Source: Acidobacteriota bacterium
GTDB taxonomy: Bacteria > Acidobacteriota > Terriglobia > Terriglobales > Acidobacteriaceae
Assembly: GCA_018268755.1 (NCBI GenBank)
Contig: JAFDVW010000014.1
Span: 62,001 to 126,000 of the forward strand
Length of the DNA stretch: 64,000 nucleotides
Direction of reading: 5' to 3'
Shown here: piece after piece, positions 1 through 64,000 of the stretch
Layout: each line of letters starts with the position of its first letter
Position numbering within the stretch: position 1 is the stretch's first letter
Program-made: the position numbers and the translations under genes
Notes under the pieces: generated by a model
Database searches by the model: none
Told to the model about the DNA's origin: nothing
Seen by the model: only the letters and a program-made list of their open reading frames with translations

Positions 1-1
1 G

Positions 2-769
2 CTTTTGGAGGAGTTCGCCAATCACCGCGGTCTGTTTGATTTCAATCACGATGCAGGGGGCGCGCTTTATTCCTTTGTTCAGTCCCTGCGGAAAGACGAC
101 TGGATGGCGCTTCTGACTTATGACACGAAGATGCACATCGTGGAGGATTTCACGCAGGACAAGCGAAGCATTCTGGGGGGCTGGGCCGCTTTGCTTCCGG
201 GGAGCGCGATGTCATCGGACACGAATCTTTTTGACGCGCTCTACAGCACGCTGGACCGGCTCGACGCGGTGGCAGGCCCGAAATACATCGTCCTGATTTC
301 GACCGGGCGCGATACCTTCAGCATCAAGACCCTTGACCAGGTGCTTAAAAAAATCCAAAGTTCGCGAGACACCGTAATTTACTCCGTGGATATCGGGCAG
401 CCATTCCGCAACTATGCCGAGACGCACGGGTTGCCGAAGTCTCTGTGCCCTTTTACAGGCGCGGATGCCATGTGCGAGACGGAGTTTGCACGAGGTCATG
501 AGCAAATGCAGCGATTCGCAAAAATGAGCGGCGGATGGACTTACACTCCCGTGTTTAATGGGCAGATTGAGGACGAGCTAAAGTCAATCGGGGAACAGAT
601 CCAGAACCATTACCAGTTGTCCTATCGCTCAAGCGGCAAGCAGGCGGGATATCGCAAAATCAAGGTGGAACTCATCGACGACCACGGCCTCCCACTGAAG
701 ATGCGGGACCTGCACGGGCAAGAAATCGTCTATGGGGTTCAGGCGCGAGAAGGCTATCTGGTTAAGTAG
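2..769 (+). CDS. VWFA-related protein, acidobacterial type (5' end off window)
   Basis: The reading frame is open from the left edge, and the first usable start is only a TTG, so this is the C-terminal 255 residues of a longer protein. The visible part is a von Willebrand factor A fold. It has a MIDAS-type threonine loop (SSDTNLFDAL), a hydrophobic core strand (KYIVLISTGRD) and a later strand (VIYSVDIG), followed by a beta-rich tail ending GYLVK. This matches the TIGR03436-type family that is expanded in Acidobacteria and usually carries a signal peptide. The first MIDAS motif (DxSxS) and any signal peptide lie upstream of the window. A role in extracellular or periplasmic protein-protein contacts is inferred; the substrate is unknown. 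Confidence 0.8.
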   Translation, partial: LLEEFANHRGLFDFNHDAGGALYSFVQSLRKDDWMALLTYDTKMHIVEDFTQDKRSILGGWAALLPGSAMSSDTNLFDALYSTLDRLDAVAGPKYIVLISTGRDTFSIKTLDQVLKKIQSSRDTVIYSVDIGQPFRNYAETHGLPKSLCPFTGADAMCETEFARGHEQMQRFAKMSGGWTYTPVFNGQIEDELKSIGEQIQNHYQLSYRSSGKQAGYRKIKVELIDDHGLPLKMRDLHGQEIVYGVQAREGYLVK

Positions 770-786
770 CACGAGTAGTCTGGAAA

Positions 787-811
787 GGTGGGGACAGACG
801 GAAGTGACCCC
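787..811 (+). repeat. REP-like palindromic repeat, copy A (GGGGAC family)
   Basis: A GGGGACAGACGGAAGTGACCCC core lies just after the VWA gene. It resembles the copy at 1917-1944 (GGGGACGGACGGAA... shared) and folds as an imperfect hairpin. It looks like an intergenic REP/BIME-type element. Function is not known. Confidence 0.5.
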
Positions 812-872
812 GATGCGGATACCACCAGGGAATTTTGCCGGCATGGCAGAGCTATCAAAAGATCATCCGCGC

Positions 873-1799
873 TTATTCAGGCTTTCCATCGCCCGAATTC
901 CAATCCGCCTGACCTCGGGCGCGGTCGCACATGGACTCGATCGTATCTTCGGTTTCCTGGCGATCGGCTGCGAAGATCCCGTGCTGCGTCAATTGCACGG
1001 TCTTCCTTAATTCGGCGGAAGATTTTCCGGCTTTGAGACCCTGCTTGACCTGTTTCCACATGTCGGCGATAAAGTCCCGCTGGCGACGCAGCAGATCAAC
1101 ATCACCAAGATCTCCGTGTGCCGGAACCACGGTCTTGATGGGGAGCTGGGCCAAGTTGTCGAGTGCGCGAATCCAACCAACGTAGCTGACATCCTGGTCA
1201 GAAAGATTGTTTCCGTGGGTCCAATTGACCGCCAAGTCTCCCACGAAAACAATGCCCTCGGCGGGCAGATAGGCCACTGCATCGCCTTTGGTGTGGGCCT
1301 GTCCGTACTTGATCAGCTCCACCCGATGTTGGCCGTCGTCAAATACGAGGCGATCTTGAAATCGAATCGACGGTAGTTCCAGATGTTTCCAATTGATCTT
1401 GGTCTGGTCCCTGACATCTTCCATTCCCTTGGCGCTTAGCTCCAGCGCAAGATCGTCCGTGCTCACGATGGTGGCGCCGTGGGCCACGAATACACTGTTT
1501 CCCAAAGTGTGATCGGCATGGTAGTGAGTGTTGAAGACGAAACGGACCGGCTTGGGCGTGATGGCTTGTATGTCCGCAATGATCTTTTCCGCCGCCCAGG
1601 GAAAATTCGCGTCGATCACCAATACGTAGTCGCGGAACACCACAAAACCCACATTGGTCTGTTCGTGCGTGCTGAGATCACCAGACCAGTAGTAAACATC
1701 TGGCGCCAGCCGATGCACGCGACTCTGCGCGTAACTTGGCGGGCTGGCCCATGAAAGCAAGAAGATGAGAAAGGACGCACAGAATATTTTCGTCTGCAT
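873..1799 (-). CDS. Exported MBL-fold metallo-hydrolase
   Basis: A 308-residue protein with an N-terminal signal peptide (about residues 1-25, ending SYAQ). The metallo-beta-lactamase fold carries the HxHxDH zinc motif (HYHADH, about residues 92-97), a GDLAVNW segment and a later PAHGDLG segment that supply further metal ligands. The overall form matches the subclass B3-like or quinoprotein-relay hydrolases found next to many exported acidobacterial proteins. Without the full set of B3 active-site residues I do not call it an antibiotic resistance enzyme. It is transcribed away from the ABC-F gene and convergent with the VWA gene. The ATG at 1799 is consistent with the signal peptide. The substrate is unknown. 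Confidence 0.85.
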   Translation of the reverse strand: MQTKIFCASFLIFLLSWASPPSYAQSRVHRLAPDVYYWSGDLSTHEQTNVGFVVFRDYVLVIDANFPWAAEKIIADIQAITPKPVRFVFNTHYHADHTLGNSVFVAHGATIVSTDDLALELSAKGMEDVRDQTKINWKHLELPSIRFQDRLVFDDGQHRVELIKYGQAHTKGDAVAYLPAEGIVFVGDLAVNWTHGNNLSDQDVSYVGWIRALDNLAQLPIKTVVPAHGDLGDVDLLRRQRDFIADMWKQVKQGLKAGKSSAELRKTVQLTQHGIFAADRQETEDTIESMCDRARGQADWNSGDGKPE

Positions 1800-1855
1800 G
1801 GTTAATTACCTCAGCGATAGGCGAGCGGAGTAATCGTGTAGAAATCGGTATGCCT

Positions 1856-1875
1856 CCACAGCGAACACCGCGTTG
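1856..1875 (+). repeat. Dispersed 20-nt repeat, copy 1
   Basis: The sequence CCACAGCGAACACCGCGTTG closely matches 3884-3903 and the reverse complement of 4398-4416. The shared core is CGAACRCCGCGTTG. All three copies lie outside genes, around the ABC-F/DUF1398 block. Confidence 0.6.
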
Positions 1876-1916
1876 TGTAAGCCCCCGTCCAATCCAATGG
1901 GAAAATTCTATGAACA

Positions 1917-1944
1917 TTTGGGGACGGACGGAACGGTCCCCAAC
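1917..1944 (+). repeat. REP-like palindromic repeat, copy B
   Basis: A TTGGGGAC...GTCCCCAA inverted repeat with perfect 8-bp arms encloses a short loop and shares GGGGAC-GACGGAA with copy A at 787-811. It could form a stable hairpin in RNA or single-stranded DNA. It is typical of REP elements mobilised by TnpA-REP (RAYT) enzymes, but no such enzyme is encoded in this window. Confidence 0.55.
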
Positions 1945-1958
1945 GGCTAGTAAGACTG

Positions 1959-2060
1959 TTAGACCCTGTCCTTCCAATACCCGGGCTGCCGGTGTCCGTG
2001 AGCAATGGCCAAGATTCTAACCACAGATTTCCTTTCGTGGTATCGGGGCAGTGAGGATTT
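1959..2060 (-). pseudogene. ParE/RelE toxin C-terminal relic
   Basis: Reading the minus strand from 2060 to the TAA at 1959-1961 gives about 33 codons. They contain RILAIAHGHRQPGYWKDRV, the usual end of RelE/ParE-type toxins (pattern ILAVAHxxRxPGYW). An in-frame stop at 2061-2063 cuts it off from any N-terminal part. It is therefore a fragment, not a gene. The matching N-terminal half lies on the same strand at 4481-4600, beyond the ABC-F and DUF1398 genes. Confidence 0.65.
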
Positions 2061-2183
2061 TTAGCTATAAGACCTCCTGAGTCTGCTTCTTCGTCTTGTT
2101 AATCTGTTGCGAGGTAACTGCCCGCCAATCTTCCGACCACGCTACACTAGAAGAGACACCATGCCCCAAGGCACTCCTTCAAC

Positions 2184-3821
2184 ATGATCTCTTTCTCCAA
2201 CATCAATAAGCAATATGGCAAGCAGTTGCTCTTCGTGGACGCCTCTTTTCAATTGAATCCCGGCGAAAAAGTTGGGCTGGTCGGCCCCAACGGCGCGGGT
2301 AAGACGACGCTCTTTCGCATGGTGGTGGGCGAGGAAGCTCCCGACGATGGCACGGTCTCCGTCCCCAGGAAGGTGACAATCGGCTACTTTCGCCAGGACG
2401 TCGAGGAGATGCAGGGGCGTTCGGTGCTGGATGAAGCCATCGCCGGCAGCGGACGCGTCGGCAATCTGCACCACGAACTCGAAGCCTTGCAGCGCGACAT
2501 GTCCGATCCTGACCAAGCGGACGACATGGAGCGCATTCTTGAGCGCTTCGGCCACGTGCAGGAGGAGTACGAGCATTTAGGCGGGTACGCGCTCGAATCG
2601 CAGGCTCGGGAAGTGCTCCATGGTCTGGGCTTCAAAGACGATCAAATTGACGGCGACGTGGGCGCTCTCTCGGGTGGATGGAAGATGCGCGTTGCGCTGG
2701 CGCGCGTCCTGCTGGGGATGCCGGACGTGTTGCTGATGGACGAACCGACCAACCATCTCGACATCGAATCTATCATCTGGCTGGAAAAGTTTCTCAAGTC
2801 ATTTCCGGGCGCGCTGCTGATGACTTCGCACGATCGCGAGTTCATGAATCGTATCGTCTCCAAGATCGCGGAAATTGATGGCGGCGAGATCATCACCTAC
2901 TCGGGGGACTATGACTTCTACGAGCGCGAGCGCGCCATCCGGGAAACCAACCAGCAGGCGGCATTCGCGCGGCAGCAGTCCATGTTGGCCAAAGAACAGC
3001 GCTTCATCGATCGTTTCCGGACGCACGCGGCCAAGGCGGCCCAGGTGCAGAGCCGCATCAAGGCGCTGGACAAGATCGAGAAGATCGAGCTGCCCAAAAA
3101 ACGGCAAGTCGTAAAATTCGACTTTCGTGTCCCGCCGCGCTCCGGCGAGCAGGTGGCCGTGCTGGAGAATCTGCACAAGAGTTACGGCCCGCGCGTGATT
3201 TACGATGGCTTCAATCTCACCATCCGCCGCGGCGAACGCTGGGCCGTCATGGGAAGAAACGGGGCCGGCAAAACGACGCTGCTGAAAATGATCGCCGGCG
3301 CCAGTGCTCCGGATGCCGGAAGCGTGCGGCTCGGGGCCAGCCTGAATCTGGGCTACTTCGCGCAACAGTCGTTGGACGTACTGAATTCCGATCTCACCGT
3401 CAGCGAACAGCTGCAACAGGATTTTCCCCACGACAGCATCGGGTCGCTGCGAACCCTGGCAGGAGCCTTCCAGTTCTCCGGTGAAGACGTGGACAAGAAG
3501 ATCCGCACGCTTTCCGGCGGAGAAAAGTCGCGGTTGGCCATCGCGCGCATGCTCTACAACCCACCCAACTTTCTGGTGCTCGATGAGCCGACCAATCACC
3601 TGGACCTTGCCACCAAGGAAATGCTGGTCGACGCCCTGAAAGATTTTGAAGGCACCATGATCTTCGTGTCGCACGACCGCATGTTCCTGCGCGGTCTGGG
3701 CTCACGCGTGCTGGAACTGGGCGGCGAGAGCGGCACCGACCGCAACCCCACGGTTTATCCCGGATCCTACGTGGAGTACGTGCAGAAGCTTGGGCATGAG
3801 GCGCCCGGGATTTATTCGTAG
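2184..3821 (+). CDS. ABC-F family ATPase
   Basis: A 545-residue soluble protein with two ABC ATPase domains in tandem and no membrane segment. Domain 1 has Walker A GPNGAGKTT (about 34-42), signature LSGGW (about 161) and Walker B LLMDEPTNHLD (about 186). Domain 2 has GRNGAGKTT (about 356), LSGGEKSRL (about 443) and VLDEPTNHLD (about 467). A charged linker with many Lys, Arg and Gln residues joins them. DEPTNHLD in both domains is diagnostic of ABC-F proteins, which act on the ribosome as translation factors (EttA, Uup, YbiT) or antibiotic protectors. Which subgroup cannot be decided here. It probably helps stalled ribosomes rather than transporting anything. The C-terminus is short, so there is no Uup-type coiled coil. 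Confidence 0.92.
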   Translation: MISFSNINKQYGKQLLFVDASFQLNPGEKVGLVGPNGAGKTTLFRMVVGEEAPDDGTVSVPRKVTIGYFRQDVEEMQGRSVLDEAIAGSGRVGNLHHELEALQRDMSDPDQADDMERILERFGHVQEEYEHLGGYALESQAREVLHGLGFKDDQIDGDVGALSGGWKMRVALARVLLGMPDVLLMDEPTNHLDIESIIWLEKFLKSFPGALLMTSHDREFMNRIVSKIAEIDGGEIITYSGDYDFYERERAIRETNQQAAFARQQSMLAKEQRFIDRFRTHAAKAAQVQSRIKALDKIEKIELPKKRQVVKFDFRVPPRSGEQVAVLENLHKSYGPRVIYDGFNLTIRRGERWAVMGRNGAGKTTLLKMIAGASAPDAGSVRLGASLNLGYFAQQSLDVLNSDLTVSEQLQQDFPHDSIGSLRTLAGAFQFSGEDVDKKIRTLSGGEKSRLAIARMLYNPPNFLVLDEPTNHLDLATKEMLVDALKDFEGTMIFVSHDRMFLRGLGSRVLELGGESGTDRNPTVYPGSYVEYVQKLGHEAPGIYS

Positions 3822-3868
3822 GCGTTGGTACAGTATGTCCCGTCTCTCTGCGTATTCTTTAAAACTTA

Positions 3869-3917
3869 GGGCCACCCGTTCCTACACAACGAACACCGCG
3901 TTGCCTGGGCCACCCGT
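3869..3917 (+). repeat. Direct repeats GGGCCACCCGT flanking dispersed repeat copy 2
   Basis: Two identical 11-mers, GGGCCACCCGT (3869-3879 and 3907-3917), bracket the second copy of the 20-nt dispersed repeat (3884-3903). The arrangement of a core repeat inside short direct repeats resembles a target-site duplication or a composite intergenic element. It sits directly upstream of the DUF1398 gene. Confidence 0.5.
3884..3903 (+). repeat. Dispersed 20-nt repeat, copy 2
   Basis: The sequence ACACAACGAACACCGCGTTG is nearly identical to 1856-1875 and to the minus strand of 4398-4416. Confidence 0.6.
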
Positions 3918-3931
3918 CCACGGCGTAAAAT

Positions 3932-4354
3932 ATGCAAATGAGCAAAGCGACCGAAACACTACAAGCGGCACAGAAGCGTGCCCTGCAAGGGCGCCCGAAA
4001 ACAGGAGGTTTTCCGTATTTTGCCGAGACGCTCCGGCGAGCGGGCGCGAGACGAAATTTGTGGTATCTGCCATCCTGCCAGAGCTTGTACCGGACGCAGG
4101 AAGGTCCGGTGGTGATGCAAGGCACACCGCTGATTTCGGGCACCGCGGATGTGCCCGCGTTCAACAAAGAAGCGCTCATCCAAGCGCTGCGAACAGACCA
4201 GGCGGGCGAGAGCACCTTCCCTGAGTTTCTGGCCGGGGCATGGCAGGCGGGAGTCGTCCGTTACGATGTCGATTTCGACGCCAGAACCGTTACCTACTAT
4301 GGCTGCAATGATGAGGAATATATGGAGTCGTATCCGGCTGTAGCAATCGACTAG
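3932..4354 (+). CDS. DUF1398 family protein
   Basis: A 140-residue cytosolic protein with no signal peptide. The body (TGGFPYFAETLRRAG, then a FLAGAWQAGVVRYDVDF segment and a final VTYYGCNDEEY) fits the DUF1398 family, which includes E. coli YbcV. Family members are about 130 residues, so this is full length. Their biochemical role is not established. A second ATG two codons in (3938) is an alternative start. It follows the ABC-F gene on the same strand, with about 110 bp of repeat-rich DNA between, so co-transcription is uncertain. Both genes sit between the two halves of a ParE-like toxin. Confidence 0.75.
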   Translation: MQMSKATETLQAAQKRALQGRPKTGGFPYFAETLRRAGARRNLWYLPSCQSLYRTQEGPVVMQGTPLISGTADVPAFNKEALIQALRTDQAGESTFPEFLAGAWQAGVVRYDVDFDARTVTYYGCNDEEYMESYPAVAID

Positions 4355-4397
4355 CCCACTCACTTTTCTTTCGCTAAGGCACAAGAGGTGAGGTGGT

Positions 4398-4416
4398 CAA
4401 CGCGGCGTTCGTCGTG
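4398..4416 (-). repeat. Dispersed 20-nt repeat, copy 3 (inverted)
   Basis: The reverse complement reads CACGACGAACGCCGCGTTG and aligns with copies 1 and 2 with two or three differences. It is inverted relative to them and lies between the DUF1398 gene and the ParE N-terminal relic. Confidence 0.5.
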
Positions 4417-4480
4417 TGGGGGATTTCGGATTTCGCAGCCATCCCTTAATCTACTGAAGCCAAAATCGGGCTGGAACGGG

Positions 4481-4600
4481 CTACTCGCCCGCAGAGAAGA
4501 TCCGCGCGGTGGTCAAACCTGCGTAGCGCTTAGAGTCTTTGGCAATGTATTCATGGATAGCGTCAAGATCGCGCAGCGATTGTGACGACCATAGAACCCA
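4481..4600 (-). pseudogene. ParE/RelE toxin N-terminal relic
   Basis: The minus strand from 4600 to the TAG at 4481-4483 encodes about 39 residues containing DLDAIHEYIAKDSKRYAG. This is the helical hairpin that opens RelE/ParE toxins (pattern DLxxIxxYIAxDSxxYA). The frame continues upstream without an ATG, GTG or TTG that would give a normal start, and it stops at about residue 40 of an expected ~100. It is a degraded fragment. No antitoxin gene is visible next to it. The C-terminal counterpart is at 1959-2060. Confidence 0.7.
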
Positions 4601-4604
4601 CCCC

Positions 4605-6677
4605 CTAAATGGAAAACGCCGGATCGCCTTCGATCACCTTCTGCTCGAGGTGCGGGCGTTCGCTCTTGCCCCAGAGGCGGGCAGTGTGGCGAACCCGATA
4701 GAGAATCGGTCCGCCATCGGGCCGCTCCTGGCGAACAATGGGACGCGGCACGCAGACGAATTCCGTCTCCAGCCGGTCCGTTGCCGCGTGCACCACCGCA
4801 TAGCCATGGCCGCCCATGTCCACAAACGACAGGTGGGGTGACAAATCGCGGTTGGAAAGCTGGCGTGCTTTGTGCACGTCACCGCTCTTCGCATACTCCA
4901 GGCAAGAGCGAACCCCGTGACGCACCAGCATATTCACCGTGGGTTGCGGACGGCTGTCGCCAGGAGCTTGTCCGAGGAACAGAGCCCGTAGCGGAGCGTC
5001 CTTGGGCAGTTGATATTCCAAGGACTCCACCATGCCGGGCGCGGAGATGGATCCAGTCACAAACGCCACACCTACCGGGTCAAAGGATTTCGGGGGCAGA
5101 GACTTCGCGGACAACCCAGCCCAGAAGCTGTGCGCATCGCCAGCCACCGTGGCGAAGCCGGTGATTTCGTGCTGGCGAATGAAATCGTAGATCTCTCCGC
5201 GCTCCTGACAGGCGCTGGCGAAGTCAACGCCGCCAAAGCTGGCATACCCGGCCCCGGGCCAGGCGCTGGCGACCATCCCGGGAGGAAGGTTCTGCGGGTC
5301 GGCACGCATATCCAGCGTTGAAGTGGTACTGCCCCAGATTTTCCAGGTGGCTTTCGAATTCCGCAGCTGTTCGAGAAACCACGCTTTCTGCTCGGCGCCG
5401 AGAATGGTCTGCGCGGTATCCGCTTTGCGGAGGTTGGGGACCTGCTGGTCTCCGAAGCGAATGGTGTCGGGCGGTTTGCCTCCGTTGTAGTCCCGGCCGC
5501 CGTCGAGAATCTCGATCACCTCCTCGGGAATGAACTCCGAATAGTCCTTGTTAAAAAACGCTGCGTCATCGAATTTGGTTCCGGGGTTTTCCGACCGGTA
5601 GCTTCGCTCGTCGGTGATGATGAGTTCCACGTTTCGGCCCCAGCGCAACGACCTGTAGCCTCTAAGGCTGTTGATCGCTGCAAGGTTATTCGGTTCTTGT
5701 CCCAGACCGTGGTCGTCAAAGTTCGTCACTGCGACATCAGCAACCGCCGGCGGATTGAAACGTTCGAGCGAGGGCCCACCGCTTTTCACCATGCGCGCGG
5801 GCTGATACTCAAAAAGCGCCTGCATGGCCGCGACCTTGCGCGTCTGCGCCGGACGCGTTTTGCCGTCGAACACCTGCAGGGCTTGCCAGCCCTGCCAGCT
5901 GAACTCATGGTTGTCCCACATGGGAACAAAGGGCCAGCGCGCGCGCGCGTCCTGCAGGTCGGGATCATGCAGGTAACTGCGATATACCGCGCGGTAGTCG
6001 TCGACGTTCACGGGGATGTGGAGGTCGTCGACTTTCTCACCCTGCGGATAACGAACGATGTCCCTCACCTTGCGGTCGTAGTAGGTGGCGCGGTCCTCGG
6101 GATACCAGACCAGCTCGTAGATGAAGTCGCCCAGGTGCAGGACGAAGCTGAGGCGGTCCTGCTCAGCCGCGCGCTCATCCTCGAAGATCATTCTTCGATA
6201 TGCGTTCTGCGCTCCGAGGTTTGCGTTCTGACAACTGACGAACGCGAAGCGGACCGGCCGGGGATCATCTTCGGCGGGCGCGGTGAGGGTGCGGCCAAGG
6301 CGGCTGCCGTTACCCGCAGGATCGGTAAAGCGATACCAATAGACCCGGGCCGGCTGCAGTCCGCCGACCAGCACGCGGCAGGTCCAGTCCGCCTCCGCCG
6401 AAAGGGAGACCCTCTGTGTGGCAATGACACGCTGGAAGGTCTGGTCGAGCGCCACTTCGACGGTCAGCTCCTGGGCCGGGTTCGGCTGCGGGGCGCGCCG
6501 GGTCCACAACAACACACTGTTGCTGTCAGGATCGCCGGAGGCTACCCCTTCCGGGAATAAGTCGCGACGCTCGCGCCAGGAAATCTTCGAGGGGGCCGGG
6601 AACGAGCGGGCCCAGGCGGCTTCCACGCCGAAAACCGCGGCCATAGCCAGAAAGTCGCGACGGCTTATGTTTCCCAT
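4605..6677 (-). CDS. phoD: PhoD-family alkaline phosphatase/phosphodiesterase, Tat-exported
   Basis: The predicted protein has 690 residues. I place the start at the ATG at 6677, because AGGAG lies 8 nt before it and the protein then opens MGNISRRDFL, a twin-arginine signal (SRRDFL, residues 5-10). An earlier in-frame ATG at 6704 would put nine residues before this signal. A beta-sandwich N-terminal domain (VASGDPDSNSVLLWTR) precedes the metallophosphatase domain with HLGDFIY, WDNHEF (about 250) and a late AGDAHSFWAG motif, which carry the metal ligands of PhoD enzymes. These enzymes release phosphate from phosphomono- and diesters outside the cytoplasm. The gene is divergent from the PIN fragment at 6713, with only 35 bp between the two starts. 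Confidence 0.9.
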   Translation of the reverse strand: MGNISRRDFLAMAAVFGVEAAWARSFPAPSKISWRERRDLFPEGVASGDPDSNSVLLWTRRAPQPNPAQELTVEVALDQTFQRVIATQRVSLSAEADWTCRVLVGGLQPARVYWYRFTDPAGNGSRLGRTLTAPAEDDPRPVRFAFVSCQNANLGAQNAYRRMIFEDERAAEQDRLSFVLHLGDFIYELVWYPEDRATYYDRKVRDIVRYPQGEKVDDLHIPVNVDDYRAVYRSYLHDPDLQDARARWPFVPMWDNHEFSWQGWQALQVFDGKTRPAQTRKVAAMQALFEYQPARMVKSGGPSLERFNPPAVADVAVTNFDDHGLGQEPNNLAAINSLRGYRSLRWGRNVELIITDERSYRSENPGTKFDDAAFFNKDYSEFIPEEVIEILDGGRDYNGGKPPDTIRFGDQQVPNLRKADTAQTILGAEQKAWFLEQLRNSKATWKIWGSTTSTLDMRADPQNLPPGMVASAWPGAGYASFGGVDFASACQERGEIYDFIRQHEITGFATVAGDAHSFWAGLSAKSLPPKSFDPVGVAFVTGSISAPGMVESLEYQLPKDAPLRALFLGQAPGDSRPQPTVNMLVRHGVRSCLEYAKSGDVHKARQLSNRDLSPHLSFVDMGGHGYAVVHAATDRLETEFVCVPRPIVRQERPDGGPILYRVRHTARLWGKSERPHLEQKVIEGDPAFSI

Positions 6678-6712
6678 CGGATAGCTCCTTTTTTCGCGCT
6701 GCACGGGCCGCG

Positions 6713-6991
6713 ATGGTCGAGATTTCCCGTCCCAAGAGTGAAAGGAACGCGGCGGCCCTATGTTGGACGGTCTTGCGCTGCGAGTGTGAGCACAAGATCC
6801 CCATTCGCATGACTGAGGTTGGCCTGAAGCAAGCCGTGGAATTGTCCGGCAAGTTAAACCTATACGCTTACGATGCCTGTGTGCTTGCCTGTGCCATAAA
6901 CCAACGAGCTCCGCTGCTCACGTTGGACGGCGGCTTGCGAGGACGCGCGAGGAAATTGAAATTGGATGTACTGGAGGCAAATCTACGATGA
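6713..6991 (+). pseudogene. Half-length PIN-domain (VapC-like) toxin
   Basis: Only 92 codons, against about 130 for a VapC. The C-terminal half is clear: LYAYDACVLACAINQRAPLLTLDGGLRGRARKL... carries the third and fourth acidic positions of the PIN fold (YDA and TLD). The N-terminal strand with the first catalytic Asp (usually within the first ten residues) is absent, and the upstream DNA is the phoD translation start region read backwards. It therefore looks truncated, perhaps by the rearrangement that placed phoD here. Its stop overlaps the start of the antitoxin gene by 4 bp (ATGA), as in intact modules. Nuclease activity is doubtful. Confidence 0.6.
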
Positions 6992-7221
6992 AATCGTACA
7001 GCTATTCTAAGGCGCGCGGAAATTTTGCCACGGTCCTCGACGAAGCCGAGCGCGATGGAGCGGTAGAGATTCGCCGCCGCGACGGGAGCGTGTTCCGCAT
7101 TTTACCTGTAGGAAAATCCAAAGCGTCGCCGCTCGAGGTGAAAGGCGTGAAGTTGAAAATGTCGTCCCACGATCTGGTTGCCATTGTGAGGGAAGGCCGG
7201 GAACACAAATCCTACGAATAA
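6988..7221 (+). CDS. Phd/YefM-type antitoxin
   Basis: A 77-residue protein that opens MKSYSYSKARGNFATVLDEA. This is the DNA-binding half of the Phd/YefM fold, in which the usual S-ExR pattern becomes YSKARGNFATVLDEAE, followed by EIRRRDGSVFRILPV. The C-terminal tail (SHDLVAIVREGREHKSYE) would bind the toxin. It starts inside the stop of the truncated PIN gene (4-bp overlap), giving the less common toxin-then-antitoxin order. Because its toxin lacks the N-terminal half, it may now be an orphan antitoxin. Confidence 0.75.
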   Translation: MKSYSYSKARGNFATVLDEAERDGAVEIRRRDGSVFRILPVGKSKASPLEVKGVKLKMSSHDLVAIVREGREHKSYE

Positions 7222-7297
7222 ATCCCCGGCCTGAAATGGAAGGTTGGGGCAGCCCCCAGGCAGACTTAAACGGGGCAGCCAATCTGCGGCCGGGCAC

Positions 7298-8989
7298 TCA
7301 CTCGATCTCAGCCAGAAGTTTGGAGGCGGTTTTCTTCTCGATAGCCAGTAGCTTGGTATAGATGCGGCGGGCATCCGGCTTGCGCCCCATCAGGTTGTAG
7401 CAGTGGCCCAGGTCATAAAGCGATTCGGCCGCCTTTTCTTCGTCCAGTTCCACCGCGTCCTCAAAGACTTTGACGGCCTTGGCCAGCTGGTGCAAGGCGA
7501 TGTAGGCATAGCCCAGCTCGTGGGAGTAAAGGTAGGTTTGTTCCGGGTCCCACTCGGCCAGCTTGACCAGTTCCTGGTATTGCTTGCGCTCGAAGTAGAT
7601 GCGTGCCATGCCCGAGAAGGCATCCGAGTCCCGTAAGGGAGCGTTCATCTGCTCTTCCGGGGCCGCTCCCGCCGGGGCATCCAGCGCCATCCGATACGCG
7701 GTCAGGGCCAGGTCGTACTCCTTCAGATATTCCAATCTTCCGGCCACATCGATGAGCGGCGACTTCTCTTTCGAGGTGTTGGCCAGCAGTTGCTTCCAGG
7801 TCGCAATCGCCTGGGGGCGTTGGTTCAGACAGTTATAGGCCTCTCCCAGCCTGATATACGACCAGGAATCCTTGGGGTCCAGGCGAATTGCAGATCGAAA
7901 CTCCGCCAGGGCGAGAGGGCACCGTGGGACGGCCAGGTACGCTTTCCCCAATTCATAGTGGGCTTTTTGATCATTGGGCTTGAGCCGGATAGCTTCGAGC
8001 AATGGGGGAACCGCCAGTGCCGGCTTGTCACTCTCGTTGTAGGCAAGGCCCAGAGCATATTGGGCGTGGGCCATGCTGTCCCCCGCGGGCTTCAGCTGAA
8101 TGGCGCTCTGGTAGGCGCTGATGGCCGCATCGTAAGCCTTCTTTTTCTGAAGGGAATCGGCAATATGCACCAGGAACCAGGCATCCTGCGGCTTTGCCGC
8201 CAGAGCCTTCTTCCAGGCGGCCACGGCTTCCTCGGGTCGCGACAGATCGTCATAGGCCCCGGCCAGCCAGTCGTAAGCTACATAGTCGCTGGGATCCAGC
8301 CGGACCGCCTGCTGGAATTCCGCCAGGGCCTCTTTGGATTTATGCACGGCGGTGTAAGCCGCACCCAGATTAACGTGGGCGGCGGATGACCTGGGGTTCA
8401 ACTTGACCGCTTCACTTTGCGCGGCCACGGCCTTCTCCGCCTGGCCTTGCATGGAATAGGTATGTCCCAGGCCCCGGTAAAGGGCGAATCGGGTTTCCCT
8501 GTCTCCTCCCGCCGCCAGGCCTTTTTGGAAGGCCTGCAAAGCGTTGGGAAAGTCCTTTGCCTGGAAATATCGGTTTCCTTCCTGCAGATAGGCGTCCGCG
8601 CTTTTGGCTTGGGTCGCCTGCGTGGCGAGGGTATTCGGTTGCGGAGAAGCCTGGGTCTTCGCCGGCGGGGCTTTTGCCGCCGGCGGGGCGGCTTTGATCG
8701 CTGCGCACGCCTGCAATTTCTTGATGAGATCGCCGCGTAGCTCACTCCCCTCGTAGACGAATCCGGGATTCGACGGCCGGTCGGGGTACTCTACCTTACA
8801 GTAGTCATCCTGCGGCTGTACCGGGAAGGCATCGCGACTCTGGTCATCGCTGCGACAGTAGAACACGGTGAAGCGCTCGCCGCACTTGTACTGCACGCCG
8901 TACTGGAGCGTGGTCTGTGCGTGCAGCGAGGCCGGAAGCGCCGGCATGGCCAGCAAGACAACCCAAATCAGCAAACGTATTGGCCGCAT
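7298..8989 (-). CDS. Exported tetratricopeptide-repeat protein
   Basis: The start chosen is the ATG at 8989 (563 residues). It has a GGAG ribosome site 7-8 nt upstream and opens with a clean signal peptide (MRPIRLLIWVVLLAMPALPA, cleavage near LHAQ). The ATG at 9019 lacks a good site. After a ~60-residue segment with several Cys, a Pro/Ala/Lys-rich linker leads into about twelve TPR units (for example AYLQEGNRYFQAKDFPNALQ). These form a helical solenoid that binds proteins or peptides. No enzymatic domain is visible. It converges on the phd antitoxin gene. Partner and role are unknown. Confidence 0.85.
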   Translation of the reverse strand: MRPIRLLIWVVLLAMPALPASLHAQTTLQYGVQYKCGERFTVFYCRSDDQSRDAFPVQPQDDYCKVEYPDRPSNPGFVYEGSELRGDLIKKLQACAAIKAAPPAAKAPPAKTQASPQPNTLATQATQAKSADAYLQEGNRYFQAKDFPNALQAFQKGLAAGGDRETRFALYRGLGHTYSMQGQAEKAVAAQSEAVKLNPRSSAAHVNLGAAYTAVHKSKEALAEFQQAVRLDPSDYVAYDWLAGAYDDLSRPEEAVAAWKKALAAKPQDAWFLVHIADSLQKKKAYDAAISAYQSAIQLKPAGDSMAHAQYALGLAYNESDKPALAVPPLLEAIRLKPNDQKAHYELGKAYLAVPRCPLALAEFRSAIRLDPKDSWSYIRLGEAYNCLNQRPQAIATWKQLLANTSKEKSPLIDVAGRLEYLKEYDLALTAYRMALDAPAGAAPEEQMNAPLRDSDAFSGMARIYFERKQYQELVKLAEWDPEQTYLYSHELGYAYIALHQLAKAVKVFEDAVELDEEKAAESLYDLGHCYNLMGRKPDARRIYTKLLAIEKKTASKLLAEIE

Positions 8990-9256
8990 TCGTTTCTCCG
9001 TAATTTTTCCTCGAGCCATCCCTACTTCATGGCCTGAATCTTGCGATACAGGTGGTCGGCCTCGGCTTCGGGAGACACTTTGCGCCTATCCTGGCGAGTA
9101 AGTCCTGACGGAGTTCTCAAGAAGTCTAAAGAAACGTAAGTCTATGAGCCCCAGAAACCTAAACCAGATAGAGAGTGCGCCGGACGGTATACAATGGCTG
9201 CCGGTCTTCGGGTCCATCCACAATTGAGATAACAATCCGTCGTGCACGGAGGCAGC

Positions 9257-10012
9257 ATGTCGATGGCTGGGACGCATCCGGCGCAACCGGCAACCGTAGT
9301 TCGTCCTTTGCCGGGACGCCGTTACGACCATCTGTTCTTTGCCAGCCTGTCGTGGGCAATGTTGACCACGGCCTTCGTCGGTTTCGCGCCCACCTACTAT
9401 CTGGCTGGAATTTTTCACGCCCCCTTGCCCAGCCGTATTGTTCATGTACACGCCGTGGTGTTTTCCTCCTGGATTCTTTTGCTGGTGACGCAGACCTCCC
9501 TGGTTTCAGGCGGGCGCGTGGACCTTCACCGGAGACTGGGAATCGCCGGCTTCGTGCTGGCCTGTCTGATGGTGATTGTCGGCGTCCTGGCGGCCACCGA
9601 TGCCCTGGCCCGCTCTGCCGGCGCGCCGATCCGGGACCCGCTGTCCTTCTATATCGTCCCGCTCACCGACGTGCTGGTGTTTGCCACGCTGATGGTTTTC
9701 GCGTTCCGCCATCGTAGGAATGCCGCGACCCACAAGCGCCTTATCTACGTCGCGAGCAGCGGGATTCTGATTGCCGCAATCGCGCGCTGGCCATGGTCAT
9801 TTGTGCACCGCAATGCGCCCCACGCCGCCTTCGTGGTGTATGGCTTCCTGGCAGTGCTGATGATGTATGACTGGTGGGCCACACGGAAACTGCATCGTGC
9901 CACGCTTTGGGCGAGTGCCTTCCTCATCTTCGTGGACCAGTTGCGTTTGCCTCTTGGAAAAACCGCGGCCTGGCATGCCTTCGCAGCCTGGGTACAAGCC
10001 ATCGCGAGATGA
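9257..10012 (+). CDS. Predicted seven-helix membrane protein, uncharacterised
   Basis: About 251 residues. GGAGG at 9248-9252 supports the ATG at 9257 (or that at 9263) over the upstream ATG at 9242. Hydropathy suggests about seven membrane helices. A HVHAVVFSSWILLLVTQ stretch followed by VDLHRRLGIAGFVLA recurs in a family of uncharacterised bacterial membrane proteins. The paired His residues in helices could bind haem or metal, but this is only inferred. It stands alone on the plus strand, 267 bp downstream of the divergent TPR gene start, and before the STAS gene. No function can be assigned. Confidence 0.7.
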   Translation: MSMAGTHPAQPATVVRPLPGRRYDHLFFASLSWAMLTTAFVGFAPTYYLAGIFHAPLPSRIVHVHAVVFSSWILLLVTQTSLVSGGRVDLHRRLGIAGFVLACLMVIVGVLAATDALARSAGAPIRDPLSFYIVPLTDVLVFATLMVFAFRHRRNAATHKRLIYVASSGILIAAIARWPWSFVHRNAPHAAFVVYGFLAVLMMYDWWATRKLHRATLWASAFLIFVDQLRLPLGKTAAWHAFAAWVQAIAR

Positions 10013-10116
10013 GGCCGGGATCCGCGACGACTGCTAACGACGCTCCAGTCGTGGTACAGTCTGAAAATCCCAAACCGAATTGTCTTCGCAAAATTAACCG
10101 GCGACTGGGGACATGA

Positions 10117-10518
10117 ATGATGACATCGCAGACGCAGCTCTGGAAGGGCTCGCCCTTCAGCATCGAACGTAAACCTGGAAAGGCAGCAGGCACAGTCATA
10201 TTTTGCCTTCAGGGGCCCTTCACCGCGCGCGACATGTACGGCTCGCTGACGCCTGACGATCTGCAGAACATGTTGAATTTTCAATCCGCGCCGGACGAGC
10301 AGCCGCCTGCGGTCAATATCCTCGACCTGACCAGCGTGCCCTATATGGATTCCGCCGGCCTGGGCATGGTGGTGGGACATTATGTGCGCTGCCATCGCAA
10401 GGGCGTTCGCTTTGTAGCGGCGGGAGCGACGCCGCGCGTCCGGGAGCTGTTCCGTATGACCAAGGTGGATACCACCCTCCCTCTCGCCGACAAAGTGGAA
10501 GACGCCGATACCCTGTAG
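10117..10518 (+). CDS. STAS-domain protein (anti-sigma factor antagonist type)
   Basis: A 133-residue single-domain protein with the STAS fold. The key loop is YMDSAGLGMVVG, in which the DSAGL serine is the position phosphorylated by RsbW/SpoIIAB-like kinases in SpoIIAA-type antagonists. It is followed by a helix and the strand GVRFVAAGATPRVRELFRM. The family reverses the inhibition of sigma factors by anti-sigma kinases. No such kinase is encoded nearby, so the partner must be elsewhere. An ATG doublet at 10117/10120 leaves the exact start open. It is separated from the membrane protein upstream by about 100 bp. Confidence 0.85.
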   Translation: MMTSQTQLWKGSPFSIERKPGKAAGTVIFCLQGPFTARDMYGSLTPDDLQNMLNFQSAPDEQPPAVNILDLTSVPYMDSAGLGMVVGHYVRCHRKGVRFVAAGATPRVRELFRMTKVDTTLPLADKVEDADTL

Positions 10519-10616
10519 AGGCCGGCAGCAAAGCCGCGGCGCAAAACAGCGGGGACCTTCCGGAAAGCGCACAGGATTTTTCCTGGCCTGCTGAAAGAGG
10601 GCGGCCGAGATAAGAA

Positions 10617-10832
10617 CTAACTACGCTTCTTGGCGAAAGCAAAGCGCAGGAATCGGATGGCCATATAGAAGGCTGCCGCCATCAGAGTGCCGAGCAGGGC
10701 GATGCCGGAGATGGGCTGCCAGAGTGGAATTTCCGGATGCCGGAGGTCCTGAAAGGGAAGGTATTGCGAGACAAACAGGCCAGCCAGGCCGGTGACGGTC
10801 CCTAAAATTCCGGAGATGACACGATGCACCAT
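10617..10832 (-). CDS. Small membrane protein, two predicted helices
   Basis: A 71-residue protein. Helix one spans ISGILGTVTGLAGLFVSQYL and helix two ISGIALLGTLMAAAFYMAIRF, with a basic tail (FAKKRS). I do not recognise the family. The composition and clean start argue for a real gene, and it lies just downstream of, and in the same direction as, the receiver-domain gene. Its role is unknown. Confidence 0.55.
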   Translation of the reverse strand: MVHRVISGILGTVTGLAGLFVSQYLPFQDLRHPEIPLWQPISGIALLGTLMAAAFYMAIRFLRFAFAKKRS

Positions 10833-10860
10833 GTCGACCGACCGCGCTTCGCAGAGCCAG

Positions 10861-10932
10861 CAGCACTTAGCAGTTTAGCGCTTAGTCAAACCGCGAAGTG
10901 CTGATTGCTAATTGCCAACTGCTAATTGCTAT
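10861..10932 (+). repeat. Short-word intergenic repeat (TTAGC/GCTAATTGC words)
   Basis: The DNA between the small membrane gene and the receiver gene is built from recurring words: TTAGC, GCTAATTGC and GCTGATTGC. It resembles the word-repeat inserted in mnmG (21391-21470) and the one after the tRNA (36651-36728). It runs into the 3' end of the receiver gene. Confidence 0.5.
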
Positions 10933-12791
10933 TTCTTCTTCTTTTTCTTCTTGTCGCTTTCCAGCTTCTTGGCGATTTCTTCCACCAGCTTGGGTTTCAG
11001 CTCCGCTAGCACGCTGTCCACGATGCTGGCGATGGCCACGCCCGATTCCTGCGCGGAATCGTCGGCCGCTTCCGCTGCCTCTTCGGCCGCGGAACTCGTG
11101 ATCTCCACTTGGGCGGCCGCGGCGAGCTGGGAAGTGAACTGGTCGCCGACCATGGTCTCGCGAATATTCTTCCAGTGTTTCCAGGCGGCGGCGAGTTCGG
11201 CTTCGCGTAGCTTTTCCGCCACTTTCTCTTCTTCCGGCGCGGCCACGCGGGAGACTTCCGCGGGAACCTCGCTGGCGGTAGAACCTCCGGCAGCGGCCAC
11301 GGCATACGCGGCTTGCGGCTCGCTGGGCACCTCGGCTGCGGCGGCCACCATATCGTTCGGCGGATTCTCTACAGGCTCCGTCTGGGGCGCAGGCGTTTCG
11401 GAAACGGCTGCCGCGTCCGCGGCCGGCGCGGCAGGCGGTTCTCCAGCCGCCGCTGCCACCGGCGCCGTCATCTCTGGCGCGGGCGGAACTTCTGCGGGGC
11501 CAGCGTCGAGCTGGGCGGCAGCGGCTTCCGCCGCCACCATGGCGGCATAGGCCTTTTCCATCTCCTGCTCGAGGACCATCAAAGCCTCATCGTTGTGCAG
11601 CGGAACCGATTCGGCAATCCAGCGTGGCCCGGTGGCGCGCGGAATCTCCGGAGCGCCGGCAGCCGCGACCCCCGCCAGAGCCGGGGCTTCGACGTGCGCG
11701 GGACTCACGGCGTCGATAGCAGGCGCGAGGCTGGCCAGGGCGGCGTCGACTTCTGCATCCAGCGGTTTTTCGGGGACCTCGGCCGGCTGTGCCTCTGCCA
11801 CGGGCGCGGATGCTTCGGCGCTGGCGGCAGATTGGGCAGAAACCTCGACGGCGGACGGCGCGATCTCAACGGGCGCAATCGCTTTCGTGGTCTGGGAAAT
11901 TTCTGTTGGCGCTGCAGTTTCCGCAGCAGCCACCGGCGTGGCTTCACTGACCGGCGCGGCCGCCACTGCGGGCGCTTGCTCTTCGGCCGGGGCCGTCTTT
12001 TCGGCTGCGATCGGCGTGAGCTCGGAGGCTTGGGCTTCTACCGCCTCAACCTTCCCGGGCTCGGCAATTTTTTCTTCCGCTTTCGGTGTCTTGCTGCCCA
12101 CGGCGGAGGCCGCCGCGGCAAAGGCGGCAATTTCTTCCGGGGTAATGTCAGCGGGCAGTCCGGCCGGAACCGGCCGTTCGAAATCCTTTTTGCTGTCCTG
12201 CGGCTTGAAGTCTTCTGCCCGGTCCAGCGCGGGATGAGGCGTGGCCGCGACCACCGGCTGCGGCGCCTCCACCTCGGGCTTCGTTTCACCCGGCGTAGGC
12301 AGTTTGATGCGTTCTTTCCATCCGGTTTCAGCGTCGCCGAAAGATTCCGGCTTGTCCTCCAGCGCGGCCATCACCTTGGCGAAACGGCCCGGCTTAGCCG
12401 GCTGCTTGCTGGCCTGCGGCACAATGCGGTCTTCCAGCTTGGTGAGTGCGGTCAGCAGTTCGCTGGCTTCGAACGGTTTGACGATGAAGGCTTCGGCGCG
12501 CACGCGACGCGCATCCTCCGGCTTAAAGGGCTCCAGCTTGCCCACGGTCAGCAGCACGGGAATGCGGGCCGTGTCGTTGTTTTCCTTCAGGCGCTGGCAA
12601 ACTTCCAGGCCCCCGTAGCCTGGCATATAGATATCCAGGATGATCAGGTCGGGCTTATGTTCCGCGATCTTCTTCAGGGCCGCCGAGCCATTGTTGACCG
12701 TCACCACGTCATAGCCGGCATCACTAAGAATGCGCCGGCCCATGTTCTGGGCTGTCACGCTGTCGTCGGCAAGCAGTATTTTCCGCGCCAA
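10929..12791 (-). CDS. Receiver-domain protein with long Ala/Pro/Glu-rich tail
   Basis: I choose the TTG at 12791, because AGAGG lies 7 nt upstream and the protein then opens at ARKILLADDSVTAQN, the beginning of the receiver fold. An ATG at 12887 would add 32 unconserved residues. That gives 620 residues. The receiver (about 1-125) has the acidic pair DD, the phospho-acceptor in LIILDIYMP and the lysine in FIVKPF. The rest, about 480 residues, is low-complexity and largely Ala, Pro and Glu. A short predicted helical region (AIASIVDSVLAELKPKLVEE) and a run of seven Lys close it. No output domain is present. It is similar in layout to single-receiver proteins such as FrzS/PilG types. Which kinase acts on it is unknown. 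Confidence 0.85.
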   Translation of the reverse strand: MARKILLADDSVTAQNMGRRILSDAGYDVVTVNNGSAALKKIAEHKPDLIILDIYMPGYGGLEVCQRLKENNDTARIPVLLTVGKLEPFKPEDARRVRAEAFIVKPFEASELLTALTKLEDRIVPQASKQPAKPGRFAKVMAALEDKPESFGDAETGWKERIKLPTPGETKPEVEAPQPVVAATPHPALDRAEDFKPQDSKKDFERPVPAGLPADITPEEIAAFAAAASAVGSKTPKAEEKIAEPGKVEAVEAQASELTPIAAEKTAPAEEQAPAVAAAPVSEATPVAAAETAAPTEISQTTKAIAPVEIAPSAVEVSAQSAASAEASAPVAEAQPAEVPEKPLDAEVDAALASLAPAIDAVSPAHVEAPALAGVAAAGAPEIPRATGPRWIAESVPLHNDEALMVLEQEMEKAYAAMVAAEAAAAQLDAGPAEVPPAPEMTAPVAAAAGEPPAAPAADAAAVSETPAPQTEPVENPPNDMVAAAAEVPSEPQAAYAVAAAGGSTASEVPAEVSRVAAPEEEKVAEKLREAELAAAWKHWKNIRETMVGDQFTSQLAAAAQVEITSSAAEEAAEAADDSAQESGVAIASIVDSVLAELKPKLVEEIAKKLESDKKKKKKK

Positions 12792-12940
12792 GGGATTTTC
12801 CTCTGGGTGGGGGAATAGCGCGAAGTTAACTTGTCCGGAGCGGTAAGTCAATGATTTGGGGACAGTAACCACGTTACCAGCGTTCAATGCCGTTAGGGCG
12901 AAGAGGGAAAAATGGCCCTTAGAGAACGGCGGCCTAGAGT

Positions 12941-12965
12941 CCAGGCCCGGAGGTGCCGGGCCTGG
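12941..12965 (-). terminator. Strong hairpin after bamD (no T-run)
   Basis: CCAGGCCCGG-AGGTG-CCGGGCCTGG has perfect 10-bp arms and lies about 30 nt past the bamD stop, before the receiver gene on the same strand. It lacks a following T-run, so it may be a Rho-dependent or mRNA-stabilising hairpin rather than an intrinsic terminator. Confidence 0.45.
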
Positions 12966-12995
12966 GGTAATGGCAGAAAGTACGCGAAACTGCGT

Positions 12996-14426
12996 CTAGA
13001 AAGGGACGACCTTGCGTAGACCCTTCTTTTTCTTACGCTTACTCGAGGAAACGTCGACTTCTTCGTTGTCCTTGGAGTGGTCGGCCTGGGCCGCGTTCGC
13101 AGGGGCGTCGGTCTGGATTTCGTTGACCTGTCCCGGAGCCTGGGCCGGCTTATCGTCGGACGGAACGTTCGGCTTCAGCTCATTGGGGTCGTCGGAGAGC
13201 GGTTTCAGCTCGTTGGGGTCTTCCGCAGGAGCTGCCGCAGCCGGGGTTCCTGGGTCTGCCGCGGCCACGGGTGCGGCGGTGGCGGCAGGTGCATCCGAGC
13301 GCGGCACTGGCTGGTTGGGCGCGGGCTGGCCGTTCTTGATGGCCTCGATCGAGACCTGATTATTGCCTCCGGCTGAGGAGCCGACCATGGAGCGCGTGGC
13401 TTCCTGGATGACGTCCGATGCGTTGACCGGCTTAGGATCCACCAAGGTGGGTTCTCCCACGCCCGAGGCTTTGGCCACATCGGGATGCTTGGTGAATCCG
13501 CGCAATACCTTGGCCATGGTGCCGGTTTCCTGACGGCTTTCTTCTTCCGCTTTATTCTGGGCCACGGCGGCGCGCGTAGGCCGCGGCACCGGCTGGTGCA
13601 ATTCCGCCAGACGCAGCTTGGCGTCTTCGGCGCGTTCCATCAGGGGGTAGCGAGTCAGGATTTTGGAATAGGCCGCGGCCGCATTCTTGGTGAAATCCTC
13701 AATCATGCGCGCCTTGGCCACTTCATTGCCCGGCTTGGAGCGCACCATGGCAATCTCGCCCTCATAAGCCTGACCCAATAGAAACAGCGCCTGGTCTGCC
13801 CCGCTGTACAGCGGATAGCGGTCGGTCAGGGAGCGCAAGCGGGCGATGGCTGCGGGATAGGACTGGCGCATGAAATAGAACTTGCCTACCCGGAATTCCC
13901 GCTCCGCGATGACTTCCTGCACCTGCATGAGCCGCTTCTTGGCCTCCGGCAGCAGCTTGCTGTCGGGGAATTGCAGGATCATGGCGCGATATTCTTCTTC
14001 CGCGCGCATGGCGTGGGTGAAGTCACGGTCGGGTTTCTCCATCTGCTGGTAGTGGATGTTGGCGATCTTCAGCTGCGCCTCGGCCGCTTCCGGCATGTTG
14101 GGGAAGAAGGTCTTGAAGTCGTTGTATTCAATCTCGGCCTGGGAGAGCGCGGTGGAGCCGCCTTCCGCATACCAGGAATCGGCCACTGACAGCTTGGCGC
14201 GGGCCACGAATTCCGAGTCGGGATAGGTATTGATCAGGGTCTGCAGGGTGAGGCGGGCGACGTCGAAGCGGTTGTGCTTCATGGCGTCCATGGCGCGGTC
14301 ATAGAGGACCTTGTCGGGCTGTTTGGAGCCCACGTTGGCCAGCGGGTTGTTGACCTTCTTGTTGGTGCAAGCCACGCTCAAGGCCAGCATGCCCAGGAGA
14401 AAAATGACCGGAATACGACGTGACAT
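12996..14426 (-). CDS. bamD: Outer-membrane assembly lipoprotein BamD with extended tail
   Basis: A 476-residue protein with a lipoprotein signal (LSVACTNKK, lipidated Cys at about residue 20). GAGGA precedes the ATG at 14426. The first ~260 residues hold five TPR-like units (LTLQTLINTYPDSEFVARAKL, then AQLKIANIHY and YPLYSGADQALFLLGQAYE) as in BamD, the periplasmic partner of BamA that inserts beta-barrel proteins. The remaining ~200 residues are Ala/Pro/Asn-rich with a duplicated DDPNELKP unit and a basic end (KRKKKKGLRKVV). This extension is absent from E. coli BamD (245 residues). The extension may contact peptidoglycan or other envelope parts, which is an inference. Confidence 0.88.
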   Translation of the reverse strand: MSRRIPVIFLLGMLALSVACTNKKVNNPLANVGSKQPDKVLYDRAMDAMKHNRFDVARLTLQTLINTYPDSEFVARAKLSVADSWYAEGGSTALSQAEIEYNDFKTFFPNMPEAAEAQLKIANIHYQQMEKPDRDFTHAMRAEEEYRAMILQFPDSKLLPEAKKRLMQVQEVIAEREFRVGKFYFMRQSYPAAIARLRSLTDRYPLYSGADQALFLLGQAYEGEIAMVRSKPGNEVAKARMIEDFTKNAAAAYSKILTRYPLMERAEDAKLRLAELHQPVPRPTRAAVAQNKAEEESRQETGTMAKVLRGFTKHPDVAKASGVGEPTLVDPKPVNASDVIQEATRSMVGSSAGGNNQVSIEAIKNGQPAPNQPVPRSDAPAATAAPVAAADPGTPAAAAPAEDPNELKPLSDDPNELKPNVPSDDKPAQAPGQVNEIQTDAPANAAQADHSKDNEEVDVSSSKRKKKKGLRKVVPF

Positions 14427-14480
14427 AAAAAATCCTCGGAAAAATCGATCTGGGAGCGCGAAGCGGATGCGCGCGTCCTG

Positions 14481-15155
14481 CTAGACCTTCTGCAACGTTG
14501 CTTCTACCGCGGTTTTGAGCAAAAGCCGGGCATTGCTGGTTGGATCGCCCTGGCCGAATACGGCGTTGCCCGCCACCAAAATTTCCCCCCCGGCCCGCAC
14601 CACCTCCGCGACCGTGTCGAGGGCCACGCCCCCATCCACTTCGATGCGGAAGTTTAAGCCGCGCTGCTGGCGTATATCGGCCAGGCGGCGCATTTTATGC
14701 AGGCTATTGGGAATAAATTTTTGCGCCCCAAAGCCGGGATTCACCGACATCACCAGCACATAGTCCACGATGTCGAGTACTTCGCTGAGCACTTCCACCG
14801 GAGTAGCCGGGTTGATCACCACTCCCGCCAGACACCCGTGGTCCCGGATGAGATGCAGGGTGCGGTCCAGATGTGGGCAAGTCTCCTGATGCACGGAAAT
14901 CCAGTTGGCCCCGGCGGCGGCGAACTCGGGAATGTACTGGTCGGGATTTTCAATCATCAGGTGGCAATCGAGCGGGAGATCGGTGACCTTGCGCAGCGAT
15001 TTCACTACCGGCGGACCGAGAGTGAGGTTGGGCACAAAATGGCCGTCCATGACGTCGACGTGGACAATGGTGCCCCCGCCGGCGCCGGCGGCTTGAATCT
15101 GCTCCGCTAGACGCGCGAAATCGGCCGACAAAATCGAAGGTGCCAGTTCAATCAA
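14481..15155 (-). CDS. rpe: Ribulose-phosphate 3-epimerase
   Basis: A 224-residue TIM barrel that interconverts ribulose 5-phosphate and xylulose 5-phosphate in the pentose phosphate pathway. Family motifs are present: LAPSILSADFARL at the start, VDVMDGHFVPNLTLGP with catalytic Asp, CHLMIENP, VMSVNPGFGAQKFI and the second catalytic Asp in IEVDGGV. The start appears to be a TTG at 15155, since no ATG is available and the protein then opens at the usual place (MIELAPS). It lies directly upstream of bamD on the same strand. Confidence 0.95.
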   Translation of the reverse strand: MIELAPSILSADFARLAEQIQAAGAGGGTIVHVDVMDGHFVPNLTLGPPVVKSLRKVTDLPLDCHLMIENPDQYIPEFAAAGANWISVHQETCPHLDRTLHLIRDHGCLAGVVINPATPVEVLSEVLDIVDYVLVMSVNPGFGAQKFIPNSLHKMRRLADIRQQRGLNFRIEVDGGVALDTVAEVVRAGGEILVAGNAVFGQGDPTSNARLLLKTAVEATLQKV

Positions 15156-15269
15156 ACCCGGGTACCCGCGCAGAGAATTCCTTGGGGGAATTCTACCACC
15201 CGCCAGCGGCCGGTTGGGCGGGAAGTTGCCTTAGGGAGTATTGCCTACAGGGCCTTTCCGGGGCGAAGT

Positions 15270-16676
15270 TCAGCGATGCCAGTGCTGCGCCAGCCATTGC
15301 CCGATCCAGGTCTGGCGTAACTCCGGGGGTTGCTGGCTGTACCACAGGAGCGCCGCGCCTAAGGCCAACAGGACGAGCAGAGAGGAATCCAGGACCCAGC
15401 GCCGCCGGGCCTCCGGGGCAACTTTCTGGTTTTCCGCGGGCTTGGCGAAGAGTTGCAGTTCGATGGTCTCAGGTTCCGCCGGAGTCTGGGCGGCCGCGCG
15501 CACACTGCCCAGGATCAATAAGAGATTGGTCGCCAGAATGACGGCGAAAGCCAGACCGGGCAGGAAGGAGAGTTCCTCGCCGCGCGCCTGCACCACTTGC
15601 AAGGACAACACGATGGTGATCAGACCACGCGGCAGCATCCACATGATGAGTTCGCGACCGCCATCACTAATGCCATGCCAGGACCAGCGGCTGGCATGAA
15701 TGGCCAGCCAACGCGCCAGGAACAGCGCGCCCAGGGTCCCGGCCATCAGCAGCGGATGCTGGCGGAAGGTCGCCAACTCGGCCACCGCGCCAATGAGCAC
15801 AAAGAAGAACGTTCGCACCAGAAACGCCAGTTCGGAGTGGAAGGTCAACAAAGCCTGGTGGGGCTGGGACGAGTCCGTCTCGAGTTGCCGGCGCAGCATG
15901 GGGTCCATGCCCGGAAAATTCGCCAGGGTCAGGCCAAAGGCAAGCACAGAGATCAGCCCGTTGGCGTGCAGGGCCTCCATGCCGGCATAGAGAACCAGCA
16001 CCACGGAGAAAGTCAGCACCTGCCAGAAGCGCTGTTCGGAAAGGGTGGGCAACAGGCGCGACCACAATACACCCGCGGCCAATCCAAAAAGCAGCGCCAC
16101 GAACACCTGCATGAGCACGCCATGGGCAAGACCGCTGGCAATGGGGCCATTGTGCCCCTGCATTCCCAGAACCAGGCCGACCGTGAGCACCGCCAGCACG
16201 TCGCCCCAGGAAGCCTCCAGCATCAGGGTGATGCGCACCGGTTCCTCGGTTTTCATTTGCTGCAGGACGGGCAATACCACGGTGCTGCTGGTGCATCCCA
16301 GCGCCGCGCCCACCAGAAGCCCCGAGGTCCAGGAGAGGCCGAGGCCTTTGCAAACCACCACCATGACCAGGCCAACGCTGAATACATAAGCCACCAAAGC
16401 CAGCAGGAGGCTGCCCCGGAAGTGGCGGACGGTGTCTTTGATATCGAGTTCGAGCCCGCCTTCAAAAAGCACGAGGATGATGGCCAGCGTGCCCAGCAGA
16501 TTGGTGGTCTGCGCCAGCTTGGCGGCGTTGAGCAGGCCCAGCACCGGGCCGAGCAAAACACCCAGCGCCATGAGCACGACCGGATCCGGAATACGCGTGA
16601 GGCGGTAAACACGATTGGCGATGAAGGCCAGAATCAACAGCGCACCAATCAGTCCCAAAGCTAACGCAGCCGGCAT
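15270..16676 (-). CDS. CPA-family cation:proton antiporter
   Basis: A 468-residue protein with about twelve membrane helices, then a ~75-residue tail with one final helix. LFEGGLELDIKD and GAALGCTSSTVVLPVL are typical of the Na+(K+)/H+ antiporter fold, and the SWGDVLAVL segment holds the acidic residue expected in the ion-binding crossover. It probably exchanges Na+ or K+ for H+ across the inner membrane. The family assignment (CPA1 versus CPA2) is not settled here. No TrkA-N domain is present. It is divergent from the DMT transporter at 16718. Confidence 0.88.
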   Translation of the reverse strand: MPAALALGLIGALLILAFIANRVYRLTRIPDPVVLMALGVLLGPVLGLLNAAKLAQTTNLLGTLAIILVLFEGGLELDIKDTVRHFRGSLLLALVAYVFSVGLVMVVVCKGLGLSWTSGLLVGAALGCTSSTVVLPVLQQMKTEEPVRITLMLEASWGDVLAVLTVGLVLGMQGHNGPIASGLAHGVLMQVFVALLFGLAAGVLWSRLLPTLSEQRFWQVLTFSVVLVLYAGMEALHANGLISVLAFGLTLANFPGMDPMLRRQLETDSSQPHQALLTFHSELAFLVRTFFFVLIGAVAELATFRQHPLLMAGTLGALFLARWLAIHASRWSWHGISDGGRELIMWMLPRGLITIVLSLQVVQARGEELSFLPGLAFAVILATNLLLILGSVRAAAQTPAEPETIELQLFAKPAENQKVAPEARRRWVLDSSLLVLLALGAALLWYSQQPPELRQTWIGQWLAQHWHR

Positions 16677-16717
16677 CGTCTCACTCTTTCTGGAGCACCA
16701 CGATCATTCGCGGCGGA

Positions 16718-17662
16718 ATGAGGTCGTGCCGCTCTATGTTCCACAATCTCGCGGGCTTTGTCTCGCACTTTCTCATGCTACCCTCGTGCTTCATGTTTAC
16801 CGGGCCTTCATGGCATTCGCTTGGTTTCAGTCTGGCTACGATCCTCTGCTGGGGAACCAGTGACTTTACCGGCGGCTATGCTTCCAGGCGGGCCAACGCG
16901 CTGCTCCTCACCACGATCACCCACGCCGCCGGCGTCGTGCTCATGGTGACGCTGGCCACGCTGGGCCACTCGCCATTTCCGGAAACAAGAAGCCTGCTGT
17001 GGGCCGCGGCGGCGGGGATTTCCGGAGGCGGCGCACTGGCTGCGTTCTACCGGGCGCTGTCCACGGGGAAAATGGGTCTTACCGCGCCGGTAGCGGCGGT
17101 ACTGGGCGCGGCGGTGCCGGTGATCTTCACCGTGGTGAAGGAAGGCCTTCCCGACAAAGCGCAACTCCTGGGATTTCTGCTGGCCGGGGTGGGCATCTGG
17201 CTGATTGCGCGTCCGGAAGCGGGGATGCGTCCGGAGGGTTTGGGTTTGGCGGTGCTCGCGGGCGTGGGCTTTGCCGGATTCTTTCTCTGCATCAAGCAAG
17301 CCGGCGATGCCGCCGCCCTGTGGATCGCCGCCGGCTCGCGCCTGGCTTCCCTGACGCTGACGGGACTGCTGGTGGTGGGGAGCTGGGTTGCGCAGGCGCC
17401 GGAGCGGCGGCATAGCGTTCTGTACATGACGAAGTCCAGCGCCTGGCTGGGCTTGCTGGCAGGATGCCTGGATGTGTCGGGCACGGCGCTGTTCGTGCGG
17501 GCCAGCCAGACCGGACGTCTGGATGCGGCGGTCGTGCTGACCTCGTTGTATCCCGCCGTAACCGTGCTTTGGGCGCACTGGATTTTGCACGAACACTTCA
17601 CCCGCTGGAAGATGGCCGGCATGCTGGCGGCGCTGGCGGCGGTGCCGCTGATCGCGTTTTAA
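16718..17662 (+). CDS. DMT superfamily (EamA-type) transporter
   Basis: About ten membrane helices in two EamA repeats: SLATILCWGTSDFTGGYASRR opens the first and LLAGCLDVSGTALFVRASQTG lies in the second, ending with LYPAVTVLWAHWILHEHFTR. The family exports or imports metabolites such as amino acids or nucleosides. The substrate cannot be read from the sequence. The N-terminus is uncertain: the ATG at 16718 adds about 25 residues before the first helix, and ATGs at 16736, 16775 and 16793 are alternatives, none with a strong ribosome site. Confidence 0.85.
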   Translation: MRSCRSMFHNLAGFVSHFLMLPSCFMFTGPSWHSLGFSLATILCWGTSDFTGGYASRRANALLLTTITHAAGVVLMVTLATLGHSPFPETRSLLWAAAAGISGGGALAAFYRALSTGKMGLTAPVAAVLGAAVPVIFTVVKEGLPDKAQLLGFLLAGVGIWLIARPEAGMRPEGLGLAVLAGVGFAGFFLCIKQAGDAAALWIAAGSRLASLTLTGLLVVGSWVAQAPERRHSVLYMTKSSAWLGLLAGCLDVSGTALFVRASQTGRLDAAVVLTSLYPAVTVLWAHWILHEHFTRWKMAGMLAALAAVPLIAF

Positions 17663-17731
17663 AGCAAAAATCTTGGCCACCCATGGGCCTGGCGGCTAGA
17701 TTCTGCGGGGACCGGCGGCATCTCTGGCTAC

Positions 17732-17752
17732 GCGCGGGCGAGACGCCCGCGC
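17732..17752 (+). repeat. Intergenic palindrome GCGCGGGCG-aga-CGCCCGCGC
   Basis: Perfect 9-bp inverted repeat with a 3-nt loop, in the 169-bp gap between the DMT transporter and the OppF-like gene. It is followed by a copy of the ATCCGTG-type repeat (17771-17797). It resembles palindromic spacers repeated across many acidobacterial genomes. It is not a terminator (no T-run). Confidence 0.5.
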
Positions 17753-17831
17753 CCACATGGCTAAGTTTTTCATCCGCATAAATCCGTGAGAATGCGGGGC
17801 GCAAAATTGTCTTTCTGTTACCATCCGCCTC

Positions 17832-18623
17832 GTGGCCCTGCTCGAAATCCGTAGTCTGAACAAATTCTTTCCCCTCGGCGAATCGGTCTTCGGCGGCGGC
17901 GCGAAGGGCGAAGTGCGCGCCGTGGAGGATGTCTCGCTCGACATTCACGCAGGCGAAACTCTGGGGCTGGTAGGCGAATCGGGATCGGGCAAAAGCACGC
18001 TGGGCCGCCTGGCGTTGCGCCTGATCGAGCCGACTTCCGGCAGCATTTGCTTTGAAGGGCGAGATCTGTTGGCGGCGGACCGCGGCCAACTGCGCGCGCT
18101 GCGCCGCGACATGCAGATTATTTTTCAGGACCCCTTCGCGTCGCTCGATCCGCGCATGCGCGTGGAAGACGTGATCGCCGAGCCGTTGGTGATCCATGAG
18201 AAGTTAAGTACAGCCGCGCGGCGTTTGCGGGTGGTGGAATTGTTGCGCGCGGTTGGATTGGATGAGTCGGCGCTGCGGCGATTTCCCCACGAATTCAGTG
18301 GGGGCCAGCGGCAACGTATGGGCATTGCGCGTGCCCTGGCCTTGCGGCCGAAGTTTATTGTGGCGGACGAGCCGGTGTCCGCGCTCGACGTCAGCGTGGG
18401 AGCGCAGATCGTGAACCTGCTGGCCGACTTGCAGCGTGAATTCGGCCTGACCTATCTCTTCATTTCCCACTCCATGCCGGTAGTGCGCTATCTGGCGACC
18501 AGGATCGCGGTGATGTACCGCGGCCGGCTGGTGGAAGTGGGCGAGACCGCACAAATCACGGAAAGACCGCAACACAGCTACACCCGCACTCTGCTGCAAG
18601 CAGTCCCGGAAATCGGCGTCTAG
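17832..18623 (+). CDS. OppF/DppF-type ABC transporter ATP-binding protein (orphan)
   Basis: A 263-residue ATPase starting at a GTG. Walker [11 protein letters not shown]-loop [13 protein letters not shown], signature [15 protein letters not shown], Walker [13 protein letters not shown] and H-loop ISHSM are all present, with the [15 protein letters not shown] tail typical of oligopeptide/dipeptide/nickel importer ATPases. In most relatives the H-loop reads SHD; here it is SHS. No permease, binding protein or OppD partner is encoded on either side, so it must either pair with a transporter encoded elsewhere or be a relic of an operon. Confidence 0.88.
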
Positions 18624-18694
18624 TCCGGCTACAGCTCTCTACGGACTTGTCGCGCTCCGACCCAGCGTCTACAATCCGCTGCTGGGAGGAATCT

Positions 18695-19465
18695 ATGGCA
18701 GCCGCTCCGCTCAATCCCGATTCTGTGCCGACGCCAACTCCTGAACCCGCCGGTCTTTCCGAGGGCGCGCGCATCCTCAATACTTTTGTCGCGCCCAGCA
18801 AGACGTTTAGCGATCTGCGCCGCAGCGCGGCCTGGTGGGGACCCTACCTGCTCATGGTCATCGCGGCCCTCCTCTTCATGTATGTGGCCGGGGCCAAAGT
18901 CGGATTCCGCAAGGCGATGGAAAACCAGATGCAATCCCAGCCCAAGACCCAGGCGCGGCTGGAACAGCTGCCGCCCGAGCAACGCGAAGCGCAAATGGAG
19001 CAGGGGACAAAGATCACCAAGTGGATCGCCTACGCAACCCCGGTGTTGCAGTTGGTCATTCTGCTGATTATTGCCACAGCCCTGTGGGTCAGCTTTAAAA
19101 TTGCCGGCACCGGTGTGACTTTCAAGATCTCGCTTGCGGTCGTGATGTATGCCGGACTGCCGGGCATTCTCAAAATGCTGCTGGCGATCGTGGCGCTCCT
19201 GGCCGGGGCCAATCCGGATTCCTTTACGCTGCAGAACCCGGTCGGCACCAACCTGGGATATTTTCTGGACCCGGCGACGACGTCGCCCGCGCTGCGCAGC
19301 CTGGCCACTTCGATCGATGTCTTTCTCATCTGGACCCTGGTCCTGTCGGCGATTGGATTCATCTACGCGGGAAAGGTCAAGAGCGGGACCTCCTACGCCG
19401 TGGTCTTCGGATGGGCTTTCTTCTTTATCCTGGCTGGGGCTGGAATTGCGGCGGCATTCTCGTAA
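18695..19465 (+). CDS. YIP1-family membrane protein
   Basis: The ATG at 18695 follows a GGGAGGAA ribosome site, and an upstream in-frame ATG at 18647 is less likely. The 256-residue protein has a Pro-rich N-terminus (SVPTPTPEPAGLSEGARIL), then FVAPSKTFSDLRRSAAWWGP, the motif that starts YIP1-type proteins, and four to five membrane helices. Bacterial YIP1 proteins are conserved in Acidobacteria but have no known function. It is followed at 23 bp by the DinB-like gene, so the two may be co-transcribed. Confidence 0.8.
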   Translation: MAAAPLNPDSVPTPTPEPAGLSEGARILNTFVAPSKTFSDLRRSAAWWGPYLLMVIAALLFMYVAGAKVGFRKAMENQMQSQPKTQARLEQLPPEQREAQMEQGTKITKWIAYATPVLQLVILLIIATALWVSFKIAGTGVTFKISLAVVMYAGLPGILKMLLAIVALLAGANPDSFTLQNPVGTNLGYFLDPATTSPALRSLATSIDVFLIWTLVLSAIGFIYAGKVKSGTSYAVVFGWAFFFILAGAGIAAAFS

Positions 19466-19488
19466 AGCCGGTTTGTATTGGAGATGTC

Positions 19489-20007
19489 ATGAAGGTTTCT
19501 GTTGTCGTGTTCTTGCTGTTGCTCAGCGGGGTGTTGTTGGCCCAGGACACCAAAAATCCTGTTTCGTCCGTGATTAAAGACATGCTGCCCCGGCAGCAGA
19601 AGAACATTACCGCCGCCGCTGAGGCCATGCCGGCCGAAAAATTCAGCTTCAAGCCCACGCCGGAGCAGATGAGCTTCGCGCATCTGGTCATGCACATTGC
19701 GGAATCGAACTATCTGTTCTGTGCGAAGGCAAGCGATGTGCCCGCCCCGAAAGTCGACGAGCTGAAAGAGACCGACGGCAAGGATAAGCTGGTCGCAGCG
19801 GTGAAAAGTTCTTTCGATTTTTGCACCACTGCCTTAGACAAGGCCGATGACAGCAAACTGGGCGAGGTCATCGACGGGTTTGGCGGGCACAAGCAAACCC
19901 GGGCCTGGGCGTGGATCCTGCTGGGCAGCAGCTGGGCCGACCACTACGGCGCCGAAGCCATGTATCTGCGCTTGAATGGCATTCTTCCTCCCACCGCCAA
20001 AAAATAG
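19489..20007 (+). CDS. Exported DinB-superfamily protein
   Basis: The ATG at 19489, with TTGGAG nearby, gives a 172-residue protein with a signal peptide (MKVSVVVFLLLLSGVLLAQ). The body is a four-helix DinB/YfiT-like fold. Expected metal-binding His are at HLVMHIAESN in helix two and in the last helix (WADHYGAEAMYL). Such proteins act as metal-dependent thiol transferases or have unknown roles. Export is an unusual but recurrent feature in Acidobacteria. It ends about 100 bp before a terminator that belongs to the convergent gene. Confidence 0.78.
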   Translation: MKVSVVVFLLLLSGVLLAQDTKNPVSSVIKDMLPRQQKNITAAAEAMPAEKFSFKPTPEQMSFAHLVMHIAESNYLFCAKASDVPAPKVDELKETDGKDKLVAAVKSSFDFCTTALDKADDSKLGEVIDGFGGHKQTRAWAWILLGSSWADHYGAEAMYLRLNGILPPTAKK

Positions 20008-20106
20008 CCAGCATGGGCCGGCGGGTGCTCCTGCACTGCGGCGCGTTTCCTGGTCGCCACGCTTCCCGGAATGACAGCCCATCAAATTTCCAGGCAAAAT
20101 ACTCGC

Positions 20107-20133
20107 AAAAAAAGGCATTGCCGAAGCAATGCC
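20107..20133 (-). terminator. Intrinsic terminator with TTCG loop
   Basis: Read on the minus strand: GGCATTGC-TTCG-GCAATGCC followed by seven T. The 8-bp arms are perfect, and the loop is an extra-stable tetraloop. It starts about 30 nt after the stop of the CADD-like gene at 20163. Confidence 0.9.
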
Positions 20134-20162
20134 CCTTTAAAGTTGTGTGACCGCAAAAAAAC

Positions 20163-20864
20163 CTAGGCTGCGTGGGAAAGACGCCGCGCTTCGATACCGT
20201 CCAGCGCGTGCCACAGGGCCTGGGCTGCAGATTCCGCGGCGGCCAGGGCTTGTTCCGCCGCTGCCGGATTACCGGCCACCTGCTGCTCCAGCTGCTTCTT
20301 CCACACCCGCGAGTGGTACACATCCGCGGTGGTGTGCAGGGTGAAGTAGTGGCAGGTCTTCTCGTCGGCGCCGTACATCTCACGCAGACCACGGGCCTTT
20401 TCCTGGGCCACGCGGGGGACCTGCGACTCGTAGGCGTAAAAGGCCGCCAGGGCTTCGGCGGGGGTGCCTTCGCCGGCCGTATGGTGGAAGAAGCTGGTCA
20501 GTTTTTTGATTTCGCCGACCGGCTGGTGTCCCCGTTGATCGCGGCGCGCGCCCATGCCTTCGGCGAAGTCGAGCCACAGCTCGGCGTGAGAGCGTCCCGG
20601 GTCGCCGAACGCAGTTTCCCCGCCCAATTCGTCTTCCATGTTGGCCAGGACCGCCCGGCGCATGGGACCTTCTTCCAACCGGACCCCGAATTCCGCCAAA
20701 TAGCTGGGAAATGCTTCTACGTGCTGATAATAATCGCAGGCATATTCACGCAGGTCGTCGCGGGTCAGCTGCCCGGCGGCCCAAGCCTTGTAAAAAGGAT
20801 GGCAAAGCAGGTCGTACTTAGAAATGCGGGTTTCCAGTTCCTGGAAAAATTGCTCGCTAGTCAT
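20163..20864 (-). CDS. CADD-like haem-oxygenase-fold diiron enzyme
   Basis: The ATG at 20864, behind GGGAGGGGC, gives 233 residues; the upstream ATG at 20948 is not supported. The protein matches the CADD/PqqC group of haem-oxygenase-like diiron proteins. It has a YYQHVEAFPSYLAEF helix, an ANMEDELGGE helix with Glu, SHAELWLDFAEG with His, a YESQVP Glu and a HTTADVYH (HxxxDxxH) motif. These are the iron ligands of Chlamydia CADD, which makes p-aminobenzoate from one of its own residues as a step to folate. A folate role is therefore plausible but unproven. It has its own terminator and stands alone between the DinB gene and mnmG. Confidence 0.8.
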   Translation of the reverse strand: MTSEQFFQELETRISKYDLLCHPFYKAWAAGQLTRDDLREYACDYYQHVEAFPSYLAEFGVRLEEGPMRRAVLANMEDELGGETAFGDPGRSHAELWLDFAEGMGARRDQRGHQPVGEIKKLTSFFHHTAGEGTPAEALAAFYAYESQVPRVAQEKARGLREMYGADEKTCHYFTLHTTADVYHSRVWKKQLEQQVAGNPAAAEQALAAAESAAQALWHALDGIEARRLSHAA

Positions 20865-20996
20865 TCGCCCCTCCCATGGGAACTTCACACTATAAGGGGA
20901 GAGGGAGCATGTGGCAAGGCAGGGTATTCGAACGGCGAATAACTGCACCAGACTGTTAAAATATCAGGAATCTCTGGGGTCCTTACCTTCAGCCGG

Positions 20997-23135
20997 ATGC
21001 CTTTTACCGAACAATTCGATGTGGTGGTGGTCGGCGCCGGTCACGCCGGTTGCGAGGCCGCCATGGCGGCGGCCCGCCTGGGGCTGAAGACCGCGCTCTA
21101 TACCCTAAACGCCGACCTGATTGCGCAGATGTCCTGCAATCCCGCCATCGGCGGCATCGCCAAGGGACACCTGGTCCGGGAAGTGGATGCGCTGGGCGGG
21201 ATCATGGGCGAGGTGACCGATGCGGTCGGCATTCAGTTCCGTCTGCTCAATACCTCGCGCGGGCCGGCGGTGTGGTCTCCCCGTGCCCAGTGCGACAAGC
21301 AGGCTTACCGCGTCAAGATGCGCGAGGTCCTGGAGTCGCAGCAGAATTTGAAGATCAAGCAGGCGGAGGTGGCAGGGTTAATTTTGGAGCCGATAGCTGT
21401 TAGCCCTTGGCCATTAGCTGATGAGGGTGTCACGGAGGGCCAACGGCTTCCGGCCAACGACCAACAGCGGATTTTCGGTATCAAACTGCGCGATGGCCGC
21501 ACCGTAGGGGCTTCTGCGGTCATCATCACCACCGGAACCTTTCTCAACGGGCTGATCCACTGCGGCGAGCAGCAGTATCCGGCGGGCCGTTCGGGCGAGC
21601 CGCCGGCGGTCCTTCTGGGCGAAGCTCTAAAGAATCTAGGCCTGCGCAGTTGCCGCCTGAAGACGGGTACGCCGCCGCGCCTGGACGGCCGCACCATCGA
21701 CTGGTCGCGCTTTCAGGAGCAGCCCGGCGACCCAGATCCCACGCCCTTCAGCTTCCGCACCCAGCGGGTGGCGCACCATGACCGGCAGGTCCCCTGTTAC
21801 ATCGCATGGACGACGCCGGAGACGCAGCGCATCATCCGCGAAAATGTGCACCGCTCGCCCATGTATAGCGGGCAGATTCAATCTATCGGGCCGCGCTACT
21901 GTCCCTCGATTGAAGACAAGATCGTCAAGTTTCCCGACAAGCCGGTACACCAGCTTTTCCTCGAGCCCGAGGGCCTGCACACGCACGAGATTTATGTGAA
22001 CGGCATGAGCACTTCGCTGCCCGTCGAAGTGCAGGTGGAGATTCTGAAGTCGATCCCCGGGCTTGAGACCGCGGACATGTTGCGTCCCGGCTACGCGATT
22101 GAATATGACTCCATCGATCCCACGGAGCTGGAGCGCACGCTCGAGACCAAAAAAATCGCCGGGCTCTTTCTGGCCGGACAGATCAATGGGACCTCGGGAT
22201 ACGAAGAAGCCGCCTGCCAGGGATTGATGGCGGGGATCAATGCCGCGCTGAAGGTGAAGAACCAGCCGCCGCTGATTCTGGACCGCACCGAAGCCTACAC
22301 CGCGATCCTGATCGACGACCTGATTTCGAAGGGGACGAACGAGCCGTACCGCATGTTCACCTCGCGGGCCGAGTTCCGCCTGCACTTGCGCATCGACAAC
22401 GCCGACAAGCGGCTTACCCCACACGGACGGCGGGTGGGTCTGATTTCCGACGCGGCCTGGGCGGATTTTCTGGCCAAGCAGGAACGTCTGGAGAAGGTGA
22501 AACAGCTCCTCGAAAAGACCAAGCTGACGGGCGCCATGGTGGAGCAGATTGTCAGCGCGGCCTCGGCTGAGGGGGCCGCAGATGCAACAGACTCCGAGCC
22601 CGAGGGAGAACGGCCCGTGGGCGTGCCTTCTCCGGGCAACGGAGCCGTGACCGGGGCAAGCCTGGCCAGCGCGCTGGGGCAGCCGGTCGCGCAACTGCTC
22701 AAGCGGCCGGAGATTACTATGGAAAAGCTGGTGCCGGTACTGCGCGAAGTGGCGCCCGAGTTCTTCGAGCGGGGGGCCCAGGCGCGGGCAGGCTTGACCG
22801 GCGCTGCCAGCGGCGAGACACTCCCCATCTCTTCCCTGCTGCGCAATGAGCTGAAGTCGGTCGAGACGGAGATCAAGTACGAAGGCTATCTTCAGCAGCA
22901 GCAGCGGGCCATCGAGCGGCTGAAGAAGTCGGAGCAGCGCCACATTCCCGAGTGGTTCGACTACCGCGCCGTCAGCGGGCTTTCCCGCGAGATGCAAGAG
23001 AAGCTGCTCAAGGTACGCCCCCGCACTCTCGGCCACGCCTCGCGCATTCCGGGAGTGACCCCGGCGGCAGTATCTCTGGTGAACGTCTACATAGAAATTC
23101 AAGGTAAGCGGCGCGAACAGGCTGAGGTGCTGTAG
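20997..23135 (+). CDS. mnmG: tRNA uridine 5-carboxymethylaminomethyl synthase MnmG, with two extra segments
   Basis: With MnmE this enzyme builds cmnm5 on the wobble uridine of several tRNAs, using FAD and methylenetetrahydrofolate. The FAD motif [10 protein letters not shown] (13-22), [41 protein letters not shown] and [11 protein letters not shown] are all present. At 712 residues it is about 80 longer than E. coli MnmG. One in-frame insert of about 26 residues (nt 21391-21470) sits before [10 protein letters not shown] and is made of short-word repeat DNA. A second insert of about 40 residues (near nt 22560-22680, Glu/Pro/Ala-rich) lies before the C-terminal helices. The start ATG at 20997 has no strong ribosome site. 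Confidence 0.93.
21391..21470 (+). repeat. In-frame repeat insertion inside mnmG
   Basis: The insert reads TAGCTGTTAGCCCTTGGCC then ...GGCCAACGGC...GGCCAACGACCAACAGC. It consists of the same short words as intergenic repeats at 10861-10932 and 36651-36728. CCAACGACCAAC occurs at 21454-21465 here and, inverted, at 36659-36670. It adds no stop codon and encodes residues absent in standard MnmG. Confidence 0.6.
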
Positions 23136-23152
23136 CCACACGGAGGCAAGCC

Positions 23153-23644
23153 GTGAGCCCGATGGCTTACACCGAAATCGAAAGTCCAGTGGGGCCGCTG
23201 CTGCTGGCGGCGGATGAAGCCGGGTTGCGGGCCGTTCTGTTTATGGATGGCTTTCACAAGCACAAACCCGATCCAACCTGGAAGCGCGATCCTGCTCCGT
23301 TGCGGGAGACGGTGAAGCAGCTTCAGGCTTACTTTGCCGGCCAGCTGCAAGAGTTCGACCTGCCGCTGGCTCCGGAAGGGACCCCCTTTCAGCAAAACGT
23401 CTGGAAGCATCTTCGTGCCATTCCCTACGGCGAGACGATTTCCTACGGAGAGCTGGCCAAGCGCATCGGGAACCCTAATGCTTCCCGCGCCGTGGGCCTG
23501 GCGAATGGCTCGAACCCGATTTCCATTGTGATTCCCTGCCATCGCGTGATCGGCAGCAATGGCAAGCTGACCGGCTACGGGGGCGGCCTGCCCATCAAGG
23601 AAAAACTGCTGGCTTTGGAGCAGAAGCAACTACGCTTGCTATAG
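23153..23644 (+). CDS. ogt: Methylated-DNA-[protein]-cysteine S-methyltransferase
   Basis: A 163-residue suicide repair protein that moves methyl groups from O6-methylguanine to its own cysteine. The active-site PCHRV motif (residues about 128-132) lies in IPCHRVIGSNGKLTGYGGGL, and the helix-turn-helix segment FQQNVWKHLRAIPYGETISYGELA is intact. A GTG at 23153, six nt after GGAGG (23142-23146), is the preferred start over the ATG at 23162. It follows mnmG by only 17 bp and was probably co-transcribed. The separate N-terminal Ada domain is absent, so it is the Ogt-like, non-regulatory form. Confidence 0.93.
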   Translation: MSPMAYTEIESPVGPLLLAADEAGLRAVLFMDGFHKHKPDPTWKRDPAPLRETVKQLQAYFAGQLQEFDLPLAPEGTPFQQNVWKHLRAIPYGETISYGELAKRIGNPNASRAVGLANGSNPISIVIPCHRVIGSNGKLTGYGGGLPIKEKLLALEQKQLRLL

Positions 23645-23675
23645 AGCGCCCGTTTCCGTGAAATTCCCTTAAATC

Positions 23676-23761
23676 AAACCACAGAGAACACAGAGTTCCA
23701 CAGAGAACGAACCCTGCATGGCATAAGGGTTTATCCGTGCAAATCCGCGAAAATCCGTGGC
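23676..23761 (+). repeat. ACCACAGAG and ATCCGTG repeat cluster
   Basis: Three ACAGAGAAC-type units (23676-23709) and a trio of ATCCGTG/ATCCGCG units (23731-23761). Both are common short repeats in acidobacterial spacers. Degenerate ATCCGTG copies recur at 17771-17797 and 39181-39246. No ORF runs through them. Confidence 0.55.
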
Positions 23762-23855
23762 CAAAAAGCAAAGCCAAAAAATCCGGGCCCATCGGTTACC
23801 ATAGAGACCAGCCGTATCCAGAACACAATCCCTTGATTTGGCATCTAATTTTTCT

Positions 23856-24428
23856 ATGAAAAAGCACCGGCTCTTTCTCGTGGTGATGACCCTGGCGTTC
23901 AGTGGGCTGCTTTACGCGCAAGATCTCAGCTCCATCCTGCGGCCACCCAAGGGCGCCAGCGTGGCCCTGATCGTGTTTGAGGACCTGCAATGTCCCGACT
24001 GCCGGCGCGCCGCCCCGCTCGTGGAGCAGGCGGGCAAGACCTACAAGATTCCCGTGGTGCGCTACGACTATCCGCTGCCTATGCACAATTGGTCGTATCA
24101 GGCGGCGGTGATCGGCCACTATTTCGACGGCCAGTCCCGGCAACTGGGCGTGGACTATCGCAACTATATTTTCGAGCACCAGCTGGAGATCAATCCCAAC
24201 AACCTGCGCAGCTTTGCGGAGAAATTCGCCGCGGAGCGTAAAGTGCCCCTGCCCTTTGTGATCGATCCCCAGGGGAAGTTCGCCGCGGAAGTCAATGCCG
24301 ATCGAGAAGTCGGCCGCAAAGTCGGGCTCGACCACACCCCGACCATCTACGTGGTCAACACCAAGACCTACGTGGAGGTGAAGGACCGCAGCCAGCTCTA
24401 TCAGCTGATTGAGACCATGCGGCGTTAG
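23856..24428 (+). CDS. Exported DsbA-like thioredoxin-fold protein
   Basis: I start at the ATG at 23856, because the upstream codon at 23838 is a TTG outside the signal peptide. The 190-residue protein has a signal peptide (MKKHRLFLVVMTLAFSGLLY), then a thioredoxin fold with the CPDC active site (about residues 46-49) and the cis-Pro region (HTPTIYV). The ALIVFEDLQCPDCRRAAP context resembles DsbA/BdbD-type oxidoreductases that act in the periplasm. Whether it makes or isomerises disulfides cannot be read from the sequence. It precedes pgsA by about 145 bp. Confidence 0.85.
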   Translation: MKKHRLFLVVMTLAFSGLLYAQDLSSILRPPKGASVALIVFEDLQCPDCRRAAPLVEQAGKTYKIPVVRYDYPLPMHNWSYQAAVIGHYFDGQSRQLGVDYRNYIFEHQLEINPNNLRSFAEKFAAERKVPLPFVIDPQGKFAAEVNADREVGRKVGLDHTPTIYVVNTKTYVEVKDRSQLYQLIETMRR

Positions 24429-24453
24429 GAGCGGCCGGAAGATTTTTGTGGGT

Positions 24454-24471
24454 GCGGATAGGAGTGTCCGC
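24454..24471 (+). repeat. 18-nt palindrome (GCGGACAGGAGTGTCCGC family), degenerate copy
   Basis: GCGGATAGGAGTGTCCGC, one base off the perfect palindrome found twice at 35180-35197 and 35308-35325. It lies between the DsbA-like gene and pgsA. Confidence 0.6.
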
Positions 24472-24572
24472 GCCCTCCGCCCCCAATATTCCCCGATTGC
24501 CTTCTCGGTTCCGCGTGGAGGATAATTCCCCTAGGGAAGGCTCGCCGAACCTCCGCTCCGACCTGATTTTCC

Positions 24573-25220
24573 GTGAATTTGCCGAACTCCATCACGTTGA
24601 GCCGCATCTTCAGCATTCCGTTGCTGATGTGGATCCTTTCCAGCAGCTACTTTCCCAGTACGCACGGGCAAAAGGAGCTGGTGGCCTCGGCGTTATTCAT
24701 TGCGGCTTCGATTACCGACGGAATCGACGGCTATCTGGCCCGCAAGCGCGGGCAGATCACCACCATGGGCATCCTGCTGGATCCACTGGCCGACAAGCTG
24801 CTGATCTCGGCCGCCTTCGTGACCCTGGTGCAATTGAACCCTAGCCTGGTACCGGCCTGGGTGGCGGTGGTGATCATTGGGCGGGAGTTTCTGGTGAGCG
24901 GGCTGCGTTCCATCGCGGCCTCCGAGGGCTTCACCATCGAAGCCAGCAACCTGGGCAAATTCAAGATGGTAGTGCAGATCGTGTCGGTGGTAGCGGTGAT
25001 CCTCGACCACCGCTGGAAAGAGTGGCCGGTCGGGCCTTACATCTTTCCCATCCACTGGATAGCCGTGGCATCCATCTGGTTCATGGTGTTTTTGTCGTTG
25101 TATTCCGCGGGTGACTACTTTGTTGCCTTCTGGTCCAAGATCGAGCGCCGCGTCGTGAAACGGCGGCGGCGCGCCTTCGTCCTTAGCCGGCGGGGGAAAA
25201 CCGATGTCCCAGTCACTTAA
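24573..25220 (+). CDS. pgsA: CDP-diacylglycerol-glycerol-3-phosphate 3-phosphatidyltransferase
   Basis: A 215-residue membrane enzyme for phosphatidylglycerol-phosphate synthesis. The CDP-alcohol phosphotransferase motif is intact across ITDGIDGYLARKRG and the following MGILLDPLADKLL (D-x2-DG-x2-AR-x8-G-x3-D-x3-D). Four to six membrane helices surround it. A GTG at 24573 gives the expected opening NLPNSITLSRI. A C-terminal tail of about 40 residues after the last helix is Arg-rich and not conserved. Its 3' end overlaps the start of the AMMECR1 gene by 17 bp, so the two are translationally coupled. Confidence 0.92.
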   Translation: MNLPNSITLSRIFSIPLLMWILSSSYFPSTHGQKELVASALFIAASITDGIDGYLARKRGQITTMGILLDPLADKLLISAAFVTLVQLNPSLVPAWVAVVIIGREFLVSGLRSIAASEGFTIEASNLGKFKMVVQIVSVVAVILDHRWKEWPVGPYIFPIHWIAVASIWFMVFLSLYSAGDYFVAFWSKIERRVVKRRRRAFVLSRRGKTDVPVT

Positions 25221-25794
25221 TCCAGCCTCTGCTGTCGCGTCGTCCAAAGTCCCAGAATTTTCCCGCGCAGAGCGCGCTTTTCTGCTTGGCTTGGCCCATG
25301 AAGCCATTGCCGGCGCCCTGGCGGGGAGGGAGATTGCCCGGGAGCCTCTTACCCCGCGCCTGGCGGAACCACGCGGGGTGTTCACGACCATCTACTGCCG
25401 AGGCAATTTGCGCGGCTGCATCGGGCACGTGCTGGCCACGGCCCCACTCTATCTTGCCGTGACCGAAACCGCCTGTGCCGCGGCCCTGCAGGACCCCCGC
25501 TTTGCCCCAGTAGGCTTGCCCGAGCTGGGCGACATAAGAATCTCGCTCAGTGTTCTTTCCGAACTCTTTCCCATTCGCGCCGAAGAGGTGGAGGTGGGCA
25601 AACACGGCCTGCTCATCACCTATCAGGGTCGGCGCGGGTTGCTGCTACCCCAGGTCCCGGTGGAGCAAGGCTGGGAGCGCGAAACTTTTTTGCAGCAGAC
25701 CTGCCGCAAGGCCCGCGTGCCGGAGGATGCCTGGCGCCACGGGGCCCTCTTGCAAGCCTTCACCAGCGAGACCTTCCAGGACCCCGCTTTGTAG
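25204..25794 (+). CDS. AMMECR1-domain protein
   Basis: A 196-residue protein whose AMMECR1 core has GVFTTIYCRGNLRGCIGH, the defining motif, DIRISLSVLSELFPI and LLLPQVPVEQGW. The ATG at 25204 lies 16 bp inside pgsA, after a purine-rich site (GGGGGAAAACCG). In most bacteria AMMECR1 genes neighbour a MEMO-family gene and a radical-SAM gene; neither is next to this one. Its function is unknown in any bacterium. Coupling to pgsA suggests co-regulation with lipid synthesis but no mechanism. Confidence 0.85.
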   Translation: MSQSLNPASAVASSKVPEFSRAERAFLLGLAHEAIAGALAGREIAREPLTPRLAEPRGVFTTIYCRGNLRGCIGHVLATAPLYLAVTETACAAALQDPRFAPVGLPELGDIRISLSVLSELFPIRAEEVEVGKHGLLITYQGRRGLLLPQVPVEQGWERETFLQQTCRKARVPEDAWRHGALLQAFTSETFQDPAL

Positions 25795-26166
25795 AAGATG
25801 ACGATCCGGCAGCCCTCAATGCGGATATGCCAAGCTCTCCGTCTCGTCACAAAAATTGCACCGAGAGTAACCTCCATCCATAAATTTCATGCTGGAATGC
25901 GGAGAAAGTGCGCTATCGTCGCTAGCAAGGAGCCGCCATGGAGTTGTACATCCTGATCGTGGGGTTGTTGTACCTGGGGTCGCAGATCCCGGGGAATCCG
26001 CATATTCTCGTCCGCCGCTAAGCAACTTGCCGGGAGCCTGATTGGGCGAACGGTTCGCTTGTCCCGCCTGTGGTCCGCTTATCCCATTCCAAGTTTTTTG
26101 GCGCAAAAAAAATTCGGAGAGACGGTCGTCCCTCCGAATCGGATCCAATTCCGGCTTGGCGAAGTT
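25795..26166. other. Intergenic region holding one small ORF
   Basis: No large gene lies in this 372-bp gap between the AMMECR1 gene and a convergent secreted-protein gene. The only feature I can support is the 27-codon ORF at 25938-26021. The flanks carry no obvious terminator hairpin. Confidence 0.5.
25938..26021 (+). CDS. Candidate 27-residue membrane micropeptide
   Basis: ATG 25938 to TAA 26019-26021 encodes MELYILIVGLLYLGSQIP... ending LVRR. AAGGAG lies 6 nt before the ATG, as good a ribosome site as that of any gene here. The first ~18 residues form one hydrophobic helix, and the tail is basic, the plan of small inner-membrane peptides. It is too short for standard gene calling. Expression is not demonstrated, and without homologues the alternative is a chance ORF. 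Confidence 0.45.
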   Translation: MELYILIVGLLYLGSQIPGNPHILVRR

Positions 26167-27114
26167 TTACTGGTCCAGTTCCACGTAGTCGCCCAGGTGG
26201 ACATCTTCCAAAGCGAAGACGATCATCCCGGTGGCCGTAGTCGGAGTGGTGCCGATGATGACGATCTCTCCCACCGCGCGCCGTGGCAGGTCGCGTACGT
26301 GAATGACCGGCCCCCCCGTTTTGGTCAGGAACTTCTGCTCAATCGATGGCGGCTTGCGCTGCGTATCTTCCGCCGCGGGCGCCTTGAACGAGAGTGAATC
26401 TACGGAATCATGAAGGTCCGCATCATAGGAGCGGACGGCGCGGAAATAGTCGCCGACCTTTACCCCTTGATTGGCCCCCAGGTTGACATAGACTTTCGCG
26501 CCGGTGCCCAGCTGCGAGTCAAAATCCTTGGCCATTACGATGCGGCCGCTGGTCTTGGCGCTTGCCGGAAGAAAGCGGTCGAAGTGTATAGGTTCATGGA
26601 AGGTAATGGCCGGTTTCTCCGCGAAGGGGATCACGAAATCGCCGGGGCCGACCCCGTCGCAGCTGAATTCGATCTGCCCGATGGCGCTTTTGCTGCGCGT
26701 GTCCACAATGCGCAGGCGGGCCAATTCGGCATAGGGTTGTCCCATGCTCTTGATCAGGCGGAACTGCCCTTTGAACAGCTCATAACGGTTGATATCGCGG
26801 AGTTCGCGGACCACGGTGTACTGTTGTCCCACCTGATAGCCGCCGCCGGTGAGGAACACCATGTCGCTGTTCACGAATTGGGTGGTATTGGGTGTCTGTA
26901 GACCGCCGGCGACGTAGTTCGCGTTGGGGAGGCGCTTCTCACTGACGAACCCGGCACAGTACAAATCGGCGGCGGTGGGGGTCTGGACCCGCTCAGTAGG
27001 GAAGCCCACCGTGGTGACCAGGGTCCCATCTGGTCCCGCAACCGCTTGGTTGGCCTGCTGGGCGAAGGCGCCTGCAGCCAGGCAGAGATACAGCAAAAGT
27101 CCTGTTTTCTTCAT
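26167..27114 (-). CDS. Exported protein of unknown function
   Basis: The ATG at 27114, with GGGGAG upstream, gives 315 residues opening with a signal peptide (MKKTGLLLYLCLAAGAFAQQ). The body is beta-rich, and the segment VYVNLGANQGVKVGDYFRAVR followed by VGEIVIIGTTPTTATGMIV resembles the repeating strand-turn pattern of LysM-less periplasmic or peptidoglycan-linked proteins, but I cannot name the family. The earlier ATG at 27195 is not supported. It lies convergent to the AMMECR1 gene and divergent from aroDE. Function unknown. Confidence 0.75.
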   Translation of the reverse strand: MKKTGLLLYLCLAAGAFAQQANQAVAGPDGTLVTTVGFPTERVQTPTAADLYCAGFVSEKRLPNANYVAGGLQTPNTTQFVNSDMVFLTGGGYQVGQQYTVVRELRDINRYELFKGQFRLIKSMGQPYAELARLRIVDTRSKSAIGQIEFSCDGVGPGDFVIPFAEKPAITFHEPIHFDRFLPASAKTSGRIVMAKDFDSQLGTGAKVYVNLGANQGVKVGDYFRAVRSYDADLHDSVDSLSFKAPAAEDTQRKPPSIEQKFLTKTGGPVIHVRDLPRRAVGEIVIIGTTPTTATGMIVFALEDVHLGDYVELDQ

Positions 27115-27341
27115 CTTGTCTCCCCGAAGCCGGAAAAAATCCGCCTCCTGCGCTAACTGCAACAATCTAAGGGTTTTCAATGCTGACAGTAACAACCGGG
27201 TAAGGGGTGGTCAAGGTTACGCTGGTGTCATGGATGGTAGGATAAAAAGTTTCTTGCAGCAAAATTTGATAATCCATTGTTGCATCTGGAATTAGGCGCC
27301 TGTAAGATCGCGCCGATTCAGGCATTTTAGAAATTCTGACG

Positions 27342-28910
27342 ATGACGGCTGCCAGTTCGAACTTTGTACCTCGTCTATTTCCCATGCGACTGCCTCGCGT
27401 ATGCGTGGCGGTCATCGCCTCGGAGGCCTCCGAGCTGATCTCAAAGGCGGAGTCGCTGGTAAGAGATAACTCCTTTCTTGAGTTGCGTTTAGACTATCTT
27501 GCCAAGCCTGCCTCGGCGTTCCCCAAGATCAAGCAGTTTCTGGACTACTATCCCTACGCGACCCTGATCGCCACCTGCCGCCGCACGGGCAGCGGGGGCA
27601 AATATCACGGATCGCTGGCCTCCCAGCTGGAAATTCTGGGGAAGGCGGCTGCCGCCGGCTGCCAGCTGGTGGATATCGAGCTGGAGAGCGCGGCGCGCTG
27701 TAAACCTGCTCAGCTGCAACAGCTGCGCACCCGTGCCGCCCTTATCCTTTCGTCTCACGACTTCAAGGCCACCAAGAAGCTGGAGGCCACACTCGACCAG
27801 ATGGTCGCTTACCCGGCGGATTTCTATAAGATCGTTTCCACCGCCACCCGCCTCTATGACAATGTCGAGATGATGCGCCTGCTGGAGACCCGCAGCGACA
27901 AGCACTCCTTGATCGGGCTCTGCATGGGCGAGCAGGGAATCATCAGCCGGGTGGTGGGCGTGCGGGCGGGCAGCGTGTTCACCTTCGGCGCGGTCAATCC
28001 GGACGAAAAGACCGCTCCGGGGCAAGTGACGGCGCAGGAGTTGCGCAGCACGTACCGTATTGACAGTGTGGACGCCGCCACGCGCGTCTATGGCGTGGTG
28101 GGAGACCCGGTTTCGCACTCCCTTTCTCCTACCATCATGAATGCGGCTTTCCGGCGGGAAAACGTCAATGCGGTCTACGTGGCCCTGCACGCCAAAAGTC
28201 TGAAAGACCTGATGGGCTGCGTGCGCGACATTCCCATCCACGGCCTTTCCGTGACCATGCCCTACAAGCAGGAGATCGTCGAGTATCTCGACAACACGGA
28301 CGCCTATACGGCGAAAACGGGCGCGTGCAATACGGTCGTGCGCTCGCAGGATGGCAAGCTCTACGGCTTTAATACGGACGCGGCCGGCGTGGTGCGTCCT
28401 CTGGAGCAGCGGGTTGCGCTTGACCAGGCGAAGATCCTGGTGCTGGGGGCGGGCGGGGCGGCGCGGGCGGCGGTGTTTGGTTTGAAAGAACGCGGCGCGG
28501 AAGTTTTCATCCTGAACCGTACGGCCGCCACAGCGCAGAAACTGGCGCGTCAGGCCAAAGCGCGCGTGGTGAAACGGGCCGATCTGAAGAAACTTGCCTT
28601 CGACGTCATTGTCAATGCTACCCCGGTGGGCATGGGCAACACCAAGGATTCGCCGCTCAACGAAAACGAGATCCAGGCAAAGTATGTTTTCGATATGGTC
28701 TACGATCCAGGCGAGACGCGCTTGCTGAAAATGGCAAAGGCGCGCGGCGCCCAGGTGATTCCTGGCATTGAAATGTTTGTGAATCAAGCGGCGCGGCAAT
28801 TTGAGATCTGGACCGGCAAGCCGGCGCCCGGAGACGAAATGTTGCGCGTGGTGACCTTGGCTCTGCAAGATCGGGCGGCCAAGGCGGCGGCCAAAGAAAA
28901 CAAGAAGTAG
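27342..28910 (+). CDS. aroDE: Bifunctional 3-dehydroquinate dehydratase (type I) / shikimate dehydrogenase
   Basis: A 522-residue fusion for two successive steps of the shikimate pathway. The N-terminal half is a type I dehydratase with FLELRLDYL (about residue 47), the SSHDF motif and the Schiff-base lysine in DFYKIVSTA (about 162). The C-terminal half, from about residue 249, is AroE: GDPVSHSLSPTIMN, VTMPYKQEIVEYLD with catalytic Lys, the NADP-binding GAGGAARAAVFGL and a late QAARQFEIWTG. Similar fusions are known from Acidobacteria, chlamydiae and plants. ATG 27342 gives 14 residues before RLPRVCVAVI; the ATG at 27384 is possible. It converges on a lipoprotein gene. Confidence 0.93.
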   Translation: MTAASSNFVPRLFPMRLPRVCVAVIASEASELISKAESLVRDNSFLELRLDYLAKPASAFPKIKQFLDYYPYATLIATCRRTGSGGKYHGSLASQLEILGKAAAAGCQLVDIELESAARCKPAQLQQLRTRAALILSSHDFKATKKLEATLDQMVAYPADFYKIVSTATRLYDNVEMMRLLETRSDKHSLIGLCMGEQGIISRVVGVRAGSVFTFGAVNPDEKTAPGQVTAQELRSTYRIDSVDAATRVYGVVGDPVSHSLSPTIMNAAFRRENVNAVYVALHAKSLKDLMGCVRDIPIHGLSVTMPYKQEIVEYLDNTDAYTAKTGACNTVVRSQDGKLYGFNTDAAGVVRPLEQRVALDQAKILVLGAGGAARAAVFGLKERGAEVFILNRTAATAQKLARQAKARVVKRADLKKLAFDVIVNATPVGMGNTKDSPLNENEIQAKYVFDMVYDPGETRLLKMAKARGAQVIPGIEMFVNQAARQFEIWTGKPAPGDEMLRVVTLALQDRAAKAAAKENKK

Positions 28911-28929
28911 AGGCGCAGCTGGGCCTCTA
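28908..28929. terminator. Bidirectional hairpin between aroDE and the YXWGXW gene
   Basis: TAGAGGC-(8 nt)-GCCTCTA has perfect 7-bp arms. The aroDE stop codon TAG forms the first arm, and CTTC tracts flank both sides. Position between convergent genes suggests a shared terminator. T-runs are weak. Confidence 0.55.
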
Positions 28930-28945
28930 CTTCGCCTGTTTCAAT

Positions 28946-29260
28946 CTAGCGCCAATACCCTTCCACCCAGTACCATCCGTGGCGATTGTGCGCCCAATGT
29001 CCCGCGACCCAGCGGCGGTGCCGGTCGGGGCGGCGCTCCCAATGGCCGGGGACCCACCTGTAGCCGGCGCCGGTCCAGCGCTGATACCCTCCAATCCAGA
29101 TGAAGTCGGGGCCGGGGGCCATCATGTGGCGTTCGCCCAGGGGCGGCGGGGGAGGCGTGCGCACATAAACCACCGGACCGCGAGGTCCTGAAGAGCAAGC
29201 CGACAAAAGCAGGGCGGCCCCTAAGACTCCCAGAGACATCAGGCGTTGGCAGATGGTCAT
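28946..29260 (-). CDS. YXWGXW-repeat lipoprotein
   Basis: The ATG at 29260 follows AGGAGG at an ideal distance and gives 104 residues. A lipoprotein signal ends LLLSAC (lipidated Cys about residue 22). After a Pro-rich stretch (RTPPPPPLGER) come repeats with Trp-Gly spacing: WIGGYQRWTGAGYRWVPGHW, then RWVAGHW and WYWVEGYWR. This is the YXWGXW repeat family of exported proteins, known mainly in Proteobacteria and Acidobacteria and of unclear role, perhaps cell-surface. The mature protein is only ~80 residues. An upstream ATG at 29338 is not supported. Confidence 0.82.
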   Translation of the reverse strand: MTICQRLMSLGVLGAALLLSACSSGPRGPVVYVRTPPPPPLGERHMMAPGPDFIWIGGYQRWTGAGYRWVPGHWERRPDRHRRWVAGHWAHNRHGWYWVEGYWR

Positions 29261-29691
29261 GCGAAGGTCCTCCTGGTAAATGGCAATCTGAAAAAACTCC
29301 GGCTGCCGCTTCTCGCAATGCAAACCCGGCTGGAGCACAAAAGTTGGCGGCCGGGCTTTCGTGTTTTCTTCTTCCTCGGGAAACGTCTATTTCAGATGGC
29401 CGGCAATTGTGTAACGGTTGTATCTTCTTGCAGCCATTAGGGCGAGAAGCGTTGGGCAGAGTAAACGTTTTAGTACAGGAAATACGGGGTTTTTGCCGGG
29501 ATGTCATGTGCAACGAAAAAGTTGCATTCTTTTCATGGTTGGGAGTAAGATGCGCCTTGGACGTACTTGTGAGCGTCCAGTCTCGAAGTAGCACTGCCCT
29601 TTCTTCCTAAGGTTCAAAGGCCGTAGCCAAACGTCAAGGATGATCGGGGTGACACTGCATCACCTCGGCCCAAGTTCGGAGAGACACCTCT
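29261..29691. other. Intergenic region between YXWGXW gene and gvpL/F-like gene
   Basis: This 431-bp divergent spacer has no supported ORF. It contains a stem of CCCGGC and GCCGGG near 29326-29356 and a small hairpin, TGCAAC-gaaaaa-GTTGCA, at 29509-29526. One could be a terminator or a structured leader for either gene. I could not identify a known riboswitch in it. Confidence 0.4.
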
Positions 29692-30438
29692 ATGGCGTGG
29701 TACGCGTATTGCCTGACCGAGCAGCTTGCCCTGAAAAATGGAACCCGCACTCGCCGTCCTTATTTGCTGGATGGCGTTCAAGGAGTGAACGGCGCCGCCG
29801 TTCTCGGGTACCCGAGCGGAGAGTTCGCCGTGGTAGTGAGCGAATTCGACCGCACCACCGAGCAATTGGAACAGAAAGCTGTTCTGGAGCATGCCCGCGT
29901 CGTTAGCGCGTGCTTTCGCACCGGAACGGTTTTGCCTTTCCGCTTTGGGACCATCTTCGACAGCGATGAAGCGCTCCGGCAGGCCGTCCGCGCCAATCGC
30001 CGCGCTTTTGGCCTGAGCGTAGCTCGGCTGCGTGGCAAAGCCGAAATGCACCTCAAACTGGTGGTGCGCGATGGGTCTATCCGCGATGCCATGGCGGAAG
30101 TCCAAATCCCTGACACCGTAGGTGGAGAATACCTCGCCAAACTGCGGGAAAAGGCCTCGAAAGATCGCGAGCGGCAAACCAAGGCCCGGGCGCTCTCCGT
30201 GCAAGTGCACAAGATGTTCAATCCGCTGGAAGAAGAAATCAGCTGTAAACGCGTCGACTCCGACGGAATGCTCATCGACATCGCCCACCTGATCGACACT
30301 AAATCCATCGAAAAATATCAGAACCGCTACAGTTCTGCCGCCAAGCAGTTGAAGAACTGCGAGATCGCCATCAGCGGCCCCTGGCCTCCCTACCATTTCC
30401 TGCCGGGGAAACTGCGGACGGTGGCAGGAAACTCCTAG
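29692..30438 (+). CDS. GvpL/GvpF-family protein (orphan)
   Basis: A 248-residue protein opening MAWYAYCLTEQ. It carries RTGTVLPFRFGTIFDSDEAL, AEMHLKLVVRD and the terminal GPWPPYHFLPGKL, all typical of gas-vesicle proteins GvpL/GvpF. In gas-vesicle producers these help assemble the shell, but here no gvpA, gvpN, gvpK or other gas vesicle gene appears in the window. Solitary GvpL/F-like genes occur in many soil bacteria, so another role is likely. A strong intrinsic terminator follows 20 bp after the stop. The long region upstream suggests it has its own promoter. Confidence 0.85.
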   Translation: MAWYAYCLTEQLALKNGTRTRRPYLLDGVQGVNGAAVLGYPSGEFAVVVSEFDRTTEQLEQKAVLEHARVVSACFRTGTVLPFRFGTIFDSDEALRQAVRANRRAFGLSVARLRGKAEMHLKLVVRDGSIRDAMAEVQIPDTVGGEYLAKLREKASKDRERQTKARALSVQVHKMFNPLEEEISCKRVDSDGMLIDIAHLIDTKSIEKYQNRYSSAAKQLKNCEIAISGPWPPYHFLPGKLRTVAGNS

Positions 30439-30457
30439 TCCTGCTTTCGTGCATCCG

Positions 30458-30496
30458 AAGGGGAATCTGCGAGCGCAGATTCCCCTTCTGCTTTTT
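30458..30496 (+). terminator. Intrinsic terminator after the gvpL/F-like gene
   Basis: AAGGGGAATCTGC-GAGC-GCAGATTCCCCTT has 13-bp perfect arms, then CTG and TTTTT. It is on the plus strand, 20 nt after the stop at 30438. Confidence 0.92.
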
Positions 30497-30878
30497 CGGC
30501 CGCAACGGCGCGCTTCAGAACGTCTGTCGAGCCCGCTTGACCATGATCAGGGTAGGCTGCTGCAGGGAATGTGCAGGATTCTGCATGTTCTGGGCCCCGC
30601 CCCGGAAGGGGCCGGAACCGGCAGCAAGGCCGCGTTCTCCCGATAATCCACCGCGTTTCAACAGGTTATCGCGGTTGCCGCCGCGGCCGCTCGGGGCGCG
30701 CACTTTGGCTCCGCAAGTGCTTTCTCCCTAGGCAAGGGAAAGAGGCCGCTGACGGTTTTATGTACGACACTTTCCATTGTTCTCGACACTTCCTTTTGAG
30801 CCGGATGCAGGTTGCAGCCGGCGCCTGGTTACAACTCTCCTGACTTCCCGCCTTCTCGCCTCTTTTAAGCTTTTAAGT
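30497..30878 (+). ncRNA. Geneless stretch between two same-strand terminators: candidate ncRNA
   Basis: No convincing ORF covers this ~380-bp region. Because one terminator closes the gene upstream and a second (30879-30904) closes this stretch, a separate plus-strand transcript may start inside it. There are GC-rich hairpins, for example GGCCCCGCCCCGGAAGGGGCC at about 30593-30613. Motifs of tmRNA and RNase P are absent, and a GGAA loop alone is not enough to call SRP RNA. A minus-strand GTG ORF at 30515-30703 (62 residues, Gly/Arg-rich, CGGAG site) is an alternative. Class unresolved. Confidence 0.3.
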
Positions 30879-30904
30879 GGCCCCAGAAATGGGGCCGCTT
30901 TTTT
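30879..30904 (+). terminator. Intrinsic terminator upstream of the M28 peptidase
   Basis: GGCCCC-AGAAAT-GGGGCC followed by GC and six T, on the plus strand. It ends a transcript before the M28 peptidase gene, which starts 45 nt later. The gene before the previous terminator cannot be its source, so a transcript must begin in 30497-30878, or this acts as an attenuator for the peptidase. Confidence 0.8.
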
Positions 30905-30948
30905 GTGGCGGTCAAAATCGCCGGCTTTGTACACTGACTCAACCAACC

Positions 30949-32361
30949 ATGTTCCGACCAATCGTCTCGCTTGTTGCCCTTGGCATCTTCCTATGCGCCT
31001 CGCCGCTGCTGACGCAGGCGCAAAAATCCTCCGCTCCGCTGCTCAGGGAGCTGGCCGCGCTGCGCGACGCCGCTATGGCGGACGACTACGCCTATCGGCA
31101 AGTGGCTTATCTGACGCAGAACATTGGTCCGCGCGGCCCCGGATCGCCGCAGGCGCAAGCCGCCGTGGAATACGTGGCGGCGGAGCTGCGCAAGCTGGGT
31201 CTGGAGGTGCGCCTGGAAGAAGTGCAGGTGCCGCGCTGGTATCGCGGGGTGGAAACCGCCGAGTTGGTGGAGTATCCCGGGCAGGCGCCGGGTACGGTGC
31301 AGAAAATTGTGTTGACCGCGCTGGGCGGCAATGCGCCGACTTCCGCCCAGGGGCTGACCGCGGAGGTCATCGTGGCGCACAGCTTCGATGAGCTCAAGGC
31401 CCTGGGCCGGGAGAAGGTGGCAGGCAAGATCGTCCTGTTTGATGTCTCCTTTGACCAGAAGAAAGCCGATGCCGGCAACGCCATGGAGGCTTATGGCGAA
31501 GCCGTTGCCTATCGCGGCGGTGGCGCCCGGGCGGCGGCCGAACTGGGCGCGGTGGGCATGCTGGTGCGCTCAGTGGGCGGAGCCAACTTTCGCTTGCCGC
31601 ACACCGGAGGCAGCGCTCCCTCCGGGATTCCCGCCGGCGCGGTGAGCGCGGAAGATTCCGACCTCATGGCGTCTTTGGCCAAACAAGGCAAGGTACGTAT
31701 TCACCTGGTGCTGACCTCGGAAATTCAGAAGCCGGTGAAAAGCTACAACGTGGTCGCGGACTTAAAGGGAGCGGAACGTCCCGAAGAGATTGTCGTGGTG
31801 TCGGGGCACCTGGATTCCTGGGACCTGGGCACGGGCGCGATTGACGATGCGGCCGGCGTGGCGGTGGCCATGGAGGCGGCCAAATTGGTGCAGGAGTTGA
31901 AGCTGCGGCCGCGGCGGACCCTGCGCGTGATTGCCTGGATGGACGAAGAAAACGGGGGCGCCGGCCAGGGCGCCTACACGGCGGCGCACGGCGGGGAATT
32001 CTCCAAACACGTGGCCGCTATTGAAAGCGACTTCGGCGCGGAGCATCCGCTGGGATTTGAAGCGAAGATCAGCGAGGCGGCTTTGCCTTTTCTGCGGCCG
32101 GTGCAGGAAACGCTCCGCCCCATCGGCGCGAACTTGATCAAGCTAACTCCATACAGCCCCGGGGCGGACATCGGTCCCATGGCCAAAGCGGGTGTGCCGG
32201 CCTTTGGCCTGATGCAGTCGGGGCGCACCTACTTTTTCTATCACCACACTGCGGCCGACACGCTGGACAAGATTGATCCGAAGGAACTGCAGGAAAACGC
32301 CGCCGCGATGGCGGTGCTGGGCTACGCGCTGGCCGCCTTGCCGGAGCCGTTGCCGCGGTAG
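30949..32361 (+). CDS. Exported M28-family metallopeptidase
   Basis: ATG 30949 gives 470 residues; the upstream ATG at 30877 overlaps the terminator and is rejected. A signal peptide (MFRPIVSLVALGIFLC...) is followed by a PA-type insert and a zinc aminopeptidase domain. Zinc ligands are at SGHLDSWD (about 285), GAIDDAAGV (about 300) and the MDEENGGAG pair (about 331), with the late His in FYHHTAADT. These enzymes remove N-terminal residues from peptides outside the cytoplasm (aminopeptidase Y or PSMA/glutaminyl-cyclase-like group). It lies tail-to-tail with the gene at 32363. Confidence 0.92.
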   Translation: MFRPIVSLVALGIFLCASPLLTQAQKSSAPLLRELAALRDAAMADDYAYRQVAYLTQNIGPRGPGSPQAQAAVEYVAAELRKLGLEVRLEEVQVPRWYRGVETAELVEYPGQAPGTVQKIVLTALGGNAPTSAQGLTAEVIVAHSFDELKALGREKVAGKIVLFDVSFDQKKADAGNAMEAYGEAVAYRGGGARAAAELGAVGMLVRSVGGANFRLPHTGGSAPSGIPAGAVSAEDSDLMASLAKQGKVRIHLVLTSEIQKPVKSYNVVADLKGAERPEEIVVVSGHLDSWDLGTGAIDDAAGVAVAMEAAKLVQELKLRPRRTLRVIAWMDEENGGAGQGAYTAAHGGEFSKHVAAIESDFGAEHPLGFEAKISEAALPFLRPVQETLRPIGANLIKLTPYSPGADIGPMAKAGVPAFGLMQSGRTYFFYHHTAADTLDKIDPKELQENAAAMAVLGYALAALPEPLPR

Positions 32362-32362
32362 C

Positions 32363-32668
32363 TCAGTGGCTGGCGTTGGCGATTCCCGCCAGAGTCTTCG
32401 TCTGCAGGTAGTGGCGAATCTCCACAATCGTAGCGGAGACCAGTACGATGCCGCCGATGATCATTGCGCCCGGAAGCGCAAAGTAGCGATAGGCGACGGC
32501 CATGTTGGGATGCACTCCCTCCAGGACCGATGCCATCAGCGTGCCCAGTATCCCGAGAAACAGACAGAGCCCGAACGAGAGCAGGGTCAGCAGAAACGTG
32601 ATGATCACGATGCGAGGCGGAATCAGGTACCAGCGCGGCGCGTGAGCGCGTTTTTTACCGAAAGGCAT
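32363..32668 (-). CDS. Small two-helix membrane protein
   Basis: A 101-residue protein with two membrane helices (RIVIITFLLTLLSFGLCLFL and LPGAMIIGGIVLVSATIVEI) joined by a short loop and a cytosolic basic N-terminus (MPFGKKRAHAPRW). I do not recognise the family beyond a general acidobacterial hypothetical. Its stop is one base past the M28 peptidase stop, so their 3' ends abut. It follows the capA gene (32710-34260) on the minus strand and may share its transcript, 41 bp apart. Confidence 0.6.
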   Translation of the reverse strand: MPFGKKRAHAPRWYLIPPRIVIITFLLTLLSFGLCLFLGILGTLMASVLEGVHPNMAVAYRYFALPGAMIIGGIVLVSATIVEIRHYLQTKTLAGIANASH

Positions 32669-32709
32669 ACTGTCTCTAGGCTACATCACGATCCCGGGCA
32701 AGGGAAAGG

Positions 32710-34260
32710 CTACTTTGCCGCCGGCCTGACCACGCCCACGTAATTCCAGGGCGTCCGGTTTTCGATTTCAATTTTGGTGCCATAGGGCGCGGACATTTTC
32801 TGCATCCGCTCCAGAATCTTTTTGGCTTTCTCCGCCGAAGCCATGCGGGGAATGCCGCTCTGCGAAAGCTTCTTGCCGTACCCCAAGTCGACCGGATAGA
32901 GCAGCAGTTCGGCGAGCCTGCCTTGCTCAAAGCGGCTCTGGGTGAGGACGGTCTCGAAGGGCAGGTCGTTGGCGAAGGCGGAAGCATTGGTCAGGTTGTT
33001 GAAGTCGGCGTCGGTGATTTTTTCGGGGTGCTGGAAAGCTTTGCGCACCTGCGTATCCCACGCCTGGTAAACATCGGCGGTGATGGGCTCCTGAATGTCG
33101 CTCCAGAAAAAATCCGCGAGGCCATAAAAGATCGGCCGGCCTTTGTACACTTCGATTGGCCCCAGGTGATGAATGCCGGTGGTCATGAAGGCGTCGGCGC
33201 CGGAATCGACAGCGGCATGGGCGAGTTCCTGCAGGAAGGCGGCGGGGGCATCGCCCTGATCGGTCGAGCCGTCGGGCACGCTGAAGTTCGCCGGCTCATG
33301 GGAATGGATGGTGACCAGCAGAAAATCCGAGTGCTGTTTGCCCTGGCGCACGCCTTGCAAAATTTCCGCCAGGTCGATGGGGTCCATTTCATAGCGATAC
33401 CCGGCCGGGCTGCCGGCTTCGAAATGCTGCTCAAACATTGTCAATTTGCCGGCGCCGTCAGGCGATTCCTTTCCGGCGAGGCTGGGGAACAGTGTGTCGC
33501 GCAGCTTGAGGACCTGCTGAAAAACCTCCGGTGTGACGACAGTGGTCTTCTTCAATTGCAACCCGCTGATGCCGGGACGCGCCGGCGCGGCCCCGCGTGC
33601 CGGCAAGGCATTGCTGCCCGGCCGGAAAGTTGTGGCCATGGAAACAATGGCGATGCGGCCCTTGCCGCTTTCAAAGTATCCCGGCGCGCGCGCCAGGCCG
33701 CGATTCTCGCCGGCGCCGGCGTAGCTGAGGTGGGCCTCGTCCATCCAGCGGCTGGTTTCCCGCATGCCTTCGACTCCCCAATCGAGCGCATGGTTGTTGG
33801 CGCGGGACATCAGATCAAAACCCATCCCGGCGAGATCTTTGGCCACGCCCGGCTCGGAGACCAGCGAGACGTCATCCGGCCCGGGATAGGGATAGCCTTT
33901 GAAGGTGCGTAGGTCGAGCACCGTGGTCTCCATGTTGCCGTAGGTCACATCCGCGCCTTGCAGCAGTTTCATGACCGCCGCGAACTCAGGATCGCGGCCG
34001 GCATACTGCGCCATGGGCCGTGAGATGATGCAGTCGCCGACGGCGGCCAGGGTGAAGCCGTCCGGTACCGAAGTCGCCGACTCTTGCGCCAAGGGCCGCT
34101 TGGGATCGAACTTACCGGTGTCGGCGATGCCAGGGTCGGCGGGATTTTGTGGAGCAATGACGGTTTGCGCCTGCGCGGCGGAGAGGCCCAGCGCCATGAT
34201 TCCGATCAGCCCCACTCTGTACCACGCCCCATATCCCACGGCTCTGCCCCGATTCTGCAT
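32710..34260 (-). CDS. CapA-family poly-gamma-glutamate synthesis-type protein
   Basis: The ATG at 34260 sits 6 nt after GGGGGGAGG, and the 516-residue protein has a signal peptide (LIGIMALGLSAAQAQ). The CapA/calcineurin-like domain has TLAAVGDCIISRPM, GNMETTVLD, ANNHALDWGVEGM and later IHSHEPANF and TTGIHHLGPIEVYKGRPIFYG. Such domains were first found in capsule poly-gamma-glutamate systems (CapA/PgsA) and are now considered metallophosphatases of unknown substrate. No capBC or pgsBC genes are near, so a capsule role is not supported. It is divergent from the gene at 34425. Confidence 0.85.
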   Translation of the reverse strand: MQNRGRAVGYGAWYRVGLIGIMALGLSAAQAQTVIAPQNPADPGIADTGKFDPKRPLAQESATSVPDGFTLAAVGDCIISRPMAQYAGRDPEFAAVMKLLQGADVTYGNMETTVLDLRTFKGYPYPGPDDVSLVSEPGVAKDLAGMGFDLMSRANNHALDWGVEGMRETSRWMDEAHLSYAGAGENRGLARAPGYFESGKGRIAIVSMATTFRPGSNALPARGAAPARPGISGLQLKKTTVVTPEVFQQVLKLRDTLFPSLAGKESPDGAGKLTMFEQHFEAGSPAGYRYEMDPIDLAEILQGVRQGKQHSDFLLVTIHSHEPANFSVPDGSTDQGDAPAAFLQELAHAAVDSGADAFMTTGIHHLGPIEVYKGRPIFYGLADFFWSDIQEPITADVYQAWDTQVRKAFQHPEKITDADFNNLTNASAFANDLPFETVLTQSRFEQGRLAELLLYPVDLGYGKKLSQSGIPRMASAEKAKKILERMQKMSAPYGTKIEIENRTPWNYVGVVRPAAK

Positions 34261-34424
34261 GTTTCCTCCCCCCCGACGGAAAGGCGCAGTTTACATGGGG
34301 GAGGGAGTTTTGTCCTTATGATCGAAGGTCAGGCTTTCCGGGTTGACTTTGAAATTGCCGCAAGACCTGAACAACGTTCCCAGGCGACAAAGCAAACCGG
34401 CATGGGTGCGCTACAATAAGCCGC

Positions 34425-35162
34425 ATGTCACCCGCAGCCCCGGCCCCGACCCTCACTCCGGCCGAAGTCGTTCGTCAGAGTCCCGTTGCGCAGGCGCCGA
34501 ATGGCATCTGTTATGCCACGGCGGGAGAAATCAGCGTGCCCGCCACCGACATTGACCGCATGGTTTCGGCTGTGCCCGATGCCGCCGCCGCCGCCCTGCG
34601 CCGCAACGCCTACTACTTCGTGCCCCTGACCGTAAATCAGGGCGATGAGACGGTGATTGCCAGCCGTTATGACGTGGAGCTCAGCGACCACGCGGTCTGC
34701 CATCGCAACCTCGATCTGGGGGATGCGCAGTGTGTCTTCATTTCCACCCGGCTGATGGACGATAAATTCTCCGTGGCCTTCGAGTTTTTTATCAATGTGG
34801 GCCACGCGGTGGTGGAACGCGCCGGAGTTTCGCGGGACTTTGCCGACCTGGTATGGAAACAGGCGGAGTCCAATGCCCGCGGCGAGACTTCGCTGGATGC
34901 CTGGGAGTCGCGCAAGCTGGCGACCGCGCCCGGCCCCGACGCCGAGAAGCACAAGAACGAATACCTGGCTTCCAGCTTCGCGGACGCGATTTCCATCTAT
35001 CTGCTCTCGCTGTATATCGACGTGGATTATTACGACCTGCGCGAGCGCGATTATCCTCTGCTCGCACCCAACGCCCTGGCGGAACGGCTCAGAAAGATCG
35101 CCGAGCTTTTCCCGCCCAATCCGGGGTATGAGTTCGCGGTTTACTACAAACGCAGAAGCTAA
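34425..35162 (+). CDS. Conserved hypothetical protein
   Basis: A 245-residue cytosolic protein with a balanced composition and normal codon use. Segments include AYYFVPLTVNQGDETVIASRY, LDLGDAQCVFISTRL, and KNEYLASSFADAISIYLLSLYIDVDYYDLRE. I recognise no catalytic motif. It may be a conserved acidobacterial hypothetical, but no homologue was checked. It has a poor ribosome site and lies between capA and ispE, with about 205 bp to ispE. Confidence 0.65.
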   Translation: MSPAAPAPTLTPAEVVRQSPVAQAPNGICYATAGEISVPATDIDRMVSAVPDAAAAALRRNAYYFVPLTVNQGDETVIASRYDVELSDHAVCHRNLDLGDAQCVFISTRLMDDKFSVAFEFFINVGHAVVERAGVSRDFADLVWKQAESNARGETSLDAWESRKLATAPGPDAEKHKNEYLASSFADAISIYLLSLYIDVDYYDLRERDYPLLAPNALAERLRKIAELFPPNPGYEFAVYYKRRS

Positions 35163-35179
35163 GTTTGCCCCAGTATGGT

Positions 35180-35197
35180 GCGGACACTCCTGTCCGC
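35180..35197 (-). repeat. Perfect 18-nt palindrome, copy 1
   Basis: The top strand reads GCGGACACTCCTGTCCGC, the reverse complement of the copy at 35308-35325. The two flank a 110-bp spacer as an inverted pair upstream of ispE. One further copy, with one mismatch, is at 24454-24471. Confidence 0.65.
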
Positions 35198-35307
35198 GCG
35201 GCAATCCTGGTCACGGACCGATTCCCAGCCACGGGTCGGACGGATTCTCACGGATTCACGATCTTGTAGTTCAGTGGACGAGGCAATAGTTTCTGTTGAA
35301 TCTTCTC

Positions 35308-35325
35308 GCGGACAGGAGTGTCCGC
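35308..35325 (+). repeat. Perfect 18-nt palindrome, copy 2
   Basis: GCGGACAGGAGTGTCCGC, inverted relative to 35180-35197. Each copy is also a hairpin (GCGGACA/TGTCCGC) and the pair together could form a larger cruciform. Confidence 0.65.
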
Positions 35326-35369
35326 GCCACGGCCTCTTGTGGTTAAATCATTCGTCCACTCCCGAAATC

Positions 35370-36488
35370 ATGTCCAAGCCGGTCACTGTCCGTTCTTTCG
35401 CCAAGATCAACCTGGGACTCTCCATTGGAGCGCTGCGCCCGGATGGCTATCATGACCTGCGCACGGTCTATCAGACAGTGGCGCTGCATGACGTTCTGCA
35501 CGTGCAGGTAAAGCCCGGCACGGGCATTGAGATCCGCTGTGAAGACCCGCGGGTTCCCCGCGATGCCGGCAACACCTGCTGGAAGATTGCGGAGCGGGTC
35601 ATGGCCGCGCTCAAAGCCTCGGGGCGAGTGGAAATCGAGATTGAAAAGCGCCTCCCGGTGCAGGGAGGGCTGGGGGGAGCTTCAGCGAATGCAGTGGGCG
35701 TGCTGCTGGCATTGCAGCGCCGGCTGCGAAAGCACCTGCCGGGGGAAGAAGCCCTGCGCCTGGCGGCGGAGGTCGGCTCCGACCTGCCGCTGTTTCTGAT
35801 GGGCGGGACGGTTCTGGGGGTGGGGCGTGGCGAGGAAGTTTTTCCCCTGCCCGACTTGCCGGCGGTCAGCTGTGTGATCGCGACCCCGGCCATCGGGGTT
35901 TCGACCCCACAAGCCTTTGCCGACTGGGACCTGCAAGTAGCCAGGGCGCAGCAGGACGAAGTGCTGGGCCTGGGGACCTATCCGGCGTATTCACTGCCGG
36001 CCGACACTACCGCCTTGCGTAAGCCGAGCACCTCGCGCCGCCCCGGCGGCCGGGCCGCCGCCACAACCAAATTGACGCTTTCCGACCCCTCGGATAGAAT
36101 GATTCAGGTAGGCCGTGCGTTGTCGGCATGGCTGAGTGGTTGGCCCCAGCCCAAAGCTGGGAAGGTATTCTCCGGTGTCTCCGCAGGAGCGAAACGCGGG
36201 GACCTGGCCGAGAGCCCGCTTCTCGACCTTGTCCGTACCGGGATTGAAAACGACTTTGAGCAGGTCGTCTTTCCGCAGCATCCCGAATTGCGTCAGGTCA
36301 AAGGTGCGTTGGTGCGAGCTGGGGCGTTTTATGCTTCGCTGTCCGGCTCCGGATCGGCCCTGTACGGGCTGTTTCGGTCGCACAGCGGGGCCTTGCGAGC
36401 GGCGGCGCGTTTGCGCAAGCAGGGAATACCGGCGCAGGCCACGGCCACCCTCGGGCGACGGGAGTACGCGAAGAAGATTTTCGGTTGA
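35370..36488 (+). CDS. ispE: 4-diphosphocytidyl-2-C-methyl-D-erythritol kinase (IspE), enlarged
   Basis: A GHMP kinase of the non-mevalonate isoprenoid pathway. Start ATG 35370 gives KPVTVRSFAKINLGL, the usual opening, and the ATP loop LPVQGGLGGASANAVG is intact, as is SDLPLFLMGG. GSALYGLF near the end is the C-terminal glycine loop. The 372-residue length exceeds the ~290 of E. coli by about 80, mostly from an insert after VSTPQAFADWD up to NDFEQVV (nt ~35930-36240). Within it, nt 36128-36161 resembles part of a tRNA-Ser gene. An upstream ATG at 35175 lies in the palindrome region and is not the start. Confidence 0.9.
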   Translation: MSKPVTVRSFAKINLGLSIGALRPDGYHDLRTVYQTVALHDVLHVQVKPGTGIEIRCEDPRVPRDAGNTCWKIAERVMAALKASGRVEIEIEKRLPVQGGLGGASANAVGVLLALQRRLRKHLPGEEALRLAAEVGSDLPLFLMGGTVLGVGRGEEVFPLPDLPAVSCVIATPAIGVSTPQAFADWDLQVARAQQDEVLGLGTYPAYSLPADTTALRKPSTSRRPGGRAAATTKLTLSDPSDRMIQVGRALSAWLSGWPQPKAGKVFSGVSAGAKRGDLAESPLLDLVRTGIENDFEQVVFPQHPELRQVKGALVRAGAFYASLSGSGSALYGLFRSHSGALRAAARLRKQGIPAQATATLGRREYAKKIFG

Positions 36489-36574
36489 GAATTTACGGTT
36501 GCCGAAGCGGCCGGCTTGGGTACACTAGGCGGGCCAGCCTGTAAGCACCGGTAAAACGAAATCGACAATCCTAC

Positions 36575-36648
36575 TGGGCCGTCGACTAATGGTAGGTCAA
36601 GTGCCTTTGGAGCACTTTGTCTAGGTTCGAATCCTAGCGGCCCAGCCA
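36575..36648 (+). tRNA. tRNA-Gln (anticodon TTG)
   Basis: A 74-nt cloverleaf. The acceptor arm TGGGCCG pairs with CGGCCCA, discriminator G, and CCA is encoded (36646-36648). The anticodon arm is AGTGC-CTTTGGA-GCACT with TTG at the anticodon. The T arm is CTAGG-TTCGAAT-CCTAG. Its anticodon reads CAA (and CAG by wobble). In bacteria without GlnRS, this tRNA is charged by GltX and amidated by GatCAB; gltX is in the window at 49741-51183. Confidence 0.97.
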
Positions 36649-36650
36649 AA

Positions 36651-36728
36651 CATCAGCCGTTGGTCGTTGGTCCTTGACCGTGGGCTTTTCCAAAGGTTGG
36701 GGCTGGTAGCCAGTGGCTAGGAGCCCAA
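36651..36728 (+). repeat. Short-word repeat after tRNA-Gln
   Basis: CAGCCGTTGGTCGTTGGTCC... and GGCTGGTAGCCAGTGGCTAG are built of the same words as 10861-10932 and the mnmG insert. GTTGGTCGTTGG at 36659-36670 is the reverse complement of the mnmG copy at 21454-21465. It fills the space between the tRNA and prs. Confidence 0.5.
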
Positions 36729-36734
36729 TGCTCT

Positions 36735-37769
36735 ATGGCAACTCTTGCGACGGCGACGGAGAAGTCAGAGAAAAAAGCCCCCATGAGCCCTGACGAGAAG
36801 ACGGAAAAGAAACCGCAACGCGCCCGGGTAGACGACAAGTTCAAGATTTTCTGTGGTACGGCCAATGAAGCCCTGACCGATGAGATTTGCGCGTTTCTGG
36901 GCATGACGCGCGGCCAGGCTTTTGTGACGCGCTTCAAGGACGGTGAGGCTTACGTCCAGATCCAGGAGAACGTGCGCGGGGCCGACGTGTTCGTGGTGCA
37001 GCCCACCTGCCGTCCGGTGGATGAACACCTGATGGAGCTGTTGCTGATGATCGACGCCCTGAAGCGGGCCTCGGCGCGGCGCATTACGGCGGTGATTCCC
37101 TATTACGGCTATGCCCGGCAAGACCGCAAGGACAAGCCCAGGGTGCCGATTTCCTCGAAGCTGGTGGCCGATCTGCTGACCACCGCCGGGGCCGACCGGG
37201 CGCTGATTGTGGATTTGCATACGCCGCAGTTGCAGGGATTTTTCAATATCCCGGTGGACCATTTATTTGCGTCCCCGGTGCTGGTAGGGCACTTCAAGGA
37301 ACTGAACCTGCCCAACCTGACGGTAGTTTCGCCCGATGCGGGCGGAGTGGAGCGGGCCCGGTTCTTCGCCAAGAAGATGGACTCGGCGCTGGCCATTGTG
37401 GACAAGCGGCGGGTGGAGATGAACGTGGCCGAAGTCATGCACGTCATCGGCGACGTGAAGGGCCGCACCTGTCTGGTGATCGATGATTTGATCGACACCG
37501 CCGGCACCCTGGTGAAGACCGCCAGCGCGCTGATGGAAAATGGCGCGGCCGCGGTCCATGCCTGTTGTTCGCATCCGGTGTTTTCCGGGCCGGCGGTGGA
37601 GAATATTTCGAAGTCTTGTATTACCGAGGTGGTGGTGACCAACACCATCCCCCTCAATGACGCAGCGAAGCAGGAACCCAAGATCAAAGTGTTGTCCATC
37701 GCGGGTTTGATCGGACGGGCCATCCAGTCGATTCACGAAGAGACGTCCATCAGCAAATTGTTTTTATAG
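36735..37769 (+). CDS. prs: Ribose-phosphate pyrophosphokinase
   Basis: Makes PRPP from ribose 5-phosphate and ATP for nucleotide, His and Trp synthesis. The fold has KFKIFCGTANEALTDEICAFL, RRITAVIPYYGYARQDRKDK, TVVSPDAGGVERARFF and the PRPP loop LVIDDLIDTAGTLVKTA (about residue 250). The N-terminus carries ~35 extra Lys/Ala/Glu-rich residues (MATLATATEKSEKKAP...) compared with E. coli Prs; the ATG at 36783 would remove half. It heads a cluster with the ribosomal genes rplY, rpsF, rpsR and rplI and with pth, likely one transcript. Confidence 0.95.
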   Translation: MATLATATEKSEKKAPMSPDEKTEKKPQRARVDDKFKIFCGTANEALTDEICAFLGMTRGQAFVTRFKDGEAYVQIQENVRGADVFVVQPTCRPVDEHLMELLLMIDALKRASARRITAVIPYYGYARQDRKDKPRVPISSKLVADLLTTAGADRALIVDLHTPQLQGFFNIPVDHLFASPVLVGHFKELNLPNLTVVSPDAGGVERARFFAKKMDSALAIVDKRRVEMNVAEVMHVIGDVKGRTCLVIDDLIDTAGTLVKTASALMENGAAAVHACCSHPVFSGPAVENISKSCITEVVVTNTIPLNDAAKQEPKIKVLSIAGLIGRAIQSIHEETSISKLFL

Positions 37770-37784
37770 ACAGGAAACTGAATT

Positions 37785-38492
37785 ATGGCGACAGCAACGG
37801 AAACAAAGACGGAAGCGAATCTGCTGGAGGCGCAGCCGCGCACTCCCGGCACCAAAAACGACGCGCGGCGCACCCGCCGCGACGGCAAGGTCCCGGCCGT
37901 GGTTTATGGCGCGGGCAAGGACACGGTAGCCATTGCGCTCGATCCCCGGCAAGTCTCGCGCATTCTGCACTCGGCGACCGGCCACAACACCATTTTTGAC
38001 CTGTCCCTGAACGGCGAGCGCACCAAGGCCATGATCGTGGACTGGCAGTATGAGCCGATCAAGGGTTCGCTGCTGCACATCGATCTGAAGCGCATCGCCA
38101 TGGACCGCAAGCTGACCGTGAAGGTCCCCATTGTGATCAAGGGCGACGCCACCGGCGTGAAGCAACAGGGCGGCATTCTGGAGCACATCCTGCGCGAAGT
38201 GGAGATCGAGTGCTTGCCGGCCGATATTCCCAGCGCCATCGAAGCCGATGTCAGCCAGCTAGTGCTGGGCAAAGGCATACGTGTGGCCGACCTGCCGCAC
38301 AGCGACAAGCTGCGGTTCATCACCGACGCCAACCAGACCGTGGTGCATGTCACCATCGTGAAGGAAGAAGCGGCGGCGACTCCGGAAGCGGCGGCGGCGG
38401 AAGCGGCCTCCGGCCCGGCAGAGCCCGAGGTCATCAAGAAGGGCAAGCAGGAAGCCGAAGAGGGCGAGGAGCCTGCCGAGAAGAAGAAGTAG
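37785..38492 (+). CDS. rplY: Ribosomal protein bL25 (Ctc type)
   Basis: A 235-residue protein with the N-terminal 5S-rRNA-binding L25 domain (about 1-105, with TPGTKNDARRTRRDGKVPAV and VVYGAGKDTVAIALD) and a C-terminal beta domain as in the longer Ctc form. A tail of ~45 residues is Ala/Glu/Lys-rich (EAAATPEAAAAEAAS... ending EEPAEKKK). AGGAAA precedes the ATG. It lies 15 bp after prs, in the operon. The acidic tail is longer than in E. coli L25 (94 residues in total). Confidence 0.93.
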   Translation: MATATETKTEANLLEAQPRTPGTKNDARRTRRDGKVPAVVYGAGKDTVAIALDPRQVSRILHSATGHNTIFDLSLNGERTKAMIVDWQYEPIKGSLLHIDLKRIAMDRKLTVKVPIVIKGDATGVKQQGGILEHILREVEIECLPADIPSAIEADVSQLVLGKGIRVADLPHSDKLRFITDANQTVVHVTIVKEEAAATPEAAAAEAASGPAEPEVIKKGKQEAEEGEEPAEKKK

Positions 38493-38515
38493 AAGCGGTT
38501 GGCGTGCTCGCGTGG

Positions 38516-38537
38516 GGACAGCCGCCCTCGGCTGTCC
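38516..38537 (+). repeat. Palindromic REP-like hairpin GGACAGCCG-ccct-CGGCTGTCC
   Basis: Perfect 9-bp arms with a 4-nt loop, followed by a second hairpin (CCAGGC-gcg-GCCTGG). It lies between rplY and pth and may be a mRNA stability element inside the operon. Confidence 0.6.
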
Positions 38538-38581
38538 GGCCAGGCGCGGCCTGGCGGTAAAACTTCGGGGGAAGAACTGGC

Positions 38582-39163
38582 GTGAAACTGATCGTTGGAC
38601 TGGGCAACCCGGGCATCGAATATCAGTTCACGCCGCATAACATGGGGTTCCTGGCGGTCGACGAGGTAGCCAACCGCTGCGGCGTGGAGGTCAGGAACCG
38701 GCAGTGTCGGGCCCTGACGGCGCGGGCCGCAATCGCAGGGGAAGAGGTCCTTCTGGCTAAGCCGGAGACCTTCATGAACCTGAGTGGATTGTCGGTGCGC
38801 GAGCTGGTCGAGAAGAACGAGATCGAGGTCAGAAACGACCTCATCGTGATTTACGACGAGCTGGATTTTTCCCTGGGCACGTTGCGCATCCGCCAGCGTG
38901 GCAGTTCAGCGGGGCACAACGGCCTGGAGTCGATCCTGAACGCGCTGGGGACGGAAGAGTTTTTACGCATCCGTCTGGGAATTGCGCCGGAGCGGAAAAT
39001 CGCCGATGGCGTGAAGTATGTGCTGACGCCCTTTAAGAAGGCCCAGCTCAAGGTAGTTGAGGAAGTGCTGGACCGCACCGCGGACGCGGTGGAAGCAATT
39101 TTGAAAGACGGTCCGGCGGCGGCCATGAATCGCTTTAACCGCAAGGCCGAGCCGGAAGAATAG
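38582..39163 (+). CDS. pth: Peptidyl-tRNA hydrolase
   Basis: A 193-residue enzyme that frees tRNA from stalled peptidyl-tRNA. LIVGLGNPGIEYQFTPHN with catalytic His19 and Asp26, PETFMNLSG, and SSAGHNGLESI are all as in the family. GTG 38582 is the start, with GGGGGAAG upstream. It lies 90 bp after rplY and 95 bp before rpsF. Both gaps hold repeats. Confidence 0.95.
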   Translation: MKLIVGLGNPGIEYQFTPHNMGFLAVDEVANRCGVEVRNRQCRALTARAAIAGEEVLLAKPETFMNLSGLSVRELVEKNEIEVRNDLIVIYDELDFSLGTLRIRQRGSSAGHNGLESILNALGTEEFLRIRLGIAPERKIADGVKYVLTPFKKAQLKVVEEVLDRTADAVEAILKDGPAAAMNRFNRKAEPEE

Positions 39164-39180
39164 CGGGCAAGAAGACCGCC

Positions 39181-39246
39181 GCGGATTGCACGGATGAACA
39201 TGGAGTGAACCTGCTCCGTCTTGATCCGTGAGAATCCGTGGCGGAT
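39181..39246 (+). repeat. ATCCGTG repeat upstream of rpsF
   Basis: GCGGATTGCACGGATGAA and ATCCGTGAGAATCCGTGGCGGA, in the style of the ATCCGTG repeats at 17771-17797 and 23731-23761. It runs up to the rpsF ribosome site. Confidence 0.5.
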
Positions 39247-39258
39247 GGAGAAGAAGGA

Positions 39259-39660
39259 ATGAATCGTACCTACGAATTGATGTTCATCGTCCGGCCGGAC
39301 ACTCCGGAAGAGGAACAGGACAAGTTGATTTCCACGCTGGAAACCGCCGTGGGCGCCACCGGTGGCACGGTCAAGAGCGTGGATCGCATGGGCAAGCGGC
39401 GTTTGGCGTATACCGTGCGCCGGTTTCATGACGGCATTTACATCCTGCTGACCGTGGAAGGCGCCGGGCAGTTGATGCATGAGCTGGAGCGCCGTCTGCG
39501 CGTCAGTGAATCGGTGATCAAGTTCCTTACCGTACGCATTGATGAAGAGCAGAAGCGTCTGGCCAAGATCAAGGCCATTCGTGAAGCGCGCCGCAAAGCG
39601 GCCGCCCCGGCCCCTCCCGCGGAACCCGCAGGGGGAGAAGCGCCGGCCGTGACCGCATAA
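39259..39660 (+). CDS. rpsF: Ribosomal protein bS6
   Basis: ATG 39259 follows GGAG with good spacing and gives 133 residues; an upstream in-frame ATG (39238) lies in repeat DNA. The S6 fold is clear: MNRTYELMFIVRPDTPEEEQ, GKRRLAYTVRRFHDGIYIL and VSESVIKFLTVRIDEE. A ~35-residue tail is Ala/Pro-rich (RKAAAPAPPAEPAGGEAP). S6 binds S18 on the small subunit, encoded 145 bp downstream. Confidence 0.95.
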   Translation: MNRTYELMFIVRPDTPEEEQDKLISTLETAVGATGGTVKSVDRMGKRRLAYTVRRFHDGIYILLTVEGAGQLMHELERRLRVSESVIKFLTVRIDEEQKRLAKIKAIREARRKAAAPAPPAEPAGGEAPAVTA

Positions 39661-39805
39661 GCATGCCGCCGGGTGAAGGGCCCAGGGGTCTTTCACCGGC
39701 AGCCGAAGCGCTCGTCCGCGAGGGCCTCGGTGGATTTTTCAATGGAGCGCTGGCCCCGGCCAGCGGCGACCGGCCAGGAGTGACGGCCGATTTTCAAGGA
39801 GCATC

Positions 39806-40156
39806 ATGAGCGACGAAGCAAAACCAGTATCGGCTCCGGCAGCGTCCGGGGAATCCACGCCTTCTACGGGTGGAGAGCGCAGCGAGCGCCGCGGCGGACG
39901 TCCCGGCGGACCCGGCGGGCGGGAAGCCGGCCGCAAATATTTCCGCCGCAAGAAGGTCTGCAAGTTCTGCGTGGAAAAGATTGAAGCCATCGACTACAAA
40001 GACTACCGGCTGTTGGGTCAGTTTGTCGCGGAAAGCGGCAAGATTGTGCCCCGCCGCCTGACCGGCGTGTGCACGCCGCACCAGCGCCGTCTGTCCACGG
40101 CCATCAAACAGGCGCGCAACATCGCCCTGCTGCCGTTTGCCGGCCGCGCGTCGTAA
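39806..40156 (+). CDS. rpsR: Ribosomal protein bS18
   Basis: A 116-residue S18 with AAGGAG before the ATG. The C-terminal 70 residues hold the conserved core ([21 protein letters not shown], then [19 protein letters not shown] and [11 protein letters not shown]). The Cys pair near KVCKFC matches the zinc-ribbon variant of S18. The first ~40 residues are Ser/Gly/Arg-rich and probably disordered. E. coli S18 has 75 residues. Confidence 0.95.
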
Positions 40157-40257
40157 GGGCCCGCAATTTTCGCCGCGGGTTTCGCGGATGCGCGCCCATG
40201 GAAAGCGCGGACCGCTGTCAATCCGTGGCCAACTAGATTGGAAAAGGGAGCACCACC

Positions 40258-40710
40258 ATGGAAGTTATTTTGAAAGAAGATGTCGCCAAGCTGGGTTCGC
40301 GCGGCGACGTGGTCAAAGTTGCCGAAGGCTACGGACGGAACTATCTGCTGCCGCGCAAGCTGGCCATTGAAGCCAATGACGGCAACAAGAAAGTCATCGA
40401 GCAGATGAAGGCGGCCGCGCTGCGCCGCTCGGCCAAGGAAAAAGCCCAGGCAGAGGAATTGTCCAAGCAGTTCGAAGGCGTGTCGCTCCATTTCGAGCGC
40501 CGCTCCGGCGAAAGCGACCAGCTGTTTGGCTCGGTGACCTCCAGCGACATCGCGGATGGGCTGGAGAAGAAGGGTTTCAACGTTGACCGGCGCAAGATCC
40601 AGCTGCACGAGCCGCTCAAGACGTTGGGCGAATTCACCGTGCCCATCAAGCTGCATAAGGACGTAACCACCCACTTTAAGGTGGTCATCGCCAAGGAAGA
40701 AACCGAGTAA
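40258..40710 (+). CDS. rplI: Ribosomal protein bL9
   Basis: A 150-residue L9 with a GGGAG site and ATG at 40258. The N-terminal domain (MEVILKEDVAKLGSRGDVVK, then GYGRNYLLPRKLA) binds 23S rRNA, a long Ala/Lys-rich helix follows, and the C-terminal domain spans QLFGSVTSSDIADGLEKKG. It ends the ribosomal cluster and is followed by a GC-rich hairpin. The usual dnaB downstream is missing here. Confidence 0.95.
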   Translation: MEVILKEDVAKLGSRGDVVKVAEGYGRNYLLPRKLAIEANDGNKKVIEQMKAAALRRSAKEKAQAEELSKQFEGVSLHFERRSGESDQLFGSVTSSDIADGLEKKGFNVDRRKIQLHEPLKTLGEFTVPIKLHKDVTTHFKVVIAKEETE

Positions 40711-40722
40711 TCCTGCCGGGTC

Positions 40723-40743
40723 GGGCGGGCCTGGGGCCCGCCC
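40723..40743 (+). terminator. GC-rich hairpin after rplI
   Basis: GGGCGGGCC-TGG-GGCCCGCCC, 9-bp perfect arms, 12 nt after the rplI stop. There is no T-run, so it may be a Rho-dependent or 3' stabilising structure rather than an intrinsic terminator. Confidence 0.5.
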
Positions 40744-40935
40744 GCTCCGCCGCCGGTTCGAAGCGCCGCCCTCGCCCTTAAGTCCTTGCACAGAAACACC
40801 TTCCTCCCGTCTTTTGTCCACCCAAGCCGTTTCCAGCCTCTATAATCTTGCTCACGGTTCGGGGCAAGGCACGTCTATGGCTATGCAACCAGGAAGCGGC
40901 AGCAAGCAGCCTGGAAGTGTAGAGGACATGCAATC

Positions 40936-41640
40936 ATGCCGGCCGAAACGTGGGCAATTCCCTTACCGGTTGGCGAGAGTTCGCCGAGCAAGCAGCGCAG
41001 CGAACGCAACAGCGCAAACCCGGACCCCACATGGCGGGGCCACATGGCTGGGCAAGGTCTAGGCCGCATCGACGATACTCTGCTGGTGCGTGAGGCCCAA
41101 CGCGGCAACCGCGCGGCCTTCGAGGAACTGGTGCGTCACTACGACCAGGCAGTGCTGCGCCTGGCCATGCACCTGACCGGGTCGGATACCGAAGCGCAGG
41201 ACATCTATCAGGAAGCATTCCTGAAGGCCTATCGCAACATTGCCAGCTTCCGCTTCGAATGCTCCTTCTACACGTGGATTTACCGCATTGTCACCAATCT
41301 GTGTCTGGACCACCTGCGCAAGAAACAGGTGCGCAAGGAAGACGCGCCGGTGGCCACCGATGCGGAAGGCGAAGTTTACGATCTGCTGAGCCAGGTGCCG
41401 GACGTGCGCGCCGGGGCGAACCCGGAACGCGACCTGATGCGGCGGGAGATGGGCAATCGTATCGCCCGCGCGCTGGCCAAGCTTTCTCCCCGCGAGCGCA
41501 TGGTATTTGAGCTCAAGCACTATCACGGGTTGAAGCTGCGCACGGTGGGTGAGATTTTGCATACGACGGAAGACACTGCCAAGAACACGTTGTTTCGCGC
41601 CACGCAAAAACTGCGCGGCGCGTTGGCCGATATGCGGTGA
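40936..41640 (+). CDS. ECF-type RNA polymerase sigma factor
   Basis: A 234-residue sigma-70-family factor. Region 2 contains FEELVRHYDQAVLRLAMHLTG, AQDIYQEAFLKAY and SFYTWIYRIVTNLCLDHLR. Region 4 has LSPRERMVFELKHYHGLKLRTVGEIL. The start ATG 40936 has AGAGGA upstream, while an internal ATG at 41044 would drop the first 36 residues. The anti-sigma gene follows 12 bp later, so the pair are co-transcribed. It has ~60% visual identity to the sigma factor on the other strand at 45084-45749. It probably drives expression of the block 41.6-45 kb. Confidence 0.93.
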   Translation: MPAETWAIPLPVGESSPSKQRSERNSANPDPTWRGHMAGQGLGRIDDTLLVREAQRGNRAAFEELVRHYDQAVLRLAMHLTGSDTEAQDIYQEAFLKAYRNIASFRFECSFYTWIYRIVTNLCLDHLRKKQVRKEDAPVATDAEGEVYDLLSQVPDVRAGANPERDLMRREMGNRIARALAKLSPRERMVFELKHYHGLKLRTVGEILHTTEDTAKNTLFRATQKLRGALADMR

Positions 41641-41652
41641 AGGTTGAATGCG

Positions 41653-42576
41653 ATGAAATGCGAATGGGTCAAAGAAAATATTCTGCTCCACCTCTATAAC
41701 GAGCTGGAAGACGATGCCCGTTATGAGCTGGAGCAACATCTGGCGCGCTGCGCCGAGTGCGCTCTGGAACTGAAGGCGGCGCGCAAGCTGCACAGCACGC
41801 TTTCGCAGTTTCCGGTGCAAGAGCCGTCCCCCAACTTACTGGCCGCCTCGCGCCTGAAGCTGCAGGAGGCGCTCGAAACTACCCGCCCGGGCGGTTTCTG
41901 GCGGCGCCTGACCTTCGATCCCGAGTCCTGGCTGCGGGAGATCCGCTTCGCGCCGGCCCTGGCCGCTGCCATCTTTATCGTCGGCTTTGCCGGCGGCATC
42001 GGCACCACCTATCAGCTCCTGCGCAATCAGCGTCCCATTGGACCTGCCCCTGCGCCGGCCGAAGCGTCCATCGCCGGCATCCGCTCGGTCCGCCAGGAAC
42101 CGGGCACGGACAAGGTCAACATTAAATACGACACGGTCTCGACCCAGGAGACGCAAGGCTCGATCAACGACCAGCGCATTCAGCAGTTGCTGCTCTTCGC
42201 GGCCCGCAATAACTACAATTCCGGCGTGCGCATGGATTCGGTGGACCTGCTGACCCAGACCCCCAGTGACACCAACGTGCGGGAGGCCCTGATTTACGCG
42301 CTGCGCTACGATTCCAATCCCGGCGTGCGGCTGAAGGCGCTGGAGGGCTTGGCGAGTTATGTGAAGCAGGACGTGCGCGTGCGCAATGTCTTGCTGGAAG
42401 CGCTGATGAATGATTCGAACCCCGGTGTGCGCACCCAGGCCCTGCATCTGCTGGAGCCGGTGCGCGCCGACAGCAGCGTGCGCGCCGTGCTGCAGCATCT
42501 TTCGGAAAATGACCAGAGCCAATACATTCGCACCCAGGCGCGTAATGTGCTGGCGCAGATGCCGGAGATCGACTGA
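41653..42576 (+). CDS. Zinc-finger anti-sigma factor with C-terminal HEAT repeats
   Basis: ATG 41653 gives 307 residues. The N-terminus carries the zinc-associated anti-sigma motif HLARCAECALEL (HxxxCxxC, about residues 30-38), a helix at about 100-120 (FAPALAAAIFIVGFAGGIGT) spans the membrane, and the extracytoplasmic part ends in four or five HEAT-like repeats (SGVRMDSVDLL, PGVRLKALEGL, PGVRTQALHLL). Typical anti-sigma factors lack such repeats. They could sense a protein ligand. The gene lies directly downstream of its likely partner sigma factor and 71 bp before the DUF4097 gene. Confidence 0.9.
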   Translation: MKCEWVKENILLHLYNELEDDARYELEQHLARCAECALELKAARKLHSTLSQFPVQEPSPNLLAASRLKLQEALETTRPGGFWRRLTFDPESWLREIRFAPALAAAIFIVGFAGGIGTTYQLLRNQRPIGPAPAPAEASIAGIRSVRQEPGTDKVNIKYDTVSTQETQGSINDQRIQQLLLFAARNNYNSGVRMDSVDLLTQTPSDTNVREALIYALRYDSNPGVRLKALEGLASYVKQDVRVRNVLLEALMNDSNPGVRTQALHLLEPVRADSSVRAVLQHLSENDQSQYIRTQARNVLAQMPEID

Positions 42577-42647
42577 GCCGGACAGAGACAGAACAGGCAA
42601 GGAGAACGAGAACGACGGATTGCAATTGCCACGATGAGTGAGGAAGT

Positions 42648-43835
42648 ATGGGGAAACGGTGCATAAAATTCGCTGTGGCGCTGGCGCTGCTGACTGCGCT
42701 GGCCGCGGCGCAACAGTCGCGGGTATACCGCGAGGGAGGGAACTGGGTCCAGGAAAGCACCGGCTCCCTGGCTGCGGCGCGCAACCTGCGCGTGCAGGTG
42801 GATGTGGGTTCGGTGCGGGTGGAGGGCGGGGCGGGCAGCATCAGCTACGTATTCCGCAACCGCGTGAATGAAGCTTCCGAGGAGAAGGCGCGCCGCATCC
42901 TGGATTCCTATAAGGTGAGCACCTACGTGCGCGGCGATACCGCCTGGGTGGTGGGGGAGTGGCAGGGCGGCCGGGCACACCGGTTTTCCGGGGAATTTGT
43001 CATCAACGTTCCCCGCGAGCTGGACTCCGTGGAGATTGAGACCCAGGGCGGAAATGTAACCGCGAGCAATCTGGGCGGACGAGTGGACGCGCAAAGCGGC
43101 GGTGGGGTCATTAAGGTCACCGGCGTCGGCAATTCTGTACGTGCGGAGACCCTGGGAGGGGTCATTGAGGCCTCCGACATCGGCGGCGAAGCTAGCCTGC
43201 ACACCGGGGGCGGCGGCATTAAGGTCGCGGGCGTGAAACGCAAAATTACCGCGGAGAGCGGGGGCGGCAGCATCTCGGTGACGGGATGCACCCAGGGTGC
43301 TTCGCTGGAGACCGGGGGCGGCAATATCGCCGTGGACCGCTGCTACGGTCCGCTGAGCGCGTCTACCGGGGGCGGCAGCATCGACATCGGCGACATCAGC
43401 GGGCCGGCCACCATCGAAACTGCCGGTGGCAGCATCCGCGTTTCTTCCGCCAAGAATCTGGTCAAGGTGGATACGGGTAGCGGGGCCATCGAACTGAATG
43501 GGATCTCGGCGGCGCGGGCGCAGACCGGCGGCGGCGCCATCCTGGCCAAATTTGTTGCCTTCAACCCCGAGCGGAATGATTCCCTGCTGGAGACCGCCGC
43601 CGGCGACATCACGGTTTTTCTGGCCCCCAATCTCAACCTTACGGTGCAGGCTTCGATTGAAGTGGCCAATGGCCACAATATCCGTTCCGAATTTCCCGAG
43701 TTTCGCGTGGTCAGCGAAGGCGGGCAATGGGGGCCGAAGGCCATCAGCGCCGAAGGCAACTTGAACGGTGGGGGCCCGGTTTTGAAAGTAAGGACCACGT
43801 CGGGAGACATCGTGATACGGCGGGCCAGCCAATAG
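42648..43835 (+). CDS. Exported DUF4097-type beta-helix protein
   Basis: A 395-residue protein with GAGGAAG before the ATG and a signal peptide (MGKRCIKFAVALALLTALAAAQ). Its central section contains many Gly-rich turns in parallel-beta repeat pattern (SIDIGDISGPATIETAGGSI, SGAIELNGISAARAQTGGGA), the DUF4097/DUF4098 style of adhesin-like protein. Downstream of a sigma/anti-sigma pair, it may be part of their regulon, and the exported fold suits an envelope-linked role. Confidence 0.83.
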   Translation: MGKRCIKFAVALALLTALAAAQQSRVYREGGNWVQESTGSLAAARNLRVQVDVGSVRVEGGAGSISYVFRNRVNEASEEKARRILDSYKVSTYVRGDTAWVVGEWQGGRAHRFSGEFVINVPRELDSVEIETQGGNVTASNLGGRVDAQSGGGVIKVTGVGNSVRAETLGGVIEASDIGGEASLHTGGGGIKVAGVKRKITAESGGGSISVTGCTQGASLETGGGNIAVDRCYGPLSASTGGGSIDIGDISGPATIETAGGSIRVSSAKNLVKVDTGSGAIELNGISAARAQTGGGAILAKFVAFNPERNDSLLETAAGDITVFLAPNLNLTVQASIEVANGHNIRSEFPEFRVVSEGGQWGPKAISAEGNLNGGGPVLKVRTTSGDIVIRRASQ

Positions 43836-43860
43836 GCGGCATTCGCTCAGGAGGACCACC

Positions 43861-44994
43861 ATGCGCACAGCGCTTTACGCCATCTTGCTCAGTACGGCAC
43901 TGGCCTCCGCGGCCGGGGCCGTGGATTGCGTCTCCACGGAACCGTTCGATCAATCCTTTGGCTTCTCCAGTGACGACTGGGGGGGAGGCGGGGGTTCTTA
44001 TCTCGGCGTCGACACCCGCGACATTACCGCTGACCGGCTTGGCCCCTTGCATCTGAGAGAAGAGCAGGGCGTAGAAGTAACCATGGTGGACCAGGACGCT
44101 CCCGCCGGCAAAGCCGGCCTCAAGGAGCACGACGTCATCGTGAGCATCAACGGCACCAAGGTGGAAAGTGTCGAGCAGTTACGGCGGCTCATCCGGGAAG
44201 TGCCGCCCGGCCGCGTCATCACCATCGGAGTGAGCCGCGACGGACAACCCGTCGCCTTGAAAGCACAACTCATGGACCGCAAGAAAGCCTTCGCCATGCC
44301 GGACGCCAAAACCTTCAATTTTGCGGTGCCGGCGATTCCTGCGGTGCCTGCGGTGCCGGCCATCCCTGCTATGCCTGCCTTTGCTGAGATGGAAATGCCG
44401 GCCTCCATCGTGGTGGTGCACAGCTCCGCGCGCAGTGGCTTGATGGTGGAAAACCTTACCCCGCAGTTGGGAGATTTCTTCGGCGTGCGCAATGGGCAGG
44501 GCGTGCTGGTGCGCTCGGTGGAGAAAGGCAGTCTGGCGGAGAAGTCCGGTTTCCGCGCGGGAGACGTGATTACCCGCATCAATGGGCAAACCGTGGCGGA
44601 CTCAGGGGATTTCGGCCGTGCGCTACGCGTCCGCAAAGATAACAAAGTGACGGTCAGTATTGTGCGCGATAAGAAAGAGCAGACCCTGGTCCTCACCTTG
44701 CCGGAACGCAAGCAGTCGGGCGTGTTGCAAGAGAGCCAGGACAACGAGGATCTGAATGTGGAGACGCACATCAACTTGAGCGAGCTGGAAATTAAACTCG
44801 CCCAGCTGCAGCCGAAGATAGAGCTCGTGGTGCGCCAGGCCCAGGAAGAGGCCCGCAAGGCAATGGAGAAGCAGCACCAGGAGATGGAAAAACAAAAGCG
44901 GGAAATTTACCGGCAGCGAGAAGAGATCGAAAAGCAAATTATTCGGCAGAGAAATCAATTTCATATCCAGCTTCGGCCCACCATGGATATTTAA
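43861..44994 (+). CDS. Exported protein with two PDZ domains and C-terminal coiled coil
   Basis: A 377-residue protein with AGGAGG at the ATG and a signal peptide (ALYAILLSTALASAAGAV). PDZ 1 spans about 35-135 (YLGVDTRDITAD, then APAGKAGLKEHDVIVSINGT), a PAIPAVPAVPAIPAMPAF hinge of Pro/Ala units follows, and PDZ 2 spans about 195-285 (GQGVLVRSVEKGSLAEKSGF, RAGDVITRINGQTV). The final 80 residues form a charged coiled coil (EARKAMEKQHQEMEKQKRE). No protease domain precedes the PDZs, unlike DegP. It probably binds protein C-termini at the envelope. The transcript ends at the terminator 45022-45056. Confidence 0.87.
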   Translation: MRTALYAILLSTALASAAGAVDCVSTEPFDQSFGFSSDDWGGGGGSYLGVDTRDITADRLGPLHLREEQGVEVTMVDQDAPAGKAGLKEHDVIVSINGTKVESVEQLRRLIREVPPGRVITIGVSRDGQPVALKAQLMDRKKAFAMPDAKTFNFAVPAIPAVPAVPAIPAMPAFAEMEMPASIVVVHSSARSGLMVENLTPQLGDFFGVRNGQGVLVRSVEKGSLAEKSGFRAGDVITRINGQTVADSGDFGRALRVRKDNKVTVSIVRDKKEQTLVLTLPERKQSGVLQESQDNEDLNVETHINLSELEIKLAQLQPKIELVVRQAQEEARKAMEKQHQEMEKQKREIYRQREEIEKQIIRQRNQFHIQLRPTMDI

Positions 44995-45021
44995 GTTCTC
45001 ACCGGGTTCAGGAAAAAGACC

Positions 45022-45056
45022 AAGAGACGCAGCCCCGGCCACGTCTCTTTATTTTT
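45022..45056 (+). terminator. Terminator between PDZ gene and the opposing sigma gene
   Basis: AAGAGACG-(12 nt)-CGTCTCTT followed by TATTTTT. It ends the plus-strand block after the PDZ gene. On the minus strand the hairpin also lies just past the second sigma gene's stop, so it may serve both convergent transcripts. Confidence 0.8.
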
Positions 45057-45083
45057 GCGGGGAAAGCAGGTAGCCGCCGCGTG

Positions 45084-45749
45084 TCAGCGGGCGTCGGCCA
45101 GTTCGGCGCGCAGCTTGTGAGTAGCGCGGAACAGGGTGTTCTTAATGGTGCCCTCGGTGGTATTGAGCATGCCGGCGACGGTCCGCAGCCGCATGCCATG
45201 ATAATGCTTCAATTCAAACACCATACGCTCGCGGGGCGACAGCTTGTGCATGGCGCGCAGGATGCTCTCCCGCAATTCGCGGCCGATGAGCCGCCGCTCC
45301 GGGCTGCCGCTGGGGCTTTGGTCCGCTACCCGATCCAGCACGTTTTCCTCCTCCCCTTCGCTGGAAAGCGTAGTGGTGAGGTCGCGTCCTCGCGAACTCC
45401 GCTTGCGCAGGTGGTCCAGGCACAGGTTGGTCACAATGCGATACAGCCAGGTATAGAACGAGCACTCAAAGCGGAAGCTGCCCAGGTTCAGGTAGGCGCG
45501 CAGGAAGGCTTCCTGGTAAATGTCCTGGCCGTCTTCCGGGGAGCCGGTCAAATGCATGGCCAGGCGCAATACCGCACGGTCATACTGTCTTACCAGCTCT
45601 TCAAACGCGGTCGAGTCCCCACCCTGCGCGCGCCGGATCAGCTGGCTGTCATCCACGCGGGGCGCACGCGGCGCGGCCACGGCGGGAAGAGCGCCCAGCA
45701 CATAGTGGGGCGCGGTGGGCAGGATGCTGGTTTGCATGGCTGTACTCAT
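45084..45749 (-). CDS. ECF-type sigma factor, paralogue of the one at 40936
   Basis: A 221-residue sigma factor with the same plan as the plus-strand factor: FEELVRQYDRAVLRLAMHLTG, GQDIYQEAFLRAYLNLGSF, SFYTWLYRIVTNLCLDHLRK and LSPRERMVFELKHYHGMRLRT. The first 40 residues (MSTAMQTSILPTAPHY...) are variable. No anti-sigma factor is encoded next to it. It lies 32 bp after the OmpR regulator on the same strand, so it is probably part of the kinase-regulator transcript. Confidence 0.92.
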   Translation of the reverse strand: MSTAMQTSILPTAPHYVLGALPAVAAPRAPRVDDSQLIRRAQGGDSTAFEELVRQYDRAVLRLAMHLTGSPEDGQDIYQEAFLRAYLNLGSFRFECSFYTWLYRIVTNLCLDHLRKRSSRGRDLTTTLSSEGEEENVLDRVADQSPSGSPERRLIGRELRESILRAMHKLSPRERMVFELKHYHGMRLRTVAGMLNTTEGTIKNTLFRATHKLRAELADAR

Positions 45750-45781
45750 GGTTCCTTCCGTTCCGCCGAAGCGAAGATGAC

Positions 45782-46462
45782 TTAGCCCACGAATTTGTAG
45801 CCGGTGCCGTGCACGGTCAAGATGAAGCGCGGCTCATCGGGCTTGGGTTCGACCTTTTGACGAAGGCGCACGATATGGGTGTCGACCGTGCGGGTGGTGG
45901 GGAAATGTTCATATCCCCAAACGTCCTCCAGCAGGCGGTCGCGGCTCAAGGTTTCTCCGGGATGCGCCAGAAAATATTTCAGCAAATCGAATTCTTTCGA
46001 GGAGAACTCCAGCGCCCGGCCCTGGCGCGAGACCTGGCAGGATCGCACATTCACCTCCACATCTCCGAAACTGTAGCGGTCCTGCTGTTTAGGCGCCGTG
46101 CCCGCCCGGCGTAGCACCGCCTTTACCCGGGCCAGCAGTTCGCGAATGGAGAAGGGCTTGGTGACGTAATCGTCGGCGCCCAGTTCGAGGCCGACAATTT
46201 TGTCCACTTCCTGCCCGCGCGCCGTCAGCATGATGATGGGCAGCGCGGGGCGCTTGGCCTTCAGCTGCTTGCAGACGTCCAAGCCGCTTAGGCGCGGCAT
46301 CATGACATCCAGAATCACCAGGTCAGGGGACTCGCGCAGGGCGCGTTCCAGGCCGGAAACGCCGTCGCCCGCGGTGATCACTTCGTATCCCTCAAACTCG
46401 AAGTTGTCGCGCAGGCCGGCGACCATGTTGGGCTCGTCTTCGACAATCAGAATTCTCGCCAT
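45782..46462 (-). CDS. OmpR/PhoB-type response regulator
   Basis: A 226-residue regulator. Receiver: acidic pair in LIVEDEPNM, phospho-Asp in LVILDVMMPRLSG and Lys in YVTKPFSIREL. The winged-helix DNA-binding domain has KEFDLLKYFLAHPGETLSR, RLLEDVWGYEHFPTTRTVD and VHGTGYKFVG. It lies 10 bp after the kinase gene and 32 bp before the second sigma gene, in one likely operon. Its targets may include the adjacent sigma factor and envelope genes. Confidence 0.93.
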   Translation of the reverse strand: MARILIVEDEPNMVAGLRDNFEFEGYEVITAGDGVSGLERALRESPDLVILDVMMPRLSGLDVCKQLKAKRPALPIIMLTARGQEVDKIVGLELGADDYVTKPFSIRELLARVKAVLRRAGTAPKQQDRYSFGDVEVNVRSCQVSRQGRALEFSSKEFDLLKYFLAHPGETLSRDRLLEDVWGYEHFPTTRTVDTHIVRLRQKVEPKPDEPRFILTVHGTGYKFVG

Positions 46463-46472
46463 ACCTTCCTCA

Positions 46473-48137
46473 CTAGGCCTGTGCCGGCTGGTTCACCGGG
46501 AGCGTAATGGTGAATTTACTGCCTTGTCCGGGAATGCTGTCCACCGAGACCTGTCCGCCATGGGCCTGCGTGATGTGCTTGACCAGCGATAGTCCCAGCC
46601 CGCTTCCCTTGGTGTTGTGTACCAGGGGGTCGCCCACACGATAAAACTTCTCGAAGATTTTAGGTTGTTCGCTGTCGGGGATGCCGATGCCATGGTCAAT
46701 CACTTCCAGTTTCACCGCCCCGTTCGAGGGATATAAATTCACCCCGATATACTTGCGGTCCTGGGAGTATTTCAGCGCATTGTTGACCAGGTTGAGCAAG
46801 GAGCGGGCAATGGCCTCGCGGTCTACGCGCAGGGACGGCACGGTGTCGATTTTTTCTTCGAAAGTGAAGCCGTGTTGCTCGATCTGGTAGCGGTAGGATT
46901 CCAGGGTATTGCGCACCAGCTCCTGCAAGTCGGTCTCGCGGAAGTCATATTCCTTGCGGCCGGCTTCGATGCGCGAGAAGTCCAGAATGTTGTTGATCAG
47001 TCCGGTCAGGCGCTCGCTCTCTTTGCGAATGATGCTGTAATACTCCTGCGCTTTCCCCGAAGAAGTGATGCGGCCCATCTCCAGGGTTTCTGCATACAGG
47101 CGGATCAGCGACAGAGGTGTGCGCAGCTCATGCGAGACGTTGGAAACGAAGTCCGATTTCAAGCGCGCCACCGCCAGCTCCTTGGTAATGGCGCGGTAGG
47201 TCAGGAAGATCCCGCCCGCCAGGAGCAGGGAAAGGCCGCCCAGCACCAGGAAGCTGATCCGCACAAAGCGCTGTCCAATGGCTTCGAGCGTGGTGCCGCG
47301 CAGCTTGATGGCCAGGGTCAGGCCGGGCAGAGCGCCATCCATATTGCGCTCCACTTCCGGCGTACCGCCATCCCATCCAGGGGAAGCGGCGAGCATGGAG
47401 CCTTCTCCGCGCAAACGCACCATGAGCACGGCTGGGTTCTTCTCGTTGTGCGACTCCGACAAGTTGCGCACCATCACGTTTTCCAGAATCTCGGGCAAGA
47501 AGCGGTCGCGGATGTATTCCGCCTCAAAGGCGACGCCGCCGATGCCGTTGGTTTTTCCGTTCTCGTCTTTGGTGAGGAACATGGCCACCGGCTCGTAGAG
47601 CAGCTTCTTGTCGCCCCGTGGCGCCCAATTCACGAAAGACATGTAATTCATGCCCTTCCGGGCCATGGCCTCCATCTTTTGCTTGTCGGAATCAAACTCC
47701 ATGCCGATCCAGCCGTTCAGCATTTTGGCGAAATCATCGGCCTCTATGCGGAAGCCCTCTTCCTGTAAACGGCGGGGCTGGGAGCGGGTGACCAGGCCAT
47801 TCTTGGGGGTGTAGAGAAAGGCGTGCGCGATATAGGGATGTGCCGCCAGGGCTTTGTCGAGCACGGCGCTGGATACGCTGCACGGCTGCTCCGCCGCGGG
47901 GAAGTCTTCGCGCATGTCGTCCGCCATCTCATAGAGCTGCTTGTTGAGGTGCTTTTCGGAGATGTAGAGGACCTGATAAAAATCGCGCTGGATGGCCGCT
48001 TCCACGTTGCGATCGCGCTGGATGCTCTTCAGGTGCAGCACGCTGACCACGATCAGCGCGGCCGCGGGCAAGACTACCGCGAGCTCCAGGGTCAACAAGA
48101 GCCGCAGTCGGTCGTTGAGCCAGCGTTTGCGTTTCAT
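46473..48137 (-). CDS. Membrane sensor histidine kinase
   Basis: A 554-residue kinase. An N-terminal helix (LLLTLELAVVLPAAALIVVSV) and a second helix at about 270-300 (FVRISFLVLGGLSLLLAGG) bracket a ~240-residue periplasmic sensor domain. The HisKA motif is SHELRTPLSLIRL (His about 334), and the ATPase has NNALKYSQDRKY, VIDHGIGIP and GSGLGLSLVKH. I see no HAMP or PAS domain, so the second membrane helix connects almost directly to the kinase core. It is upstream of and adjacent to its regulator at 46462. Confidence 0.92.
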   Translation of the reverse strand: MKRKRWLNDRLRLLLTLELAVVLPAAALIVVSVLHLKSIQRDRNVEAAIQRDFYQVLYISEKHLNKQLYEMADDMREDFPAAEQPCSVSSAVLDKALAAHPYIAHAFLYTPKNGLVTRSQPRRLQEEGFRIEADDFAKMLNGWIGMEFDSDKQKMEAMARKGMNYMSFVNWAPRGDKKLLYEPVAMFLTKDENGKTNGIGGVAFEAEYIRDRFLPEILENVMVRNLSESHNEKNPAVLMVRLRGEGSMLAASPGWDGGTPEVERNMDGALPGLTLAIKLRGTTLEAIGQRFVRISFLVLGGLSLLLAGGIFLTYRAITKELAVARLKSDFVSNVSHELRTPLSLIRLYAETLEMGRITSSGKAQEYYSIIRKESERLTGLINNILDFSRIEAGRKEYDFRETDLQELVRNTLESYRYQIEQHGFTFEEKIDTVPSLRVDREAIARSLLNLVNNALKYSQDRKYIGVNLYPSNGAVKLEVIDHGIGIPDSEQPKIFEKFYRVGDPLVHNTKGSGLGLSLVKHITQAHGGQVSVDSIPGQGSKFTITLPVNQPAQA

Positions 48138-48298
48138 GGAAAGGCTGCCTTGTGTTCCTCGGCGTCAGGATTGCTTCCGCAACGAAACATACTTCACCCC
48201 CACAGGCCGTGTGTCAATTGCCGGTGAAAAACTGTAAAAAGTTGTGAAGTGATTGATTCGCTTGCAGGTTGGCAAAAAGGAACAGCCAGGCCGGAAGG

Positions 48299-49582
48299 TC
48301 AGGGGAGGCGAAAATCCACCGTGACGTAGGTCTGGGCGGCGACGGCCCGCCCATTGAGCAGGTAAGGCTGGTAACGCCACTGCCGGACGGCCTGCGCGGC
48401 GGCCTGGCCCAGCACCAGGTAGCCGTGGACCAATTTCAGGTCTTCCACTTTGCCATCGCGGCCGATCCAGGCTTGCAGAATGACGGGGCCTTGCAGCCCG
48501 GATTTCAGCGCTTGTTCGGGATAGCTGGGCTTGATCCGCTCCAGTAGCAGCTTCTCCGCCACATCTTCAGGGACCGGCACCGGCTCCAAGGCGGCCAATA
48601 ATGAAGCTGAAGCAACTTTAGCCGGGGCGCTCGCCGAGTGGGAAGCCTCCAGCGGCGAACGCAGGCTCTCCGGAATGGCTGGCGCCGAGAAGCTCTCCAT
48701 CGCGGGCAATAATTTTGGGGCGGGAGTGCTCTCCGCCAGGGTTGGCGGCGGTGCGGTCCTGGGGACTTCGGCCAGCGGATCGCGGACCGGGACGACGCGC
48801 ACCTTGGCCGCCATACGCCGGTCGGCCAGGATTTCCCGATGACTCTGCGCGACCTCGAGGGGCGCATCTTCGTCCTCGGGCGGGCGCAAAATCGCTTGCG
48901 CCTTGTGCACCGCAAGATCGTAGATCGTCACCACGGAAGCGGCCACGGCCTCACTGCGCAATGGGGCGACAAAAACATATCCCAGAGAAAACAGGGCCAC
49001 ACCCAGGGCTGCTCCGCGCAACCAGGGGCGTGGCTGAGAGGCGGCCCCTTTGCGGACAGGGGGCCGGGAGGGCGACGAGGCGCGGACCAGGGGCGGAAGA
49101 GCATCTTCCCAGGGCCCTGGGTTTACAGATTTGGAAGGGGGAGGGCCATCCAAAAGCAAAGTTTGCGGGCGGCCGCTGCGGGCGTCATCTTCCGCCAGTT
49201 GCGCGGCCAGCCAATGCTGCATACGGGCCAAAAATGCGTCGCAGGTGAGAAAGGCCCGCTTGACCTGTGCGGTCTCGAAGGGCGTCTCCAGCACCAGGTC
49301 GGCGCCGCTGTTGGCCGCCAGAACCGCATCGGGCACCAGCGCAACCCGGAAGGCACTCTCATTGGCTTTGAGTTCCCGCGAAGTCTTCAGCAAAAAGCTG
49401 GCTTCCGGGCCCTCGTTCCAATCCGCCACCACGATGTCAAAGCCATGGCTGGTCAGCCTTTCCACGGCAGCGAAGATCTCCGGGCAGAGCTCTACCTGGA
49501 TTTCCAGCTCCTGCAGAGCCTCGACCACCGGACGCGAAGTCCCCTCATCGGAGGAGAATAAGAGAGACCGCGGCAACATCAA
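48299..49582 (-). CDS. Fusion of degenerate receiver-like domain to TonB C-terminal domain
   Basis: A 427-residue protein. The first ~120 residues resemble a receiver (SLLFSSDEGTSRPVVEALQE, then GFDIVVADWNEG), but the conserved KPF becomes ETPF, so the lysine is absent. After a Pro/Ser-rich linker comes a membrane helix (RPWLRGAALGVALFSLGYV, about 195), a Pro-rich periplasmic segment and a C-terminal TonB-like domain (IKPSYPEQALKSGLQGPVIL, then VLGQAAAQAVRQWRYQPYLL). A normal TonB begins at the membrane helix. Signalling through a receiver into a TonB energy transducer is not a standard architecture. It is immediately upstream of the kinase gene on the same strand, 161 bp away. Confidence 0.8.
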   Translation of the reverse strand: MMLPRSLLFSSDEGTSRPVVEALQELEIQVELCPEIFAAVERLTSHGFDIVVADWNEGPEASFLLKTSRELKANESAFRVALVPDAVLAANSGADLVLETPFETAQVKRAFLTCDAFLARMQHWLAAQLAEDDARSGRPQTLLLDGPPPSKSVNPGPWEDALPPLVRASSPSRPPVRKGAASQPRPWLRGAALGVALFSLGYVFVAPLRSEAVAASVVTIYDLAVHKAQAILRPPEDEDAPLEVAQSHREILADRRMAAKVRVVPVRDPLAEVPRTAPPPTLAESTPAPKLLPAMESFSAPAIPESLRSPLEASHSASAPAKVASASLLAALEPVPVPEDVAEKLLLERIKPSYPEQALKSGLQGPVILQAWIGRDGKVEDLKLVHGYLVLGQAAAQAVRQWRYQPYLLNGRAVAAQTYVTVDFRLP

Positions 49583-49740
49583 AATGGAGATTAATCTTGG
49601 CTTACCAGGTCCACAAGTTACGGAGTACCGGATTGGGCGCGGATTTAGGACGGTAACTGGCAGGGGTAGTTACTGTACGGAAGGACAAGGGTAGACCTTC
49701 CTACGCGTCGGCCCTCGCCAAAAGGGATTTGTGGGCTGGG

Positions 49741-51183
49741 TTATCCGCCGGCTTTTTGCAGTCTGGCCACCGTCTTCTCCTTGCCCAGGGACACCATGAC
49801 CGCAAACAAGCTGGGGGCGACGCCCTGTCCGGTAAGGGCCACGCGGGATCCGTTGATGAGCGCTCCAGCCTTCATGTTCTTCTCGGCGGCGAAATCGCGC
49901 AGCACCTTTTCGGTTTCCGCTTCGCTGAACTCGGATAGGGCGGCATAGCGTCCGGCCAATTCCACCAGCATCTGCCGTAGCGCGGGATCTTTCAGGAACT
50001 TCTCGGCCGCGGCGGGGTCCGTCTCATAGTGATCGGTGAAGAAGGCGCGGAAGGAGGTGGCGAAATCCTTGAGATTGCGTGCGCGCGGTTTCAGCAAGTC
50101 GATGGTGGAAAACAACCAGACTTCGTCCGTTCGTTCCGGGACCACTCCCGCTTTCGTCCATTCTTCCTGGATCAGCGGCCACAACTTCTCGGCCGGATAG
50201 GCGCGGATGTATTCCGTGTTGAACCAGTCCAGCTTGGCGCGATCGAACACGGCGTTGGATTTCGAGATGCCATCCAGACCGAAGAGGCGGACCAATTCCG
50301 CATCGCCCAGGACCTCCGGCGTCCCTGCGGGCGGCGTCCACCCCAGCAGGGAGAGAAAATTGCGAAAGGCTTCCGGCACAATGCCCTCGTCACGATACGC
50401 CATGACGCTGGTGGCGCCATGCCGTTTGCTGAGGCGGGTCTTGTCCGGGCCCAGGATGAGCGGCACGTGGGCGAAGACCGGCAGAGGGGCTCCCAAGGCC
50501 TGGTACAACAACACCTGCTTGGGCGTGTTCGAAATGTGATCGGCGCCGCGCACAATGTGGGTCATGCGCATATCGATGTCGTCGGTCACCACGCTGAGAT
50601 GGTAAGTCGGCACGCCATCGGAGCGCAGCAAGACAAAGTCCTCGAGTTCGCTGTTGGCAAACTCCACCTTGCCAAAGACGGCGTCGTCAAAGGATGTGCT
50701 GCCGGAGTCCGGCACCGCGAAGCGCACCGCGGCAGGTTCGCCGGCAGCTTTGCGGCGCTCGGCCTCCTCGCGGGCAATCCTGCGGCAGGTGCCTTCGTAC
50801 TTGGGCGGCCGGCCCTCCGCCGCGGCGGCCTGACGCCGGCGCTCGAGTTCCTCTTTGCTGCAAAAACAGGAATACGCGTGTCCGGAGAGCACCAGCTGGG
50901 CCGCGGCGGCGCGATACATCTCCATGCGCTGGGTTTGGAAGAATGGGCCCTCGTCCCAATTCAGGCCCAACCAGCGCATTCCTTGCAGAATGCCCTCGAC
51001 CATCTCCGGGGTCGAGCGCTCCAGGTCGGTATCTTCGATGCGCAATACCAGAGTGCCGCCGAAGTGACGGGCGAACAGCCAATTGAAGAGAGCGGTACGC
51101 GCTCCCCCCACATGCAGGTAACCGGTGGGAGAAGGGGCAAAGCGGACGCGCGGCTGAAGGAGGTTCTGGGAGGTGGTGGTCAT
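49741..51183 (-). CDS. gltX: Glutamyl-tRNA synthetase
   Basis: ATG 51183 (TTG 51195 is upstream in frame) gives 480 residues. Class I synthetase: HIGH motif YLHVGGARTALF, KMSKS-type KTRLSKRHG, and a Cys-rich segment, YSCFCSKEELE ... GTCRRI, that suggests a bound zinc. The anticodon-binding C-terminal domain follows. It charges tRNA-Glu. If the organism has no GlnRS, it also charges tRNA-Gln (36575-36648), to be corrected by GatCAB. Which form applies cannot be decided from the window. Confidence 0.95.
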   Translation of the reverse strand: MTTTSQNLLQPRVRFAPSPTGYLHVGGARTALFNWLFARHFGGTLVLRIEDTDLERSTPEMVEGILQGMRWLGLNWDEGPFFQTQRMEMYRAAAAQLVLSGHAYSCFCSKEELERRRQAAAAEGRPPKYEGTCRRIAREEAERRKAAGEPAAVRFAVPDSGSTSFDDAVFGKVEFANSELEDFVLLRSDGVPTYHLSVVTDDIDMRMTHIVRGADHISNTPKQVLLYQALGAPLPVFAHVPLILGPDKTRLSKRHGATSVMAYRDEGIVPEAFRNFLSLLGWTPPAGTPEVLGDAELVRLFGLDGISKSNAVFDRAKLDWFNTEYIRAYPAEKLWPLIQEEWTKAGVVPERTDEVWLFSTIDLLKPRARNLKDFATSFRAFFTDHYETDPAAAEKFLKDPALRQMLVELAGRYAALSEFSEAETEKVLRDFAAEKNMKAGALINGSRVALTGQGVAPSLFAVMVSLGKEKTVARLQKAGG

Positions 51184-51368
51184 GTACGTAACCAATTATA
51201 AACGCTATATTTACGGCGATGGGGGGCGGGGTTGTCTGGGGCCTGGCTAGCGGCCGTCGCCCACCCTTTGGTGTAGGGGACGATCCCAAAAGTATTGTCT
51301 TGTCGTGAACTGTATGAAAGCATTAGAAATAGCTCGCACGACAGGATGACCTCAGAGCTGTTTTCGCC

Positions 51369-54300
51369 ATGAACAGCATCGCCGTCAACATGATGATCAT
51401 GCCGGGGGTTGTTGTCCTGGTGTTGTTCTTGGTCTTCACGTACCTGTACGAGCAGAGCCGGCAACCCTACTTTCGCGCCTGGCAGATCGCCTGGGCGGCG
51501 CTCACCGCGCATTACGGCGTCCAAGCCTGGGCGGCATACCAAGGCGGCGCCTCCTACGGGAACTCGGTTCTTGATTCCCTGGTCCTCACCGTTGTTGCCT
51601 ATTGCATTTACCTTTCGACCCGGTTGATGCGCGAGCGTTTCCGGATGCGCTGGCAGGATGGGGCGATCCTCGGCGTGATCGTGCCGCTGGCGTTATGGAA
51701 CCAGAGCGTACCCTTGCCCGCCCAGATGCTGGATTCCAATTTTCTGTCGCGTCCTTCCTGGACGGAATTGGCGCTGGGCTTCCTGCTTTTGTACTGTTCG
51801 TTTCATTTTTACCGGCACGCGCATCGCCGGAATTCTTTTGCCTTCACTCTGCTGGCGATCTCGGTGGCCTTGTGGGCAGTGTTGATGTCGTTTGGTGAAT
51901 TCAGCGATTCCCTGCCTTTCCCCCGGCGCGCCCCCGGGCACCTGCTGGGGCCCATTCCGCAGATGCTCATGGGCATCGCCATGGTGATGGTGCTGTTCGA
52001 AAACGAGCGCAATGCTTTGCAGGAAAATGCGCTGACCTTTTCCACCTTGGGGGTCGACCCCAAGCGCCTGCTCTCGGCCCAGGAACTTGTCCCCAACATG
52101 CAGAACATCCTGGACAAGCTGGTGGCCCCACTGCCGACTTCGCGGGCGGTCATTCTGATTTCCGAGCGCTGGCGGGGAATTCTGCCGGACGTGCGCCGCG
52201 GCTTCAGTGAAGAGCTCTTGCAGAAGATGGATGCCAGCGGGGCGGGAGGATACGTCTGCGAACTGGCCTACCGCCGGGGAGGCTTCGTGGCCTTCCGCAA
52301 CATCCCGGAAATGCCCGAACCGCTACCCGCTTTCCCCGGGGCGGGATTTGCCCAGTTTCGTCAGGTCATGGCGGAGGAGAACATCACCAATCTCACCGCC
52401 GTCAGCCTGCAGACGCGCGAGCACAATTTTGGGGTGATTCTGTTTCCCCACGCCGAGCGGCGGATTTTTGGTTCTTCCAATTTGCGGTTGCTGATCGGGT
52501 TGGCCCTGCAGATCGGCCTTACTCTGGAAAACTATGCGGTCATGCACGACGCCAAGCGCCGCACCAAGGAATATGAGCTGCTCACGCAGATCGGCCAGGC
52601 CATCAGCTCGCATCTCGACCAGGACGAGATTCTCGCCGCCATCCATCAAGAACTGGGACAGATCTTCGACACCAGCAATTTTTATGTCGCATTTCAGGAA
52701 GGGGACGAGATCCAGCTCGAGCTCGAGGTGGAAGGTGGACGGGCGCTGCCCAAGCGCTCCTGCAAGGCCGCCAACGGGCTGACCGAATATGTCATTCGCA
52801 CCGGGCAGCCTTTGCTGATCCGCTCTGAAATGGAGAAAGCCCAGGAGCGGCTGGGGGTGACCCTCCCTCTGCCCCAGAGCGTCAAATGCTTTTGCGCGGC
52901 GCCCATTCTGCTGGGCGGAAAATCGGCCGGGGTCATGGCGGTGCGCAGTCTGGAGCGGGAATACGCTTTCGAATTGCGCGATCTGGAAGTGTTGCAGACG
53001 GCCGCCGGCCAAGTCTCGGTGGCCATGGAAAATGCCCGCCTGTTTAAGGAAGAACAGCGCAGGTCGCGCCACCTGACCTTCCTGAATAACATCTCCCGGA
53101 TCGCCATTTCCCGGGAAGATTCGGAGGAGATGCTCTCCGAGATGGTGCGGGAGATCCAGAAGACGTTCCGCTTCGACCATATCGGTATCGGCATTCTGGA
53201 CTACGGCAGCAAGGAGATCGAGATCAAGGCCGAAGCAGGCATCACGACCGAGGTCCTGGGCAAGAGGATTCCGCTTGGTGCGGGAATCCTGGGCCGGGTA
53301 GCGCGCACGGGAGAGAGCGCACTGGTGCAGGCGGTCAACGGCGTGCCCTTTCAGCAAGGCGTGTTGCCGGCGTCGCGTTCGGTGTTGTGCATCCCGATAT
53401 CTTATGGTGACTCGCTGCTGGGCGTGCTGAATGTGGAGAGCCGCGAGGAAGACGCCTTCACCCCGCAAGATCGTCTCATCATGAACACCCTGGCCGACCT
53501 GCTGGCCACGGCCCTGCACAATTCCAATGTGTTTCAGCGGCTGCAGCAGCAGTCCATCACCGACAGCCTGACCGGCATCAAGACGCGCCGCTTTTTTTAT
53601 GAGTCGCTCACTTCGGAGTGGAAGCGGGCCTCGCGCTCCGGCCGCCCCTTCTCCGTGGTGCTCATCGATCTGGACAAGTTCAAGCGGGTCAATGACGGCA
53701 TGGGTCACCTGGAAGGCGACCTGGTGTTGACTCGGGTGGCCCGTCTGCTGGAACAGAAGTGCCGCCAGTCCAACGTGGTGGCGCGCTATGGCGGAGACGA
53801 GTTCATCATTCTCATGCCGGAAACCGGGGTCGAGCAGGCCCAGGCCCTGGCAGACCGCCTGCGTTTCTGGCTGGCCAACGATCCCATGCTCAACCAGCAC
53901 CAGATCACCGGCAGTTTTGGTGTGGCCAGCTTCCCCGTGCACGGATTTTCCGTGGAAGACCTGATCAAGGTAGCCGACGCCGGCCTGTATGCTTCCAAGC
54001 ATGCCGGCGGCGACCGGGTCACGGTGGCCGAGGAACTGGAAGAGAGCGAGAGCAATGCCGTGCAACGGCAACTCATATCCGGGTACATTGAAGGTTTCCT
54101 GCACCGCGAGCACACCGGACCGGAGCGTCTGGAAGAGCTGACTTCCACGCTCAAAAAGTTATGTGGGGGAGATAATGGTAGTACCCAAGCCCTGCGCGAG
54201 GCCATCGAATCCCTGACCTATGCGGCGGAATCGCGAGAGGTCAATGCCGCGGGACATGGGGATACCGTGGCCCGCTATGCGGAGATCATGGCGCGCGCCC

Positions 54301-54764
54301 TGGGGATGGCAGAGTCGGAGGTGCGTGACCTGGTCTTTGCGGCCCGCGTCCACGATGTCGGCAAGATCTTCGTGCCCGAGCGCATCCTGAACAAGACCAA
54401 TCCCCCGACCGACGAGGAATTCTATCTGCTCAAGATGCATGCCCGCGCCGGGGCGGAAATCGTGGCCACCCTGCCGGCCAGCGAGCAAATGAGCCAGGCG
54501 GTGGAATATCACCACGAAGCGCTGGATGGCAGCGGATATCCCGCCGGATTACGCGGCGACGAAATTCCTTTGTGGGCGCGAATCCTCAACGTGGCCAACG
54601 TTTTTGCCAACCTGACCACGGAGCACACCTTCGGTCCCCTCCGCATGCCGGAGCAGGCGCTGGCGGAGATGGACAAGCTAAGCGGCGTCCGCTACGACGG
54701 TGCGCTTGTCCGCACCTTAATCCGCGAATTGAAGGCGGAAAAAATCAGCGCGCCGGGCGATTGA
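51369..54764 (+). CDS. Membrane GAF-GGDEF-HD-GYP cyclic-di-GMP protein
   Basis: A 1131-residue multidomain protein. Seven membrane helices (about 10-212) lead to three GAF-like domains (about 235-395, 405-560 and 565-725), a GGDEF domain (about 735-895) and an HD-GYP domain (about 935-1120). The GGDEF active site is intact (ARYGGDEFIILMP, about 807). The upstream inhibitory site, usually RxxD, reads RQSN. The HD-GYP has HDVGKI (about 994) and HHEALDGSGYP, but the later ADxFDAL motif reads ANVFANL, exchanging a metal-associated Asp for Asn. It may make cyclic di-GMP while its degradation half is impaired, and GAF inputs would control it. Confidence 0.9.
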   Translation: MNSIAVNMMIMPGVVVLVLFLVFTYLYEQSRQPYFRAWQIAWAALTAHYGVQAWAAYQGGASYGNSVLDSLVLTVVAYCIYLSTRLMRERFRMRWQDGAILGVIVPLALWNQSVPLPAQMLDSNFLSRPSWTELALGFLLLYCSFHFYRHAHRRNSFAFTLLAISVALWAVLMSFGEFSDSLPFPRRAPGHLLGPIPQMLMGIAMVMVLFENERNALQENALTFSTLGVDPKRLLSAQELVPNMQNILDKLVAPLPTSRAVILISERWRGILPDVRRGFSEELLQKMDASGAGGYVCELAYRRGGFVAFRNIPEMPEPLPAFPGAGFAQFRQVMAEENITNLTAVSLQTREHNFGVILFPHAERRIFGSSNLRLLIGLALQIGLTLENYAVMHDAKRRTKEYELLTQIGQAISSHLDQDEILAAIHQELGQIFDTSNFYVAFQEGDEIQLELEVEGGRALPKRSCKAANGLTEYVIRTGQPLLIRSEMEKAQERLGVTLPLPQSVKCFCAAPILLGGKSAGVMAVRSLEREYAFELRDLEVLQTAAGQVSVAMENARLFKEEQRRSRHLTFLNNISRIAISREDSEEMLSEMVREIQKTFRFDHIGIGILDYGSKEIEIKAEAGITTEVLGKRIPLGAGILGRVARTGESALVQAVNGVPFQQGVLPASRSVLCIPISYGDSLLGVLNVESREEDAFTPQDRLIMNTLADLLATALHNSNVFQRLQQQSITDSLTGIKTRRFFYESLTSEWKRASRSGRPFSVVLIDLDKFKRVNDGMGHLEGDLVLTRVARLLEQKCRQSNVVARYGGDEFIILMPETGVEQAQALADRLRFWLANDPMLNQHQITGSFGVASFPVHGFSVEDLIKVADAGLYASKHAGGDRVTVAEELEESESNAVQRQLISGYIEGFLHREHTGPERLEELTSTLKKLCGGDNGSTQALREAIESLTYAAESREVNAAGHGDTVARYAEIMARALGMAESEVRDLVFAARVHDVGKIFVPERILNKTNPPTDEEFYLLKMHARAGAEIVATLPASEQMSQAVEYHHEALDGSGYPAGLRGDEIPLWARILNVANVFANLTTEHTFGPLRMPEQALAEMDKLSGVRYDGALVRTLIRELKAEKISAPGD

Positions 54765-54774
54765 GGGTCCGAGA

Positions 54775-54790
54775 GGCGCCGGCCGGCGCC
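54775..54790 (+). repeat. Perfect 16-nt palindrome GGCGCCGGCCGGCGCC
   Basis: Completely self-complementary, in the spacer between the GGDEF/HD-GYP gene and the SDR gene. It lacks a loop, so it may be a protein-binding site or, less likely, a terminator stem. Confidence 0.4.
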
Positions 54791-54862
54791 GTGATACGAT
54801 TTTCGGGGGCCTGTTATTCCCGGCCTCTCCCAAAATTCCCATAGAAAGATGAAGCGCTTAGG

Positions 54863-55645
54863 ATGCCTGTCACACTCTCCCTGGCGGGAAAAGTTGCTCT
54901 GATTACCGGGGGCTCGCGCGGCATTGGCGCGGCCGCGGTCCGGCTGTTCGCGCAGGCCGGAGCGCGCGTGATGTTCAATTACGAGCGGGCGCGCGACCAT
55001 GCGCAAGCCCTGGTGCGCGAAGTGGGCGCGGAACATTGCGCCGCGCTGGCCTGCAATCTTTCCGGGACTGAGACCGCCGCCGAGCTGGTGGCGGCCACAG
55101 TCAAGCGTTTTGGCCGCTTGGATATTCTCGTAGCCAATCACGGCATCTGGCCTCCCCAGGATGCGCCCATCGAAAAAATGTCGGACGCGCAGTGGAGCAA
55201 GACCATCGCCGTCAACCTGGACAGCGTTTTCGCCCTGGTCAAGCATTCTGTGATGCACATGAAGAAGCAAGGGAGGACGGGGGGAGCGGCCGGACACATC
55301 GTGCTGATCAGCTCCACCGCCGGGCAGCGCGGCGAGGCTTTTCATTGCGATTACGCCGCCACCAAAGGGGCGCTCATCAGCATGGTGAAGGGGCTTTCCT
55401 CGGAGCTGGCCGGCGACGGCATCTACGTGAACTGCGTGGCCCCAGGCTGGGTGGACACCGACATGTCGGCTGCCGCCCTGCGTGATCCCAAGACGCGCGC
55501 CCCCATTTTCGCCAAAATTCCCCTGGGGCGGGTAGGCACGCCGCAGGAGATTGCCGCTCCCGTCTTATTCTTGTGCACGGAGCACGCCGGATTTATTACG
55601 GGCGAGGTCTTTAACGTGAATGGTGGGGCCGTACTGGTCGGCTAA
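54863..55645 (+). CDS. Short-chain dehydrogenase/reductase (FabG-like)
   Basis: A 260-residue classical SDR. The NAD(P)-binding motif TGGSRGIG (15-22) opens it, NHGIWPP replaces the common NNAG, and the catalytic Ser in ISSTAG and YxxxK in YAATKGAL (about 164) are present. It ends with the usual GEVFNVNGGAVLVG. It resembles 3-oxoacyl-ACP reductases but lies outside any fatty-acid cluster, so the true substrate is unknown. Confidence 0.85.
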   Translation: MPVTLSLAGKVALITGGSRGIGAAAVRLFAQAGARVMFNYERARDHAQALVREVGAEHCAALACNLSGTETAAELVAATVKRFGRLDILVANHGIWPPQDAPIEKMSDAQWSKTIAVNLDSVFALVKHSVMHMKKQGRTGGAAGHIVLISSTAGQRGEAFHCDYAATKGALISMVKGLSSELAGDGIYVNCVAPGWVDTDMSAAALRDPKTRAPIFAKIPLGRVGTPQEIAAPVLFLCTEHAGFITGEVFNVNGGAVLVG

Positions 55646-55698
55646 AAATACCGTGATCAGGGAAGGGGAAGCAGCTACAAAGGCCTCCTGCGCGTCTA

Positions 55699-56499
55699 AT
55701 GGAAAAGAGCATGAAAGTCCTGGCTACAGCCTTATTGCTGGCCGGTCTGGCATGGGCGCAGAGCTCGCCCCAGCCCGCCTCCTCGTCCCTCCCCATTGAC
55801 CAGGAGAATGCGCGCCAGGCCAAAGCCGTACTCGACCAGATGATCCAGGCCGTGGGCGGCGAGGCGTATCTTTCCGTACAGGATATGAGCGCGGAAGGCC
55901 GTACCTACAGCTTCTATCATGGCCGGCCGAACAGCTACGGCGTGCAATTCTGGCGGTTCTACAAGTATCCCGACAAGGACCGCTACGAACTGACCAAGCA
56001 GCGGGACGTGCTGACCATTTACAACGGCGAGCAAGGATACGAGGTCACCTTCAAAGGAGTGAAGTCGCTCGAGGCCAAGGACCTGAAGGACTATCAGCGC
56101 CGCCGCGACCACTCGCTCGACTGGGTGTTGCGCAAGTGGCTGAAGGGGCCGGGCATGGCTCTGTTTTACGAGGGCCAAACGGTGGCCGAAGGCAAGCCGG
56201 TACAGCAGGTCACCATCATGGACGCGCGCAATGAAGCGGTGACCTTATATGTCGATACCGAGACCCATTTGCCGGTGAAGAAGTCTTACTCCTGGCGCGA
56301 TGCCACCGACCAACAACGCAATGTGGAAGACGAAGTGTATGACAACTACAAGCTGGTGCAGGGCATCTGGACGGCGCACACCGTGACCCGCTACTACAAC
56401 GGCGACATGTCCAACCAACGCTTCATGAGCACGGTTACGTACAATCAGAATCTGAGTGACTCCTTGTTCGATCCCGCCAACGCCACCAAGCGAAAGTAA
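55699..56499 (+). CDS. Exported LolA-like hypothetical protein
   Basis: A 266-residue protein with a signal peptide (MKVLATALLLAGLAWAQ from the second ATG at 55711, or 4 residues more from 55699). The body (AVGGEAYLSVQDMSAEGRTY, GEQGYEVTFKGVKSLE, VEDEVYDNYKLVQGIWTAHT) is beta-rich and resembles the outer membrane lipoprotein-sorting protein superfamily (LolA/LolB-like), though identity would need a search. It follows the SDR gene by 54 bp. No substrate is known. Confidence 0.7.
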   Translation: MEKSMKVLATALLLAGLAWAQSSPQPASSSLPIDQENARQAKAVLDQMIQAVGGEAYLSVQDMSAEGRTYSFYHGRPNSYGVQFWRFYKYPDKDRYELTKQRDVLTIYNGEQGYEVTFKGVKSLEAKDLKDYQRRRDHSLDWVLRKWLKGPGMALFYEGQTVAEGKPVQQVTIMDARNEAVTLYVDTETHLPVKKSYSWRDATDQQRNVEDEVYDNYKLVQGIWTAHTVTRYYNGDMSNQRFMSTVTYNQNLSDSLFDPANATKRK

Positions 56500-56540
56500 G
56501 GGCGTCCTCTCTCCTGCGGCGTTTCAGAAAGGTAAAAAAC

Positions 56541-59234
56541 TTACTGGAAGTTGCTGATCAGGATGACGTCGCTGGTGACGGTGCCTTTGAGGAGAAGCAT
56601 CTGCTTGCCGTCACGCGACCAGGACAGGTCGAACAGAAGGCCGGAGGGAAATTGGGTGAGCTGTTGCGGGGCCCCGCCGCTCAAGGGCAGCTCCCAGACA
56701 TTGGCGGCGCCGTTGTAGACCCGAACGAAGTGCAGGGCCTTCCCGGAAGGCGCCCAGTACAGGCCACGCGATCCAAGCGGAACCTGGCTGATGAAGTGCA
56801 TGGGGCCGCCGGCCGTAGGGACCATGGCGACTTTCGGCAAGGGGACTGGGCTGCCCTCCTGGTAGCCGAAGGCCAGCTGGGTGCCGTCGGGTGAGACCCG
56901 CAGAGAGTTGCCGCCTTCGGGGACGGACACCAAGGGGACCGAATCCCCGCCCTCCACCGACATGCGGAAGATCTTATCTTTGCCACTATAGAAGATCCAC
57001 TTGCCGTCCGGGGAGCATTGCGACTCGCCGACGACCTCCTCGGCATAAGTCTTGCTGTTGGATCCGTCGGCATCCACGCGCCGCAGATCCAATTTACCGT
57101 TGTAGTAGTGGTTGAACAGGATGTAGCGGTCGCCGCACGCGGAAACCGAATTCACGTTGTGGGCTTCCGGAACCAGGAGAGTGGGCTGGCTGCCGTCGGC
57201 ATTCATGATCCAAATGTCCCCGTTGGTGCGGGTGGCCAGTAATTTCCCTCCTGGGCCGGGCTGGATTCGGGTATAGACCGCTTCGCCCGAGGTCAAGGGG
57301 CGAGCTTGCGAAGAATCTCCCCCTGGCACGCTGAAGATGTCGGAAGTGCGGGTGCGTTGAATTGTTGCCAGGGTTTTGCCGTCATGGGTAATGTCCAGAC
57401 TGGGGGTGTAGTCGGAGAGGTCGTTGGTAAAACGGTGCAGCTCGCCTTTGGGATAGCCGATGCTTTGCAGTTGGCCGCGTCCCAGGATTTCTTCCGCGAT
57501 GGACGCCAGGAGGGTGCTGCCATCCGGCATCCAGACCGGCCGCCCGATTCTTTCCGAGATCGGTTGCAACAGGGGATGAACCCGGCCATCGGAGACGTCA
57601 ATGGCATTTAAGTGCCAATGGGATTCACTGCCTATCCCCAGGGTGGAATTGGTGATGGTGTTGCCATCCGGGGACCAAGTGGCCCCCCACATAAATCCGG
57701 CGAAGGCGGGCAGAGTGGCCAGCAGCCGTTCGCCGCTGCCGTCCGCCTGCGCAATGTGAATTTCGACGGCGTTATTATTGGGATCTCCGCGCTCGAAGAC
57801 GAACTGCTTGCCGTCGGGAGAAAAGCTGACCGCGGAATCGATGTCCCGCACCAGTTGCCGTGGTGACCCTCCCAGCACCGGCATTTGGTAGAGATAACGG
57901 TAAGTCTCGGTGCTCTTGTCGGATCGAATGAAATAGATGTAATTGCCGTCAGGAGAAAAACTCAGGCCAGGAAACTCCACCACATCGGGGGGCAGTACCT
58001 CAACGTCGCTCTTGGTGGCCACGTTGCGCACCCAAAGGCTCTGCTTCTCGCCGTCGCGCATGGCGTAGACGATGTAGCGTCCATCCGGAGAAATGGCCAC
58101 CTGATTGGCCTTGCCGTTTTCCGTCAGCTTGGTGATCTGCATGGTTTGCAGATTGAAGCTGCGGGGCCGGGCCAGCAGCTTATAGCCGGCAAATCCCAGG
58201 ACCGCCAGCAGCACAATGGCTGCCACAGCGACAGCGGCTTTGGGCAGGTCCTTTTTCGGCGCTTCCGCCGCGGCCGGAACTCTGGTGGAGGAGCTGCTGG
58301 CTAGCTCAGCGGCGGCGGGGCTGGCGCCGGAATCATAGGCGGCCCGTACCCGTCCCGAGGTGCTATCCCGCTTCAGGCGCTTGAGGTCGGCGGCAATCTC
58401 GGCCGCGCTCTGGTAGCGCAGTTCGCGGTCTTTCTCCAAAGCCTTTTCAATGATTTCTTCCAGCTTGGGGGGAAGGTCGGCGTTCATGCGCACTGCCGGG
58501 GTGGGCTCGCGGTTCAGAATAGCGTCGAAGATGACGGCCGAAGTATCGCCGCGAAAGGGCACAATCCCGGTGGCCATCTCATAAAGCACCGCGCCGAAAG
58601 AAAACAGGTCGCTGCGCGCATCCAGTTCCTTGCCCTTGGCCTGTTCCGGCGACATATAGGCGACGGTGCCGATGGCCGTGCCCGGGCTGGTAAGAAACTC
58701 ATGATGCATCGCCTCCGTGGCCTGGGTCGGCGCGTTGACCGAGGCGCCGGAATCGCTGGTTCGCCCGCTGACTTTGGCCAGGCCAAAGTCCAGCACCTTG
58801 GCGTGCCCACGCTTGGTCACGAAGATGTTGGCGGGCTTGATATCGCGATGCACAATGCCCTGGCCATGCGCGGCGTCGAGCGCATCGGCGATCTCAATGG
58901 CCAGCTCGAGCAGAACATTCATCTCCAGCGGACGCCCCGAAATGCGGTGCTTCAGGGTCACGCCGTCCAGGTACTCCATCACGATGAAGGCCTGCCCATT
59001 GTCTTCCCCGATGTCGTAAATGGTGCAGATATTGGGATGGTTCAAGGCGGAGGCGGCTTTGGCCTCGCGCCGGAAGCGCTCCAGGGCCTGGCGGTCCTGG
59101 GCGACATTTTCAGGAAGGAATTTCAGCGCCACGAAGCGGCTCAGCCGGGTGTCTTCGGCTTTGTACACCACGCCCATGCCGCCGCCACCCAGTTTTTCGA
59201 CAATGCTGTAGTGCGAGATGGTTTGGCCGATCAT
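56541..59234 (-). CDS. Ser/Thr protein kinase with TolB-like beta-propeller
   Basis: I start at the ATG at 59234 ([21 protein letters not shown]), because an earlier ATG at 59297 adds 21 residues before the kinase fold; neither has a clear ribosome site. The 897-residue protein has an N-terminal Hanks-type kinase (P-loop [12 protein letters not shown] lysine, [14 protein letters not shown]) to about residue 280, a helix near 330-350 ([20 protein letters not shown]), then about six WD40/TolB-style propeller blades outside the membrane ([17 protein letters not shown] and similar SPDG units). This kinase-propeller combination is common in Acidobacteria. The propeller may sense a ligand. Confidence 0.93.
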
Positions 59235-59363
59235 GAATAAGGAAGAGAAAGCATTGTACCCGAAGGCGCGACGCTTGGGCAGGGATGGGCCCTCCATCTC
59301 CCGGGGAGGCCCCGCGCTTATCGCGTTCTTGGGGGCGGGGTTTGTGGGAAGGCTATTGGCTGC

Positions 59364-59807
59364 TTATTTTCCGCAGTCTTCCCGCCCATTGTCGGCGATG
59401 CCCGAGATCAGCCAGCGGCCGTTGCGCAGAACGAGGTTCGCGATATCGGTGCCGCAATGGTGGACCTTGCCGTCCAGCAGAAACTCATAAGGGACCCAGA
59501 TCACGGCGAGGTCGCGGTCGATATGCACCACGGGATCGTGGATGCGTTCCTCGATGCGGTCGGTCCCGCCGATATGCTCGACGAAGACATCGAAGTGCAT
59601 CTGAATGATCTGGTCTTTACGTTTGAGGGTCACCATCCCGCCCGGCAACAGCTGCTCGCGCACGGCTTCTTTGTCGTGCTTCGCCATGCCATCGAACAGC
59701 TTTTGCAGCGGGGCCAGAACGGCTTGTTCCTCGGCGGTGAGGGCAGGGGACGGGCTGGCGAGAAGCCCGAGAGCAAAGACTGCGAGCAGACAGGCGCTGC
59801 GCAACAT
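59364..59807 (-). CDS. Exported NTF2-like (SnoaL/DUF4440) protein
   Basis: A 147-residue protein with a signal peptide (LACLLAVFALGLLASPSPA style). It matches the NTF2-like fold seen in DUF4440: LQKLFDGMAKHDKEAVREQL, VTLKRKDQ, and a final beta sheet VHHCGTDIANLVLRNGRWLI. Such proteins bind small molecules or act on them. It lies 130 bp downstream of the kinase start, transcribed in the same direction, but its own promoter is likely. Function unknown. Confidence 0.78.
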   Translation of the reverse strand: MLRSACLLAVFALGLLASPSPALTAEEQAVLAPLQKLFDGMAKHDKEAVREQLLPGGMVTLKRKDQIIQMHFDVFVEHIGGTDRIEERIHDPVVHIDRDLAVIWVPYEFLLDGKVHHCGTDIANLVLRNGRWLISGIADNGREDCGK

Positions 59808-59897
59808 CCGGCTACCATACGACTTTGCCTGCGCTGCGGCAAGTCATAGATACACGTAGAGCACGTCATCCAGCACGCGCCGGATCCTCGTCCAGCC

Positions 59898-60323
59898 TCA
59901 CTCGCCGTAAGTGCCCGTCGCAGCCTGCACTTCGCGGGACTTCGAACGCACCTTGTCGCCCAAATCCTGCACCTTGCCGGCAATATTGCTGCGTGTCTCG
60001 CGGCCACTGGCCGGGGCCAGCAATATGCCTACACCTACGCCGACGCCCACGCCCAACAGCAATGCTCCTGTGTTGACGATGAAGTCGGAATCATCTCCTC
60101 GCAGTGCAGCCGCGGCGCGGCGCGCCCGGCGGGAGGCGGTGCCGTAGGTATCGCGGGCCCGGTCGGCCGTTTCGTCGTAGAAATCACGCGCCCGGTCGTA
60201 GCCCTCGCTGGCCCGGCTGTGGACGTCGTCCATGCCGTCCGCCAGGCGGTCGCGCAGCGCGTCCAGCAGGTAGACGCCCGCCCCTAACATCATGCTAGTC
60301 ATTGCTTTATTGCGTAGTCGCAT
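59898..60323 (-). CDS. YtxH-domain protein
   Basis: A 141-residue protein. The ATG at 60323 follows GGAGG. A short helix (LGAGVYLLDALRDRLADG) is followed by an Arg/Asp/Ala-rich amphipathic stretch, a helix (LLLGVGVGVGVGILLAPASG) and a tail (QDLGDKVRSKSREVQAATG). The GILLAPxSGRETR motif is the YtxH signature (general-stress-related membrane proteins). A role in stress or envelope integrity is inferred only from the family. Confidence 0.82.
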   Translation of the reverse strand: MRLRNKAMTSMMLGAGVYLLDALRDRLADGMDDVHSRASEGYDRARDFYDETADRARDTYGTASRRARRAAAALRGDDSDFIVNTGALLLGVGVGVGVGILLAPASGRETRSNIAGKVQDLGDKVRSKSREVQAATGTYGE

Positions 60324-60448
60324 AACAAACCTCCGAAAGGATTACCCTTCCATAGATGCGGGTGGCTGACGGAGTGTTGGCAGGGGAATTGGTGGCCTGA
60401 CGGGTCTTCAGCCGGGGATTGGCGCGGATAGCAATGCTAAAGTCGAAA

Positions 60449-60904
60449 TTATGGCCACCGTAGAGCAACTTTTCCAGATCCAGAAATGCTGGCGATGAAA
60501 GGCGGATGATATCGGCGGCAGGTTCTGACGATTGCCGGGAGTGCAGCGATCAGGATATCTGCCATCTCTGCGCCACTGTAATTTCCTGATGAAAAGTAGA
60601 ACTCACGCACACGATTTTCTATTACGGCTGATTTTTCCAACTCGTTGTAGCGAATTCTCTTATCTTTGGTAATGATTGTCCAGCCGCGTTCGCCTACAAA
60701 TGGAAGCCAAACAACATCTTCAGTGCCAGGAGGAAAATGACGACCATGGCGTTCATGCTTCACGCCAAACTGTGTCAGCGCGTCGAGAATAGGCTTGCAG
60801 TTGTGAAGATTTTCATCCAAGTACAAAACAAAATCTTCAGGCAGCTTCTGCCGTTCTCTGTTCCCACCGGATTGCTTCTTCGATTTGCCGCGGCTTGACG
60901 CCAT
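60449..60904 (-). CDS. VapC45-like PIN-domain toxin
   Basis: A 151-residue protein. The conserved block begins FVLYLDENLHNCKPILDAL. The acidic residues of the PIN-like fold occur at LYLDEN, TEDVVW and TKDKRIR. It fits the DUF5615/VapC45-type PIN group, with a Lys/Arg-rich N-terminal extension (ASSRGKSKKQSGGNRERQK) preceding the fold. RNase activity is predicted. Its start lies 68 bp inside the antitoxin gene, so the two are coupled. The pairing resembles M. tuberculosis VapBC45 (Rv2018-Rv2019). Confidence 0.8.
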   Translation of the reverse strand: MASSRGKSKKQSGGNRERQKLPEDFVLYLDENLHNCKPILDALTQFGVKHERHGRHFPPGTEDVVWLPFVGERGWTIITKDKRIRYNELEKSAVIENRVREFYFSSGNYSGAEMADILIAALPAIVRTCRRYHPPFIASISGSGKVALRWP

Positions 60905-61511
60905 ATTCAGATGCTAGGTCGTCTATGGATTCCCGGGCATTGAACCTGGAAGCGACAACTGCAGTCGAAATGCCGGTGCCAGCAATTACCGGCTTGCCAA
61001 AGCCAACGGTCGGATTAATCTGAATAAGCTTGGGCTCGTCCTGCTTTCGCTCCATCACAAATGGGTAAAACTTGAAAAGGCCTTTTGAATCACGTTCGAT
61101 ACGTTCCAGATAAAATTCCATCACCCCAGGGATGAGGATTTGTTGGTCCCTAGAGAGGTTCACGATGCGTCCGAGGTGCTCGACAAAAAGGTCTCGCCGG
61201 TCTGTCTGGAATGCCTGTTGCAATAAAGGGTGTTTATGCTTAACGTATTTGCCAAGATTGATCAGAGCCTTGCGCACGCGAGGGATTTTAACCTCGTAGA
61301 TCGCGCGCATGCTGCTGAGCATATGGCACTCCAACAGGTTAGTAAAAGAGAGCCGGGCAGGATCACGATTTGCGAGTATCACCAGAGGAGGAATAGAGCC
61401 TCCTCCTTGAACCCAATAGCGAAGCGTGTTGAGCGGAACCCGCAGATATTGAGCGGCTTCGGAGAGACCATAAATAGGCGTCTCCATTAACGCATGGATT
61501 GGCTCCTTCAT
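60837..61511 (-). CDS. DUF433/HTH antitoxin, VapB45-like
   Basis: A 224-residue protein with GAGGAGG upstream of the ATG. An N-terminal MerR-like helix-turn-helix (YGLSEAAQYLRVPLNTLRYW) gives DNA binding, and the C-terminal DUF433 domain (PTVGFGKPVIAGTGISTAVV, then DDLASEYGVKPRQIEEAIRW) is the usual toxin-neutralising part. It overlaps the toxin gene by 68 bp. The HTH suggests autoregulation. It is separated from gyrA by a terminator hairpin. Confidence 0.8.
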   Translation of the reverse strand: MKEPIHALMETPIYGLSEAAQYLRVPLNTLRYWVQGGGSIPPLVILANRDPARLSFTNLLECHMLSSMRAIYEVKIPRVRKALINLGKYVKHKHPLLQQAFQTDRRDLFVEHLGRIVNLSRDQQILIPGVMEFYLERIERDSKGLFKFYPFVMERKQDEPKLIQINPTVGFGKPVIAGTGISTAVVASRFNARESIDDLASEYGVKPRQIEEAIRWEQRTAEAA

Positions 61512-61597
61512 AAGGCCTCCTCTAGCTCAAGCATAAAGCAATCGAAAGGACCCGTCATCGGTTTCTTAAGAAACCTAAACGACAGAGTTAACAAACC

Positions 61598-61624
61598 AAA
61601 GCCCCGGCTTGCGCCGGGGCTTTT
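61598..61624. terminator. Bidirectional intrinsic terminator
   Basis: AAAGCCCCGGC-TTGC-GCCGGGGCTTTT, 11-bp arms. It lies 17 nt beyond the gyrA stop on the minus strand; the T-run is better on the plus strand. Confidence 0.85.
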
Positions 61625-61640
61625 CTAGCGAACAGCTGGT

Positions 61641-64000
61641 TTACTGAATCAACGTCCCGCCATTGCTCGGCTCTTCTTCCGGAGCGATGACCACGGCTGC
61701 CGCCACGCGGTCGCCGGGTTCGAGATGCAGCAGGCGAACGCCCTGCGCGCTGCGTCCCGATTCGCGGATGGTCGTCGAATCCATGCGAATGATCTTGCCG
61801 TACTGGCTGATCAGCATGACCTCCGACTTCTCCGTGACCTGTGCGATACCGGTGACTTTGCCGTTGCGTTCTGTGGTCTTCACGTTGATGACGCCCGAGC
61901 CGCCGCGCCCTTGCAGGCGGTACTCCTCGGCGGGAGTGCGCTTGCCGTAGCCGTTCTCGGTCACGGAAAGAATCAGCGAGCCCTTCTCCGGCACCTGCAC
62001 TTCATCGGTGTCCTCCTTCTTGGGTTTCGCCTTCGATGGGTCGGCCTTGGACGTGGTCGCCATGCCGACCAGGTAATCGCCCTTTTCCATGCGGATGCCC
62101 CACACCCCATAGGCCTGCCGGCCCATGGGACGGACATCCTCTTCGTCGAAGCGGATGGCCTGGCCTTCGTGCGTGGCCAGGAAGATGATCTGCTGCCCGT
62201 CGGTGAGCGAAGCTGAGACCAGTTCATCGCCCTGCTCGATGCTGATGGCATAAATGCCGTTCGAGCGCACGTGCGAGAACTCCTTCAACTCCGACTTCTT
62301 CACCAGGCCGTTGCGGGTGGCGAAGAAGATGTACTTGCCGGCTTCTTCCAGATTGCGGACGGCCAGCATGGTGCGCACGGTTTCGCCGGCTTGCAGCGAA
62401 ACCAGATTGCCCACGTGCTTGCCGCGTCCGGCGGCGCTGACGTCGGGGATCTCGTAGACCTTCAGCCAGTACACCCGGCCTGCGCTGGTGAAGACCAGAA
62501 TGAAGGCGTGGGTGGAGGCAATGAAGAGGTGCTCGACGAAATCCTCGTCGCGCGTTTTCATGCCGGTGCGGCCCGTGCCGCCGCGGCGCTGCATGCGGTA
62601 GGTGGAGATCGGCGTGCGCTTGAAGTAGCCGGAGTGGCTCACCGTGACTGCCACCTGCTCATCGGCGATCAGGTCTTCCAGGTGAATTTCCGCGGCTTCA
62701 TCTTCAATCACCGTGCGGCGCTCGTCACCGTACTGCTTCTTCACTTCTTCCAGTTCTTTGATGATGACGCTGCGCAGCTTTTTCTCCGAGCTGAGGATCG
62801 CTTCATATTCCGCGATACGCTCGCGGGTTTCTTTCAACTCGTTGCTGATTTCATCGATCGACAGCCGGGTCAGGCGGTGCAATTGCAGTTCGAGAATGGC
62901 GTCCGCCTGGCGCGCGCTGAAGGGCTTTTCCGGATCGAGTTTCGGCGTGCGTCCGGTGGTGTTGATATCGATCTTCTTGCCGCCGAAATACGCCACCAAA
63001 TTTTCGCGGGCCTCGGCGCGGTTGGCGCTGCCGCGGATAATGGCAATGACATTGTCCAGGTGGTCGAGCGCCGTGATGTAGCCTTCCAAAATGTGCTCGC
63101 GCTCGCGGGCCTTGTTCAGCAGGTAGGCGGTGCGGCGGCGCACCACATCGACGCGATGGTCGATGAAGTACTTGATCGCCGGGATCAGCCCCATCTCTTT
63201 CGGCTGGCCCTGCGCGATGGCCAGCAGGATCATGCTGAAGCTCTCCTGCATCTGGGTGTGCTTGAAGAGCTGGTTGAGCACGATCTGCGGCTCGGCCCCG
63301 CGCTTCAGCTCGACCACGATGCGCATGCCTTCGCGGTCGCTCTCGTCGCGAATGTCCGAGATGTCTTCAATGTCCTTGTTATTGACCAGCTGGGCAATGC
63401 GCTCGATCAGACGGGCCTTGTTCACCTGGAAGGGGATCTCGGTGACGATGATGGCCTGCTTGTCTTTGGTGATGTTCTCAATAGCGGCCTTGGCGCGCAT
63501 CACAAAGCGGCCGCGTCCGGTCTTGTAGGCTTCCAGAATGCCGCTGCGGCCGTGAATGATGCCGGCGGTCGGGAAGTCGGGCCCCTGCACGAACTTCAGA
63601 ATTTCCGGCAGCGTGGCGTTGGGATTGTTCACCAGCGTGATGGTGGCGTCGATGATCTCCGTCAAATTGTGCGGCGGGATCTTCGTCGCCATGCCCACCG
63701 CGATGCCGTCCGCGCCGTTCACCAGCAGGTTGGGAATGCGCGTGGGCAGAACATCGGGCTCAATTTCGCTGTCGTCGTAGTTGGGACGAAAGTCGACGGT
63801 TTCCTTGTCCAGGTCTTCCAGCAGCGCGGTGGCTACATGCATCAGCTTGGCTTCGGTGTAGCGGTCCGCCGCCGGCGGGTCGCCATCGACCGAGCCGAAG
63901 TTCCCCTGCCCGAAGATCAGCGGATAGCGCATGCTCCACGTCTGCGCCAGACGCACCAATGCGTCATACACCGCGAGGTTGCCGTGGGGATGGTACTTAC
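61641..64000 (-). CDS. gyrA: DNA gyrase subunit A (5' end off window)
   Basis: The frame is open to the right edge; the visible 786 codons begin near E. coli residue 76 and end at the stop at 61641. The breakage-reunion domain has [10 protein letters not shown], the catalytic Tyr in AADRYTEAK and [12 protein letters not shown]. The C-terminal beta-pinwheel carries the GyrA box (QRRGGTG), which distinguishes it from ParC. In the quinolone-determining loop the sequence reads [10 protein letters not shown], where E. coli has HPHGDSAVYD, so Ser83 is Leu and Asp82 is Asn. It introduces negative supercoils with GyrB. Confidence 0.97.

Follow-up and report, generated by a model that had tools for sequence, protein, structure and literature searches.

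What does a TonB-like protein do when a receiver-like domain stands in front of its membrane helix? As a rule, TonB proteins have no cytoplasmic domain (PMC8262864). The gene that raises this question lies in a 64,000-nucleotide stretch of DNA from a soil acidobacterium, which is called the window throughout. An earlier note on it had proposed a regulated energy transducer, serving either nutrient import or signalling to the outer membrane, and we are presenting here an analysis of its domains, its relatives and its neighbours that bears on both halves of this proposal.

Domain organisation of the fusion protein

The open reading frame comprises 427 codons when counted from TTG 49582 (minus strand, 48299-49582). 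The true start is probably ATG 49579, with a product of 426 amino acids, because homologues begin at the second codon of the frame; residue numbers nevertheless follow the 427-aa frame. The gene joins a receiver domain (REC), a transmembrane helix (TM) and a TonB C-terminal domain (TonB_C), with the following features:

48299..49579, minus strand: REC-TM-TonB_C fusion gene, probable ATG start at 49579, open reading frame reaching TTG 49582
49229..49579, minus strand: degenerate receiver domain, predicted cytoplasmic, residues 2-118 (homologue alignment, profiles, AF2, Foldseek)
49547-49549, minus strand: codon of receiver residue D12
49421-49423, minus strand: codon of phospho-acceptor D54
49283-49285, minus strand: codon of the Lys site, now Thr100
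49028..49228, minus strand: predicted cytoplasmic linker, residues 119-185, mostly disordered, ~23% pairwise identity across orthologues
48962..49027, minus strand: single transmembrane helix, ~residues 186-207, without an S-x3-[H/Q/N] motor motif
48581..48961, minus strand: predicted periplasmic linker, helix at 211-232 and disordered after it, long enough to span the periplasm
48305..48580, minus strand: TonB C-terminal domain, ~residues 335-426, Pfam core 351-426

When the single protein was searched, TonB_C was its sole Pfam match (residues 351-426, E 1e-18), and the match exceeds the curated cut-off (PF03544, TIGR01352). Membership of this domain rests on Pfam and NCBIfam, as the receiver filled the structural match list of the full-length model, in which TonB_C had no PDB counterpart. 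The full-length model runs from REC through a disordered stretch, the TM helix, placed here at ~186-203, the helix at 211-232 and a disordered linker to a well-folded TonB_C. We infer an N-in topology with TonB_C in the periplasm, which would leave ~185 residues in the cytoplasm and a mostly disordered periplasmic linker of ~130 residues. The order given in the earlier note, a receiver-like domain preceding the membrane helix and the TonB C-terminal domain, is borne out.

Receiver fold and switch residues

Taken alone, the window protein gives no Response_reg match at E<=1, and the isolated domain gives 0.095. A profile built from the N-terminal domain and 44 relatives retrieved CheY2 (7.7e-13) and other receivers among solved structures, and Pfam Response_reg was matched individually by 43 of the 45 members of the receiver alignment (E<=1). 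Structure prediction of the N-terminus, suggested in the earlier note, returned a receiver: the AlphaFold2 model of residues 1-130 has the (beta-alpha)5 order with pLDDT 95.3 and pTM 0.89. Nearly all top Foldseek matches to this model are response regulators, with CheY and the pseudo-receiver of FrzS (PDB 2i6f) among them, and a structural aligner gave Z scores of 15-16, mostly over ~112-120 residues at 2.0-2.5 Å. AF2, Foldseek and the structural alignment together rule out that the N-terminus is disordered or has some other fold, and the domain is confirmed, by fold and by sequence homology, as a member of the CheY-like receiver fold family.

The active site was counted over 20 aligned family members, 19 of which have TonB_C in the same frame, while the 20th (L049) is split over two frames. 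The phospho-acceptor Asp54 at the end of beta3 is present in all 20 fusions and the metal-site acid Asp12 in 18. The first acidic residue after beta1 is found in none, the residue preceding D12 being Ser, Pro, Lys, Thr, Leu or Gly, and the Thr/Ser at the end of beta4 is likewise absent from all 20. The beta5 Lys before Pro is kept in 16 fusions; it is Thr100 in the window copy, Arg in two others and Leu in one. The ETPF in place of KPF recognised in the earlier note is therefore real (Thr100), and the simple version of that finding, that Lys alone is lost, is ruled out by the loss of the beta4 Thr/Ser and of one acidic residue. Judging from the alignment, this is a receiver that retains a phosphorylatable Asp but has lost most of its switching apparatus: among the elements of a canonical phospho-switch the window protein has Asp54 and, of the acidic pair, Asp12, and lacks the other acid, the Thr/Ser and the Lys. 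Conserved receiver residues cluster round alpha3 (EGxEAxFLLK).

Occurrence and ancestry of the fusion

Some ten genera carry the fusion, and the receiver domain was detected in 27 of 61 relatives ranging from family to class level. At strict cut-offs, matches were almost confined to one acidobacterial family in a class sample of 299 genomes and lay wholly within it in a phylum sample of 396 genomes; REC-TonB_C fusions occupy part of this family. A scan of genome contigs yielded L039 as a true relative and, besides it, a single match to TonB_C only. Chance or an assembly artefact is ruled out, many independent genomes showing the fusion with matching order.

In the tree, a branch (98/96) separates the TonB_C-fused receivers from those family members that carry PilZ, a domain confirmed by Pfam in the ten REC-PilZ relatives checked. 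The tree is compatible with a single fusion event, which would have been followed by duplication into clades A and B and a few others. Clade A is the window type and has five orthologues (window, L046, L039, L047 and L048). Clade-B fusions are mostly about 550-640 aa long, sometimes tandem, with pyruvate dehydrogenase-type or uvrB-like genes, named from sequence, as neighbours. Tandem clade-B gene pairs near dihydrolipoamide dehydrogenase-like genes were seen at L055, L057 and L060. In L049:7136-8987 the REC-TM and TonB_C parts occupy two overlapping frames, which is either a contig frameshift or a real split.

Mean identity among the five clade-A orthologues is 54% in REC, 65% in TonB_C, 42% in TM and 23-25% in the linkers; with both end domains conserved and the linkers at 23-25%, both ends of the fusion are evidently under selection. 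This bears on the idea that the receiver is a functionless, decayed relic carried by an otherwise ordinary TonB-like protein. An eroded active site would be expected of a relic, and within clade A the erosion extends to replacement of Lys by Thr, Arg or Leu, but REC identity of 54-75% against ~25% in the adjoining linkers, an invariant Asp54 and the apparent retention of the fusion since before the clade A/B duplication make it highly improbable.

Relation to energy transducers

The TM helices of TonB and TolA carry a Ser-x3-His (SHLS) motif through which these proteins contact their motors (PMC12204202). The TM helix of the fusion protein has no S-x3-H/Q (SHLS-type) motif, and eight other TonB_C proteins of the same genome have S-x3-H or S-x3-Q there, one of them directly beside ExbB and two ExbDs. 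Over five genomes, S-x3-[HQN] was found in the TM of 0 of 19 signalling fusions (REC, GAF or PilZ preceding TM and TonB_C) versus 25 of the 48 remaining TonB_C proteins that have a TM. The Fisher value for this contrast, 3e-5, or 3e-4 if the L128 string SNPKN before the helix is counted, is a guide only, fusion paralogues not being independent data and Q and N having been admitted into the motif after inspection of the local TonBs. As roughly one in two ordinary TonB_C proteins has no motif either, its absence is an imperfect marker.

No ExbB, ExbD or plug-domain (TonB-dependent) receptor is encoded within the 64-kb window. ExbB/ExbD genes occur elsewhere in the genome, where two sets adjoin ordinary TonB_C genes, and 31 plug-domain matches provide candidate outer-membrane partners. 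Proximity of ExbB/ExbD is a weak criterion, as TonB genes are not always adjacent to motor genes (PMC12204202). A regulated energy transducer, in which motors encoded elsewhere would be used and the receiver would toggle the action of TonB on its receptors, could draw on this dispersed gene set, and the intact TonB_C, the TM anchor and the long linker suit it. We nevertheless consider it unlikely: motor and receptor are both missing nearby, S-x3-H/Q is missing from the TM of every signalling fusion, and the same genome has eight motif-bearing TonB_C proteins. The regulated transducer for nutrient import put forward in the earlier note has accordingly lost ground, with the TM motif absent, ExbB/ExbD elsewhere and no TonB-dependent receptor in the window, and possible signalling to or from the outer membrane is the better half of that interpretation.

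Genomic neighbourhood

Three genes on the same strand lie downstream of the fusion, in a block starting 161 bp on:

46473..48137, minus strand: sensor histidine kinase (HisKA, HATPase_c)
45782..46462, minus strand: OmpR/PhoB-type response regulator with a canonical receiver
45084..45749, minus strand: ECF-type sigma factor, the conserved third member of the downstream block

In the kinase, apparent TM segments flank a sensor region of ~250 residues without a Pfam match. The earlier note had placed the fusion upstream of a two-component system and had proposed a search for the fusion and its neighbourhood in other genomes. This placement holds well beyond the window, as the fusion recurs, and each of the five clade-A genomes has, downstream of it and in the same orientation, an orthologous histidine kinase (67-73% identical) and an OmpR-type regulator (83-87%). 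The ECF sigma gene (67-76%) comes next in all four genomes where it can be seen, the L047 contig ending inside the regulator. A tight operon with the kinase is not established: the gap, 161 bp in the window, varies from ~0.1 to 1.7 kb across loci, so that a single transcript of fusion and kinase is not certain.

The kinase-regulator-sigma module is also found without an adjacent fusion in G026, G027, G004 and G011 (the regulator of G011 being visible solely via its antisense frame), and kinase and regulator only in G030, which indicates that the kinase does not need the fusion. In all five of these genomes a SpoIIE/PP2C phosphatase gene directly follows the regulator:

L185:3935-4825, L186:9646-10524, L187:4632-5561, L188:4893-5825 and L189:5033-5941: SpoIIE/PP2C phosphatases

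No SpoIIE/PP2C gene is present at that interval in the four fusion genomes where the interval is visible. One clean evolutionary swap of fusion and PP2C is not established, as the kinase tree does not fix the number of changes; what remains is the exclusive pattern alone.

The conserved kinase also brings in the possibility of a phosphate sink or competitor. The kinase would phosphorylate Asp54 and thereby drain the OmpR-type regulator, with tethering or TonB_C engagement controlling access. Phosphorylation of receivers does not strictly require Thr or Lys, as is known from CheY mutants, and the loss of these residues need not prevent it; Asp54 is invariant, Asp12 is retained in 18 of the 20 fusions, and the kinase adjoins the fusion in all five clade-A loci. 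On the other hand, every fusion lacks the Thr and one metal-site acid, the window copy has lost the Lys as well, and clade-B fusions with the same Asp adjoin other genes, which leaves the sink rather unlikely in our opinion.

Elsewhere in the window, positions 40936-44994 contain a block of ECF sigma, zf-HC2/HEAT anti-sigma-like, DUF4097 and double-PDZ genes that recurs near the fusion in L046 and L052; its sigma gene and that at 45084-45749 are paralogues. A 652-aa protein (10929-12887, minus strand) begins with a canonical receiver and continues into a long tail that is rich in Ala, Pro and Glu and has no Pfam match, and overlapping PIN-like and DUF433/HTH genes (60449-61511, minus strand) form a toxin-antitoxin-like arrangement.

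Other signalling domains joined to TonB_C

The same genome encodes two further proteins of this general plan, both Pfam-confirmed: a PilZ-TM-TonB_C protein of 286 aa without the motor motif (L102:1389-2249; G000:C8, ~193 kb) and a GAF-TM-TonB_C protein of 505 aa (L098:1231-2748; G000:C24, ~48 kb). GAF- and PilZ-TM-TonB_C proteins were also found in relatives with home-made profiles. A REC-PilZ gene lies a few kb from the L098 GAF fusion, beside pilin-like genes (N-terminal GFSLVELL/GFSLIEMM).

The PilZ-TM-TonB_C protein, together with the sister receivers fused to PilZ, could point to c-di-GMP, the receiver pairing with REC-PilZ or diguanylate cyclase proteins and not with the adjacent kinase. 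A REC-PilZ gene (L046:9568-10296) is indeed adjacent in one orthologous locus, and a GGDEF/HD gene lies 1.8 kb away within the window. This adjacency to REC-PilZ is, however, limited to that one clade-A locus, whereas the conserved adjacency is to the kinase, and we regard a c-di-GMP-linked adaptor as quite improbable.

A broader proposal is that the family uses non-motorised TonB-type tethers with interchangeable REC, GAF or PilZ domains to pass information between cytoplasm and outer membrane, the window protein being the one dedicated to the two-component/ECF circuit; we hold this to be conceivable, if doubtful. Were it true, the TonB fold would have a second use, as an envelope-crossing tether for signalling, and a kinase circuit would be reached directly from outer-membrane occupancy, in addition to the known FecA/FecR type of route. 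It is also a warning that not every TonB_C protein should be annotated as an energy transducer. The main interest lies in the signalling-domain/TonB_C proteins as a set and in the conserved link to the kinase.

Proposed function

For the window protein we tentatively prefer, while holding it to be somewhat short of probable, an envelope-spanning inner-membrane adaptor or tether that works with the adjacent kinase, is non-motorised and is not a PMF-driven energy transducer. The basis of this reading is what was found above: the architecture, the receiver fold, the absent switch residues, the absent motor motif, a tree that fits one origin of the fusion, and the conserved neighbourhood. TonB_C would grip a partner in the outer membrane or the periplasm, probably through the strand addition used by TonB, and the disordered linker would span the periplasm. 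The pseudo-receiver may act as a docking module that works without the normal phospho-switch; its partner would be a signalling protein, with the histidine kinase encoded alongside as the most likely candidate and the REC-PilZ family as the alternative. In this way the protein could couple the state of the envelope or a receptor to the kinase-OmpR-sigma circuit, or the circuit could act on the outer membrane. Both the partners and the direction of information flow are what we infer; the conserved alpha3 residues do not point to a partner.

Comparison with known systems

Our literature search, whose coverage was incomplete and which does not demonstrate absence, gave no paper on REC, GAF or PilZ fusions to TonB_C. 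The nearest published analogue found is GltG (PglI, MXAN_4867) of the Agl-Glt gliding machinery of Myxococcus xanthus, a likewise bitopic protein whose single TM joins a signalling domain in the cytosol to a TonB_C in the periplasm (PMC3169522). Compared by description, GltG has an FHA domain where the window protein has REC and no FHA match, and its gene lies in a gliding cluster (PMC3169522). The neighbours recognised beside the fusion are a two-component system and a sigma factor. Two-hybrid contact of GltG with the motor protein AglR was reported, and proton-driven action was proposed (PMC3169522). SjdR (formerly TonB1) of Anabaena resembles TonB and has an N-terminal extension that is putatively cytosolic; the available part of its report assigns it a role outside iron uptake, in septal structure function, describes its TonB-box-binding region as incomplete and mentions no receiver domain (PMC8262864).

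With the TonB and TolA energy transducers the window protein shares TonB_C, a single TM anchor and a flexible periplasmic linker, but these carry SHLS (S-x3-H) and a short cytoplasmic tail, in contrast to its motif-free helix and ~185 cytoplasmic residues. FrzS is a receiver that functions without the normal phospho-switch. Its pseudo-receiver (PDB 2i6f) has the CheY fold and was among the structural matches, although FrzS is a cytoplasmic motility protein without a TM-TonB_C fusion. The REC-PilZ proteins of the same family have a homologous degenerate receiver, with Asp12, Asp54 and Pro101 conserved, and differ in having PilZ as output, in lacking TonB_C and in occupying a separate branch. 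TonB-like proteins with a cytosolic signalling domain are thus already known.
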